Shown in pieces: positions 1 to 46,786 of a stretch of 46,786 bases of DNA. Source of the stretch: an uncultured Prevotellaceae bacterium (GTDB lineage Bacteria > Bacteroidota > Bacteroidia > Bacteroidales > Muribaculaceae). The notes beneath the pieces are model-generated. The model saw only the letters and a list, made by a program, of their open reading frames with translations. It searched no databases and was not told where the DNA came from. Position numbers and translations under genes: made by a program. The stretch covers positions 1-46,786 of the forward strand of contig ONJS01000022.1 of assembly GCA_900318205.1 (NCBI GenBank), in the 5' to 3' direction. Numbering within the stretch: position 1 is the first letter of the stretch; every line of letters starts with the position of its first letter.

Positions 1-118
1 AAAGATAATTTCAAATCCGTTGACTCCAAAAATCGCTGTAACTAACTGAATTTCAATAATTTCAAAGAACTTTTATGATTTTTTAGTGGACACTAATGAA
101 CCAAATAACCAAACGATT

Positions 119-2188
119 ATGATGAAGAAGATTGCGACATTGTTGACGATGGTGACAGTAGCTATGATGGCTGTTGCCCAGATGGCTAATCCCGTCACGT
201 TTACTTCCCAACTCAAGACCACCAACGGCTCCAGCGAGGGCGAGATTGTTTTTACTGGCAAGATCGACAAGGGCTGGCATGTGTATTCGACCAACCTGGG
301 CGATGCGGGTCCCACCGAGGCCAGCATCACCTTCCACAAGAAGGACGGTGTCGAACCCGTGGGCAAACTCAAAGCTGTGGGCAAGGAAATCTCACAGTTT
401 GACGAGATGTTCGGTGCCAAGCTACGCTACTTTGAGAACAACGTGCAGTTTGTGCAGAAGGTGAAGTTCACCAAGCCCAACTATGACATCGACTGCGACC
501 TGGAATACGGCGCCTGCAACGACCAGTCCTGCCTGCCTCCGTCGAGTTCAAGCCTGAAGAAAGCCGGCAAGTCGCCCGCGGTTGACGGTGAGGCCGACAA
601 GAACAAGGAAGAAGAGGACAAGGCAAAGGCTGAGGCCGAAGCCAAGGCCAAAGCCGACTCTCTCGCTGCCCTGGCAGCCGCCGACAGCGCCGCCATGGCT
701 CCGCCCGTTGATAGCGCTGCCCTCGCCGCTCTGGACCACGATGCGCTGTGGAAGCCCGTAGTGGGCGATATCCAGGCCATCGACGGCACCAGCAGCGGTT
801 CCAACCGTTCGCTGTGGTATATCTTCCTGCTGGGTCTGCTGGGTGGACTGGTGGCACTGTTCACGCCCTGCGTGTGGCCCATCATCCCCATGACGGTGAG
901 CTTCTTCCTCAAGCGCGCCAAGAACGACAAGAAGAAAGGTATCAAGGATGCCATCACCTATGGCATCTCGATTGTCGTCATCTACCTGCTGCTGGGCTTG
1001 ATCGTGACCGCCATCTTCGGTCCCAGTGCGCTGAACGCGCTCTCGACCAACGCAGTGTTCAACATCTTCCTGTGCCTGCTGTTGGTGGTATTCGCCCTGT
1101 CGTTCTTCGGCATGTTCGAAATCAAGCTGCCCAGCAAGTGGTCCAACGCCGTTGACAGCAAGGCCAGCAGCACCAGCGGTCTGCTGTCCATCTTCCTGAT
1201 GGCTTTCACCCTGGCACTGGTATCGTTCTCCTGCACGGGTCCCATCATCGGCTTCCTGCTCGTGGACTTCGCCACCAGCGGTAACTTCTGGGGCCCCGCC
1301 ATCGGTATGCTGGGCTTCGCATTGGCTCTGGCACTGCCGTTCACACTATTTGCCCTCTTCCCCTCGTGGCTGAAATCGGCACCCAAGTCGGGCGGCTGGA
1401 TGAACATCCTCAAGGTGGTACTCGGCTTCATCGAGCTGGCATTTGCCTGCAAGTTCTTCTCGGTGGCCGACCTGGCTTACGGCTGGCACCTGATGGACCG
1501 CGAGGTATTCCTCTGCCTGTGGATCGCCATCTTCGGTCTGCTGGGCCTCTACCTCATCGGCAAACTCAAATTCCAAAGCGACATTGTCGAGGGCGAGGAG
1601 CAGAAACCCATGCCCGTGATCTGCATCATGGGCGGACTGATCTCCATCGCCTTCGCCATCTATATGATTCCGGGCCTGTGGGGTGCACCGTGCAAGGCAG
1701 TGAGTGCCTTTGCCCCGCCCATGAACACCCAGGACTTCAACCTTAATACCAAGGAGGTGCGTGCCGCCTACACCGACTATGAGCAGGGCATGGCTGCCGC
1801 TGCCGCCTCGGGCAAACCCGTCTTCCTCGACTTCACGGGCTTCGGCTGCGTGAACTGCCGCAAGATGGAGGCTGCCGTGTGGACCGATCCCAGCGTGGCG
1901 GACAAGCTGAACAAGGACTATGTGCTCATCTCCCTGTTTGTCGATGACAAGCGCCCGTTGCCCGAGCCCATCGAGGTGACCGAAGCAACTGGCGAGAAGC
2001 GCACCCTGCGCACCATCGGCGACAAGTGGAGCTACCTGCAGCGCTACAAGTTCGGCAGCAACACCCAGCCCTTCTACGTCTGCGTGGACCCGCAGGGCAA
2101 CGCCCTGAGCGGCTCCTTCAGCTACAAGGAGGACGTCCCCGCCTTCCTCGACTTCCTCAACGGCGGCCTGGAGAAATTCAAAGAATAA
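119..2188 (+). CDS. dsbD: DsbD-family thiol:disulfide interchange protein
   Basis: Inner-membrane protein that passes electrons from cytoplasmic thioredoxin to periplasmic thiol proteins. The predicted 689-residue protein has a signal peptide (MMKKIATLLTMVTVAMMAVA), an N-terminal DsbD-alpha-like domain (about residues 22-145), and a charged Ala/Glu/Lys linker (about 155-200). A polytopic membrane domain follows (about 225-545) with the two redox cysteines of the family: C251 in FTPCVWPIIP and C372 in SFSCTGPIIG. The C-terminal thioredoxin-like domain carries C577-V-N-C580. All three DsbD modules are present, so the protein looks complete. The frame is open upstream to a GTG at 86, but the ATG at 119 (or 122) starts the signal peptide directly and is preferred. 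A repeat-rich 3' region separates it from the next gene on the same strand. Confidence 0.93.
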   Translation: MMKKIATLLTMVTVAMMAVAQMANPVTFTSQLKTTNGSSEGEIVFTGKIDKGWHVYSTNLGDAGPTEASITFHKKDGVEPVGKLKAVGKEISQFDEMFGAKLRYFENNVQFVQKVKFTKPNYDIDCDLEYGACNDQSCLPPSSSSLKKAGKSPAVDGEADKNKEEEDKAKAEAEAKAKADSLAALAAADSAAMAPPVDSAALAALDHDALWKPVVGDIQAIDGTSSGSNRSLWYIFLLGLLGGLVALFTPCVWPIIPMTVSFFLKRAKNDKKKGIKDAITYGISIVVIYLLLGLIVTAIFGPSALNALSTNAVFNIFLCLLLVVFALSFFGMFEIKLPSKWSNAVDSKASSTSGLLSIFLMAFTLALVSFSCTGPIIGFLLVDFATSGNFWGPAIGMLGFALALALPFTLFALFPSWLKSAPKSGGWMNILKVVLGFIELAFACKFFSVADLAYGWHLMDREVFLCLWIAIFGLLGLYLIGKLKFQSDIVEGEEQKPMPVICIMGGLISIAFAIYMIPGLWGAPCKAVSAFAPPMNTQDFNLNTKEVRAAYTDYEQGMAAAAASGKPVFLDFTGFGCVNCRKMEAAVWTDPSVADKLNKDYVLISLFVDDKRPLPEPIEVTEATGEKRTLRTIGDKWSYLQRYKFGSNTQPFYVCVDPQGNALSGSFSYKEDVPAFLDFLNGGLEKFKE

Positions 2189-2202
2189 ACTTTGAGTTGT
2201 CA

Positions 2203-2276
2203 GTTGTCAGTTTTCAGTTGTCAGCAGCATCCGCATTCAACTGAAAACTGACAACTAACAACTGAAAACTGACAAC
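2203..2276. repeat. Inverted plus direct copies of an 18-bp GTTGTCAGTTTTCAGTTG unit
   Basis: GTTGTCAGTTTTCAGTTG at 2203-2220 is perfectly complementary to 2238-2255, with 17 bases between, so the transcript could fold into an 18-bp hairpin. The right arm is copied again as a direct repeat at 2259-2276. The block fills the gap between the dsbD stop and the next start at 2283. The right-hand copies contain TGA or TAA triplets in several frames. It may act as a terminator or mRNA-stabilising structure, but there is no U-tract. Confidence 0.8.
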
Positions 2277-2282
2277 TGAAAT

Positions 2283-3569
2283 ATGATTGAGAAGAATGTT
2301 AGAGAGCAGATTATCGCGTTGATGAAGCGCGAAGTTGTCCCTGCCGTTGGGTGTACCGAGCCCATGGCAGTGGCATTGTGTGTAGCCCGCGCCACCGAGG
2401 CGCTCGGCCGCCGTCCCGAGAAGATTACCGCCCTGCTGAGTGCCAACATCCTCAAGAACGCCATGGGCGTAGGCATCCCCGGCACCGGCATGATAGGCCT
2501 GCCCATCGCCATCGCCCTGGGTGCCATCATCGGCAAGAGCGAGTACCAGCTCGAGGTGCTGAAGGACGTCAACCCCAAAGCCATCGAGCAAGGCAAGCAA
2601 TACATCGACGAGGGACGCATCGACATCCAGCTGAAGAAGGACTGCTGCGACAAACTCTATGTCGAGGCCATTGCCGAGGCTGACGGTCACACCGCTACGG
2701 CCATCATCCAGGGATCACACACCCGCTTTGTCCGCGTCACCCGCGACGACGAGATGCTCCTCGACCAGCAAGCCGGCAACAGCGGCGGTGACAACGATGA
2801 TGAAATCGCCCTCAACCTGCGGCTCGTCTATGATTTCGCCATGCAGGCACCGCTCGACGAGATCCATTTCATCCTCGAGACCCGTGACTATAACCTCAAG
2901 GCTGCCCAAGAGTCACTCAAGGGCAACTACGGCCACTGCCTGGGCAAGACCATGGACAGGCCGTTGAGCCACGGCATCTTCGGCAACACCATCTTCTCTC
3001 GCATCCTCTCCAAAACCGCATTGGCCACCGATGCCCGCATGGGCGGTGCATTGATTCCCGTGATGAGCAACAGCGGCTCGGGCAACCAGGGCATCTGCGC
3101 CACAAATCCCGTTGCCGTCTATGCCATGGAGAACGAGAACACCGAGGAGGAGCTCATCCGCGCCCTCACCCTGAGCCACCTGACGGCTATCTACATCAAG
3201 CAGAGCCTGGGCAAGCTCAGTGCCCTGTGCGGCTGCGTCGTGGCTTCCATCGGCAGCAGTTGCGGTATCACCTACCTGATGGGCGGTGATTTCAACCGCA
3301 TCTGCTATGCGGTCAAGAACATGATTGCCAACCTGACGGGCATGATCTGTGACGGTGCCAAACCCAGCTGCGCACTGAAGATCGCCTCGGGCGTCTCCAC
3401 AGCCCTGCTGAGCGCCGTCCTCGCCATGGAAGGCCGCCACGTCACCAGTGCCGAGGGCATCATCGAGGACGATGTGGACCGCAGCATCCGCAACCTCACC
3501 ATCATCGGCGCCGACGCCATGTGCGCTACCGACCAGATGGTCCTCAACATCATGACCGGCAAGAAGTAA
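2283..3569 (+). CDS. L-cysteine desulfidase / serine dehydratase alpha family protein (UPF0597, YhaM/CyuA-like)
   Basis: A 428-residue cytoplasmic protein of the UPF0597 family, whose studied members break down L-cysteine to pyruvate, sulfide and ammonia with an iron-sulfur cluster. Visible signatures are VGCTEPMAVALCVARA near the N-terminus, the Gly-rich GSGNQGI loop in the middle, and cysteine motifs LCGCVVASIGSSCG and AKPSCALKIASG in the C-terminal half. Cysteines at these three places are the likely cluster ligands by family analogy. Length matches the family. It starts 7 bases after the inverted-repeat block and may be co-transcribed with dsbD, which would put two thiol-related genes together (inference). 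A strong hairpin follows at 3592-3627. True substrate, cysteine or another amino acid, cannot be read from sequence. Confidence 0.88.
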   Translation: MIEKNVREQIIALMKREVVPAVGCTEPMAVALCVARATEALGRRPEKITALLSANILKNAMGVGIPGTGMIGLPIAIALGAIIGKSEYQLEVLKDVNPKAIEQGKQYIDEGRIDIQLKKDCCDKLYVEAIAEADGHTATAIIQGSHTRFVRVTRDDEMLLDQQAGNSGGDNDDEIALNLRLVYDFAMQAPLDEIHFILETRDYNLKAAQESLKGNYGHCLGKTMDRPLSHGIFGNTIFSRILSKTALATDARMGGALIPVMSNSGSGNQGICATNPVAVYAMENENTEEELIRALTLSHLTAIYIKQSLGKLSALCGCVVASIGSSCGITYLMGGDFNRICYAVKNMIANLTGMICDGAKPSCALKIASGVSTALLSAVLAMEGRHVTSAEGIIEDDVDRSIRNLTIIGADAMCATDQMVLNIMTGKK

Positions 3570-3591
3570 CCAGCCAGAATCACAAAAAACA

Positions 3592-3627
3592 TTGAGGGGG
3601 ATGCGCCGCTTGGCACATCCCCCTCAA
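3592..3627. terminator. Bidirectional terminator hairpin between convergent genes
   Basis: TTGAGGGGGATG (3592-3603) pairs perfectly with CATCCCCCTCAA (3616-3627), and the inner GCC/GGC extends the stem to leave a GCTT loop. An A-run precedes it on the plus strand, giving a T-run for minus-strand transcripts. It lies between the convergent genes ending at 3569 (+) and 3657 (-). Confidence 0.8.
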
Positions 3628-3656
3628 CAGTAAATAAGTGTTATCCTTGATGCGGA

Positions 3657-4166
3657 TTAGAATCCGGAATAACGAACACCAGATACATGGTATACAAAGC
3701 CATAACTGTCATCGGTGAAGGTGATGTCATACTCGATGGCATCGGTCAGCTGACCGTTTGCATTCAGACCTCCGTTTGGCATGATCTTGCCATTGGTGAT
3801 CGTGCAGAACTGATCATCGTCTCCGTCATTGTACATGAAGCCATTATTGTATGAAAACGTCTGATTATTCAGATCAATGGGCACCTTGATAGTATAACCC
3901 CAGAAGTTGTCGCCATCGCTCAGCCACATCTGGTCAGCATCGTCGTTGGCGGTGTTGTATGTGTACATGTCCCACTCGCCCATGCCGTAGGGATCCTCAT
4001 ACAGAAGATTTCCTTCTTCATCATAAGCGTCAACGGTAACCACCCAGTGGCCTGCCATCTTCTCTACTGCCGTTCCGCCAGCGGGCTCATCGGTCTCAAC
4101 AGCGCAAGAAGCCAGTCCGAGGCACAACCCGAGGCTCAAAGCAAATATTGAAAAATATTTCTTCAT
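3657..4166 (-). CDS. Small lipoprotein, Lipid_bd-like (SusC/D operon-associated)
   Basis: A 169-residue lipoprotein with signal peptide MKKYFSIFALSLGLCLGLASC and lipidation at C21. The remaining beta-rich domain (AGHWVVTVDAYDEEGN, then repeated Trp/Tyr/Asp-rich strands) resembles the lipid-binding putative hydrolase family (PF12888) often found as the last gene of SusC/SusD operons; this is a family-level impression only. It is the last gene of a four-gene minus-strand operon, 28 bases after the upstream lipoprotein, and ends at a strong hairpin. Likely located on the outer membrane. No catalytic motif is visible, and its ligand cannot be predicted. Confidence 0.78.
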   Translation of the reverse strand: MKKYFSIFALSLGLCLGLASCAVETDEPAGGTAVEKMAGHWVVTVDAYDEEGNLLYEDPYGMGEWDMYTYNTANDDADQMWLSDGDNFWGYTIKVPIDLNNQTFSYNNGFMYNDGDDDQFCTITNGKIMPNGGLNANGQLTDAIEYDITFTDDSYGFVYHVSGVRYSGF

Positions 4167-4194
4167 AATCTAATTCAATTAAATAGGTTCTTAG

Positions 4195-4932
4195 TTAATC
4201 AACTTTGTTGAGCACAATGTCCATATAGATCTGGCCAGCATAGCACAGGCTATAGCTGATAACGCCATCTTCATAAATACCGTCTTCCAGATAATCTACA
4301 CCATCGCCCCAACCTGCAATGTAGCTGCTGAGCAATTCGATATTGCCATCGTTGTCCACACTCACATAGGCGGTCATGGCATAGCGTGAGCCGTAGGCAC
4401 GGATCTGGTCATACCAACCACCGAAGATGTCGTTCACGTAGTAGATACCAGGAACAATCATATCAAAGATGATGCCCGTGCACTGAGTCGTGTTGCCATA
4501 GTAGGCGGCACGGTCAGCATAGGTGCGGGCACCCTGGTAGATCGAAGCTTCCATATCAACATCATATTCACCGCTGATATCGAGCGTCACGGTCGGATCA
4601 TAGACGCACACGGTGCGCTCAACCGAGGCAGGATAACCGTCGCTGCCCACAGCTGAATAGGTGATATAATAGAAACCTAGAGTGTTGGTATCCACCTCAT
4701 CAGCTCCTTCGATTGTAATCTTGGAAGTGATATCCTCACCGGCGAGGGTGCCAGTGCATCCAGGGTCAACAAACTTGCTGCCCACGGGAACAAGCATGAA
4801 TTCGTCACCCTGCATTTGAAGGTCTGCATAGTAGGTCAGGCGAGAATCGGTCAACTCATCTTTGCCATCATTACATGATGAAAGTGCAAGCATCCCGAGT
4901 GCCAATAAACCGAATAAATATATTTTCTTCAT
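4195..4932 (-). CDS. Surface lipoprotein with Ig-like domain (BT_2262/DUF5011-DUF5012 type)
   Basis: A 245-residue lipoprotein with signal MKKIYLFGLLALGMLALSSC and lipidation at C20. Residues about 30-110 (KFVDPGCTGTLAGEDIT... GFYYITYSAVGSDGYPASVERTV) look like the immunoglobulin-like DUF5011/BT_2262 domain. The C-terminal half is an uncharacterised beta-rich domain. It sits where SusE-like glycan-binding lipoproteins occur, directly after SusD, so it is probably a surface glycan-binding accessory (inference from position). Spacing to SusD is 47 bases and to the next lipoprotein 28 bases, consistent with one operon. Confidence 0.8.
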   Translation of the reverse strand: MKKIYLFGLLALGMLALSSCNDGKDELTDSRLTYYADLQMQGDEFMLVPVGSKFVDPGCTGTLAGEDITSKITIEGADEVDTNTLGFYYITYSAVGSDGYPASVERTVCVYDPTVTLDISGEYDVDMEASIYQGARTYADRAAYYGNTTQCTGIIFDMIVPGIYYVNDIFGGWYDQIRAYGSRYAMTAYVSVDNDGNIELLSSYIAGWGDGVDYLEDGIYEDGVISYSLCYAGQIYMDIVLNKVD

Positions 4933-4979
4933 AATATGTTCGTTTTTTAGTTGTTTCTACTTTCTCTCGTAGTTCACTA

Positions 4980-6461
4980 TTACTTGGCATCCCAGAATAC
5001 ACGGTCACTGAGCAACTTGGCCGCAGGGGTATTCTTATTCAGCTGACGAGCAGTGCTGGGATAAGGTACACGCTTGCACAGGCCACCAGCCTGGATGTAG
5101 TTCAACGCAGGAACAATCATCTGACCAGCGCTGTAAACAGTGGGATCCTCAAAGATCTGCCTTCCAGTATAGGTACTGGTTGCAGGCACGTCGGTGCGGC
5201 GAACCTCACTCCATGCCTCCATGTGGTCACGATAGAACAGAGCAGCCCACTTCTGCATATAGATCATGTTCAAGCGGTTGATATCGTTCGCCTGAGTATC
5301 CCAATTCACGCGGTTGCCACTCAAGAACGCGCCAGCACTCATGCCACGGGAAGCAAAGTCGGCCTGTACGCCAGCCTCGTAAGCCTCCTTGGCGGCAGCC
5401 TTGTTGCCCCAACGCAGTTGGGTCTCGGCGATGAGGAACTGCAGCTCACTCTGGGTGAAGAAGTAGATGGGTGCGAACGTTGCAGGCGTGTAGTCGATGG
5501 CGCTCACATCCTTGTTCTTCCAGTCAACACCCCATGACTTATAGACGGTCTTGGCACCGGGTATCTGACCTACATACTCGCCAGCATCATTCTTCATGAT
5601 GGCGTAGTCGATGCGCGGGTCGTTGGTTGCCAGGTAGTAGCTCACGATGGGATAGGAAGCCACGTGGTTCTTGGTACCCAGGGCGCGTGCAACATCATAC
5701 CAGGGGTTATACTGACCCTCAGCATTGCTGTAAACGTTCCAAGCAACGTCGCCATCAAAGAAGTCGTCATCATTGACCAAGGCAACAGCCTTGCTCTGAT
5801 ATTCACCGGCATTGATGCCGCCGTCAATCAGACGCAGGTACATGCGCAAACGCAGGGCGTTAGCAAAACCACGCCACTGGCTCACGTTCTTGTTGAGCAG
5901 CGGGTCGGTAAGGGTCATGGGATCGCCCTCGAGCGCTTCCTGAGCAGCGTCAATCTCAGCAAGAACGCCCTTATAAACGTCCTCACCATTGTCCCAAACG
6001 GGATTAGAATTGGCACTACCTTGCAGGGCCTCGGTATAGGGCACCTGGTCCAGATTGTCCACCAGAAGCTGGAAAGCATAGGCACGCAGAACGGTGCAAG
6101 CAAACAAGTCGCTCTTGTTCTCGGTGCGCTCCATCACGTCCTTGATGTCAGCGAGGGCACCGGCATAGAGCGTGCGATAGCAACGGTCAAACAGGTTGGT
6201 TGACTCGTCAATATTAAGCTCGGCCTCATTATTGTACTGGTTGGCCTCGGGGCGCTGCTCAAAGTACTGGGCAAAGAAGCCGCTGTAGTTGAACATGGCA
6301 TCGCCCACAGCTGCAGCGACAGCATTCTCAGCAGCCGGGAACACCAGGTCGGGAGTGACGTCACTGCTCGACGGGTAGTTGGGGTCGTCGTTGATGTCAA
6401 GATTGCACGACGACAGGCAGAATACGGCTGCAATAGTCAGCAATAAATATATCTTTTTCAT
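4980..6461 (-). CDS. SusD/RagB-family nutrient-binding outer-membrane lipoprotein
   Basis: A 493-residue SusD-like lipoprotein, the lid that binds substrate over the SusC channel. The signal peptide MKKIYLLLTIAAVFCLSSC gives lipidation at C19, followed by the NLDINDDPNYPSSSDVTPD start typical of the SusD-like_2 group. Helical repeats continue through the body, with YNPWYDVARALGTKNHVASYP and the C-terminal NRVNWDTQANDINRLNMIYMQKWAALFYRDHMEAW-type segment characteristic of the family. Length is normal. The gene lies 18 bases after the SusC partner. Substrate cannot be told from the sequence; the neighbouring GH97 and GH13 enzymes point to an alpha-glucan. Confidence 0.93.
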   Translation of the reverse strand: MKKIYLLLTIAAVFCLSSCNLDINDDPNYPSSSDVTPDLVFPAAENAVAAAVGDAMFNYSGFFAQYFEQRPEANQYNNEAELNIDESTNLFDRCYRTLYAGALADIKDVMERTENKSDLFACTVLRAYAFQLLVDNLDQVPYTEALQGSANSNPVWDNGEDVYKGVLAEIDAAQEALEGDPMTLTDPLLNKNVSQWRGFANALRLRMYLRLIDGGINAGEYQSKAVALVNDDDFFDGDVAWNVYSNAEGQYNPWYDVARALGTKNHVASYPIVSYYLATNDPRIDYAIMKNDAGEYVGQIPGAKTVYKSWGVDWKNKDVSAIDYTPATFAPIYFFTQSELQFLIAETQLRWGNKAAAKEAYEAGVQADFASRGMSAGAFLSGNRVNWDTQANDINRLNMIYMQKWAALFYRDHMEAWSEVRRTDVPATSTYTGRQIFEDPTVYSAGQMIVPALNYIQAGGLCKRVPYPSTARQLNKNTPAAKLLSDRVFWDAK

Positions 6462-6479
6462 GTCTGTTTCAGTTTTTGA

Positions 6480-9400
6480 TTAGAATTTAACCTGTACATT
6501 GAAACCAAACTTGCGTGAGCTCGGGTTAGCGGAGAACTCACCATAGTTACCCTCCAGGTCATTACCGAAGGTAGAAGTCTCGGGATCGATAAAGGTGTTG
6601 CTCTTGGGAGTCCACAAGAACAGGTTGTTACCGAAGAACGACAGGTTCACACCCGTGATAAAGCAGTTGGCAAACCACTTGGTGGGCATCTGCCAGCTCA
6701 AGATTACACTACGCAGTTTCACGTAGCTCTTGTCAACGAGGAATGCACGGTCCAGTTGGGAACCACCGGCATCCCAATAGGTGAAGATACCCGTCTCATC
6801 GAGCGGAGTAGTGTTCTCATCGTAGATGGGGTTGCCGTTCTCATCTTCACCCACCTGCTGTACAGAGTTGGGAACGATGAACGGGTTACGGTTGTTGAAC
6901 GCAGTCTGGATAGCGTTACCGGTGAAGTAGGTGATGTCCTTGGTGCGCGAGTAGAGCATACCGCCGTGACGAATGTCGAGGTTGGCGGTCAGGCTGACGC
7001 CCTTGTAGCTCAGCGTAGTGCCGAAGCCCATCAGATACTTGTAGTTCATGCTGCCGACAATCTGCTGCTCGGGGTTAACCAGCGGCTGACCCTCGCCGTC
7101 GCAGATAATCTTGCCGTCCTCGGTCATCTGGGGAACGTAAGCCTTGAACACGCCCAGAGGCTCACCCTCGATAGCGTACAGGCTGGTACCACCGCTCAGA
7201 CCGTAGATGGTAGCAATGCCGCCCAACTCCTCAGGCAGCTTGATGACCTTACTCCAGTTCTTGGTGTAGTTCCAGGTTACATCCCACTGGAAGTCGCCAA
7301 TCTTGACGGGAGTCACGTTAACCAACAGCTCGACACCACGGTTGCGGATCTTACCCAGGTTCATGTTCTGGGCAGTGTAACCGGTAGCGGGATCCATGTT
7401 CAGTGAGAAGATCTGCTTGTCGGTGTTGCGATCGTAGTAGGCAGCATCAAAGCTGAAGCGGTTCTGGAAGAACGCCATATTCAAACCAAGCTCAAACTCG
7501 GTGGTCATCTCAGGACTCAGGTTCTGGCTACCCAGCACGTTGCCCAATGAGTAGGCATTCACGCCCACCTTGGTGAACGGGAACGAGCTACCGTTACCGA
7601 AACCGCTGGTGGCAGCAGCTGCCTGAGCATATACTGAATTGGTCATATATACACCAGCGTCATTACCGGTGCGACCCCAAGCCACGCGGAACTTACCGAA
7701 GGTGAGGATGTTGCGCTGTTCGGGCTTGAGCAGCTCGCTGAACAGGAACGACAAGCTCACACCAGGATAGAAGTAGGAGCGATTGTCCTTGGGAAGGGTC
7801 GACGACCAGTCGTTACGGCCCTGGAGGGTCAGGTAAACCATGTTCTTCCAGGCGAACTCAGCACTGCCGAATACGGCCAGATAGCGGCGCTTCCACTCCG
7901 ACTGCGAGGTCGAGGGAATCTCGGCACTGTTCGACAGGTTGTACCACATGGGGATGGTCAGGTTGGTCACCGAAGAGCCCAGGTAATTATAGCTGCGCTC
8001 ATTGCCGTTGAAACCGAGCTGAGCATTCACGTGCCAGTCTTCAAGAATCTGCTGGTCATAGGTCAACATGAAGTTCTGGTCAATCTCACGACGGCGGGTG
8101 ATGCTCTGCGATACCTCACCGGTGAGGTCCTTCAGGGCGTCCTCATAGTTGGGGGTGTCCTTGAACAAGGCTGCCATGTTGGGCGAGCCATAGTTGTGGT
8201 GACCCGTATTGGTATCCAAACCGAAGCGGTAGGTAGCCGTGAAGTATTTCAGGAATGCATAGTCGAGCTGCAGGTTGCCGTAGAAGCGCTCCTGCTCATA
8301 CTCGTTCTGGTAATTCTCAATAATGTAGTACGGGTTGGTTACACCGTAAGGGGTGTAGTAGTAACCCGGAGTGTTGAACGGGTTGTTCAGATCCTTCATC
8401 TCGACGATGGAGATGTCGCGCGGAGTCTGCATGATGCTGTTGTACATCGAACCCGTCTTCTGACCGGTGGTCACGAAGTGGTTGCGCTGGAACGCATAGT
8501 TCAACGAGGTGCTGAAGGTGAACGCGCCGGCAGTATGGCTACCGCGGGCCGATACCGTATACTTGGTATAGGTGTCGGCATCCTTGGGGATGATACCGTT
8601 ATCGTTGATCTGTGACAGCGACACGAAGTAGGTGCTCTTGTCGGTTGCACCGTTGAACGAGATGCTGTTGTTGTAACGGAAACCGGTGCTGAAGAAGTCC
8701 TTCACGTTGTTCTTGATGGGAAGGTAGGACTTCAGGTTCTGGCTATGGTTGTAAACCCAACCGTAGAGCTGCTCGGAGCCGTCAAAGGCGGGACCCCAAG
8801 AACCGTTCTCAATCTCGGTGTGGTCACCATACCAACCCATACCGAAGCCGTTCTGCATCTGAGGCAGACGCATAACCGACTCCCACTGCAGGCCACCGTT
8901 GTACTCGATACCCACGCCGCGGCTCTGCTTGGAACCCTTCTTGGTGGTAATCAGGATGACACCGGCGCCGGCACGGCTACCGTACAGGGCGGTAGCGGCA
9001 GCACCCTTCAGAATGGTCATGCTCTCAACGTCGTTGGGGTTAACGGCGCTGGCGCCGTTACCGAAGTCGTAACCGCTGTTCAGACCATCACTGCTGTAAG
9101 TTGCCGAGTTGTTCAGGGGCACACCATCCACTACATACAGCGGCTGGTTGCTGCCCGAGAGCGAGCTGACACCACGAATGATAACCGACTTGGAGGTACC
9201 GGGGTCGGATGATGTCTCAGCAATCTGGACACCAGCCACCTTACCGGCAAGACTCGACATGACGTCGTTGGTGCGGGCCTGGGCAATGACATCACCCTTG
9301 ATCGGGGTAGCCGATACACCCAGCGCCTTAGCCTCGCGCTTGATACCCATCGCAGTAACCACGATCTCATCAAGAGCCGTGTTGTCCTCCTCAAGGGCGA

Positions 9401-9668
9401 CTGTTACAAAACCCGAAATCGCAACGACCTTGGTCTTGTAGCCCAAGCAACTGATTCGCAATTGCGTCACGTTGTCGTTGACGGTTACTGTGAATTGACC
9501 GTCAAGGTCGGTTGCAGTACCCTGTGACGAGCCGACAGCTTGCACAGTGGCACCAATCAGCGGCTCATTGTCAACGGCACTGACGACTTTACCATTCACG
9601 GTCTTGTTGGCCCATGCACTCATCACGATGAGGCATATCGCCATCAGAGTTGATAAAAGTCTCTTCAT
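6480..9668 (-). CDS. SusC/RagA-family TonB-linked outer-membrane transporter
   Basis: A 1,062-residue TonB-dependent channel that imports oligosaccharides bound by its SusD partner. Start at 9668 (MKRLLSTLMAICLIVMSAWA signal peptide) is preferred over an in-frame upstream ATG at 9704, which lacks a signal sequence. After the signal comes a carboxypeptidase-D-like domain (NKTVNGKVVSAVDNEPLIGA), then the plug (DEIVVTAMGIKREAKALGVS, LYVVDGVPLNNS, KGAAATALYGSRAGAGVILI), then the beta barrel ending in ...FGFNVQVKF with the usual C-terminal Phe. First major gene of the operon with SusD and two lipoproteins. A good promoter lies at 9962-9990, leaving a leader of about 290 bases that holds a possible 64-codon ORF. 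Confidence 0.95.
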   Translation of the reverse strand: MKRLLSTLMAICLIVMSAWANKTVNGKVVSAVDNEPLIGATVQAVGSSQGTATDLDGQFTVTVNDNVTQLRISCLGYKTKVVAISGFVTVALEEDNTALDEIVVTAMGIKREAKALGVSATPIKGDVIAQARTNDVMSSLAGKVAGVQIAETSSDPGTSKSVIIRGVSSLSGSNQPLYVVDGVPLNNSATYSSDGLNSGYDFGNGASAVNPNDVESMTILKGAAATALYGSRAGAGVILITTKKGSKQSRGVGIEYNGGLQWESVMRLPQMQNGFGMGWYGDHTEIENGSWGPAFDGSEQLYGWVYNHSQNLKSYLPIKNNVKDFFSTGFRYNNSISFNGATDKSTYFVSLSQINDNGIIPKDADTYTKYTVSARGSHTAGAFTFSTSLNYAFQRNHFVTTGQKTGSMYNSIMQTPRDISIVEMKDLNNPFNTPGYYYTPYGVTNPYYIIENYQNEYEQERFYGNLQLDYAFLKYFTATYRFGLDTNTGHHNYGSPNMAALFKDTPNYEDALKDLTGEVSQSITRRREIDQNFMLTYDQQILEDWHVNAQLGFNGNERSYNYLGSSVTNLTIPMWYNLSNSAEIPSTSQSEWKRRYLAVFGSAEFAWKNMVYLTLQGRNDWSSTLPKDNRSYFYPGVSLSFLFSELLKPEQRNILTFGKFRVAWGRTGNDAGVYMTNSVYAQAAAATSGFGNGSSFPFTKVGVNAYSLGNVLGSQNLSPEMTTEFELGLNMAFFQNRFSFDAAYYDRNTDKQIFSLNMDPATGYTAQNMNLGKIRNRGVELLVNVTPVKIGDFQWDVTWNYTKNWSKVIKLPEELGGIATIYGLSGGTSLYAIEGEPLGVFKAYVPQMTEDGKIICDGEGQPLVNPEQQIVGSMNYKYLMGFGTTLSYKGVSLTANLDIRHGGMLYSRTKDITYFTGNAIQTAFNNRNPFIVPNSVQQVGEDENGNPIYDENTTPLDETGIFTYWDAGGSQLDRAFLVDKSYVKLRSVILSWQMPTKWFANCFITGVNLSFFGNNLFLWTPKSNTFIDPETSTFGNDLEGNYGEFSANPSSRKFGFNVQVKF

Positions 9669-9700
9669 ACAGTAAACAATTAGATAACCCATCGGCACGC

Positions 9701-9895
9701 TCAAGCGAGCGCATACCTGAACATGCCGGTGGATTGATGTTGATTATCTCTATAAAGTTGTTGAACAGCAAGTGCGCTCTGCTTACTGATTTTTGTCTCG
9801 TTAAAGGCACCAAATGACATATAGGCATGGACTGCATCCTCCATTGAGAATACAATAAGGCAAGATGTAGATGTTTTCAGGTTCCTTGTGTCCAT
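9701..9895 (-). CDS. Possible 64-aa leader ORF upstream of susC
   Basis: An ATG-initiated ORF encoding MDTRNLKTSTSCLIVF... ending ...STGMFRYALA lies wholly within the susC leader, starting about 60 bases after the predicted transcription start and stopping 32 bases before the susC ATG. I do not recognise the product and see no signal peptide or membrane segment. Composition and codon use look protein-like. It could be a small protein, a translated leader controlling susC, or chance. A second overlapping frame is also open here, which lowers confidence. Confidence 0.33.
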   Translation of the reverse strand: MDTRNLKTSTSCLIVFSMEDAVHAYMSFGAFNETKISKQSALAVQQLYRDNQHQSTGMFRYALA

Positions 9896-9961
9896 TACTA
9901 CTATGGTATCATAAGAGATTTATTTCATTCACTTTTCCCTTGCTAGCAGCAGAGAAACACG

Positions 9962-9990
9962 CAAAGATAAACATTTTTTCACTCAAGCAA
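9962..9990 (-). promoter_or_regulatory. Bacteroidetes-type promoter for the susC operon
   Basis: On the minus strand a -7 box TATCTTTG (9969-9962) matches TAnnTTTG exactly. A TTG for the -33 element sits at 9990-9988, 18 bases upstream of it. Transcription would begin near 9955. Confidence 0.65.
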
Positions 9991-10123
9991 CAACTTATTG
10001 CAAAAAAACTCAAAAAAAACGGGATTTTTCATGGAAAAACAGCTTTTTCAATGATAAATCCTAACTATTTTCCCCCATTTTGGTTGTTCATGACAAAGTA
10101 TCAGCATCTATATGATTACAAAT

Positions 10124-10172
10124 TTGCAGCGGAAGAAGTCTTTTCTATGTCATTTGACTCCTTCCGCTGCAA
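10124..10172 (-). terminator. Hairpin downstream of the GH97 gene
   Basis: TTGCAGCGGAAGAAGTC (10124-10140) pairs with GACTCCTTCCGCTGCAA (10156-10172), a 17-bp stem with one mismatch and a 15-base loop. It lies 35 bases past the GH97 stop on the minus strand and likely ends that operon. Only a weak T-run follows, so it may also protect the mRNA end. Confidence 0.6.
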
Positions 10173-10207
10173 GTGCAACGGTTATAAAATGTTAATCCGC
10201 CCTCTAC

Positions 10208-12193
10208 CTATTTGACAGGTAGAATCTGGATGGCACAGCCGCCACCAGAGGCAAGATGCAGGTGCAGCACCTTATTCTTGTCCACGTCAAGACGACGGAT
10301 GCTCATCGGGTAAGGATTGTTGCGGTAGTCGGCATCAGGACCGTCCTCATAGATGATGGCCATATACTTGCCGTCACCCAGGAAGTCGAGCGGCAGGTCA
10401 AGGTCTCGCGCCTCACTGTCGGTCACGCTGCCCACATACCAGTTGTCGGTGCCACGCTCCTGGCGCACGTAGGTCACATACTTGCCCATCGAAGCATGCG
10501 GCACGAGGGTGCGCTCCCAATTGGTGGGAACCTCCTCGATGAACTTGAAGGCGGGCTGGTGCTCGTAGTTCTCAATCTGGTCGGCTGCCATGTGGCCGGG
10601 GCTGTAGATAACAACATATTCGGCCAACTGATGGGCGAGCGTGTTCTGCGGACGCGTGCCGGGCACCGAGTCGTTGCGGTACTCAAAGATACCGGGCGTG
10701 AAATCCATCGGGCCACCCAAGCCGCGGGTGAACGGCAGGATGCACTCGTGATAGGGAGGATTGCCGCCACGGCGGTCAAAGGCGTTGTACTCCTGGCCAC
10801 GCATGCTCTCAGTAGCGATGAGGTTGGGCCAAGTGCGCTGGATACCGCTGGGAATGGCGCCCTCATGGTTGACAATCATCAGGTGATAGCGGGCCGCCGT
10901 CTCAATGACCTTGCGGAAGTGCTGCACGCCCCACTGCGAGTGCTGCAGCTCACCGTTATAGAAGTGCGAATTGACATAACCCGTCTTGACCGTGTTGATG
11001 CCGAGTGACTCATAGAGCCTGTAGGCATCCTCGAGCTGGTTCTCATAGTTCTGGGCAGCACCGCCGGTCTCGTTGTGGGCGATGATGCGCACGCCGCGCT
11101 CGCCTGCATAGCGGCACAGGCCCTGCAGGTCATAGTCGGGATAAGCCTTGGTAAACGAGAAACCGTCGCCATGCTTCGTCCAGTCGGTGTCCCAACCGTA
11201 GTTCCAGCCCTCGACCAGCACACCGCCCAGGCCATGCTTGGCGGCAAAGTCGATGTAGCGCTTGGTGTTCTCGGTCGTAGCACCGTGGCGATCACCCTGC
11301 GACCAGGTCCAGCGCTGTTTCTGCAGCGCCCACCAGATGCCCACATACTTCGTCGGCTTCAGCCATGAGGTATCTTCAATCTTACATGGGTCGTTGAGGT
11401 TCAGGGGCATGCGCGAGAGCAGGATGTCGGCAGCCGTGCGGCCGATGATGATGGCTCGCCAGGGGCTCACGCGGGAGTTCCCCACCCTCACCTTGTCGCC
11501 ATTCTTCCAGGGCACGAGGTCAGCCTTGAGCGTTGTGCCCTGATGCGAGAAGTTCATGGTCGAGTAGTCGGTCAGGTTGGCGTCCATGATAGCCATGTAG
11601 AGCCCATCGTTCACCTCAAGGGCAACGGGACCCGACATATTCTTCTTTTGGCTCACGGGCTCACGGGTGTAGATGCCCTCATAGTAAGGCGTCAAAGCGG
11701 GAATTGACCATGCCTGGGCATCGCTGGGCAGGGCAAACTCGGTTGCCTCGTCCATGATCACAAAGTCTTGCAGACCACGCTGGCGCGGGAACTCGTAGCG
11801 GAAGGCCACACCGTCGTCATAGGCACGGAATACCACGCCCAGTTGACGCTTCTGGCCATTCTTTTCCTGCAGTATCACCCGCATCTCGTTGTAATGGTTG
11901 CGCACCTGGGCATCCTCGCCCCACGGCTGGCTCCACGTCTCGTCAAGGCTCGCACGCGTCACCTTGCCCATCTTGAAGTTGTCCTTCAGGTCGCCATCTT
12001 TGAGCACCAGGCCCAATGCCGAACGGCCGATGACGGTCTCACCGCCACGCACCACACGATACCACGCCTTGCCACCGTCCACACCGACGGTCACCGTCAA
12101 CGACCCGTCAGGCGAACTCACCAACACATCCTTGGCACTCGCTACAACACTCAGTACCAAGCACATAAACACAACACTTAAAAGCCTTTTCAT
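10208..12193 (-). CDS. susB: Glycoside hydrolase family 97, probable alpha-glucosidase (SusB-like)
   Basis: A 661-residue periplasmic enzyme predicted to release glucose from malto-oligosaccharides. Start at 12193 gives the signal peptide MKRLLSVVFMCLVLSVVASA. It then shows the GH97 N-terminal beta domain (LVSSPDGSLTVTVGVDGGKA), the TIM barrel (KYVGIWWALQKQRWTWSQGD, GVLVEGWNYGWDTDW, IIAHNETGGAAQNYE) and a C-terminal beta domain. Where retaining GH97 enzymes have an aspartate nucleophile, this one reads KTGYVNSHF with Gly. The following NHEGAIPSGIQRTWPN carries a Glu, the pattern of the inverting SusB group (family knowledge recalled, not aligned). It follows the DUF6377 regulator by about 60 bases and is likely in an operon with it and the amylase. 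Confidence 0.9.
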   Translation of the reverse strand: MKRLLSVVFMCLVLSVVASAKDVLVSSPDGSLTVTVGVDGGKAWYRVVRGGETVIGRSALGLVLKDGDLKDNFKMGKVTRASLDETWSQPWGEDAQVRNHYNEMRVILQEKNGQKRQLGVVFRAYDDGVAFRYEFPRQRGLQDFVIMDEATEFALPSDAQAWSIPALTPYYEGIYTREPVSQKKNMSGPVALEVNDGLYMAIMDANLTDYSTMNFSHQGTTLKADLVPWKNGDKVRVGNSRVSPWRAIIIGRTAADILLSRMPLNLNDPCKIEDTSWLKPTKYVGIWWALQKQRWTWSQGDRHGATTENTKRYIDFAAKHGLGGVLVEGWNYGWDTDWTKHGDGFSFTKAYPDYDLQGLCRYAGERGVRIIAHNETGGAAQNYENQLEDAYRLYESLGINTVKTGYVNSHFYNGELQHSQWGVQHFRKVIETAARYHLMIVNHEGAIPSGIQRTWPNLIATESMRGQEYNAFDRRGGNPPYHECILPFTRGLGGPMDFTPGIFEYRNDSVPGTRPQNTLAHQLAEYVVIYSPGHMAADQIENYEHQPAFKFIEEVPTNWERTLVPHASMGKYVTYVRQERGTDNWYVGSVTDSEARDLDLPLDFLGDGKYMAIIYEDGPDADYRNNPYPMSIRRLDVDKNKVLHLHLASGGGCAIQILPVK

Positions 12194-12252
12194 AATATCT
12201 TGTTTCATTTGTTAATTTTTCTATTTACAAACGCAAATTACCCTACCCCTCC

Positions 12253-13893
12253 TCAGCAGTCAATCGCCTTGACATCGTTCTCGAAGGTGTCCTTGTCAAT
12301 CGCGCGGGCCTTAAGTTTAGAACGGTAGGTGTAAATGGTCGTCAGGCTGGCACGCAGGATGGCGGCGATGCTCTGGTTGTCGGTGATACCGATGCGGATG
12401 AGCGCCAGCACGCGTGACTCAGTAGTCAGGCGCTTGCCCTGCTTGACCTCTATCTTGCCGTCTTCCTGCAAGAGCTTGTTCACCTCATCGACAAAGGTGG
12501 GATAGATGTTCAGGAACGCGTTGTCAAAGTCCTCATAGAACAGCCGCGCGTTCTCGTTGCCGAAGTTGGTACTCTTCAGTTCCCGTGCGAGGTCTTCGGT
12601 TTTGCGGTCGCGGTATAGGCGGTACAGCGCCTTGCGCTGCTCCTCGCCACGGTCGATAAACCTGCTTGACAATGCCATGAAGCGCGCGATATACTGCTCC
12701 TTCAACTGCTCACGCTCCTGCAGCAACCCGTTAGCCTCATGCAATTCCTCGACGGTCTCGCCAAGTTGGGCGTTGACGTGCCGCAACTGCTCGTTGATGG
12801 CTTTCTTCTGCTCATTCAGGCGACGGTAGCGCTTCAACAACTGATAGATAGCGATGACGCCGACCACCAGCAGCAATGCGATGACCGAAATGATGCCCAG
12901 CAGCCACATCATCTTGCGATGGCCCTGTTCCTGCTTGGTCTGGTAGGCACTCAGGATTTTGGGTACAATGCGTGACGCCTGGATGTTGCGCAGGCGTGTA
13001 CCGTAGAAATTGGCATCGTCCACCGCCACGCGCATGTAGCGATAGGCCCGGTCGATGTCGCCCTCGTCAAACAGGCGATCGGCAATCGCCCTCAACGACG
13101 TGTTCTCGCGGATGCAGCCTTCCAGGTCGCTCTCGGCGCTCTTGATCAGGTACTCCATCTGGTGCTCCTTGTCGCCCAGTTGCGAATAATAGAACGACAT
13201 CGTACTTGTGATGATGGAATACATGCGCTCGCCACTGTGGTAGTTGTCCATCAGCTTGGACAGCAGTTCGATGGCACGCTGGGGCTGGTTGTCGTCAGAA
13301 TAGCACTCGGCCTGCGTAATCTGATAGTTGATGTTGTCATGGGGCACATTGATGGCTATGGCAGCTCGGCGCACCCCCACCAGTTGCTGCACATACTCCT
13401 CGGCATATTGCGTGCCCTGCATATACTCCGCCTGATAAATCAGCAGGTCGGTCAGCGTGCGGTGATACACAACGAGTTGGCCGGGAGATAGGCGCGTGGT
13501 ATCAATCTGATTCAGCGTCTGTTGCGCCTTGTCCATCAGGCACGCGGTGGAAAGGATATGGGCCAGGTTCAGGCGGCTCTCGTTCAACAGCGATTCATCA
13601 CCCATCGACTGGGCCAGGCGTATGCACTGGTTCACATAGGCGTAAGCCGAATCGTACTGGTAAGCCGAGTACTCCTCATAGAGCCGTTTCAAGGCGGCAT
13701 AGCGCCCAGGAGCTGTCGTCTCCTTGCCCAAATCAGACTTCAGCTGTGCGAGTCGGGCCTCCTTGGCGGCAACAATCTGGGGCTGCGCAGCAATCAAGCT
13801 GTCGAGATGCTGAAAACGTCCGCCACCCTCTGCAGCCAGTGCCACAACGACACCGGCCACCACCATCGCCACAAGAATCCCAATCCTCCTCAT
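12253..13893 (-). CDS. Membrane-bound TPR/HTH transcriptional regulator (DUF6377, SusR-like)
   Basis: A 546-residue regulator of the type that controls starch-utilisation genes in Bacteroidales. An N-terminal signal/anchor (MRRIGILVAMVVAGVVVALA) is followed by tetratricopeptide-like helices (about 40-310). One membrane segment follows (MMWLLGIISVIALLLVVGVI, about 327-350), then a coiled coil (EQLRHVNAQLGETVEELHEA), and a C-terminal domain ending in a helix-turn-helix-like stretch (RIGITDNQSIAAILRASLTT IYTYRSKLKAR). The layout implies a periplasmic sensor and cytoplasmic DNA-binding end. It lies between the amylase and GH97 genes, so its inducer is probably maltose or malto-oligosaccharides (inference). 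Only 39 bases separate it from the amylase stop. Confidence 0.85.
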   Translation of the reverse strand: MRRIGILVAMVVAGVVVALAAEGGGRFQHLDSLIAAQPQIVAAKEARLAQLKSDLGKETTAPGRYAALKRLYEEYSAYQYDSAYAYVNQCIRLAQSMGDESLLNESRLNLAHILSTACLMDKAQQTLNQIDTTRLSPGQLVVYHRTLTDLLIYQAEYMQGTQYAEEYVQQLVGVRRAAIAINVPHDNINYQITQAECYSDDNQPQRAIELLSKLMDNYHSGERMYSIITSTMSFYYSQLGDKEHQMEYLIKSAESDLEGCIRENTSLRAIADRLFDEGDIDRAYRYMRVAVDDANFYGTRLRNIQASRIVPKILSAYQTKQEQGHRKMMWLLGIISVIALLLVVGVIAIYQLLKRYRRLNEQKKAINEQLRHVNAQLGETVEELHEANGLLQEREQLKEQYIARFMALSSRFIDRGEEQRKALYRLYRDRKTEDLARELKSTNFGNENARLFYEDFDNAFLNIYPTFVDEVNKLLQEDGKIEVKQGKRLTTESRVLALIRIGITDNQSIAAILRASLTTIYTYRSKLKARAIDKDTFENDVKAIDC

Positions 13894-13896
13894 CTG

Positions 13897-13935
13897 ACTA
13901 AAACCTAATATCTAGCGTCTAAAGTCTAACGTCTA
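13897..13935 (-). repeat. Heptameric TAG repeat starting at the amylase stop codon
   Basis: Read on the minus strand, TAG occurs six times with exactly 7-base spacing (units such as TTTAGAC, GTTAGAC). The first TAG (13935-13933) is the stop codon of the GH13 gene. The array fills the gap to the regulator gene. Confidence 0.85.
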
Positions 13936-15822
13936 AACCCCCAAAATAATATCTATCAACGCCGATAAGTCGCCAATCGACAGTTCCCCATCATTATTCA
14001 CGTCGGCTCTCTTGAAGAGGGTACTTTCAACATTGTCGCTCATGATCAGGTCAATCAGGGCGCTAACGTCACCGATGGTCACCTCGCCGTCGCCGTTCAC
14101 GTCACCATGCAGATAAGTCGGGACAGGCTCGCCCTTGACATACACCTGGTAACCGCCAGCGGGAATCGAGAAACTCTGCGTCGAACTGAACGTCACGGGA
14201 ATGGCCGTCAGTCCGTCCGAGATGTTGCTCACGTCGATGGCACGTTTCCACTCGCCGGGCTCAAGACCGGTGACAATCGTGTTCAGCGCGCTGGTACCCA
14301 AGTTGAGCACCACCAGGGCGGTCTGCTCGTTGTGATGGCGGGTATAGGCCACCATATTGCTGTTGCCCGTGGTCAGGAACTTGACCTCACTGGCGCGGTC
14401 ACCGTTGTCAATCAGTGCGTCACAACTGTGCTTCAATGCGGTCAGCGCCTTGACGGTGTTCAGCATCTTGTTATCGACGGTGTTCCAGTTGATGGGCGTG
14501 CGGTTGAAGTAATCCAGTTTGCGATTCATCAGGTAGCCCGTCTCCTGTCCGTTGTAGAGCATGGGCATACCGTACAGGGTAAACGTCAGCACCGTGAAAG
14601 CATACACATTATTACCATACTGCGTGTTCATCGTGCTGTTGTAATTCTGGTCGTGGTTGGTGAGATACACCATGCGGCTGATGTCGATAAAGCGCAGGTC
14701 GCCCACCAGGTTGCGGCACTGGTTCAACACACCGCTGGGATTGGTCTTGTTGTTGACCAGCGCACTCTGGAAGCCCCAGGCGTAGTCATAGTCCCAGCCG
14801 CACACCAGCAGGCGCGACACGCTGTTGGCCATGTCGCCCTCGCCCAGCATGGTGATGGTCTTGCCGGGTTTATACTCCTTCAGGGCCTTGATGGCGCGAG
14901 TCCAGAAGGCGGTGGGAATGGTGTTGCTGCTGATGTAGTCGCAGCGATAGCCGTCGATGTCCACCTGGTCAATCCAGTACTGCATCGCCTCGATCATCGC
15001 CAGCTGGGTCTCTTCCTTGCTGTAATCCAGCTGATAAACGTCGCCATAGCCGTTGGGGCTGGTGAGCGTCGAGTTATAGTAGTTGCGGTGCTGGGTAATC
15101 CACACGTTGTCCTTGGCTGTGTGGTTAGCCACCCAGTCGAGCCACACCTGCATGCCGCGCTGATGAGCGGCGGTGACAAAGGCCTTCAGGTCGGCGATGG
15201 TGCCGAAGTCACTGTTCACGGCATGATAGTCACGCGGGGCATAGGGGCTGCCCAGAGAGCCGATACGGCCCTGGATGCCGCGCGGATGGATGGGCATGAG
15301 CCAGATGATGTCAACGCCCAGGTCCTTGAGGTAGTCCAGACGCTGCTGCGCTGCGGCAAGGGTACCCGCGCTGGTAAAGTTGTACAGGTCAAGCTCATAG
15401 ATGACATGCTGGTTGGGGACAAAGGTGCTCTCCCCTGCCCCGATGACCTTGGTCAACTGGCCCATCACGTAGTAGCCGTGGTTGGTGAACGAACCGTCAA
15501 CACGTCCGCCCTGGTTGTTCCAGGTAAAAATCAGGCCCGAAGGCATTGCCAGCGAGCCGGTATAGGTCCACTTGTAGATCTTGTTGCCACTCTGGGTATC
15601 GCCCATGTAGGTCATTGACGCACCAGGCCAGTTGGTGCCCACATAACTATTGCCGCCGGTGTTGCCTTCCCACACCCAGATCTTGGGCGCATCGGTCACC
15701 GTGCTGTTGGCCTCAAAAAAGACACACACCTCGCTGTCACTGCTCAGCGTCGGCTCATAGACTGCCGACATCGCCAGCAACGATACCATCATCAGGATGG
15801 AGATTGAAAGAATTCGTTTCAT
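13933..15822 (-). CDS. GH13 alpha-amylase-family enzyme with C-terminal dockerin
   Basis: A 629-residue secreted alpha-glucan hydrolase. Start at 15822 gives the signal MKRILSISILMMVSLLAMSA. Residues about 30-125 form a starch-binding-like module (VCVFFEANSTVTDAPKIWVW ... SGLIFTWNNQGG). The catalytic barrel has all three GH13 acids: D295 in DIDGYRCDY, E328 in MLGEGDM and D391 in YLTNHDQN. The last 59 residues are a two-repeat type I dockerin-like module (GDVNGDGEVTIGDVSALIDL and ADVNNDGELSIGDLSALIDI). No lipobox is seen, unlike classical SusG, so surface attachment may rely on the dockerin or the protein may be free (inference). A -7 box TACCTTTG lies at 15852-15859. Start of a probable operon with the regulator and GH97. 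Confidence 0.92.
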   Translation of the reverse strand: MKRILSISILMMVSLLAMSAVYEPTLSSDSEVCVFFEANSTVTDAPKIWVWEGNTGGNSYVGTNWPGASMTYMGDTQSGNKIYKWTYTGSLAMPSGLIFTWNNQGGRVDGSFTNHGYYVMGQLTKVIGAGESTFVPNQHVIYELDLYNFTSAGTLAAAQQRLDYLKDLGVDIIWLMPIHPRGIQGRIGSLGSPYAPRDYHAVNSDFGTIADLKAFVTAAHQRGMQVWLDWVANHTAKDNVWITQHRNYYNSTLTSPNGYGDVYQLDYSKEETQLAMIEAMQYWIDQVDIDGYRCDYISSNTIPTAFWTRAIKALKEYKPGKTITMLGEGDMANSVSRLLVCGWDYDYAWGFQSALVNNKTNPSGVLNQCRNLVGDLRFIDISRMVYLTNHDQNYNSTMNTQYGNNVYAFTVLTFTLYGMPMLYNGQETGYLMNRKLDYFNRTPINWNTVDNKMLNTVKALTALKHSCDALIDNGDRASEVKFLTTGNSNMVAYTRHHNEQTALVVLNLGTSALNTIVTGLEPGEWKRAIDVSNISDGLTAIPVTFSSTQSFSIPAGGYQVYVKGEPVPTYLHGDVNGDGEVTIGDVSALIDLIMSDNVESTLFKRADVNNDGELSIGDLSALIDIILGV

Positions 15823-15851
15823 TTTGGTTATTTTTGGTTGATGATTTTTCA

Positions 15852-15859
15852 CAAAGGTA
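15852..15859 (-). promoter_or_regulatory. -7 box upstream of the amylase operon
   Basis: Minus-strand TACCTTTG matches TAnnTTTG, about 30 bases before the GH13 ATG. No convincing -33 TTTG is visible at the right distance, which would fit an activator-dependent promoter. Confidence 0.5.
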
Positions 15860-15991
15860 CACATAATTAATATACCCCCACAGCCATCAAGCAAAAAATC
15901 TAACCCTCAAAACTAATCAATCTACTGTAAACCATAATTTTACCATCCTCCAGCCAGTCCAAAAATCAAAGTCAATTTCACACCCCCTAGA

Positions 15992-16020
15992 ACAAAAAAG
16001 TCGCCGTTCTCGGCGACTTT
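15992..16020 (-). terminator. Rho-independent terminator of the TonB receptor gene
   Basis: On the minus strand AAAGTCGCCG-AGAA-CGGCGACTTT forms a 10-bp stem with a tetraloop, followed by TTTG, about 30 bases beyond the stop at 16051. Confidence 0.88.
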
Positions 16021-16021
16021 C

Positions 16022-16062
16022 CCTAATATCTAATATCTAAAGTCTAGGGTCTAAAATCTAAA
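16022..16062 (-). repeat. Heptameric TAG repeat at the end of the TonB receptor gene
   Basis: On the minus strand TAG recurs six times at exact 7-base spacing. The array overlaps the last codons (Thr-Phe-Arg-Phe-stop) of the receptor gene. The second TAG is the stop codon. The array runs up to the terminator hairpin. Confidence 0.85.
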
Positions 16063-18306
16063 CGTCACATGCCCCAGCACATTGATGCCTGCCATGGGAT
16101 AGAAGCGCGGATCGCTGTACAGGTCATACTTCCCCTCCTTGCTGCCGCCGGGATACAGGGCGCAGGTCTGGGAGTAGCCGTTGGTCTCATACTTCACGTT
16201 GAACAGGTTATAGGCGGTAGCACCCACGGTGATGCTGCGGATGTGCGGCAACTTGAAGGTATAGCCCAAGTCCAGGTTGTTGACGAAGTAGGGATCCAGC
16301 GAGTCCTCCTTGCGCTCAAAGTTGTCGAGGTACTGGCGCGACACATACTGCGACTGCAGGTTGGCGGTGATGCCCTTGTATTCAAACATCAGCATGCTGC
16401 CCACGGTCAGGCTGGGCGAGAAGGCGATGGTGGTGTTGCCCTTCTCGATGGCGGTCTGCGTCCACATGTCGTCCCAGGTGTCGGCGTCATAGTCGCTCAC
16501 GTAGCCCACATAGTCCTGGATGCGGTTGCGGCTCAGCGTGGCGTTCACCTCCCAGCGCAGCCAGTCGGTAAACTGCATGCCTGCCAGCAACTCGATACCC
16601 ATGCGGTAACTCTTGTCCACGTTCTCGGCCATCAGCTCGCCAATCTCGTTGATCTTGCCGTTGAGCACAAGCTGGTCCTTGTAGTTCATGTAATACAGGT
16701 TGGCGCTCAACAGGTAACGGTCAGTGCGGAACTCGTAACCGGCTTCCCAGTCATAGAGTTTCTCGCTCGTGGGATGCTCGAGGAAGAGACCGTCGGTGTA
16801 GTTGTTGCGCGTCGGCTCCTTCTGGGCAACGGCAAACGAGGCATACACGCGGTTCTTCTTGTTAATCTGCCAGTTGAGACCAGCCTTGGGGTTGAAGAAG
16901 TTGAACGGCTCGTTGATGTCAAGGGCCTGCAGGCGTTCGGGATCGGCGGTCCAGTCCCACTTGTCATTGTTGCCCGTGATGCGGTAGCCGATGTGGCGAT
17001 ACTGCAGGTCGGCATAGGCGCTCAAGCCTGCGGTAATCACATAGTTACCCTTGATATAGATGTTGATGTCGGTCTTGCGGCCGTTGTTGCGGTAGTACTC
17101 GTGGTCGGGAGCCAGCGGGCTGGTGTAGTTCTCGACCCAGATGACCTGGCCGTAGTGGTCGTTGCTGTAGCGGTTGATGCCGCCGCCCAGCGTGGCAGCC
17201 AGGCGTTCGCCGGTATACTGCAGCGAGAAGACACCGCCGCCGAAGTTGCTATCCACACATTTCTTCCTCACCAGGCTCGCCTTCTTGCTGGTTCCCTCGG
17301 CAGTCACCACGGGCAGCAAGCCGTACTCCTTGAGCGTACGGGCGTTCTTGTACTCCTGGTAGTAGCCGAAGCCATTGGTATAGTGCAGCGCCACATTGAG
17401 TTTCCACAGGGGATTGAACGTCTGGTTCCAGATGAGCTGGTAGTGGGTCTGGCGATAGATGTCCTTCTGGTCCTTATAGAAGCCCGTCACTTTGCCGTCG
17501 TGCTTAATCTCGCCATTGGGGTTATAGGTGCGGCGTTCCTTCAGGTCGTCGCGGCTGATGCCGTCCCAGGCATGATAGGTATCTTCCTTGCCGCCAAAGG
17601 TGATGAAACGCAACGAGGTCCCGGCGTTGAAGTAGCCCAGTTGGCCGAAGTAGCTAAGTAACTCGCTGCTCGCACGGTCACGGTAGCCGTCGCTGCCGAT
17701 GTGCGACAGGCGCGACTCGATGGCCCAGTGGTCGCCCAGCAGGCCCGTTCCCACGCGCAGGGTCTCCTTGTTGGTGTTGTACGAGCCATAGCTGCCCGAC
17801 ACCTCGGCATAGGGATCGCGTGAGAATCCCTGGGTCCTCATGTTCACGCTGCCACCGAAGGCGCCCGAGCCGTTGGTCGAGGTACCCGCACCACGCTGCA
17901 CCTGGATGTCGCGCACCGATGACGCAAAGTCCGGCGTGTTCACCCAGTAGATGCTGTGACTCTCGGCATCGTTCATCGGAATATCGTTCACGGTGATGTT
18001 GATGCGGGTGGCATCAGTGCCACGCACGCGCATCGACGTGTAGCCCACACCCGCACCCGCGTCGCTCGTCGTGATCACGCTCGGGGTCATCGTCAGCAGG
18101 AGCGGAATGTCCAGGCCATGGTTCTCGGCAGCCAACTGCTTGCCGGTCAGGTTAGTAAACGCTACAGGAGTGCTAGCACTCGCACGGGTACCCAGCACCT
18201 CCACCTCGCTGAGTGCGACGGTAGGCACCGTGTCGGTCGCGGCAGGCTGCGCCACCGCAACAAGGCCTGCCACCACCGTGGCAGCCGTCAAAAAAGTCTT
18301 CTTCAT
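16051..18306 (-). CDS. TonB-dependent outer-membrane receptor, probable thiamine transporter (OMR1-type)
   Basis: A 751-residue outer-membrane receptor without a SusD partner. Start at 18306 gives the signal MKKTFLTAATVVAGLVAVAQ. The plug follows (EVEVLGTRASASTPVAFTNL, MRVRGTDATRINITVNDIPM, VQRGAGTSTNGSGAFGGSVN), then a barrel ending in GHVTFRF. Family membership is clear from the plug. The substrate assignment comes from the TPP riboswitch in its leader (18462-18540), because Bacteroidetes receptors under TPP control are predicted thiamine importers (OMR1, comparative-genomics prediction). Single-gene unit with its own terminator. No thiamine biosynthesis or PnuT-type gene is in this window. 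Confidence 0.88.
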   Translation of the reverse strand: MKKTFLTAATVVAGLVAVAQPAATDTVPTVALSEVEVLGTRASASTPVAFTNLTGKQLAAENHGLDIPLLLTMTPSVITTSDAGAGVGYTSMRVRGTDATRINITVNDIPMNDAESHSIYWVNTPDFASSVRDIQVQRGAGTSTNGSGAFGGSVNMRTQGFSRDPYAEVSGSYGSYNTNKETLRVGTGLLGDHWAIESRLSHIGSDGYRDRASSELLSYFGQLGYFNAGTSLRFITFGGKEDTYHAWDGISRDDLKERRTYNPNGEIKHDGKVTGFYKDQKDIYRQTHYQLIWNQTFNPLWKLNVALHYTNGFGYYQEYKNARTLKEYGLLPVVTAEGTSKKASLVRKKCVDSNFGGGVFSLQYTGERLAATLGGGINRYSNDHYGQVIWVENYTSPLAPDHEYYRNNGRKTDINIYIKGNYVITAGLSAYADLQYRHIGYRITGNNDKWDWTADPERLQALDINEPFNFFNPKAGLNWQINKKNRVYASFAVAQKEPTRNNYTDGLFLEHPTSEKLYDWEAGYEFRTDRYLLSANLYYMNYKDQLVLNGKINEIGELMAENVDKSYRMGIELLAGMQFTDWLRWEVNATLSRNRIQDYVGYVSDYDADTWDDMWTQTAIEKGNTTIAFSPSLTVGSMLMFEYKGITANLQSQYVSRQYLDNFERKEDSLDPYFVNNLDLGYTFKLPHIRSITVGATAYNLFNVKYETNGYSQTCALYPGGSKEGKYDLYSDPRFYPMAGINVLGHVTFRF

Positions 18307-18395
18307 GCAATAATTCGTTTTCCCAAGTCCCGCAACCCTGTTGCTCCCACTCAAAGTTTAATGGTTAAAGGTTAATGTTTAAAGGCGCTTCGCCA

Positions 18396-18422
18396 CTAAA
18401 CCCTAAACTCTAAACCCTAAAC
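18396..18422 (-). repeat. TTTAGGG-type heptamer repeat in the receptor leader
   Basis: On the minus strand GTTTAGG, GTTTAGA and similar units place TAG every 7 bases, just after the leader hairpin and before a GGCGAAGCGCC mini-hairpin. Unlike the other heptamer arrays it lies upstream of a start codon. Confidence 0.7.
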
Positions 18423-18453
18423 CTCAAGTTTCGCAAGCGGTTGCGAAACTTGA
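18423..18453 (-). terminator. Hairpin of the riboswitch expression platform
   Basis: TCAAGTTTCGCAA pairs perfectly with TTGCGAAACTTGA (13 bp) just downstream of the TPP aptamer on the minus strand. Probable transcription terminator or regulatory stem. The following sequence is TTTAGGG repeats rather than a clean U-tract, so termination efficiency is uncertain. Confidence 0.65.
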
Positions 18454-18461
18454 ATCAATAA

Positions 18462-18540
18462 ATGTTCTCTACGCCGGCATTGTCCGGATCAGATCCCATG
18501 GGTATGTTCTCAGCCCCCATCTCCCAGGGAGCACCCCAAA
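18462..18540 (-). ncRNA. TPP (thiamine pyrophosphate) riboswitch
   Basis: The minus-strand leader reads GGGGTGC..., GGGGGCTGAGAACATACCC, GATCTGATCCGGACAATGCC and GGCGTAGAGAAC in order. These match the conserved THI-box blocks: GGGGUGC, CUGAGA, ACCC, CUGAU, GGAUAAUGCC-like and GCGUAG. It lies between the promoter at 18558-18565 and a strong hairpin at 18423-18453, about 155 bases before the receptor ATG. Thiamine pyrophosphate binding would switch the receptor gene off. Confidence 0.94.
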
Positions 18541-18557
18541 CTCATTGAATCACGCCG

Positions 18558-18565
18558 CAAAGGTA
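18558..18565 (-). promoter_or_regulatory. -7 box of the TPP-riboswitch / receptor transcript
   Basis: Minus-strand TACCTTTG matches TAnnTTTG and puts the transcription start near 18551, just before the aptamer. The upstream region is AT-rich, with no exact TTTG. Confidence 0.65.
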
Positions 18566-18600
18566 ATACTATTTTAGATAATAGAGAATAGATATCAGAG

Positions 18601-18690
18601 AGAATTGTTGAGATAAGGGGTTATAGGGGGGTATAGGGGGTGATAGGAGGAGATAGGGTTTTATAGGAGGGGATGGGGAGCGATGGGGAG
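18601..18690. repeat. Left copy of the G-rich repeat flanking the CRISPR-Cas locus
   Basis: Begins AGAATTGTTGAGATAAGGGG and continues as TAG-containing 10-base units (TATAGGGGGG, TGATAGGAGG, AGATAGGGTT, TTATAGGAGG), ending GGATGGGGAGCGATGGGG. A near-identical copy in the same orientation is at 23489-23597. The copies differ by one inserted 10-mer here and about three extra 10-mers on the right. Confidence 0.85.
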
Positions 18691-18753
18691 TGTGTGTTTG
18701 AAATAAAAAATTTTGGGGGGGAAGTGTTAAAATAATGTTAATGTTTTTACAAT

Positions 18754-18834
18754 TCATTGATTTATAGGTTGTTGGTGGGGGATAACATGGGATAGGTTAA
18801 ATCTTGGGGGCTGGATGTTGTTTAATGTCTTCAT
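18754..18834 (-). CDS. Possible 26-aa small ORF with its own promoter
   Basis: ATG at 18834 encodes MKTLNNIQPPRFNLSHVIPH followed by six residues and TGA. About 30 bases upstream is a good promoter: -7 box TACCTTTG at 18876-18869 and TTG 20 bases further up. Product not recognised. It is rich in Pro, Asn and Gln with no membrane segment. It may be a remnant of a longer gene or chance. It lies between the CRISPR array and the receptor leader. Confidence 0.25.
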   Translation of the reverse strand: MKTLNNIQPPRFNLSHVIPHQQPINQ

Positions 18835-18868
18835 AGCTTTAAAAAAATTTGGTTGATCATTTATTCGG

Positions 18869-18899
18869 CAAAGGTAATGGGACGGCTAAGCGTTGACAA
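18869..18899 (-). promoter_or_regulatory. Promoter-like sequence reading away from the CRISPR array
   Basis: Minus-strand TTG, 20 bases, TACCTTTG (-7 box at 18876-18869). The spacing is canonical for the Bacteroidetes housekeeping sigma factor. It would drive the 26-codon ORF at 18834. Confidence 0.5.
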
Positions 18900-18987
18900 G
18901 GGTAAAAAGCTACGTTTTGAGGAATTGGGGGCATCTGATTCCATGGAACTTACACTCGTTCGCTAAACGCTAAGAATCAAAGAAGTA

Positions 18988-19009
18988 GAGACGCAAAATT
19001 TTGCGTCTC
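18988..19009. repeat. Perfect 22-bp palindrome at the distal end of the CRISPR array
   Basis: GAGACGCAAAA/TTTTGCGTCTC is a perfect palindrome ending 9 bases before the last repeat. It could terminate the pre-crRNA transcript (minus strand), or be a dispersed palindromic element; similar GAGACGCAAAA palindromes occur in intergenic DNA of other bacteria (recollection, unverified). Confidence 0.75.
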
Positions 19010-19018
19010 CCACCTCTG

Positions 19019-19380
19019 GTTGTATCTTCTATTGTTCCTACATCAAACCACAACCGAACATCACGGCATAGCAACTGAGCTGCGTTGTATCTTCTATTGT
19101 TCCTACATCAAACCACAACGTGTGAGAAATAGTTTGGCATAATCTTACGTTGTATCTTCTATTGTTCCTACATCAAACCACAACGCTCTTGCCCCCCTTG
19201 TTCAGTTTGGAAGGTTGTATCTTCTATTGTTCCTACATCAAACCACAACCGACCACCGCAGAGAGTGTATCACGCACATGTTGTATCTTCTATTGTTCCT
19301 ACATCAAACCACAACGTTGACGGCAGCGGCGAGCGCGTCTTTGTGTTGTATCTTCTATTGTTCCTACATCAAACCACAAC
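19019..19380 (-). CRISPR. Type II-C CRISPR array, 6 repeats and 5 spacers
   Basis: Six identical 36-bp repeats, starting GTTGTATCTTCT and ending ATCAAACCACAAC on the plus strand, lie at 19019, 19084, 19149, 19214, 19280 and 19345. Spacers are 29, 29, 29, 30 and 29 bases. Complementarity to the tracrRNA anti-repeat shows that the functional RNA is read from the minus strand (repeat begins GTTGTGGTTTGATGTAGG), the same direction as cas9. The leader is therefore on the high-coordinate side and the spacer at 19316-19344 would be the most recent. No repeat degeneracy is seen at the distal end, and no spacer matched other window sequence that I noticed. Confidence 0.98.
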
Positions 19381-19462
19381 CTAAGTCAAATATTTATCTC
19401 ATTCACAGCAAAATACGCAATAAAACTGGCTTAAGAAGTGGCGATAGATGCAGTATTTGTTA

Positions 19463-19470
19463 CAAAATTA
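19463..19470 (-). promoter_or_regulatory. Candidate pre-crRNA promoter (-7 box) at the end of the cas2 remnant
   Basis: Minus-strand TAATTTTG fits TAnnTTTG exactly and overlaps the stop codon of the cas2 remnant. Transcription would start near 19456, leaving a leader of about 75 bases before the first repeat. The -33 element is poor, so this is tentative. Confidence 0.45.
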
Positions 19471-19629
19471 CCAAATAATTTCTAATTGGACAGGTCCAGA
19501 AATAGCTTTTTTGTTCTTTTCTTTCTTCCCCCAGAAATTGACGATATCTCCATATTGTTTATCGGTCACACTTAGGACGCTGACCTTTCCCTCAACCGTG
19601 ACAAATATTTTCACCCGTTTAGCATGCAC
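19468..19629 (-). pseudogene. cas2: 3' remnant of cas2 (last about 53 codons)
   Basis: The minus-strand frame from 19629 reads VHAKRVKIFVTVEGKVSVLS, then VTDKQYGDIVNFWGKKEKN and about a dozen further residues to a TAA at 19468. This is the C-terminal half of a type II-C Cas2 (compare the family pattern VH.KRVK..LP..G.V.IL.VTDKQ(F/Y)G.I..FWGKK). The N-terminal half, with the ferredoxin-like first strand and the active-site Asp, is missing, and there is no ATG in the frame. It lies exactly where cas2 belongs, between cas1 and the array leader. Confidence 0.85.
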
Positions 19630-19711
19630 CCTCCCTTGAGTTCACCACCAGTTGCCTATACTTAACCGATAGTGCAACTGGTGACGTGAACATCAATGTT
19701 TGCTTTATCAT
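19619..19711 (-). pseudogene. cas1: 5' remnant of cas1 (first about 27 codons), overlapping the cas9 stop
   Basis: ATG at 19711 overlaps the cas9 TGA as ATGA, the usual cas9-cas1 junction. The ORF encodes MIKQTLMFTSPVALSVKYRQ then LVVNSREGAC and a stop. The start matches the N-terminus of Bacteroidetes type II-C Cas1 (pattern MIK.TL.F..P..LS.K..QLVV). After about residue 25 the similarity ends and the DNA enters, out of frame, the cas2 C-terminal coding sequence. The rest of cas1 (about 270 codons, with all catalytic residues) is gone. A 52-base imperfect palindrome (19640-19691) lies within this remnant. Confidence 0.8.
19640..19691. repeat. Long imperfect palindrome between cas9 and the array
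   Basis: GTTCAC, CACCAGTTGC and CTAT on one arm pair with ATAG, GCAACTGGTG and GTGAAC on the other, a 20-bp stem with a 2-base and a 1-base bulge and a 9-base loop. It begins 16 bases after the cas9 stop on the minus strand. No U-tract follows. Confidence 0.8.
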
Positions 19712-22700
19712 CTTAATCTACTAATTTCACCCAAATCATTTAATTCAAAATCAACACCTTCAACAAGTGCTTTGAACTGACCATGAAGCAACAAAATACC
19801 GGATCGGAATTCTTCAGATGAACTAAAAGCACCATTCTTGAGTTTAATCAAACCACTTGGTCTCGCATCTTGATGATGGACCAATGAGATACGGCCATAA
19901 ACACTTGTACCAGATTGAAACGAGTTTAAGCCTATCACTTTATAGAGGCGTTTTTGCAAGTCCTGTTTATCCAGATGCCACAATTCATCAGGATTACTCT
20001 CAAATAATAGCACCATTGTACCAATTTTTAATTGATACTTAAGTTGATATCCGTTCTTGGTATCAGGGACAATATCCTGATTTTCAAAAGCACCATGAAT
20101 ACTCCTGCGATAAAATTTGGCTGCAGCAATGTTACTAACAAGTTCACATACACTTCTTTCCCTGCCATGTTCATCCAGGCCGGCATAGATAGCCATCATA
20201 TAGTTACGGTCATTCTGCACATGGAATTGCTGCTTGTATTCATGCCGAGACTTGTCACGATGTTTCCTGATGTTGATGGGCCTTGTCACAGAGTTGGCAA
20301 ATATCCTCACCTTCTTAATGGGGATTTGCTTTCCCTCATTCATCCAGATAGTTGCTTCGACAGCCGCCTTGAGGCTACCATGGGTTGCTATTGCCTCTTT
20401 GACTTTGCTTTTCACTTCTTCATCAACAATCTTGTCAACGTCTTTGGCATCGAGCATATCTAGGCTCTTGCGGACAACATATCTGATATCGCCATCATGC
20501 TCAATGGCACCATAATAGGTGTCGTTATGGAGTGAACCTCGAGCTGTGTCACCTTGCAAAAAAACATCACCACTTCTCTTTCTCGTATGCTTGGGCATAT
20601 TGTCCTTGGTGTAATGCGCAATCAAGAGTTCATCCTGAATATGTTTCATATCGGCAACAAACGTGGGCCAGGGTTTCTCAAATTGCGGCTTCTTACCCTT
20701 TCCTTGACGATAGTTGTCCTCATCATGATAGAATTGCGCCAATTTATCATACTGCGTCTTGTCAATACAGGCAATGGTGATGGCATCAATGCAGTGGTGG
20801 ACATGGTTGACACGCTCCTTGGCTGTATATTCCTCCTGAATACCCCACATCTTCCTGAAATCGGATGTGGCAATACCCTTGACGATATATACATGCTTGA
20901 AAACCGACTTGAGAAACAAGCGAGCATAGCGGGATATGACACTGATATCCGTGCCTTGACGGCGAGAAAAGCCCTCGGGTACTTCAGTCATCATAAAACG
21001 CAGGTATTTTCCTCTCCAGTAATCGCGTTCAAGTGCCAACAGGTGCCGACGACGGATGATGCTATCTTTTTCATCTTTTGTCGTCGCCCTGCTGCCTTTG
21101 AGTTTGCGGATTCGCTTGCTCAAGTCTTCAGCGCGCTCATTCCAGTGTTCAATGCGCTGCAGCATCTCTTCATGATCGGGCAATTCTGAAGGCAGTTTAG
21201 TCTTCTTTGTTTTGCGGTTATACCCGCTCTCACATAATGTCAAGTTCATCTTGGTGCTATCACCACCCGCGCTCTGGGGGACCGTGTGCTCGATATCATA
21301 TTTGGGATTGGAGCACAGGAAATCTGAGATTCCGATTTGATTGCCTGAGTAAATACAGATATGATTCTGTTCTTCCCATAATTGATACTTCAGGATGTCA
21401 GTATCGGTTGGATTCTCGATGTGTGCATCTTCCTGAATCCTCTTTCTGATTTCCTCTCTGTTTTTCTCTTGCTGGCGTTGCCACTGCTGAATTGCCCATC
21501 GACGATTGGCGTCATTGAGATCTCTTGAGAATTCAATATGTACCTTGGTGTTCTCGTCAATATAGCCCTTAGCAAGTAGCAGATTTACCACCTTGCGCAG
21601 ACGGAACATCGAACGCATTGCCATCGGATTCCTCACGCTGCTGATGCGTGGAGATCCCAACTGATAAATGCCATCCTTATTGGGCAAAACACGTGGGTAC
21701 TGCTCCAGCATTGATGGGTGATAAAGTTTCTGTAATTCTTCAGAACACAAACCATACTCTTCATATCTGTACATCAAGTAATCCTTGAAATAGAGCTCAA
21801 GTGGACGGTCATCATTCTTGCTATCGTAGGCCAAGAGAACGTCAACAGCCTCGTTGATGGCTTTCTGGTGCTCATCCTCGTGTATCATGAAATGCGCTGG
21901 TAACACTGCATCCAAGTTTGCCATAAAGACGGCAAGGGAGTAGATGAGGCCATAGTCCTTGAGGAACGGGAGAATCTTTCGGATAGCTTTAAGACTAAGC
22001 GAAGCATAATCATTGGGCATTGAGATACTGGCAAACCTCTCAGCGTCTTCCTCGTTAAGTTGCAATCGATTTATTGCAAAGTCTTTCAGTTTCTCACTGT
22101 CATCATAAAAGAACAAAGCGTGCCACACATCATTCATTATCTGGAAAGGAGTCTTGCCATCGGCCAATGTATAAACCTCACAAACGCCCTCCAGCCAATT
22201 ATCACCAAAGATGCCTTCAAGTTGTGCAGTTACGATGCTGATGGGGACAGGTGTATCCATTTGATAGTTGAACTGAAAAGGTTTATCATCCTTGTCACGG
22301 AAATACATGTATTTATTCTTTCCAGCGAGTTTCTTGGCTATCTCCTCAAAATTAAAGGTATGCTTGCTCTTGCGATATTTCTTGAACAAAGGTAAAACGG
22401 TCGCTTTTTCATCACCGTTCAGATAGCGCAACTGTGCGTCTTGGGGCGTCTTGATTTTGATGTTGTTCAAAAAACTGTAAAGTCGGAATTCCTCATACAA
22501 GGGATGTGATGCCGGGCATCTTGCCTTGCCTTTCTCAAAAGTACATGTTCCGACAGTCCCTTTCTGAGATTTCAGCGGACGCTGAAAGAAAATGGCTCTT
22601 TCAAGTTTCTTCACCAAGTCCTCGGGCAACTGCTGTTTTTCACAAATAGCATAAAACTCATTAAGGTAATGCTCATTGCGTGCGGTATAATGCCCTCTAA

Positions 22701-23316
22701 TCTTCTGACCAGATTGATAGAGTTGATAAAAGTATTCCCCCAAGTATTGGCAACCAGCCTGGTTCATCTCGGCAGTCAGTTTGCTGATACCCTCACTGAC
22801 GGCACCATCGGATGCTTTTGTCGTTTCCTTGCGGTTGCTCAAAAAACCACGTCGCTGATTGATGTGGTAAAGCGCACGCCCCAAGATGTAACGTTGTGTA
22901 AGGTTGTTTAAATCCAATTTCTGTGTCAAGCAAATGTGCCTGAACTGGTATGGATTGACATTATTCTTATCCTCAGTGAGCTGCCATGCCAAGAACTCCT
23001 CGTCGTGTGGGTAAATCTTTTTTAGTCTCCAATCTCTCAATTGTCTCGAATCCACAGGAGGACACAAGCGATTCTCTACAAGCACAGTTAACAGGCGAAT
23101 CTTTCTCACCTTACGGCGCCAGTATTGCCTGCGTAAAGCACGGTGAGTTGTTCGCTCTGCCGCCTTGGACAACTCTATTCCTTTTTCTATCTTTACCCCT
23201 TCGGTAAAGATATTAGTACCCTTGTGCAACAGTCGGGTTTCACCCTTGTCGTTCTTTTCAATAATAGCCCAACCAAGACTATTGGTACCAGTATCTATTC
23301 CTAGTATTCTTTCCAT
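19708..23316 (-). CDS. cas9: Cas9 endonuclease, type II-C
   Basis: A 1,202-residue RNA-guided DNA endonuclease that cuts invading DNA using crRNA and tracrRNA. RuvC-I is ILGIDTGTNSLGWAI (D8), followed by the Arg-rich bridge helix (RTTHRALRRQYWRRKVRKIR). RuvC-II is VHIEFSRDL (E595). The HNH domain has YDIEHTVPQSAGGD (H677) and ESGYNRKTK (N700). RuvC-III is NHVHHCIDAI (H840/H841, D844). All expected catalytic residues are present, so it should be nuclease-active. Length is within the II-C range. The start at 23316 begins directly at RuvC-I. A promoter lies at 23344-23374. Its stop overlaps the ATG of a truncated cas1; cas1 and cas2 are only remnants. The gene looks more AT-rich than the flanking genes, suggesting transfer (not computed). 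Confidence 0.98.
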   Translation of the reverse strand: MERILGIDTGTNSLGWAIIEKNDKGETRLLHKGTNIFTEGVKIEKGIELSKAAERTTHRALRRQYWRRKVRKIRLLTVLVENRLCPPVDSRQLRDWRLKKIYPHDEEFLAWQLTEDKNNVNPYQFRHICLTQKLDLNNLTQRYILGRALYHINQRRGFLSNRKETTKASDGAVSEGISKLTAEMNQAGCQYLGEYFYQLYQSGQKIRGHYTARNEHYLNEFYAICEKQQLPEDLVKKLERAIFFQRPLKSQKGTVGTCTFEKGKARCPASHPLYEEFRLYSFLNNIKIKTPQDAQLRYLNGDEKATVLPLFKKYRKSKHTFNFEEIAKKLAGKNKYMYFRDKDDKPFQFNYQMDTPVPISIVTAQLEGIFGDNWLEGVCEVYTLADGKTPFQIMNDVWHALFFYDDSEKLKDFAINRLQLNEEDAERFASISMPNDYASLSLKAIRKILPFLKDYGLIYSLAVFMANLDAVLPAHFMIHEDEHQKAINEAVDVLLAYDSKNDDRPLELYFKDYLMYRYEEYGLCSEELQKLYHPSMLEQYPRVLPNKDGIYQLGSPRISSVRNPMAMRSMFRLRKVVNLLLAKGYIDENTKVHIEFSRDLNDANRRWAIQQWQRQQEKNREEIRKRIQEDAHIENPTDTDILKYQLWEEQNHICIYSGNQIGISDFLCSNPKYDIEHTVPQSAGGDSTKMNLTLCESGYNRKTKKTKLPSELPDHEEMLQRIEHWNERAEDLSKRIRKLKGSRATTKDEKDSIIRRRHLLALERDYWRGKYLRFMMTEVPEGFSRRQGTDISVISRYARLFLKSVFKHVYIVKGIATSDFRKMWGIQEEYTAKERVNHVHHCIDAITIACIDKTQYDKLAQFYHDEDNYRQGKGKKPQFEKPWPTFVADMKHIQDELLIAHYTKDNMPKHTRKRSGDVFLQGDTARGSLHNDTYYGAIEHDGDIRYVVRKSLDMLDAKDVDKIVDEEVKSKVKEAIATHGSLKAAVEATIWMNEGKQIPIKKVRIFANSVTRPINIRKHRDKSRHEYKQQFHVQNDRNYMMAIYAGLDEHGRERSVCELVSNIAAAKFYRRSIHGAFENQDIVPDTKNGYQLKYQLKIGTMVLLFESNPDELWHLDKQDLQKRLYKVIGLNSFQSGTSVYGRISLVHHQDARPSGLIKLKNGAFSSSEEFRSGILLLHGQFKALVEGVDFELNDLGEISRLR

Positions 23317-23343
23317 ATCTTAATTATTATTGTTATTATTCGG

Positions 23344-23374
23344 TAAAATTACGATAATTCTTTGAGGTTACAAA
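23344..23374 (-). promoter_or_regulatory. cas9 promoter, overlapping the tracrRNA promoter
   Basis: Minus-strand TTTG (23374-23371), 19 bases, TAATTTTA (23351-23344, one mismatch to TAnnTTTG). Its -33 box lies inside the oppositely directed tracrRNA promoter. Confidence 0.6.
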
Positions 23375-23391
23375 AAAACATTGTAATTTTG
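23361..23391 (+). promoter_or_regulatory. tracrRNA promoter
   Basis: Plus-strand TTTG (23361-23364), 19 bases, TAATTTTG (23384-23391) is an exact Bacteroidetes promoter. Transcription would start around 23397, immediately before the anti-repeat. Confidence 0.8.
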
Positions 23392-23396
23392 CACCC

Positions 23397-23479
23397 ATAA
23401 GATTCCTACATCTTATCACAATAAGGCCATCATGGCCGAAGGGTAAAACCTATACTCCCGCTTCGGTGGGAGTTTTTTT
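23397..23479 (+). ncRNA. tracrRNA
   Basis: The RNA from about 23397 begins with an anti-repeat: TTCCTACATC (23403-23412) pairs perfectly with GATGTAGGAA of the crRNA repeat. After a 4-base internal loop, CACAA (23417-23421) pairs with TTGTG at the repeat's spacer-proximal end. Next comes AATAAGGC-type nexus sequence with a GGCC-ATCAT-GGCC stem, then the terminator ACTCCCG-CTTC-GGTGGGAGT followed by seven T. This order of anti-repeat, nexus and terminator is that of known Cas9 tracrRNAs. It is transcribed divergently from cas9. Confidence 0.92.
23454..23479 (+). terminator. tracrRNA terminator
   Basis: ACTCCC/GGGAGT stem closing a short loop (GCTTCGGT region), followed by TTTTTTT. Classical Rho-independent terminator. 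Confidence 0.92.
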
Positions 23480-23488
23480 ATTCTAGTA

Positions 23489-23597
23489 AGAATTGTTGAG
23501 ATGAGGGGTTATAGGGGGTGATAGGAGGAGATAGGGTTTTATAGGAGGAGATAAAGGGGGATAGGGTTTTATAGGAGGGGATGGGGAGTGATGGGGG
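23489..23597. repeat. Right copy of the G-rich repeat flanking the CRISPR-Cas locus
   Basis: Starts AGAATTGTTGAGATGAGGGG and continues with 10-base TAG or TAA units to GGATGGGGAGTGATGGGG. Same orientation as the copy at 18601-18690, and it begins 10 bases after the tracrRNA terminator. Together the two copies bracket the whole array-cas9-tracrRNA unit. Confidence 0.85.
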
Positions 23598-23623
23598 CTT
23601 TATAGGGAATTCCTTGGGGGGCT

Positions 23624-23676
23624 CGAGCCCTATCTCATAGGAAGTAGGCCGAACTCATTGAGTTACGCCAAAAGGT
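23624..23676 (-). other. Decayed copy of the TPP-riboswitch leader (5' half)
   Basis: This stretch aligns with 18511-18564, the promoter-proximal part of the TPP riboswitch leader, in the same orientation at roughly three-quarters identity by eye. The shared core is AACTCATTGA then ACGCC then AAAGGT. The functional blocks are lost: the CUGAGA block reads CTCGAG, GGGGTGC reads GGCCTAC, and the -7 box is broken. No gene follows it on that strand, so it is probably a relic. Confidence 0.5.
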
Positions 23677-23685
23677 GGGGCATTT

Positions 23686-23717
23686 TTTGCAATGCAACAA
23701 AAAACACAGTAACTTTG
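23686..23717 (+). promoter_or_regulatory. Promoter of the four-helix-bundle gene
   Basis: TTTG (23686-23689), 20 bases, TAACTTTG (23710-23717) is canonical. It ends one base before an in-frame ATG at 23719, so the protein more likely starts at the next ATG, 23764. Confidence 0.8.
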
Positions 23718-23763
23718 CATGATTAACCACAACAACTCATCATTCACACCTGATTATTACCAA

Positions 23764-24513
23764 ATGGCAAAGCTGAATCGTGATTTCTTGCCCCAAGACG
23801 GGCAATACGAGGCCCTGATGGTCTATAAGAAGTCGGAGTGCATCTGCGATGTGACGGACTACTTCTGCAAAACCTTCTTGGACCGCCATCGCGACCGTAC
23901 CGTTGACCAGATGGTGCAAGCCGCTCGCAGCGGCAAACAGAATATCGTCGAGGGCACTGCCGCCTCTGCCACCAGCAAAGAGACCGAAATCAAACTGCTC
24001 AACGTCGCCAAAGCCAGCCACCAAGAGTTGCTCGAGGACTACAAGGACTACCTGGCCCACCACAACCTGGAGCAGTGGAAATCCACCGACCGCCGCTACC
24101 GCCACACGCGTCAGCGTTGCCGCGAACACAACGACCGCGAATACTACAACACCATCCTGCCCAACTGCACCGATGAGATGATCTGCAATATTGCCATCAC
24201 CCTCATCTGCCAGACCGACGTCATGCTCCGGAACCTCATCGAGTATCACAAGCAGGCCTTCCTCGAGCAAGGCGGTATCCGCGAAGAAATGACCCGCGGC
24301 CGCCTCGCCTACCGCCGAGAGCACCCGCAGCAGCAACCCGCAGCTACCACCACAGCCCTCTCGCGCTGTGAAGCCGAACTCACCGCCCGAGAACAACAAC
24401 TCGCCGCCCGCGAGGCAGCCTTGACCGCCCGCGAGCAGGAGCTGACCATCAGGGAACAAGAATTAGCAAGACTCCTGCACCTGGCAGGGGAGATAGGGGA
24501 TGATGGGACATGA
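23764..24513 (+). CDS. Four-helix-bundle suffix-domain protein with C-terminal coiled coil
   Basis: A 249-residue protein of the S23-like four-helix-bundle group (TIGR04258-type, common in Bacteroidales, function unknown). The helical domain spans about residues 10-190 (EALMVYKKSECICDVTDYFC, DQMVQAARSGKQNIVEGTAA, TEIKLLNVAKASHQELLEDY). A Pro/Gln linker leads to a coiled coil of repeated TAREQEL-like heptads (about 200-240). An ATG at 23719 is in frame but lies directly against the -7 box, before the expected transcript start, so 23764 is chosen. The last codons (GEIGDDGT) and the stop are already part of the GATGATAGGA repeat array. It adjoins the CRISPR flank but has no known Cas link. Confidence 0.8.
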   Translation: MAKLNRDFLPQDGQYEALMVYKKSECICDVTDYFCKTFLDRHRDRTVDQMVQAARSGKQNIVEGTAASATSKETEIKLLNVAKASHQELLEDYKDYLAHHNLEQWKSTDRRYRHTRQRCREHNDREYYNTILPNCTDEMICNIAITLICQTDVMLRNLIEYHKQAFLEQGGIREEMTRGRLAYRREHPQQQPAATTTALSRCEAELTAREQQLAAREAALTAREQELTIREQELARLLHLAGEIGDDGT

Positions 24514-24620
24514 TAGGGGATAATAGGAGATGATAGGAGATGATAGGAGATGATAGGAGCCTATAAGATCTCATGAGACCCTATCAAGTCCTATCCCTAT
24601 CCTATCAACCCCCTATCCCC
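24491..24620. repeat. GATGATAGGA decamer array with complementary CCTATC tract
   Basis: From 24491 to 24560, TAG or TGA triplets recur in 10-base units such as AGATGATAGG. From about 24578 to 24620 the complementary tract (CCCTATCAAG, CCTATCCCTA, CCTATCAACC) follows, so the RNA could fold back. The array begins within the last codons of the four-helix gene. Probable 3'-end structure or dispersed repeat. Confidence 0.8.
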
Positions 24621-24727
24621 GCCCGCTCGATAAGGGTTTTTCTTAATAGATTTACCCCTTATAAGTAATGTATTTGAAAAATTCTTTTTATTTTTGTACC
24701 CAAAGTACACAAAAACTAGACAAAGAC

Positions 24728-25873
24728 ATGAAAAAGAGATTATTGATTGCCCTGGTGGCAGTGCTGGGTGTGATTGTTGCGGCTGACGCCTGCACGTCGG
24801 CCATCGTGAGCGGAAAACTGACTGCCAACGGGCGGCCACTGATGTGGAAAAACCGCGATACCAACGACCTGAACAACCGCGTGGAGCGCATCTTGGCGCA
24901 CGACGGCCTGATGGAGTTTGTCGCCCTGTTTGACGCGCGCGACCTGCAGGACACGGCAGCGTGGATGGGCTTCAACGAAGCCGGCTTCGCCATCATGAAC
25001 ACGGCGTCCTACAACCTGAACGGCAACGACGGCGTGAAGAACATGGACCGTGAGGGCGAACTGATGCGCTATGCTCTGGAACGCTGCAAGACGGTGGACG
25101 ACTTTGAGAACCTGTTGAAGACCCTGCCCAAACCCCTCGGCGTGGAGGCCAACTTCGGCGTCATCGATGCCCAGGGCAATGGGGCCTACTTCGAGACCGG
25201 CAACTTTAAATATGTGAAGTTTGACCTCGACGATGCGACTAGCGGCATCCTCATGCGCACCAACTATTCCTATAGCGGCGAGAAGGACAAGGGCATGGGC
25301 TACGTGCGCGAGAAGAACGAGAAACACCTGCTCGAGCCCCATATCATCAATCAGGACATCACCCCGGCGGTATTCACCGAGGAACTATCCCGCACATTCT
25401 ACAACTCGCTGATTGGCAAGGACTACACCCGCAGCGGGGACACGTGGATTGTGGATCAGGACTTCATCCCGCGCCGCATCTCGACGGCGAGCGTGGTCAT
25501 CGAGGGCATCATCCCCGGTGAGAATCCTCGCCTGACGACGATGTGGATCGCCTTGGGCTATCCCCCCTGTGCCGAGGTCTATCCCGTGTGGGTCGGCGAG
25601 GACGGTGTAGCCCCCGAGCTGACGGGCACCACTGCCGAGAACCACTCGGTGCAATGCGACAAGGTGAACAAACGCAAGCAGGAGGTCTTCCCCGTCGTTC
25701 GCGGCAACGGCAAGCAGTACCTGAACCTCTCCAAACTCTACAACAACGAGGGAACCGGCTACTGCCAGACCCTCACCCTGAAAAACCGCCAGGCCTATAA
25801 GCGCGGCTATGAGGAGATTGCCCGCCGCCGCGCCCTCTACAATAAGACCAAAAAGGGCAAAAATAAGAAATGA
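24728..25873 (+). CDS. C45-like Ntn hydrolase (acyltransferase / linear amide hydrolase family), secreted
   Basis: A 381-residue secreted protein of the N-terminal-nucleophile hydrolase fold. Signal peptide MKKRLLIALVAVLGVIVAAD-A is followed directly by C22-T-S-A-I-V, so signal cleavage exposes the catalytic Cys. Further family-like signatures are GRPLMWKNRDTND, WMGFNEAGFAIMNTASYN and GNGAYFETGNFKYVKFD. The family includes penicillin acylase-like and bile-salt-hydrolase-like amidases; the substrate here is unknown. Start 24728 is preferred over an upstream in-frame ATG (24668) because it begins the signal peptide. A -7-like TATTTTTG lies at 24689-24696. It ends in a Lys-rich tail (KTKKGKNKK). 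Confidence 0.85.
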   Translation: MKKRLLIALVAVLGVIVAADACTSAIVSGKLTANGRPLMWKNRDTNDLNNRVERILAHDGLMEFVALFDARDLQDTAAWMGFNEAGFAIMNTASYNLNGNDGVKNMDREGELMRYALERCKTVDDFENLLKTLPKPLGVEANFGVIDAQGNGAYFETGNFKYVKFDLDDATSGILMRTNYSYSGEKDKGMGYVREKNEKHLLEPHIINQDITPAVFTEELSRTFYNSLIGKDYTRSGDTWIVDQDFIPRRISTASVVIEGIIPGENPRLTTMWIALGYPPCAEVYPVWVGEDGVAPELTGTTAENHSVQCDKVNKRKQEVFPVVRGNGKQYLNLSKLYNNEGTGYCQTLTLKNRQAYKRGYEEIARRRALYNKTKKGKNKK

Positions 25874-25954
25874 CCCATCGGGAGGATGTGTCACCATTGG
25901 CTTCGCCGAGTTAAAGGTTCTCGGGTGTAAAGCCGATTAAGAATTCAGAAGCGA

Positions 25955-26470
25955 ATGATGACACACCTTCACCAACAAGGAATGAACGTGGAAGGAGATT
26001 TCACCATCCAAGATTGTAGCGTCTCGTCGAGCGCCTACATGCGACACCTGTGCACCATGTTCATCGCCGACAACTGGTTGTGGCTGGTGGCACCTGTCGC
26101 CCTGTGCGCCGTGCTGGCGATATGGATCGACGTGCGCTTTGTCATCGTTGCGATGATGGTGCTCTTTATCGCCCTGCCCATGGTGCTGGCGCTGCTCTAC
26201 TTCTACTACGGCCTCTCGCCCGAGGCACGGTGGTCCATCATGGAAAAGACCGTAACCGTCGATGAGCAAGGCATCACCCTGAGCTTCACCGATGAGCGAA
26301 TGAAAACGCACGTCATCGGTTGGGATGACGTGCGCGATATCATAGGAAAAGATGATGCGTTGTTGCTGATGCTCAGCGGCAAGTGCTACACTTGCCTGAT
26401 GTTGCCGGCATCAGTTGTAGATCCAGACGTCACGCAGGCGCTCAGGCAGTTCACCACGAAGGTCCATTAA
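25955..26470 (+). CDS. YcxB-like small membrane protein
   Basis: A 171-residue protein with two adjacent membrane segments (about residues 40-60, LWLVAPVALCAVLAIWI, and 63-85, FVIVAMMVLFIALPMVLALL). They are followed by a YcxB-like cytoplasmic domain (KTVTVDEQGITLSFTDERMK THVIGWDDVRDIIG). Family function is unknown. An alternative start at 25982 (MNVEGDF) is possible. The last 60 bases overlap the end of the convergent gene on the other strand. Confidence 0.72.
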   Translation: MMTHLHQQGMNVEGDFTIQDCSVSSSAYMRHLCTMFIADNWLWLVAPVALCAVLAIWIDVRFVIVAMMVLFIALPMVLALLYFYYGLSPEARWSIMEKTVTVDEQGITLSFTDERMKTHVIGWDDVRDIIGKDDALLLMLSGKCYTCLMLPASVVDPDVTQALRQFTTKVH

Positions 26471-27349
26471 CGTGCCGTAATCGTCGCTGCGAGCGACATA
26501 CACACAGGTATATCCCTTGTATTCCAGCAACTTCATATAAGGAACAAGGGCAGCATACTTTGCCTTGAAGCTATCCAACTCCTGCTGATTGCGCAGGGTC
26601 GCGATGACCATGTAATATTTACCCGAGGAGTTGCCCACGGCAGCAATACCGGGATGATTGTCCACCACCTCAACAGGCTGTGCCACAACGCCCTGCTGGA
26701 CAGATACGCCCAACTGCTGGGACTGCGGCGCGGTGACTTCGGGAGCCATACCTGCCATTCCATGGTTGCGGTCCACAATAATGGGGGTGGAGAGCAAGAC
26801 GCCGAGACCTATCAGCACAGCGACCGATGCCGCAATCTGGGCAGCCTTGCGGCTGAACAGGTTGGGCTTATGAGGAACGATAGCCGTGCGGGCAGCCTCC
26901 TGATCAGCAAGCTCTTGCTCAAGGACTGATACCGTCTTGAGTTCCATATCCGACAGTCCATAGAAGCCGTCGCAAGCATATTCGTTCTGGAAAGGCACAA
27001 ACTCCATGCGAGCGTCGCCACAAGCCCTGAAATAGCCCAAGCGACCCATGGAAACCTCATTGCCTCCTGACAGTTGCTGGCGGAATGCAGTAACGCTATC
27101 GGCTATGAATCGCATAGCCTCGTTATAATCCAAGCCCTCGCGACGGACGATTGACTGAGCAATCAACCCGTCGTTGTGTGAAACGCTGGAGTTGAAGGTA
27201 ATCAAGCGTTGGGGACGCCCCATCACCTCAGAGTCCTCGTCATAGCCAGCAACGCCATAGTTGGCGATAAACGCGCCCCATCCGGGAATAACCACACAAT
27301 CGTGGCGCGTCATCAAGTACTCTATATGTTCAATTATCGAAAACATCAT
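26411..27349 (-). CDS. HU-CCDC81-type protein with membrane segment and SPOR-like C-terminus
   Basis: A 312-residue protein. Residues 1-115 contain two HU-like bacterial CCDC81 domains (IIEHIEYLMTRHDCVVIPGW, then MGRPQRLITFNSSVSHNDGL). One membrane segment follows (AAQIAASVAVLIGLGVLLST, about 175-195), then a linker and a SPOR-like domain (YYMVIATLRNQQELDSFKAK), which usually binds denuded peptidoglycan glycan. The layout suggests an inner-membrane protein linking the cytoplasm to the cell wall (inference). The promoter at 27351-27381 lies directly against the start, so the message may be leaderless from 27349 or 27346. Its 3' end overlaps the YcxB-like gene by 60 bases. Confidence 0.82.
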   Translation of the reverse strand: MMFSIIEHIEYLMTRHDCVVIPGWGAFIANYGVAGYDEDSEVMGRPQRLITFNSSVSHNDGLIAQSIVRREGLDYNEAMRFIADSVTAFRQQLSGGNEVSMGRLGYFRACGDARMEFVPFQNEYACDGFYGLSDMELKTVSVLEQELADQEAARTAIVPHKPNLFSRKAAQIAASVAVLIGLGVLLSTPIIVDRNHGMAGMAPEVTAPQSQQLGVSVQQGVVAQPVEVVDNHPGIAAVGNSSGKYYMVIATLRNQQELDSFKAKYAALVPYMKLLEYKGYTCVYVARSDDYGTLMDLRGELPERLRDVWIYN

Positions 27350-27350
27350 A

Positions 27351-27381
27351 CAAAAGTACACAGTTTCAACTCCACGGCAAA
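27351..27381 (-). promoter_or_regulatory. Promoter abutting the HU-CCDC81 start codon
   Basis: Minus-strand TTTG (27381-27378), 19 bases, TACTTTTG (27358-27351). Canonical in both boxes. The predicted transcript start, about 27345, coincides with the start codons. Confidence 0.75.
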
Positions 27382-27432
27382 ATATTTGACCTTAAAAATC
27401 GCCAAAAAAGTTATTAACAAAAGCGGTAAGGG

Positions 27433-28011
27433 CTATTTGCCGAAAAGCTTGCTATAGGCTGCAGCCTTCTTCTCAAGCGGCAACGGATAGGCCCGAGAGG
27501 TAGAGGGCATCCGCCAGAAAGTGATGTGATGGCAACCGACTTGAACCTCTACAGGAATGCCAATCGCCGGAACCTCAATACCAGCCTGGGCGGCAATGAC
27601 TCCAGAGGCCTTCTCGCCGGTAGTAATCACGGTCATGATTGAAGGGTGTTGATCCAGAAGCGACTCTAAGTCAATGGGCTCGACAATCTCAAGGAACTTG
27701 TCGCTGGCGTTATCCTTAAGCCGACGAACGGCCATCGCCGTGTCCCACAGGGCGATACCTTCGCGGTCAAGCATCGCCTTGATGGCCGGGAGGTCAAAAC
27801 ATCGGGCATCATTATTCCAGAAATAGTCCTTATCCTGATGAAAAATAAGACCCATTACCCGCCAGAAGTCATTGATCTTGTTAGGGTAGAAAAAAGGCAT
27901 GGACCAGCGTTCCTCCTTCGGCGGGAACGTGCCCAGGAAAAGGTATCTAGCACCGCTGGGGATATAGGGCGGCCAGGGATGCCGTTCAATGTGTGGTTGA
28001 TGATTGTTCAT
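27433..28011 (-). CDS. Uracil-DNA glycosylase family protein
   Basis: A 192-residue protein of the uracil-DNA-glycosylase superfamily, likely involved in removing damaged or mismatched bases. Visible motifs are ARYLFLGTFPPKEERWSMPF (motif 1 region), a buried LWDTAMAVRRLKDNASD stretch, TVITTGEKASGV, and the C-terminal MPSTSRAYPLPLEKK loop, which corresponds to the family's DNA-intercalation motif. Start chosen at 28011 (MNNHQPHIERHPW); upstream in-frame codons run into a promoter-like TATTTTTG at 28024-28017. Single gene, divergent from the polysaccharide export gene. Exact base specificity cannot be deduced. Confidence 0.82.
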   Translation of the reverse strand: MNNHQPHIERHPWPPYIPSGARYLFLGTFPPKEERWSMPFFYPNKINDFWRVMGLIFHQDKDYFWNNDARCFDLPAIKAMLDREGIALWDTAMAVRRLKDNASDKFLEIVEPIDLESLLDQHPSIMTVITTGEKASGVIAAQAGIEVPAIGIPVEVQVGCHHITFWRMPSTSRAYPLPLEKKAAAYSKLFGK

Positions 28012-28087
28012 GTCAGCAAAAATAGCGAAAAAATGATAATAGAAAGATGTTTTTCCTGAAAAAAGTACCCAATATTGCATTTTTTAC

Positions 28088-28095
28088 TAACTTTG
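28088..28095 (+). promoter_or_regulatory. -7 box of the polysaccharide export gene
   Basis: TAACTTTG, about 34 bases before the ATG at 28130. No clear -33 element. Confidence 0.5.
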
Positions 28096-28129
28096 CAGTT
28101 TAGAATACAAAATCAAAAATATAAAGAAT

Positions 28130-28939
28130 ATGAATATCCGTAATCTATTTCTACTTGCAATCATCTCGCTCGTTCTTGCAGCGTGCAATCCCAGCGAGAA
28201 CATTGCCTACATGACCAACATCGATGAGATTCCTTCAGCGGAACTTGCTGCCGCCAAGGTTAAGGCCGGTGACTTCACCATTAGACCTGGTGACATGTTG
28301 CACATTAATGTGTCAGGATCCAACGAGGACGCCGTGAAACCGTTCAACAAGGTTCAATACATCAGCACTCTCGGTAGCTCAAGCTATAATGTGGGTGATC
28401 GTTCTACCGTTTTCTATCTTGTTGATGACAATGGCAATATCGATTTCCCTGTGATTGGCAGAATTCACATTATTGGCATGACCAAACTGGAACTGGAGGA
28501 CTATATTGCCAACCTGATATATCCCAAATACCTCACAGAAAAACCCAATGTAGAGTGCCGTATTCAGAATTTCAGAGTATTCCTCATTGGTGATTTCGGT
28601 CATGCAGGAGTTGTTCATGCTGAAAACGGACGTCTTAATCTAATTGAAGCGATTGCTATGAGCGGTGATGTTGCAGCCAGCGGCCTTCATGACAACGTGT
28701 TGTTAATTAGAACTGACAATAATGGCCAACGAACCGTAAAACGCTTCAACTTGAATGATGCTAGATTTTTGGCCTCTCAAGAGTTCCAATTGCAACAGAA
28801 CGACATTCTCTACGTTGAGCCTAACAAATACAAGAAACGCAGCATTTGGAGTGCTGGTCCATTGTTCTCATTTGGTATCAGCATGATGGGTACTGCCATG
28901 TCGCTCATTACATTTATCACTGTACTGGCAAAGAAATAG
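28130..28939 (+). CDS. Polysaccharide export outer-membrane lipoprotein (Wza/BexD-like)
   Basis: A 269-residue lipoprotein with signal MNIRNLFLLAIISLVLAAC (C19). It holds the Poly_export domain (about 45-140: FTIRPGDMLHINVSGSNEDA ... PVIGRIHIIGMTKLELEDYI) and an SLBB domain (about 145-225: FRVFLIGDFGHAGVVHAENG, LIEAIAMSGDVAASG). A C-terminal hydrophobic segment (FGISMMGTAMSLITFITVLA) follows. Such proteins form the outer-membrane channel for capsule or exopolysaccharide. The usual partner Wzc-type kinase or glycosyltransferases are not next to it. The gene stands alone and ends at a terminator (28966-28995). Confidence 0.93.
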   Translation: MNIRNLFLLAIISLVLAACNPSENIAYMTNIDEIPSAELAAAKVKAGDFTIRPGDMLHINVSGSNEDAVKPFNKVQYISTLGSSSYNVGDRSTVFYLVDDNGNIDFPVIGRIHIIGMTKLELEDYIANLIYPKYLTEKPNVECRIQNFRVFLIGDFGHAGVVHAENGRLNLIEAIAMSGDVAASGLHDNVLLIRTDNNGQRTVKRFNLNDARFLASQEFQLQQNDILYVEPNKYKKRSIWSAGPLFSFGISMMGTAMSLITFITVLAKK

Positions 28940-28965
28940 CCTACCACTACAGTTGACAAGAGATA

Positions 28966-28995
28966 ACGGTTCATCCAAAAGATGAGCCGTTTTTC
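28966..28995 (+). terminator. Terminator of the polysaccharide export gene
   Basis: ACGGTTCATC-CAAAA-GATGAGCCGT, a 10-bp stem with one G-U pair, then TTTTC. Confidence 0.85.
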
Positions 28996-28996
28996 G

Positions 28997-29028
28997 TTGC
29001 TGACATTTTGTCAGTTTTCTTATCTTTG
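28997..29028 (+). promoter_or_regulatory. clpB promoter with embedded 15-bp palindromic operator
   Basis: -7 box TATCTTTG at 29021-29028 and TTG at 28997-28999 (21-base spacing). Between them CTGACA-TTT-TGTCAG (29000-29014) is a perfect inverted repeat placed where a repressor would block RNA polymerase. A heat-shock or stress regulator is likely, given the downstream clpB (inference). Confidence 0.6.
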
Positions 29029-29097
29029 GCACAAGTGTTGATGTCATGTTATGTGTAAAAAGCATTTCAAACAGAGAATGAAAGGAGACACAATAAT

Positions 29098-31686
29098 ATG
29101 AATTTCAACAATTTTACTATCAAAGCACAAGAGGTTGTCCAGAAGGCAGTTCAACTGACTCGCACCAATGGTCATCAAGCTATTGAGCCTGAGCACTTGC
29201 TCAAGGCCATTATTGCTGAGGGTGATACCGTAGTGCGCTTCATCTTCCAGAAGTTGGACATCAGCCTCATGAATGTTGAGCGGCCATTGGAGGCCGTATT
29301 GCAGAAACTGCCGCATGTGAGCGGCGGAGAGCCATACCTGAGCAATGGCGCAAGCCAAGTTCTCGACAAAGCCAACGACATTGCCAGCAAGAACGGCGAC
29401 CAGTATGTTACTGTTGAGGCCATGTTAATGGCATTGTTTGAGGTCAAGTCAACCGCATCGACCATCCTTAAGGATGCCGGCATGACCCGTGATGATCTCA
29501 AAGCCGCCATTGACGAACTTCGCAAGGGCAAGAATGCAACTTCACAAAGTGCCGAAGAGCAGTATAATGCCCTGAGCAAGTATGCCGTCAACCTTAATGA
29601 GCGAGCACGCCAAGGCAAGCTCGACCCCGTTATCGGACGTGACGACGAGATCCGTCGCGTGTTGCAGATTCTGAGCCGCCGCACCAAAAACAACCCCATC
29701 CTGATTGGAGAACCGGGTACGGGAAAGACGGCTATCGTCGAAGGATTAGCCCAACGTATCGTGCGTGGAGATGTACCCGAGAACCTGAAGATGAAACAAG
29801 TTTTCTCTCTCGATATGGGCGCCTTGATTGCAGGCGCTAAGTATCAGGGCGAATTTGAGGAACGCCTCAAATCGGTCATTAATGAGATCACTCAGGCTAA
29901 TGGTGAGATCATCCTTTTCATCGATGAGATTCACACCCTCGTCGGTGCTGGCAAGAGCAGCGGTGCCATGGATGCCGCTAACATCCTGAAGCCCGCTTTG
30001 GCCCGTGGCGACCTGCGCAGTATCGGAGCCACCACCCTTGATGAGTATCAGAAGTACTTTGAGAAGGATAAGGCCCTGGAACGCCGTTTCCAGATTGTTA
30101 TGGTCGATGAGCCTGACGAGGAAAGCAGTATCGCCATCCTGCGTGGTTTGAAAGAAAAGTATGAGAACCACCACAAGGTGCGTATCAAGGATGACGCTAT
30201 CATTGCTGCCGTACAGCTGAGTCAGCGTTACATCAGCGACCGTTTCCTGCCCGATAAAGCCATTGACCTGATCGATGAAGCCGCAGCCAAGCTGCGCATT
30301 GAGATGGACAGTGTGCCCCAGGGACTTGATGAGATTTCCCGCAAGATTTCGCAGCTTGAAATCGAGCGTGCCGCCATCAAACGTGACGGAGATGAGGTTC
30401 GTATCGCAGATTTGGATAAGCAGATTGCGGAACTTAAGGACCGTGAGAGTGATTATAATGCCAAATGGAAGAGTGAAAAGGAGTTGATCAACAGGATTCA
30501 GCAAAATAAGATTGACATCGAGCAACTCAACTTTGAGGCAGAACGCGCCGAACGCAACGGTGACTACGGTCGAGTTGCCGAGATACGCTACTCGCTCATC
30601 AAGCAGAAGGAAGACGAAAACCGCCAGAACCAGGAACGCTTGCGTGACATGCAGGGCGACAAGGCTCTCATCAAAGAGGAAGTCGATAGCGACGACATTG
30701 CCGATATTGTATCCCGCTGGACAGGTATTCCTGTAACCAAGATGCTGCAGAGCGAGAAAGAGAAACTCCTTCATCTTGAGGAGGAACTCCACAAGCGTGT
30801 CGTAGGCCAGGACGATGCCATTAAGGCCATCAGCGATGCCGTACGCCGCAGTCGTGCCGGACTTAACGATCCCAGACGCCCCATCGGCTCATTCATCTTC
30901 CTGGGCACTACAGGTGTCGGCAAGACTGAGTTGGCTAAGGCCCTTGCAGATTACATGTTCAATGATGAGAACATGATGACCCGCATTGACATGAGCGAGT
31001 ATCAGGAGAAATTCTCTGTGACCAGGCTCATCGGTTCGCCTCCTGGCTACGTGGGTTACGATGAGGGTGGTCAATTGACCGAAGCCGTAAGGCGTAAGCC
31101 GTATTCAGTCGTCTTGTTTGACGAGATCGAGAAAGCCAATCCTGACGTGTTTAACGTCTTGCTGCAAGTGCTTGATGACGGACGTTTGACCGATAACAAA
31201 GGTCGCACCGTGAACTTCAAGAACACCATCATCATCATGACGAGCAACCTGGGCTCCAGCCTGATTCGCGAACGCTTCGAGCATCTGACAGACGTCAATC
31301 GTGAAGAAATCATCGGCAAGACTCGTGATGACGTTATGGGCATGCTGAAACAGACGATCCGTCCTGAATTCCTCAACCGTATCGACGAGATCATCATGTT
31401 CACGCCGCTCGACGAGGAGCAGATCCGCCAGATTGTCAAGATGCAGCTCAAGGGTGTCAAGAAGATGTTGGACAAGAACGGCATTACCCTTGAGGCTACC
31501 GATGAAGCTATCCGGCTGTTAGGCAAGGCTGGATATGACCCTGAGTTCGGTGCACGACCCGTTAAGCGAGCCATCCAGAACCTGGTACTTAACCAGTTGA
31601 GCAAGGATATCATCGCTATGAAGGTCAACCGTGAGCGTCCTATCATCATCGACGCACAGGACGATCAGCTCATCTTCAAGAACTAA
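29098..31686 (+). CDS. clpB: ATP-dependent disaggregase ClpB
   Basis: An 862-residue Hsp100 chaperone that threads aggregated proteins through its hexameric pore with DnaK. Order of domains: Clp N domain (1-145), AAA1 with Walker A GEPGTGKT (204-211) and Walker [11 protein letters not shown], the coiled-coil middle domain (about 400-530), AAA2 with GTTGVGKT (603-610) and [10 protein letters not shown], and the C-terminal D2-small domain. Length and motif order are standard. No ClpP-binding IGF/L loop was noted, as expected for ClpB. The promoter and palindrome upstream suggest stress control. It ends at a strong hairpin. Confidence 0.98.
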
Positions 31687-31706
31687 ACGGACAATTATCA
31701 TTCACT

Positions 31707-31742
31707 AACGTGGGCAACAGCGATCATGCTGTTGCCCACGTT
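31707..31742 (+). terminator. clpB terminator
   Basis: AACGTGGGCAACAGC (31707-31721) pairs perfectly with GCTGTTGCCCACGTT (31728-31742), a 15-bp stem with a GATCAT loop, followed by a T-rich tail. It could serve both clpB and the convergent rfbC. Confidence 0.88.
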
Positions 31743-31789
31743 GTTATGTTATATGGATTCTTTTGCGCCTCTAAATGGGCCAAAATCCT

Positions 31790-32347
31790 TTAAAATCCCA
31801 GGAAATCGGGGGTCATCTCGTCAAGAGGGCGTCCTTTTAAATCCTTATCACTCAGGATCATTTCATCGGGAGTGATGCGCCAATCAATGCCTAGGGCAGG
31901 ATCGTTGAAGCGCAAGGTCGCCTCACTCTGTGGGGCGTAGATATTATCTACCTTATACTGGAACTGGGCGACATCGCTGAGCACCACAAAACCGTGGGCA
32001 AAGCCACGAGGAATAAACAATTGGCGACCTGTATCAGCGCTGAGTTCAATGGCAACATGCTGGCCCCAAGTGGGGCTGCCGTGTCGCAGGTCCACCGCCA
32101 CGTCAAGGACACAGCCTTGAGAGACGCGCACCAACTTTGCTTGGCTCCACTCGCCACGTTGGAAATGCAGTCCTCTCAACACGCCCTTGGTCGAGAAAGA
32201 CTCGTTGTCCTGCACAAAATCGACATGTCCAACGTGAGCATCAAACTCAGCTTGCTTGAACACCTCGCTGAAGTATCCCCGCTTGTCACCGAACCGTTTG
32301 GGTTCTATCACCCATACGCCCTTGATATCCTGTTCAATAAAAGTCAT
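31790..32347 (-). CDS. rfbC: dTDP-4-dehydrorhamnose 3,5-epimerase
   Basis: A 185-residue cupin-fold enzyme of dTDP-L-rhamnose synthesis. Family motifs: EPKRFGDKRGYFSEVFKQ near the N-terminus, VQDNESFSTKGVLRGLHFQR (the His of GLHFQ is the catalytic base), DVAVDLRHGSPTWGQ, IPRGFAHGFVVLSD, and a C-terminal RFNDPALGIDWRI. Start 32347 (MTFIEQDIKG) fits the family, and an upstream in-frame ATG would fall near the promoter. Promoter: -7 TAACTTTG at 32385-32378 with TTG 20 bases upstream. The other rhamnose genes (rfbA, B, D) are not adjacent. Divergent from the GlmU-like gene. Confidence 0.95.
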   Translation of the reverse strand: MTFIEQDIKGVWVIEPKRFGDKRGYFSEVFKQAEFDAHVGHVDFVQDNESFSTKGVLRGLHFQRGEWSQAKLVRVSQGCVLDVAVDLRHGSPTWGQHVAIELSADTGRQLFIPRGFAHGFVVLSDVAQFQYKVDNIYAPQSEATLRFNDPALGIDWRITPDEMILSDKDLKGRPLDEMTPDFLGF

Positions 32348-32377
32348 TTCCAGTAGTTGATTTGATGAAATATGGGG

Positions 32378-32408
32378 CAAAGTTAACCATTTTTGACTGC
32401 CGATGCAA
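32378..32408 (-). promoter_or_regulatory. rfbC promoter
   Basis: Minus-strand TTG (32408-32406), 20 bases, TAACTTTG (32385-32378). Confidence 0.65.
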
Positions 32409-32428
32409 CATTATTCAAGAAAAACACG

Positions 32429-32436
32429 TACTTTTG
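32429..32436 (+). promoter_or_regulatory. -7 box of the GlmU-like gene
   Basis: TACTTTTG fits TAnnTTTG, 33 bases before the ATG. The -33 element is unclear. Confidence 0.45.
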
Positions 32437-32468
32437 CTGCCCGTTAACAACAAGAAGCGAAAAAAGCT

Positions 32469-33665
32469 ATGAAGAAGACCGCACGCAATGTCATCCTCTT
32501 TGACGACAACGAGGTTCGCAAGCACCTGATGCCGTTTACCTATACTCGTCCCACTGCCATGTTGCGCTTGGGCATCACCACCATCAGCGAGAAATGGCAG
32601 GCGATGCTTGGCGAAGCCACATACAGCTATCTCACAGTGCCTTACCTCAAGAAGAAGTTCCCGTTGCACGTACGCCGCTCCACCAATCTGATGATTGCGG
32701 GACACGTCATTCCTACGCCCGAACTCGCGCAGCAGGTCCTGTCCTTACAGGAAGGCGAGGCCTTGATGGTGGGCGAAGAGCTCATCGCCTTTAACGGCAC
32801 GGCTCATGACTATGATGCCCGTCACTACACACGCGTGCACTTCGCGAAGGATATCCCGCTCATCATCCGTCACTTGTATGACATCTTTGAGTTCAACGGC
32901 GTGGTTCTGGAACAGGACTTTGCCCGCATTACTGCTGGGCGAGAGTCACAGCCGTTATCAGCGACCAATACCGTCATCGGCGATCCATCTCGCATCTTCG
33001 TTGAGCAGGGTGCCTATATCGAGGGCGCAATGCTTAACACCAATGGTGGTCCCATCTACATCGGCCGCGATGTCGAAGTGATGGAAGGCGCCTGCATCCG
33101 TGGCGGCTTCGCTGCTTGCCATGACGCCAAGGTTCGCATCGGTGCCAAGGTCTATGGAGCGACTACGCTCGGACCGCATGTCAAGATCGGCGGTGAGGTC
33201 GAGAATACCGTCTTTATCGGCTACAGCAACAAGGCACATGACGGTTTCCTGGGTGATGCCGTCATCGGCGAGTGGTGCAACATTGGCGGCGGAACCACAG
33301 CCAGCAACCTGAAGAATGACTATGGCGAGATCAAGCTGTGGAACTACGCCAGCAAACGCTTTGAGCGCACCGGACTGCAGTTCTGCGGTCTCTTTATGGG
33401 CGACCACAGCAAGATCGGCGTCAACGGTATGATCAATACCGCCACAGTACTTGGCGTCGGCGTGAACATCCACGGAGCAGGTTTCCCGCGCAACTTCGTT
33501 GCCTCCTTCCAGGAAGGAAGCGCTGCTGCCGGATTCAAGAACGTCCCGCTGGAGACCTTCTACACTATCGTCCAACGCGTCATGGCCCGTCGCAACATTC
33601 CCTTGACCGACATCGACCGCGACATCTACAAGGCTATCTACAACATCAGCGATAGGTATAAGTAG
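32469..33665 (+). CDS. GlmU-like sugar nucleotidyltransferase / hexapeptide acyltransferase
   Basis: A 398-residue protein of the alternative bacterial GlmU family (TIGR03991-type), thought to help make UDP-GlcNAc for cell wall or surface glycan. The N-terminal half is a degenerate nucleotidyltransferase (NVILFDDNEVRKHLMPFTYT RPTAMLRLG). The C-terminal half (about 170-380) is a left-handed beta-helix with hexapeptide repeats (YIGRDVEVMEGACIRGG, IGGGTTASNLKNDYGE, FMGDHSKIGVNGMINTAT). Length fits the family. A terminator follows at 33718-33740. Whether it has both GlmU activities cannot be judged from sequence. Confidence 0.9.
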   Translation: MKKTARNVILFDDNEVRKHLMPFTYTRPTAMLRLGITTISEKWQAMLGEATYSYLTVPYLKKKFPLHVRRSTNLMIAGHVIPTPELAQQVLSLQEGEALMVGEELIAFNGTAHDYDARHYTRVHFAKDIPLIIRHLYDIFEFNGVVLEQDFARITAGRESQPLSATNTVIGDPSRIFVEQGAYIEGAMLNTNGGPIYIGRDVEVMEGACIRGGFAACHDAKVRIGAKVYGATTLGPHVKIGGEVENTVFIGYSNKAHDGFLGDAVIGEWCNIGGGTTASNLKNDYGEIKLWNYASKRFERTGLQFCGLFMGDHSKIGVNGMINTATVLGVGVNIHGAGFPRNFVASFQEGSAAAGFKNVPLETFYTIVQRVMARRNIPLTDIDRDIYKAIYNISDRYK

Positions 33666-33717
33666 AGTCGGCCGATACGTCAAAAAGCAAAAGGACTCAT
33701 CTTTGACTGAATTTATT

Positions 33718-33740
33718 AAGTTGCTGTTTTACAGCAACTT
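33718..33740 (+). terminator. Terminator after the GlmU-like gene
   Basis: AAGTTGCTG-TTTTA-CAGCAACTT, a perfect 9-bp stem followed by TTATTTTTATT. Confidence 0.92.
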
Positions 33741-34097
33741 TTATTTTTATTGCCATTATGCAAGGGACGGGCGGGTTTGTTAACGAAGATTAAAAGCATT
33801 TTTCAGGTCTCACAGCACAAAGGTAAAACATGTCGCAGAGCAGCACCATGGCAAAAAGCTGAGATGGGGGGATATCGCAGGTATAGTGGTGGGATTTAAT
33901 AGGAGATGATAGGAGATGATAGGAGATGATGGGAGATGATGGGAGATGATGGGAGATGATAGGAGATGATAGGATTCTATAGGGGGTTATGGGAGAGGGG
34001 GCAGCTCTTGGGGTATTTTTTGGGGGAACAACAACGGCCCCTGGCCTCATCTAGGATTAGAGGGGGCCAGGGGGGTGATGAGGGGGTGGTGGTTTTT
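33741..34097. other. Intergenic region between convergent genes, mostly low-complexity repeat
   Basis: Contains the GATGATAGGA decamer array (33898-33985) and G-rich sequence. No coding region, RNA gene or clear promoter was found. Confidence 0.6.
33898..33985. repeat. GATGATAGGA decamer array
   Basis: Eight or so consecutive 10-base units, ATGATAGGAG or ATGATGGGAG, in the same family as the arrays at 24491 and in the CRISPR flanks. It lies about 230 bases past the GlmU-like stop and 110 bases past the dipeptidase stop (convergent). Confidence 0.88.
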
Positions 34098-35714
34098 TTA
34101 GAAGCCTTTCCAGGATTGGAGCCAGAAGGTGTGGGCGAGTTGTTGCCAGCGGTAGGCGGCGGCGCCTAGCATGTCCTGGGTGTAGTCGTTGAGGTACTGG
34201 GCGGCTCGCTTGGCGTCCTGGGCGTTGAGGTCTTGCCAGGTCTTTTCTACCATGGGGAGCTCGCGGAGGCCTTTCTCGAGGAAGTGGTCACGGGCTGGCT
34301 CGAGGGTCTTGCGATAGACACCCCAGCGCAATGAGGCGAGGCGGTTGGCCTTGCGGAACTGCCACAAGACGGTGTTGTCGTTCTCGGCGCTGTGGCCGCA
34401 GAGCTTCATCGATGCGGGCAGGTCGGTGTTACCGCAGAAGATGGGGAAACGGGGGCTCTGACCGGGATTGTCAAAGGCTACCCATGCTACTCCGCCGATC
34501 TCGTCGGGGAGCCAGTCGCGCAATTGGATGACGGTGCTGTAGGAACACCAGGGGACGCTGACGGTGCGTGTCCACTTCATAGCAGAGTCGCCCATGGCAT
34601 AGAACATAGCGAGCTGCTCATTGGTGATCCAGGGGTTGGCGACGGGTGAGACGATGCTGTCGGGCTCGTTCTCGACGAGATTGCCCTTTTTGTCCTTGCG
34701 CTTGGGATTGGGGATCTTGTGACGGGCACTCAGGTCAAGGGGCGTTCCCTCGTAATAGCTGCCCAAGAGACGTGAGACATCCTCGACGCTCACCTTCTTG
34801 TCGGGCTTGATGCTCACGGGGAGGTTCTCGATGGTGTCAGACAGGTTCAACGAGGGTGCCAGCTGCTGCAGGATGTAAAGCTCGCGGGTGCTGTAGTTCT
34901 TTACTTCCTTCTTGTAGTTGGTGCCACTGTAGGCTTTCCAGAAGCAGAAGGGTTCCTTGCCGTCCCAAAGTTTCAGTTTGCGTGCCACGTCAAAGACGTT
35001 GTCGGATGCCATGTAGTGGTCGGGGTCATTGAGGTCAAGGGCACCGATACGGGATATGTTGGCCGACACGCCTACTTCGTCATCGGGGATGCGAACAGCG
35101 GCCCAGACGCCACCAACCTTTTTGGGACCCTCACCGAAGATCTCAAAGAGCCATGCTTCGTTTTTATCAGCGATGGTGAGGCACTCACCACTGTCACCGT
35201 AGCCGTATTTTTTGACCAGCTCACCCATCAGGCGGATGGCGTCACGTGCCGTAGTGCAGCGCTCGAGGGCGATGCGCGACAGCTCCTCAATCATGAAGAT
35301 GCCTGCCTTGTTACGCAGGGTGTCGCGTCCCGAGATGGTGGTCTCGCCCATGGCGAGCTGCTTCTCGTTGAGGCAGGGATAGGCAGTGTCGAGGAAACGA
35401 TAGGTGTGTCGCACCTGAGGGATGGTTCCTGTCTGGACCATGCCGGTGACGTCGGTGGGCGAAGTGGTGTGGAAACGGTCACGATAGACGGCAGTGACGG
35501 TGTCACGGTCATAGTCGCGGGCTGGCGTCATGGTCATCCAGGTGCGGTAACGTGCGTCACAAGTGTGGGAAGTGATGACGGAGCCGTCGGTGCTTGCCTT
35601 TTTGCCGACCATGATGCTGGTGCAGGATTCTGTCATGCGCTCAAGGGCTTCCTGAGCGTTGATGCTGGCGGTGAAAGCCATCATGAGGATGGCGATTGTC
35701 AAGAAGGGTTTCAT
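34098..35714 (-). CDS. C69-family dipeptidase (PepD-like), secreted
   Basis: A 538-residue Ntn-hydrolase peptidase that likely cleaves dipeptides outside the cytoplasm. Start 35714 gives signal MKPFLTIAILMMAFTASINA, then a short propeptide (QEALERMTES) before C31-T-S-I-M-V, the probable self-exposed catalytic Cys. Family stretches: GKKASTDGSVITSHTCDAR, GMVQTGTIPQVRHTYRFLDT, GETTISGRDTLRNKAGIFMI, ECLTIADKNEAWLFEIFGEG. Length is normal. A -7 box TACCTTTG lies at 35751-35744. Single gene. Together with the C45-like enzyme this is the second secreted Ntn hydrolase in the window. Confidence 0.93.
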   Translation of the reverse strand: MKPFLTIAILMMAFTASINAQEALERMTESCTSIMVGKKASTDGSVITSHTCDARYRTWMTMTPARDYDRDTVTAVYRDRFHTTSPTDVTGMVQTGTIPQVRHTYRFLDTAYPCLNEKQLAMGETTISGRDTLRNKAGIFMIEELSRIALERCTTARDAIRLMGELVKKYGYGDSGECLTIADKNEAWLFEIFGEGPKKVGGVWAAVRIPDDEVGVSANISRIGALDLNDPDHYMASDNVFDVARKLKLWDGKEPFCFWKAYSGTNYKKEVKNYSTRELYILQQLAPSLNLSDTIENLPVSIKPDKKVSVEDVSRLLGSYYEGTPLDLSARHKIPNPKRKDKKGNLVENEPDSIVSPVANPWITNEQLAMFYAMGDSAMKWTRTVSVPWCSYSTVIQLRDWLPDEIGGVAWVAFDNPGQSPRFPIFCGNTDLPASMKLCGHSAENDNTVLWQFRKANRLASLRWGVYRKTLEPARDHFLEKGLRELPMVEKTWQDLNAQDAKRAAQYLNDYTQDMLGAAAYRWQQLAHTFWLQSWKGF

Positions 35715-35743
35715 ATTGATTGGTTTTTGGTTTTTAGCTTGGG

Positions 35744-35751
35744 CAAAGGTA
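35744..35751 (-). promoter_or_regulatory. -7 box of the dipeptidase gene
   Basis: Minus-strand TACCTTTG, 30 bases before the ATG. No clear -33 element. Confidence 0.5.
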
Positions 35752-35854
35752 GTGAATTTTCTTGACATAGATGGCATGGAGGGGGAAACTGCTGCGGAGG
35801 GGTGCGCGTTGACAACGCGCAATACGGGACAAGGGGATGGGGCGGGCATGAATT

Positions 35855-35885
35855 AAGGCAGCCCTGCGGGGTGCAGGGCTGCCTT
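35855..35885 (-). terminator. Terminator of the secreted 612-aa protein gene
   Basis: AAGGCAGCCCTG (35855-35866) pairs perfectly with CAGGGCTGCCTT (35874-35885), a 12-bp stem and 7-base loop, about 40 bases past the stop. Confidence 0.82.
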
Positions 35886-35923
35886 TAATCAATTCTCGTC
35901 AAAATGATGACGGGTGGTGAGAA

Positions 35924-37762
35924 TTACTTGAAGATGTACTTCTTACCATTGTGGATGTAGATGCCACGCTCGGTGGGAGCAGCTACACGACGGCCGTCGA
36001 TAGTGTACCATGCACCGTTGTCGTTGCCAACAGTAACCTCATTGATGCCAGTGGGATCAGCGTAGATTACGATCGGGCCATAGATTTCATCTACAATACC
36101 ATTGTAGAACTCAGTATCGGGTACATTTACGACGATGAGGTATGAGCCAATCTCGGTGGGGAGACCGTTGATTACATTACCATCCATGTCGGTGTAGGTA
36201 ACTTCTGCCTGAGCATCGCCAACGACTACAACAACAGTTGCGCCATGACCATTGCCGTCATGCTTAACAGGGCTCTCGTAGTCAACTTCAACCTCGGCCT
36301 GACCCTTAACGATCTCGAACTCAACAGTGTTGATACCGATGGTATTCATATCATAATCACCCCAGATGCTCTGAGAATAGGTACCGGGATTTACGTACTC
36401 ACCATCACCACCAACGACATAGTCAATAACACCACCAACAGTTACCGTGAAGGTCTTGGGGGTACCATCGTAAACCTGAGTTTCAGGAGCAACGGTTAAG
36501 CTCATGCTGCGAACATCCTCCCACTCCAGACCATTCAACGGTCTGATGTTGTCCAGACCGTCGTTGAAGCGCAGCTGCAGGGTGTGGATATCAGTTACGT
36601 CGGGATTGAAGAACATGTCGAAGGGCAGCTCATAGGTCTGACCAGATACCAGCGGGGTCTCGATGCGGGTCCACTCACCACGGTCACCGTCAACCATGTA
36701 CTCAATGAAGCCTTCCTGGCCATAGGGGTGCTCATAGTAGCCCCAAACGTGGGCGGGATGGGCAACGGTCAAGTCGTTCCAACCGTCAAAGTTGTAAGCC
36801 TCTACCTGGGCGGTTAAGATGTCCTGACCGGGCTCGGGATCGGGATCAGGCTCCTCGAAGTCAATCTCACCAACGCTGATGAGATAAGCCAGTTCAATGC
36901 TCTCACCTGCGGGGATTTCTTTGCCCTTCCAGCAGAAACCAAGACCGCTGTCATAACCAAGATTCTCCTTCCCGTAGTACTGAGAATCACTAGGACTGTT
37001 TTCAAAAGTGCCACCGTTCTCAGCGGGTGCATCATAGACTGTGCTCGAGTACTCACCCACGATCTCATTGGCATGCCAGTTGGTGCTGTAGAAGCCGAAC
37101 CAGTAGTCATCAACGGGGGTCACACCAGTAACGTGCTCACCAAAGAGGACGCACAACAAAGGTGAACCAGCATCGATAGAGCGTTTCATCTTGATACCAT
37201 AGGTAGCGTCGGACGAGGTCGTCAACATCTCCAAGGGAGCCTCGTCGTTGGTACCAATCATAATGTCGGCCCAAACACCGGCATTGATGGTCACAGGCAC
37301 GGAGCCGTTGTTGGTCACGGTGTAAATAACGCGAGCGGCAACGTTACCTTGAGGCTCAAGTCTTGTTGTCATTCTCACATCACCCACATTAGTTCCATTC
37401 AAGGCATTCACATAGGTGGGAGTACCATTGTCCACCTGCAGGGCAGCGATGAAACCTGCACCGGGCTTGGGAGTGGGATTCCACCAGTTCCAAATCGAGG
37501 GTTCCTCCTCATACTCATAAGTGCTTGAGTAATACTCGTCGCCAATCTTACCGAGAATGCTGACACCATACTGGTAGCCAGGACCTGCAGCAAAACGTCT
37601 TGAGATGTTGTAATAGATTGACGTGGGAGGCAACTGCTGATAGCCGTCAGGAAGGCTAGAGTAGGCGTTTGAACGCGCGGGACCCTTAGCGGGGGCAGCG
37701 TCAAGTTGCAAAGCGCAAACGCACGCCATCATTGCAAACAAAAGGACTGTAATCTTTTTCAT
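35924..37762 (-). CDS. Large secreted protein with T9SS-like C-terminal domain, function unknown
   Basis: A 612-residue exported protein, signal MKKITVLLFAMMACVCALQL-DAAP. I do not recognise the N-terminal 300 residues, which are rich in Tyr, Gly and Trp (YQYGVSILGKIGDEYYSSTY, WADIMIGTNDEAPLEML). After a Pro/Asp linker (EEPDPDPEPGQD) come two or three Ig-like beta domains (about 320-570, including an MBG-like YDGTPKTFTVTVGG). The last 40 residues (WYTIDGRRVAAPTERGIYIH NGKK...) resemble the C-terminal sorting or attachment domain common in Bacteroidales. Likely surface-exposed. It has its own promoter (37872-37902) and terminator. Confidence 0.75.
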   Translation of the reverse strand: MKKITVLLFAMMACVCALQLDAAPAKGPARSNAYSSLPDGYQQLPPTSIYYNISRRFAAGPGYQYGVSILGKIGDEYYSSTYEYEEEPSIWNWWNPTPKPGAGFIAALQVDNGTPTYVNALNGTNVGDVRMTTRLEPQGNVAARVIYTVTNNGSVPVTINAGVWADIMIGTNDEAPLEMLTTSSDATYGIKMKRSIDAGSPLLCVLFGEHVTGVTPVDDYWFGFYSTNWHANEIVGEYSSTVYDAPAENGGTFENSPSDSQYYGKENLGYDSGLGFCWKGKEIPAGESIELAYLISVGEIDFEEPDPDPEPGQDILTAQVEAYNFDGWNDLTVAHPAHVWGYYEHPYGQEGFIEYMVDGDRGEWTRIETPLVSGQTYELPFDMFFNPDVTDIHTLQLRFNDGLDNIRPLNGLEWEDVRSMSLTVAPETQVYDGTPKTFTVTVGGVIDYVVGGDGEYVNPGTYSQSIWGDYDMNTIGINTVEFEIVKGQAEVEVDYESPVKHDGNGHGATVVVVVGDAQAEVTYTDMDGNVINGLPTEIGSYLIVVNVPDTEFYNGIVDEIYGPIVIYADPTGINEVTVGNDNGAWYTIDGRRVAAPTERGIYIHNGKKYIFK

Positions 37763-37871
37763 ATCAAATTAAAAATTAAAAATTATAAAAATGAATAATA
37801 CTAAAAATTTACATCTTATGCTTTTATGGTTTAAAGCATATACTTTACGATAGCTTCAAAACATACGTGCA

Positions 37872-37902
37872 CAAAATTACAATATGTAATAAAAACAACA
37901 AA
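37872..37902 (-). promoter_or_regulatory. Promoter of the secreted 612-aa protein gene
   Basis: Minus-strand TTTG (37902-37899), 19 bases, TAATTTTG (37879-37872). Leader of about 100 bases, AT-rich. Confidence 0.75.
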
Positions 37903-38000
37903 ATTTTTTACTGTTAATAAATCTTAATGTTAATAACTTGGGTAAAAACATCATATTTTTTCAGTAAATAGAAGCCATTTCTAGGTAAACTGCAATCATT

Positions 38001-39311
38001 TTATCGCAAACTCACTTCCAAAATAGTATCAATACCCGACGGCACTGCGGGCAACAAGACTGTAATGCCATCGCCAGAGCGGGTGTACTGCAACCTGGTC
38101 TTGTCGCTAAAGTAACGGATCTGCTTAACCTGTTTGGCGTTCAGGGGGAGGTAGAGGGCATTGTCCTTGAGGTTGAGGATGTGGACATAGAGCGTGTTGC
38201 CGCGTTGAGTGGTAACGCCCCAGTCATGCGGCGGGATGATGCCGCCACGAGTGCCGTAAATGCTCTCGCCATTGACCCGCATCCACTCTCCCAGAGCATG
38301 CAGACGCTCTACTGCCTCGTCGGGGAGGCAACCGTCGGGTCGGGGTCCCACGTTGATGAGAAGGTTACCGTTGCGTCCCGCAGCGCGGATGAGCGTGCGT
38401 ATGATCTCGTCGCCGCTCTTGTAGTTCTTGTCGGTGATGCGATATCCCCAAGTGTGGTTCATCGTCATGCAAGTCTCCAGCGGCAGCTGGCTGATGCCGT
38501 TCTCGCCCGAGTAGCCTGCAGTATTCTCACCAGGCACGTCCTGCTCAAAAATCTGGATATCCTCGCCCGGGAAAGGCACCTCATGATGGTTGTTGCCGAC
38601 GAGGCATGCAGGCTGAAGACGATGAATGAGAGCGTACTGCTCGTCGAGTTGCCAGTCAAAGGGCGTGGGGTCGGAGTCATGCTCCCACTTGCCGTCAAAC
38701 CAGATGGCGCCAATGGGGCCATAGTTGGTCAACAATTCGGTCAGCTGGTCGTTCATGAAACGGTAGTATTGTGGCCAGTTGTTCGTGGCGGGGTCATGGG
38801 GCATCTCCTTCTGGTGGCGTCCTAATGGATAGTCCAAGCGGTGCCAGTCGAGGTGGGAATAATAGAAATGGAGCTTGATGCCGTGCCGCTGGCAGGCGTC
38901 GGCAAGTTCCTTGAGCACGTCGCGCTTGAAGGGAGTCGCATCGACGATGTTGTAGTCGCTGGCAGCGCTCTTGAACATCGAGAAACCGTCATGATGACGC
39001 GAGGTGATAGTGATGTAGCGGGCACCGGCGTCCTTGATGGCGCGCACCCACTCATCGGCGTCAAAGCTCGAGGGATAGAAACCTGCAGGCAGTTGGGCAT
39101 ACTCGTCGCGGTCGATGCGCTTGTTGTACATCACCCACTCACCGTCGGCCAGCATCGAATAGATGCCCCAATGGATGAACACGCCCAGTTTATTGTCCTG
39201 GAACTCCTGACGGGCCTTGAGGTTCGCCTCGCTGGGCACATAAGCCGTCTGCCGGGCGACGGCAAGAAGTCCGACGAAGGTCAAAAAGAATGAAAAAACG
39301 ATTTTTCTCAT
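38001..39311 (-). CDS. GH29 alpha-L-fucosidase, secreted
   Basis: A 436-residue enzyme that removes alpha-linked L-fucose from glycans. Signal MRKIVFSFFLTFVGLLAVARQ is followed by the GH29 barrel: KLGVFIHWGIYSMLADGEW, ITITSRHHDGFSMF, LHFYYSHLDWH, and GAIWFDGKWEHD, where D206 is the catalytic nucleophile of the family. NLLINVGPRPDGCLPDEA marks the end of the barrel, and a small C-terminal beta domain follows. Another ATG at 39317 overlaps the stop of the upstream esterase as TAATG, so the two genes are likely translationally coupled; 39311 is the better signal-peptide start. Target glycan unknown; host mucin is plausible. Confidence 0.95.
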   Translation of the reverse strand: MRKIVFSFFLTFVGLLAVARQTAYVPSEANLKARQEFQDNKLGVFIHWGIYSMLADGEWVMYNKRIDRDEYAQLPAGFYPSSFDADEWVRAIKDAGARYITITSRHHDGFSMFKSAASDYNIVDATPFKRDVLKELADACQRHGIKLHFYYSHLDWHRLDYPLGRHQKEMPHDPATNNWPQYYRFMNDQLTELLTNYGPIGAIWFDGKWEHDSDPTPFDWQLDEQYALIHRLQPACLVGNNHHEVPFPGEDIQIFEQDVPGENTAGYSGENGISQLPLETCMTMNHTWGYRITDKNYKSGDEIIRTLIRAAGRNGNLLINVGPRPDGCLPDEAVERLHALGEWMRVNGESIYGTRGGIIPPHDWGVTTQRGNTLYVHILNLKDNALYLPLNAKQVKQIRYFSDKTRLQYTRSGDGITVLLPAVPSGIDTILEVSLR

Positions 39312-39316
39312 AGTCA

Positions 39317-41098
39317 TTATGATTTATGATTGTTTGGATTTTTCTTGAAAAGGCGGCAAATCTTGAAAATCAGCCATGTTAACAGCATGATGACGGCTAT
39401 CAGCGTACCGATAGCGATGCCGACATACCACGGTGCCTTGTCCAGCAAGTCACTGAAAACAGGCGAGATGTATTCTTTCAGAAGCGGGGCGATGAATTGC
39501 ATTTCCTCTTTCTCGGTTGCTGAGTCATAGTCAACGCCGATATTGTCGTCCAGCATCATCGTAGCATGCAGGGTGGCCTCGTAGGGCGGCCAGTAATGCT
39601 GCGGCGTGCTGGGGTCGCCGGTGGCAGCAAAGTTGACCCACATCTGCTGCACTTCGGCGGCCAGGGCCGCGTCAGGCGTTTCGTTGGTTTTGATCTGGCG
39701 TCCCGTATTCAGGACATAGCACACTTCGCAGCCGTGGCAAGCGCCATAGACAGGGGCACTCAACGGCTTACCCCACAGATACATATAGGTCTTGCCTCCC
39801 GATGCCGCATGACGCTGCGCCATCTCGATGGCTGGCCCGCGGAACATCAGGTCGTTCAAGAAGTTAACCACCGGTTGCTCCCGATTCACCACATTTTCTT
39901 CATAATCAAGATATCGGGCGGCTTGACTGCGCTGAGCGCTGTCGAGCGACATGGCAATGTAGCGATACCATAGCCAGGTCGCCATATCGAACTCCTCCTC
40001 GCCGCCCATCGCGTCAACCCAGTAGAGTGCCTCGTCGATGGTGGTGCCGATGAGCATATCAATGCCCGCATTGAAGCCGTCAAAGCGGCTGTAAGGGTCC
40101 TCGGGAATGACCACACCGTCCCGCTCGGGGAAACGGAAAAACTTGCCCACCTCGTCGTTGAGAGCGATGATTTCATCTTCGGTAAGCGCCTGCAGGTCAG
40201 CAACGGTCTTGGCTCCCGTGGCATCAAGCACCTGCTTGGTCAGGCGCTGGCAGTCCTCGCGGCTGCTGGTCAAGGCGACACTGCCGCTCTGCATGATAGC
40301 GCGGCGGAACAAGCCCTGCGCCTCGTCGATACTGGCAAGAATCGAGACACTGCCGGCTCCGGCCGAGTGGCCCATGATGGTCACATTGTCAGGGTCACCG
40401 CCAAAGGCCGCGATATTCCTCTTCACCCATCTGAGTGCCTCGACCTGATCGAGCAAGCCCAAATTGCCGCTGCGGGAATATGCCTTGCCGTCGGGCAACG
40501 ACGAGAGATCAAGGAAGCCGAGCAGCCCCAGGCGGTAATTGATCGAGACCATGACAACCTCGGGATGGGCTTTGACGAAACGGTCTCCCCAGTTGCGGGG
40601 ATTAGCAGTGCCGTCACACACGTAGGAGCCGCCATGAATCCACACCATCACAGGGCGTCGAGCCGTGCGCATCCCACTGGCTGCCGTCCACACGTTGAGC
40701 GTCAAGCAGTCCTCACCCTGAGGATAGAGCGATGCAGCATTCCCTTGAGAACGGGTTTGGATGGCAGAGTGGCCGAAGTAGCGGGCTTCGCGCACAAAGC
40801 GGCTGTCTGGCTCGGGTTTAGCGACCTGCCAGCGGCGTCCGCCCGTGGGCTGCAAGGCGTATGGAATGCCCTTGAAAGCGAGCAAATTGCTGTCCCGCTG
40901 ACCGACAAAGATGCCATTGGCGACCTCAACAGCCAGCGAGTCGGGATAATCACCCTCGACGACCTTATTCTCACCATAGAGGGCCGTCATTTCCTGTTCC
41001 AGAGTCGAGGGCTCCTGCGGCTGATTTTGCTGCTTGGAACCACAGGCCACAAGCAGCAATGACAGCAGCATCATGCCCCAAATCGAGATCTGTTTCAT
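39317..41098 (-). CDS. Type-B carboxylesterase lipoprotein with C-terminal membrane anchor
   Basis: A 593-residue alpha/beta-hydrolase of the carboxylesterase type-B family. Lipoprotein signal MKQISIWGMMLLSLLLVAC (C19). The oxyanion-hole motif is MVWIHGGSYVCDGT, the nucleophile elbow GHSAGAGS (S245), the acid probably in IGTTIDEALYW, and the His in YGACHGCEVCYVLN, so the triad looks complete. Unusually the C-terminus has a membrane helix (YVGIAIGTLIAVIMLLTWLI) and a basic tail (CRLFKKNPNNHKS). First gene of a two-gene operon with the fucosidase, suggesting removal of ester groups (e.g. acetyl) from fucosylated glycans (inference). Promoter at 41124-41155, divergent from ftsY. Confidence 0.9.
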   Translation of the reverse strand: MKQISIWGMMLLSLLLVACGSKQQNQPQEPSTLEQEMTALYGENKVVEGDYPDSLAVEVANGIFVGQRDSNLLAFKGIPYALQPTGGRRWQVAKPEPDSRFVREARYFGHSAIQTRSQGNAASLYPQGEDCLTLNVWTAASGMRTARRPVMVWIHGGSYVCDGTANPRNWGDRFVKAHPEVVMVSINYRLGLLGFLDLSSLPDGKAYSRSGNLGLLDQVEALRWVKRNIAAFGGDPDNVTIMGHSAGAGSVSILASIDEAQGLFRRAIMQSGSVALTSSREDCQRLTKQVLDATGAKTVADLQALTEDEIIALNDEVGKFFRFPERDGVVIPEDPYSRFDGFNAGIDMLIGTTIDEALYWVDAMGGEEEFDMATWLWYRYIAMSLDSAQRSQAARYLDYEENVVNREQPVVNFLNDLMFRGPAIEMAQRHAASGGKTYMYLWGKPLSAPVYGACHGCEVCYVLNTGRQIKTNETPDAALAAEVQQMWVNFAATGDPSTPQHYWPPYEATLHATMMLDDNIGVDYDSATEKEEMQFIAPLLKEYISPVFSDLLDKAPWYVGIAIGTLIAVIMLLTWLIFKICRLFKKNPNNHKS

Positions 41099-41123
41099 AA
41101 CTTATCTGTTGTAATGATGAGCG

Positions 41124-41155
41124 CAAAGTTAGTCAAACCCAAGCAGAAAAACAAA
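41124..41155 (-). promoter_or_regulatory. Promoter of the esterase-fucosidase operon
   Basis: Minus-strand TTTG (41155-41152), 20 bases, TAACTTTG (41131-41124). Both boxes are exact. Confidence 0.78.
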
Positions 41156-41194
41156 AAAAATAGCATGTACACCCTTCATGCGCAAGAAAATGTG

Positions 41195-41202
41195 TACCTT
41201 TG
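41195..41202 (+). promoter_or_regulatory. -7 box of ftsY-rimO
   Basis: TACCTTTG, 27 bases before the ftsY ATG. -33 box not evident. Confidence 0.55.
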
Positions 41203-41228
41203 TACCCAAATCACAAAAATGAACCATT

Positions 41229-42194
41229 ATGGGACTGTTCAAGAAATTATTCTCACGAGAGAAAAAAGAGACGCTCGATAAGGGCTTAGAGAAAACCAAG
41301 CAAGGCGTATTTGAGAAGATTAAACATGCTGTTGCCGGCAAATCGACCGTTGATGACGATGTGCTCGACAACCTGGAGGAAGTGTTTGTCACCAGTGACG
41401 TGGGTGTTGACACCACCGTCAAGATCATCGACCGCCTGCAGGCTCGCGTGGCCCGTGACAAATATGTGGGCACCAGCGAGTTGAACGAGCTGTTGTGTGA
41501 CGAGATCTCACAGATGCTTGCCGACAACAATAATGCCGAACTCGAGGACTTCACCGTTCCCGAAAACATGAAGCCCTATGTCATCATGGTCGTGGGCGTG
41601 AACGGTGTGGGCAAGACGACCACCATCGGCAAACTCGCCTACCAGTTCAAGCAGGCCGGCAATAAGGTCGTGCTGGGCGCTGCCGACACCTACCGTGCCG
41701 CTGCCGACGAGCAGCTTGAGATCTGGGGCAACCGCGTGGGCGTTCCCGTGATCAAGCACAAGATGGGCACCGACCCCGCTGCCGTGGCATATGATGCCGT
41801 GCAGAGTGCCGTCGCCCAGAATGCCGACGTGGTGATCATCGACACCGCCGGCCGCCTTCACAATAACGTGAGCCTGATGAACCAGCTGACCAAGATCAAG
41901 AACACCATGCGCAAGGTGTTGCCCGAGGCACCGCAGGAGGTGCTGCTCGTGCTTGACGGCTCGACGGGACAGAATGCCTTTGAGCAGGCGAAGCAGTTCT
42001 CGGCCGCTACCGAGGTCAACGCCCTCGCCATCACCAAGCTTGACGGCACTGCCAAGGGCGGCGTGGTCATCGGCGTGAGCGACCAGTTCCAGATTCCCGT
42101 GAAGTACATCGGACTGGGCGAGCAAATGACCGACCTGCAGATTTTCAACAAGCAGGAGTTTGTTAAGTCGCTGTTCGGGGTGACTGAGGAGTAA
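41229..42194 (+). CDS. ftsY: Signal recognition particle receptor FtsY
   Basis: A 321-residue SRP GTPase that docks ribosome-nascent-chain complexes at the membrane. A short N-terminal region (MGLFKKLFSREKKE) replaces the long acidic A domain of E. coli, as usual in Bacteroidetes. N domain 20-110, G domain with GVNGVGKTTT (P-loop, 123-130), DTYRAAADEQLEIWG, DTAGRLHNN, TKLDGTAKGG and the closing GLGEQMTDLQIF. Complete. Followed by rimO after 52 bases, the usual Bacteroidetes gene order. Confidence 0.98.
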   Translation: MGLFKKLFSREKKETLDKGLEKTKQGVFEKIKHAVAGKSTVDDDVLDNLEEVFVTSDVGVDTTVKIIDRLQARVARDKYVGTSELNELLCDEISQMLADNNNAELEDFTVPENMKPYVIMVVGVNGVGKTTTIGKLAYQFKQAGNKVVLGAADTYRAAADEQLEIWGNRVGVPVIKHKMGTDPAAVAYDAVQSAVAQNADVVIIDTAGRLHNNVSLMNQLTKIKNTMRKVLPEAPQEVLLVLDGSTGQNAFEQAKQFSAATEVNALAITKLDGTAKGGVVIGVSDQFQIPVKYIGLGEQMTDLQIFNKQEFVKSLFGVTEE

Positions 42195-42236
42195 TCATCT
42201 AATTTATAGTGACTATAGCGATTATAGTGACTATAG
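42195..42236 (+). repeat. Stop-rich short repeat after ftsY
   Basis: TTATAGTGACTATAG occurs with a near-copy 18 bases on (GATTATAGTGACTATAG), giving repeated TAG and TGA triplets right after the ftsY TAA stop. CTATAGTG/ACTATAG also forms small palindromes. No known function. Confidence 0.65.
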
Positions 42237-42246
42237 TTTTTTATCC

Positions 42247-43545
42247 ATGAGGAGGAATAAGATAGACATTATCTCGCTGGGGTGCTCCAAGAACCTGGTG
42301 GACAGCGAACACCTGATGCGGCAGCTACAGGCTGCCGGCTACAGCGTCGCACACAATGCTGACCGTGTTGACGGCGAGACCGTTGTGGTCAATACCTGCG
42401 GCTTTATCGCTGATGCCCAGCAAGAGTCGATCGACACCATCCTGCAACTGGGAGAGGCTAAACGTGAAGGCAAAATCCGCAACCTGTTTGTCATGGGTTG
42501 CCTGGCGGAGCGATTCCGTGCCGACCTGATTGAAACGCTGCCCGAAGTTGACCGTTTTTATGGCAAGTTTGACTGGAAAGGCATGCTTGCCGACCTGGGG
42601 CACGCCTATCGTAACGAACTCGCCAATGAGCGTTGCCTGACCACCCCACCCCATTACTGTTACCTGAAGATTTCGGAGGGTTGCAACCGATTTTGCGCGT
42701 TTTGCGCCATTCCACTGATTACCGGTCGCCACACGTCGGTACCCATGGAGGTACTGCTCGATGAGGTGCAACGTCTTGCCGAGAGGGGCGTCAAGGAATT
42801 TAACGTGATTGCCCAGGACTTGTCCTCCTACGGCATGGACTTGGAGAACCGCATGATGCTGCCCGAACTCATAGACCGCATGGCCGATATCAAGGGCGTG
42901 GAATGGATCAGGCTGCACTATGCCTACCCCACCCAATTCCCCTATGACATCCTGCCCGTGATGGCGAGCCGCGACAACGTGTGCAGCTATCTGGATATTG
43001 CCTTGCAGCACATCAGCGACAAGGTGCTGACCAACATGCGCCGCCACATCAGCCGTCAGGAGACGCTTGACCTGCTGGCACGCCTGCGCCGCGAGGTGCC
43101 GGGCATCCACATCCGCACCACGCTGATGGTGGGCTTCCCCGGAGAGGGCGAGGAGGAATTTCAGGAACTGATGGACTTCGTGCGCGAGGCACGATTTGAG
43201 CGCATGGGCGCGTTTGCCTACAGCGAGGAGAACGGCACCTGGGCTGCCGAGCACCTGAGCGACGATACGCCACAGGAAGTGAAGCAGGAACGCCTGCAAC
43301 AGCTCATGGCGCTGCAGGAAAGCATCTCGCTCGATATCCAGGAGCAGAAGGTGGGCAAGACGCTGCGCGTGCTCGTTGACCGTGAAGAAGACGACTATTA
43401 CATCGGGCGCACCGAGTGGGACAGCCCCGAGGTGGATCCCGAAGTGCTCATCAGCAAAGAGCAGCCGCTAGCTATCGGCGAGTTTACCGATGTGCGCATC
43501 ACCGAGGCCCTGCCGTTTGAGCTGGTAGCGGAGAAGGATAGTTAG
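42247..43545 (+). CDS. rimO: Ribosomal protein S12 methylthiotransferase RimO
   Basis: A 432-residue radical-SAM enzyme that methylthiolates an aspartate of ribosomal protein S12. The N-terminal UPF0004 domain begins KIDIISLGCSKNLVDSEHLM, the RimO hallmark. The radical-SAM cluster is C146-NRF-C150-AF-C153, and a TRAM domain forms the last 65 residues. Complete and of normal length. It follows ftsY. Its stop codon TAG is the first TAG of a 7-base repeat array. Confidence 0.98.
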   Translation: MRRNKIDIISLGCSKNLVDSEHLMRQLQAAGYSVAHNADRVDGETVVVNTCGFIADAQQESIDTILQLGEAKREGKIRNLFVMGCLAERFRADLIETLPEVDRFYGKFDWKGMLADLGHAYRNELANERCLTTPPHYCYLKISEGCNRFCAFCAIPLITGRHTSVPMEVLLDEVQRLAERGVKEFNVIAQDLSSYGMDLENRMMLPELIDRMADIKGVEWIRLHYAYPTQFPYDILPVMASRDNVCSYLDIALQHISDKVLTNMRRHISRQETLDLLARLRREVPGIHIRTTLMVGFPGEGEEEFQELMDFVREARFERMGAFAYSEENGTWAAEHLSDDTPQEVKQERLQQLMALQESISLDIQEQKVGKTLRVLVDREEDDYYIGRTEWDSPEVDPEVLISKEQPLAIGEFTDVRITEALPFELVAEKDS

Positions 43546-43602
43546 GAGTTAGGAGTTAGCAGTTAGCAGTTAGGAGTTAGGAGTTAGGAGTTAGGAGTTA
43601 GA
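43539..43602 (+). repeat. Heptameric AGTTAGG repeat starting at the rimO stop codon
   Basis: Eight or nine units of AGTTAGG, or AGTTAGC, place TAG every 7 bases. The first in-phase TAG is the rimO stop. Because 7 is not a multiple of 3, stops fall in all three frames. Confidence 0.9.
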
Positions 43603-43712
43603 TGTTTCTTTTTTTTGTTGGACTTGGCGCGGGATGCGTTGAGTGCAATCGTTTGCGCAATAATTTGAAATGAAATTAGATTATTATATAATGTGACTGT
43701 GGAAATAATAAC

Positions 43713-43762
43713 TAATTTTGAGCGACTTTAAAAGTTTCAGGTATCACGACAAACCAACTTTA
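43713..43762 (+). promoter_or_regulatory. Promoter and conserved leader motif of the secreted paralogue gene
   Basis: A -7 box TAATTTTG is at 43713-43720. Just after it GCGACTTTAAAAGTTTCAGG (43723-43742) closely matches GTGACTCTATAAGTTTCAGG upstream of the next gene (45539-45558). A TTTAATT motif before the start is also shared, so both genes carry a duplicated leader. Confidence 0.5.
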
Positions 43763-43796
43763 TTCACATGTTTAATTCATAACTCATTATTCATTT

Positions 43797-45416
43797 ATGA
43801 AGAAATTAACGTTAGTTTTATCAATGTTGATCGCTCTCGTTGGCTTCAATGCCAATGCAGCAATGTACATTGTTGGTAGCAACCCGTTCGGTAACTGGAA
43901 TCCCGGAAACGGCGTTGAGATGACCGACAATGGTGATGGCACCTATTCTTACACCGCAACGATCACCGGTACGGTGTACTTTGTTTTCGGTGATGGTCTG
44001 AACAGCGACTGGGGAGTTTTCAACCCCGATCACCGCTATGGTCCCGCCGCTGGCGACGAGAATGTTGCTGCAGGTGAGTGGGTAGCCACCCAGAAGGCCG
44101 GCGACCACGGTTCATACATCTTCACTGGCAGTGGTGACGACTATACGTTCACCTTTGACGAGATCAACTCCCAGTTTAAAATCGAAGGCTATGTTGAGCC
44201 CATCAATCCCCTGACCGGTCATCTGTATGCACTGGGCCAGGTTAACGGCAACAACTGGAATCCCTCGGCTGGTATTGAGATGAACACTACCGATGAGAAC
44301 ATCTTCACGCTCACCGAAGCTGAAATCACCGACAGTGGTGAAGGCTTCGGCTTCTTCAGCTTTACTTCCAAGCTGGGTGAGAACGCTGATGACTGGGGTT
44401 TCCAGCCCTATCGTCGTGGTGCAGCTGTCGATGGCACCCTCGTTGAGGACAGTGTTGCTGCAGAACTTGCAAACTGGGGTAGCACTGGCGCCTTTAAGGT
44501 TGTTCCCGGTATCTATGACATCGAGGTTAACCTGAGCGAGAACACCGTATTGTTGACCCGCAAGGGTGGTGATGTTCCTCCCGTTGAGATCACTGTTTAC
44601 ACCGTAGCTGGTCCCGATATCATCTTCGGCAGCGACTGGGATCCCACTGACGAGGCCAACGACATGGTAAAGGGTGCTGACGGCATCTACACCTGGACCA
44701 AGGAAGAGGTTGCCCTGTATGGTAACTTCGAGTTCAAGGTTGCCGGTAACCACAACTTCAACGTCTATGAGTGGCCTCTCGGAAACAACTGGATTGCCAA
44801 GGTAAACGAGGAAGGCATCTACACGATTGACATCACCTTTGATCCCGAGGCCGAGGGTGATGACCGCATCACTTGCACGCTGACCAAGACTGGTGATGTT
44901 GAGCACATTGACCACACCTACACTGTTGCCGGTACCGAGAACGTATTCGGCAGCAACTGGAGCCCCTCAGACGAGGCCAACGACATGGTGAAGGGTGCTG
45001 ACGGCATCTACACCTTGAGCAAGGACGGTGTTGAACTCGCTGCTCAGGAAGAAGTGCAGTTCAGGATTGTTCAAGACCACGCTTGGACCTATGCATGGCC
45101 CGTTGGCAACTGGCGTTACACTTGCGAGGAGGCTGGCACCTACAACATTGTCATCACCTTTGATCCCACCGCTATCGATGAGGAGAAGATCACCTTCACC
45201 GCAACTCTCGCTGGTGGCAACGTCCTGCGTGGCGACGCTGACGGTAGCGGCGACGTGAAGATTGCCGACGTAACCGCCCTGATCAATTACCTGTTGAGCG
45301 GTGACGCTTCGCTTGTCAACGTTCAGAATGCAGACTGCGACCAGAGTGGCGACGTGAAGATTGCCGACGTAACTGCCCTGATCAACTATCTGCTCAGTGG
45401 CGTTTGGGTAGACTAA
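43797..45416 (+). CDS. Secreted repeat protein with C-terminal type I dockerin
   Basis: A 539-residue exported protein, signal MKKLTLVLSMLIALVGFNAN-AAM. It has two different N-terminal beta modules (MYIVGSNPFGNWNPGNGVEM; LYALGQVNGNNWNPSAGIEM), reminiscent of SusE/SusF-like starch-binding modules. Two copies of another module follow (VAGPDIIFGSDWDPTDEAND and VAGTENVFGSNWSPSDEAND, each with DMVKGADGIYT). The last 60 residues are a dockerin with two near-identical GDVKIADVTALINYLLSG repeats. No catalytic motif and no lipobox. Probably a secreted glycan-binding or scaffold-attached protein (inference). A terminator follows. Its N-terminal 240 residues are highly similar to the next gene. Confidence 0.8.
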   Translation: MKKLTLVLSMLIALVGFNANAAMYIVGSNPFGNWNPGNGVEMTDNGDGTYSYTATITGTVYFVFGDGLNSDWGVFNPDHRYGPAAGDENVAAGEWVATQKAGDHGSYIFTGSGDDYTFTFDEINSQFKIEGYVEPINPLTGHLYALGQVNGNNWNPSAGIEMNTTDENIFTLTEAEITDSGEGFGFFSFTSKLGENADDWGFQPYRRGAAVDGTLVEDSVAAELANWGSTGAFKVVPGIYDIEVNLSENTVLLTRKGGDVPPVEITVYTVAGPDIIFGSDWDPTDEANDMVKGADGIYTWTKEEVALYGNFEFKVAGNHNFNVYEWPLGNNWIAKVNEEGIYTIDITFDPEAEGDDRITCTLTKTGDVEHIDHTYTVAGTENVFGSNWSPSDEANDMVKGADGIYTLSKDGVELAAQEEVQFRIVQDHAWTYAWPVGNWRYTCEEAGTYNIVITFDPTAIDEEKITFTATLAGGNVLRGDADGSGDVKIADVTALINYLLSGDASLVNVQNADCDQSGDVKIADVTALINYLLSGVWVD

Positions 45417-45432
45417 TCTTGAAGAATTAAAA

Positions 45433-45468
45433 GGGCAGGACCCAAAGAGACAGGTCCTGTCCTTTTTT
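45433..45468 (+). terminator. Terminator between the two paralogues
   Basis: GGGCAGGACC pairs with GGTCCTGTCC (10 bp with one G-U), followed by TTTTTT. Confidence 0.92.
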
Positions 45469-45538
45469 GTCTATGTTGCCTTAAAATGCAACAACCTTCA
45501 GAAAGAACCATTTATACTTATTTTGTCAGGATAAAAAA

Positions 45539-45558
45539 GTGACTCTATAAGTTTCAGG
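45539..45558 (+). promoter_or_regulatory. Conserved leader motif upstream of the second paralogue
   Basis: GTGACTCTATAAGTTTCAGG matches the motif at 43723-43742 in 17 of 20 positions, about 60 bases before the start. A promoter-like TTATTTTG lies just upstream (45518-45525). Confidence 0.45.
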
Positions 45559-45618
45559 TAAACATAATCAAATTCAACCTATTATTTACACGTTTAATTA
45601 ATAACCAATTTTGCTTGT

Positions 45619-46786
45619 ATGAAGAGATTAACGTTAATTATCTCCATGTTGATTGCACTCATTGGCTTCAATGCCAATGCGGCAATGTACATTGTTGGTA
45701 GCGACCCGTTCGGTAACTGGAATCCCGGGAACGGCGTTGAGATGACCGACAATGGTGACGGTACCTATTCTTACACCGTAGCGATTAATGGCACGGTATA
45801 CTTCGTCTTTGGCGATGGTCTGAACGGCGACTGGAACATTTTCAATGCCAATCACCGCTATGGTCCCGCTACTGGTGACACCGGAATCAGCGCCGGCAAC
45901 TGGGTGAGCACCCAGAAGGCTGGTGACCACGGCGCCTACATCTTCACTGGCAGTGGTGACGACTATGTATTCACCTTTAACGAGACGGACAAGATGTTTA
46001 AGGTAGAAGGCTATGTTGAACCGTTCAATCCTCTGACTGGTAAATTATTTATCCTGGGTCAGGTGAATGGCAACAACTGGAATCCTTCGACTGGTATTGA
46101 TATGACCACCGCCGATGAGAGCATCTTCACCCTCACCGATGTTGAAATCAGTGACAGTGGTGACGGCTATGGTTACTTCAGCTTCACCACCAAGCTGGGT
46201 GAGAACGCCGATGACTGGGGATTCTTGCCCTATCGTCGCGGAGCTCTCGCTGATGGCACACTTGTTGAGAACGACACCGAAACCGCTCTTGGAGCCTGGG
46301 GTACCGCCAATGCATTCAAGGCTCTTCCCGGCACCTATGACTTCACCGTCTCCATCAATGATCAGAATGCCTATGTGAAAATCATTAAGAAGGCTGATCC
46401 CCAGCCCGTTGTTGACGATGTTTACATCATGGGTGAGGTGAACGGCAATGGTTGGGCTGCCAACGTGGGTGTGAAGATGACCCTGAATGAGGGCGTTTAC
46501 ACCGCCAACATCACCACCGCTGCTGAGAATGACGGCAAGAGCTACTTCAGCTTCACCAAGATGCTTGCCGAGGGTAATGAGGAAGCTGACTGGAATGCCA
46601 TCGCTCCCTACCGATTCGGCGCTGCCAGCGACGGCGACTTCTTGATGACCGAGGAACTCCTGGGCGCACCGTGCGACCTGGCTACCAACGGCAGCTCCAA
46701 CGCCATCGCTATTCCCGCCGGTGAGTGGACCGTTACCGTTGACCTGGTGAGCAACAAGTTCACCATCGACGGCACCTGGCCCGTTG
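45619..46786 (+). CDS. Secreted repeat protein, tandem paralogue (3' end beyond window)
   Basis: ATG at 45619 opens a frame of 389 codons that runs off the window without a stop. Signal MKRLTLIISMLIALIGFNAN-AAM. The first 240 residues closely follow the upstream gene (MYIVGSDPFGNWNPGNGVEM, LFILGQVNGNNWNPSTGIDM, GENADDWGFLPYRRGA). After a KADPQPVVDD linker it diverges, continuing with another NGNGWAANVGVKM module instead of the VAG...FGS modules. Whether it also ends in a dockerin cannot be seen. Function unknown; beta-rich binding modules suggest glycan binding. Confidence 0.88.
   Translation, partial: MKRLTLIISMLIALIGFNANAAMYIVGSDPFGNWNPGNGVEMTDNGDGTYSYTVAINGTVYFVFGDGLNGDWNIFNANHRYGPATGDTGISAGNWVSTQKAGDHGAYIFTGSGDDYVFTFNETDKMFKVEGYVEPFNPLTGKLFILGQVNGNNWNPSTGIDMTTADESIFTLTDVEISDSGDGYGYFSFTTKLGENADDWGFLPYRRGALADGTLVENDTETALGAWGTANAFKALPGTYDFTVSINDQNAYVKIIKKADPQPVVDDVYIMGEVNGNGWAANVGVKMTLNEGVYTANITTAAENDGKSYFSFTKMLAEGNEEADWNAIAPYRFGAASDGDFLMTEELLGAPCDLATNGSSNAIAIPAGEWTVTVDLVSNKFTIDGTWPV

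Follow-up and report, generated by a model that had tools for sequence, protein, structure and literature searches.

Recurrent deletion of cas1 and cas2 from type II-C CRISPR-Cas loci related to that of an uncultured Prevotellaceae bacterium

To whole-gene annotation, the CRISPR-Cas locus considered here is a lone cas9 beside an array, and its history is missed. What became of its adaptation genes, and did related loci fare any differently? We addressed these questions in the window, that is, a stretch of 46,786 nucleotides (contig ONJS01000022.1) from an uncultured Prevotellaceae bacterium, and in related Cas9 loci, which are referred to by L numbers. The type II-C cas9 of the window (19708..23316, minus strand) encodes an intact protein of 1202 aa (TIGR01865, E 7.9e-138), and no open reading frame of 90 aa or more lies between this gene and the array.

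The scar between cas9 and the array

On the minus strand, MIKQTLMFTSPVALSVKYRQLVV is read from an ATG at 19711 which shares the letters ATGA with the cas9 stop codon. This segment (19631..19711, minus strand) corresponds to the first ~27 codons of cas1, as indicated both by alignment to locus L029 and by a tblastn search with the Cas1 of L011, residues 1-27 of which were matched (59% identity, E 9e-5). It is followed, in another frame, by the last 53 codons and the stop of cas2 (19468..19629, minus strand), reading VHAKRVKIFV...QLEIIW and terminating at 19470-19468; here, the Cas2 query of L011 was matched at residues 63-110 (71% identity, E 2e-17), and the two tblastn matches adjoin each other. 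The two closest Cas9 relatives, L010 and L029 (84-85% Cas9 identity), carry both cas1 and cas2 at the same place. A one-gap alignment to L029 yields a deletion of 988 bp with the junction at 19629..19632 (minus strand), that is, at about 19630 after conversion of the alignment position into window coordinates by hand, with an ambiguity of one base. Thus, tblastn and alignment agree with the proposal of an earlier note on this DNA that a single internal deletion of about 1 kb in a cas9-cas1-cas2-array operon joined the start of cas1 to the end of cas2 downstream of an intact cas9, and the coordinates, size and junction range given there were right. As a side observation, cas1 of L010 contains an in-frame premature stop (L010 8349-8351), so that two of the three loci of this small clade may have lost acquisition; by Cas9, L010 is the relative closest to the window.

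The profile search that the same note had suggested was less rewarding: the two remnant peptides had no match in NCBIfam, TIGR03639 and TIGR01573 included, even at an E value of 10. Given that the full-length L029 proteins match these two models strongly (2.9e-88 and 2.4e-17, respectively), the remnants are apparently too short, and their homology to Cas1 and Cas2 rests on tblastn comparison with the relatives.

The genome assembly from which the window derives is a draft of 3.62 Mb in 53 contigs, estimated as 94.8% complete. At E<=1e-3, none of the models TIGR03639, PF01867 and TIGR01573 had a match in it, and none of the other contigs offers a cas1 or cas2 that could act in trans, consistent with the view that acquisition has been lost. 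Among 14 control genomes, the three models were matched in 7, 9 and 7, respectively, and none of the seven TIGR03639 matches exceeded the cut-off of that model.

Retained interference parts and age of the deletion

The interference parts, which had been described as intact, are so at the sequence level, and this applies to cas9, the tracrRNA, the array and its putative promoter. No lesion is present in cas9, and the Cas9 motifs GIDTGTNS, HIEFSRDL, DIEHTVPQS and HHCIDAIT, which we take to be RuvC-I, RuvC-II, HNH and RuvC-III, respectively, align with solved Cas9s. The tracrRNA (23393..23480, plus strand; fold z-score -4.3) comprises an anti-repeat (23401-23426) and a terminator hairpin (23454-23479) and follows a putative promoter, TTTG-N19-TAATTTTG (23361..23391, plus strand), with the -7 box at 23384-23391; a search of Rfam returned no match to it up to E 1. 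Pairing of the anti-repeat with the 5' half of the cas-strand repeat leaves five mismatches in 21 positions, compared to 9 or 10 in the other orientations tried, suggesting that transcription of the crRNA should follow the cas strand and enter the array from the leader side. The leader (19381..19462, minus strand) contains a CCACTTCTTA block at 19441-19432, and the array (19019..19380, minus strand) consists of six identical 36-nt repeats separated by five spacers of 29-30 nt; no further copies of the repeat were found in the genome with up to three mismatches. Just past the last repeat lies a perfect inverted repeat (18988..19009, no strand assigned), possibly a terminator.

Among the viral contigs searched, a match was obtained for one of the five spacers. 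Spacer 4 (19120..19148, minus strand) is identical in 27 of 29 bases to contig IMGVR_UViG_3300021256_000184, with both mismatches at the 5' end and a 3' flank of GACAGCAACG; the viral gene at this target presumably resembles that of a phage replication-initiation protein. For the remaining four spacers, no identical stretch of 26 bases turned up in the viral contigs, and spacer 4, the one checked for self-targeting, has no second site in the window genome with up to three mismatches. Outside the locus, we noted a protein (23719-24513, plus strand) adjoining it with a weak match, below the Pfam cut-off, to 23S rRNA-intervening-sequence proteins, and an alpha-amylase with a C-terminal dockerin domain (13933-15894, minus strand) adjoining a TonB-dependent receptor.

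Taken together, the window contains a Cas9 effector, a tracrRNA with an anti-repeat and an array beside cas genes, as expected of type II-C, and of the cas1 and cas2 that belong to a complete locus of this subtype it has remnants only. Judged by these features, it is a derived type II-C locus without adaptation genes rather than a complete one.

How old the deletion is can be gauged from the remnants, both of which are free of internal stops. Changes specific to the window number eight synonymous and no nonsynonymous in the cas2 remnant and five synonymous and three nonsynonymous in that of cas1, counts which are based on few codons and leave out those that differ in all three loci (13 and 3). 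Between the cas9 genes of the window and its relatives, dS is about 2 and dN/dS is 0.047; this low ratio spans the entire branch and says little on the time after the deletion. That the remnants still look constrained despite such distant relatives suggests that the deletion occurred late on the window branch and is recent, as the earlier note had held.

We consider it very probable that the scar represents one recent deletion of about 1 kb which removed cas1 and cas2 from a tracrRNA-cas9-cas1-cas2-array operon and left tracrRNA, cas9 and array intact in sequence. Such a locus would still make crRNA and Cas9 and cut the targets that it remembers, and would be unable to add spacers without cas1 and cas2, so that the window may be regarded as carrying a frozen immune memory.

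Recurrence among related loci and limits of the deletions

The scar had been treated as a lone case, whereas it is one of 12 deleted loci that we found. Cas9 loci were gathered from a species-genome scan (40 loci) and further genome searches; 15 duplicates and eight loci without a match near the Cas9 C-terminus were put aside and L041 was restored, leaving out L005-L009, L047 and L091 for lack of that match. Subtraction of five contig-end loci (L046, L056, L057, L090 and L092) from the resulting 65 gave 60 assessable ones. Deletions in cas1-cas2 were detected in 12 of these 60 (11 of 59 without the window), namely, the window, L012, L014, L020, L022, L033, L035, L038, L042, L044, L070 and L094. 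By source, they account for 9 of 38 loci from the species-genome scan and for 0/1, 0/8 and 2/12 from other searches, plus the window; the last of these fractions comes from a genus picked because it holds L035, and one final search added no new loci. A small lesion in cas1-cas2 is confined to L010, with its premature cas1 stop, and the other 47 loci have a stop-free match to each of cas1 and cas2, the full cas2 match of L039 coming from a separate search, as the stretch in the main comparison ended early. Separately, the G464 genome contains two related II-C loci (L087 and L093), each with complete cas1-cas2.

The 11 deletions that could be placed span 575-1115 bp, and no two of them have both ends in common. 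Their ends were set against one hand-picked relative each, those of L020, L044 and L094 being approximate owing to distant relatives, and L038 was assigned no breakpoints. The sister loci L033 and L042 each retain a part that is missing from the other. On the Cas9 tree of 59 rows, which holds 11 deleted loci and leaves out L094 and the five contig-end loci, nine state changes are needed, at least eight of them forced by well supported branches. We infer that related bacteria lost adaptation convergently, the deletions being limited on one side by the stop of cas9 and on the other by the promoter of the array.

Could cas1 and cas2 be present in the organism and have been collapsed out of the assembly? 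The draft state of the window genome, with its 53 contigs, would allow for this, but just one base is common to both sides of the junction, the other contigs are devoid of Cas1 and Cas2 matches, and a similar lesion is found in L035, which makes such an artefact very unlikely. More generally, two of the deletions belong to cultured strains, namely, P. communis E15-14, the genome of which is complete, and P. disiens JCM 6334; that L035 lies on the complete chromosome of an isolate and L044 in a cultured strain argues against assembly error as a general cause. The remaining ten deleted loci, metagenome assemblies among them, come from genomes in which single assembly errors are possible.

Adaptation might instead be provided in trans by another CRISPR system. 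There is a precedent in F. columnare, the VI-B system of which uses the Cas1 of a II-C system (PMC8092290). Of nine deleted-locus genomes searched for Cas1 (those of L070 and L094 being left out), three, namely, those of L033, L038 and L044, contain further matches. However, no Cas1 match was obtained in the genomes of the window, L012, L014, L020, L022 and L042, and the sole match in that of L035 is its own remnant, so that trans supply appears highly improbable.

An even more remote alternative is that the cas1-cas2 fusion, or the C-terminal piece of cas2, is a working small protein. L020 is indeed a single in-frame fusion, and the cas2 piece of the window is open and lacks window-specific nonsynonymous changes. 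Nevertheless, a recent deletion explains the open frame, and the retained part of cas2 varies between next to nothing (L070) and the whole gene (L014, L044 and L094). Junction frames also differ between loci; together with the differing retained parts, this led us to reject a functional fusion protein.

The left ends of the deletions fall 4-246 bp after cas9 and the right ends 106-603 bp before repeat 1. On average, the placed deletions (n=11) remove 76% of the stretch between the cas9 stop and the array promoter, compared to the 33% expected for two random end points, and none of 200,000 draws came up to the mean of the actual deletions; this null model is naive, because stepwise erosion, of which L022 shows signs, would give an equal result. 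The sparing of the last ~100 bp by the breakpoints is not significant on its own under a uniform model (~0.4, by hand calculation), and we dropped avoidance of the leader as proof of selection.

What lies at the right-hand limit is a putative promoter. The primary promoter of Bacteroidota has a -33 box, TTTG. Its -7 consensus, TAnnTTTG, is quoted in PMC10309648. At 19463..19470 (minus strand), overlapping the cas2 stop codon, the window carries TAATTTTG, a putative -7 box of this form. TAnnTTTG precedes repeat 1 in 55 of the 56 loci scored (53 from the main scoring plus L021 and L071, scored separately; L004, L027, L039 and L048, with no array in place or in the stretch examined, are unscored for array or box), at a distance of 90-94 bp in 44 loci and 109-134 bp in 11; its background frequency is 0.00056 per position. 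As a rule, the box overlaps the stop codon of cas2 or comes immediately after it; in the Alistipes loci L036 and L045, it lies apart from this codon. Of the 12 deleted loci, 11 retain the box. The deletion of L070 halts ~13 bp short of it after removing nearly all of cas2, whereas that of L038, the sole scored locus without the box, runs through the leader and leaves three degenerate repeats.

Codon usage is consistent with a role of these nucleotides as DNA. In 29 intact loci, both terminal Phe codons of cas2 are invariably TTT (58 of 58; no probability can be attached to this because the loci are related), whereas the cas9 genes of these loci show no preference between TTT and TTC (632:632), which points to selection on DNA. 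In L071 (the same as L106, G430:C11), a joint inversion has turned leader and array around downstream of cas2, with cas9-cas1-cas2 intact, and the box, 93 bp before repeat 1 as counted by eye, has moved with the array away from cas2, suggesting that it belongs to the former. Furthermore, the tracrRNA anti-repeat is preceded by the same box, at 11-23 nt, in 46 of the 49 loci scored; the nine deleted loci in this set all have it (L022, L038 and L094 were left out of this scoring). Of the Bacteroidota promoter elements, the -7 box is found at the array, but a -33 TTTG upstream of it is not conserved; a TTTG is present at the tracrRNA of the window. These observations suggest that TAnnTTTG is the array promoter. 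If the array is transcribed from this promoter, deletions that leave it working would have to spare the end of cas2.

Fate of the deleted loci and relation to known systems

Deleted loci are found at the tips of the tree only; none of 11 falls on internal branches, which make up 29% of the tree length (P 0.023 if losses persisted, with distinct junctions counted as separate events). Among seven readable cas1 remnants, only that of L022 contains a stop, suggesting that most events are young; L022 also displays further loss inside cas2 and is left with two repeats. Arrays have a median of 8.5 repeats in the 12 deleted loci compared to 17 in 44 others (p 0.058; p 0.041 without 11 censored loci), although the repeat-chain counter undercounts some of them (L034, 2 versus 13; L071, 0, being inverted); shorter arrays are merely suggestive and were not accepted as proof of frozen memory. 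Damaged cas9 genes occur in two deleted loci, L044 and L094, showing that interference is not kept everywhere, and in two with complete cas1-cas2, L016 and L041. More broadly, internal stops or frameshifts in cas9 were noted in L016, L041, L044, L056 and L092/L094, in which sequencing errors are possible. These data are compatible with a course in which learning is frequently lost and the entire locus is then lost or replaced; learning-deficient loci arise often and appear to be short-lived.

Some of these features would also be expected if the whole locus were dying, with the deletion a step of neutral decay and the array promoter merely not yet struck. This agrees with the scar and parts from the preferred explanation solely on whether interference is kept. 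Consistent with decay are the frameshifted cas9 of L044 and L094, the state of L038 (promoter and leader gone, three degenerate repeats) and L022 (stop in the cas1 remnant, additional cas2 loss, two repeats), and the confinement of deleted loci to tips. Against it stand the intact array box in 11 of 12 deleted loci, the tracrRNA box in nine of nine scored, the lesion-free cas9 of the window, and the occurrence of deletions in 12 of 60 cas1-cas2 pairs but of a small lesion in L010 only. On balance, we consider neutral decay possible though rather doubtful. A more far-reaching reading would make the adaptation module of Prevotella-type II-C loci a repeatedly discarded cassette, lost through deletions bounded by the cas9 stop and the array promoter over the cas2 stop, with near-complete loss each time rather than small lesions, and with learning-deficient loci frequent yet vanishing before they found lineages; this broader generalization we regard as evenly poised.

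The tracrRNA-cas9-array locus of the window is flanked by G-rich direct repeats (18602-18688 and 23490-23596; 18515-18556 and 23628-23669), the 32-base core of which is present in two copies in the window genome, both at this locus. Flank-to-flank matches were observed in six of 33 loci, namely, the deleted window, L012, L014 and L020 and the intact L031 and L032. Such repeats might allow excision of the entire locus.

In its Cas9 family, tracrRNA, repeat type, leader and gene order, the window resembles complete type II-C relatives, such as L029 and L011, and differs from them in having remnants only of cas1 and cas2. Array promoters lie within the repeats in type II-C systems of Campylobacter. 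The same is cited for Neisseria in PMC8092290 and PMC10309648, where Flavobacterium arrays are likewise proposed to have repeat-borne promoters, with transcription running in the direction of the variable end. Here, in the same subtype, the anti-repeat places the crRNA on the cas strand, and TAnnTTTG is located at the cas2 stop; for a II-C system of Riemerella, promoters have been predicted to lie within the leader (PMC5006608). Effectors with arrays and without Cas1-Cas2 are known from type V-U, type IV, Tn7-borne type I and many type VI systems (PMC6452270 and PMC8092290). Unlike those, the present loci underwent recent internal deletions, several times, which left remnants; the lineage is an ordinary II-C one, and no supplier in trans is seen in the window genome. 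Open-licence full texts yielded no report of such a deletion series in one II-C lineage, nor of an array promoter on the cas2 stop.

Taken alone, the scar of the window is a modest finding; the recurrence of the deletions and their limits are the interesting part. In effect, nature has mapped the array promoter by deletion, which puts the putative promoter over the cas2 stop codon. Separate natural deletions that remove learning and leave the machinery of memory, in related bacteria with intact sister loci, make it testable whether the cost of CRISPR immunity lies in learning or in remembering.
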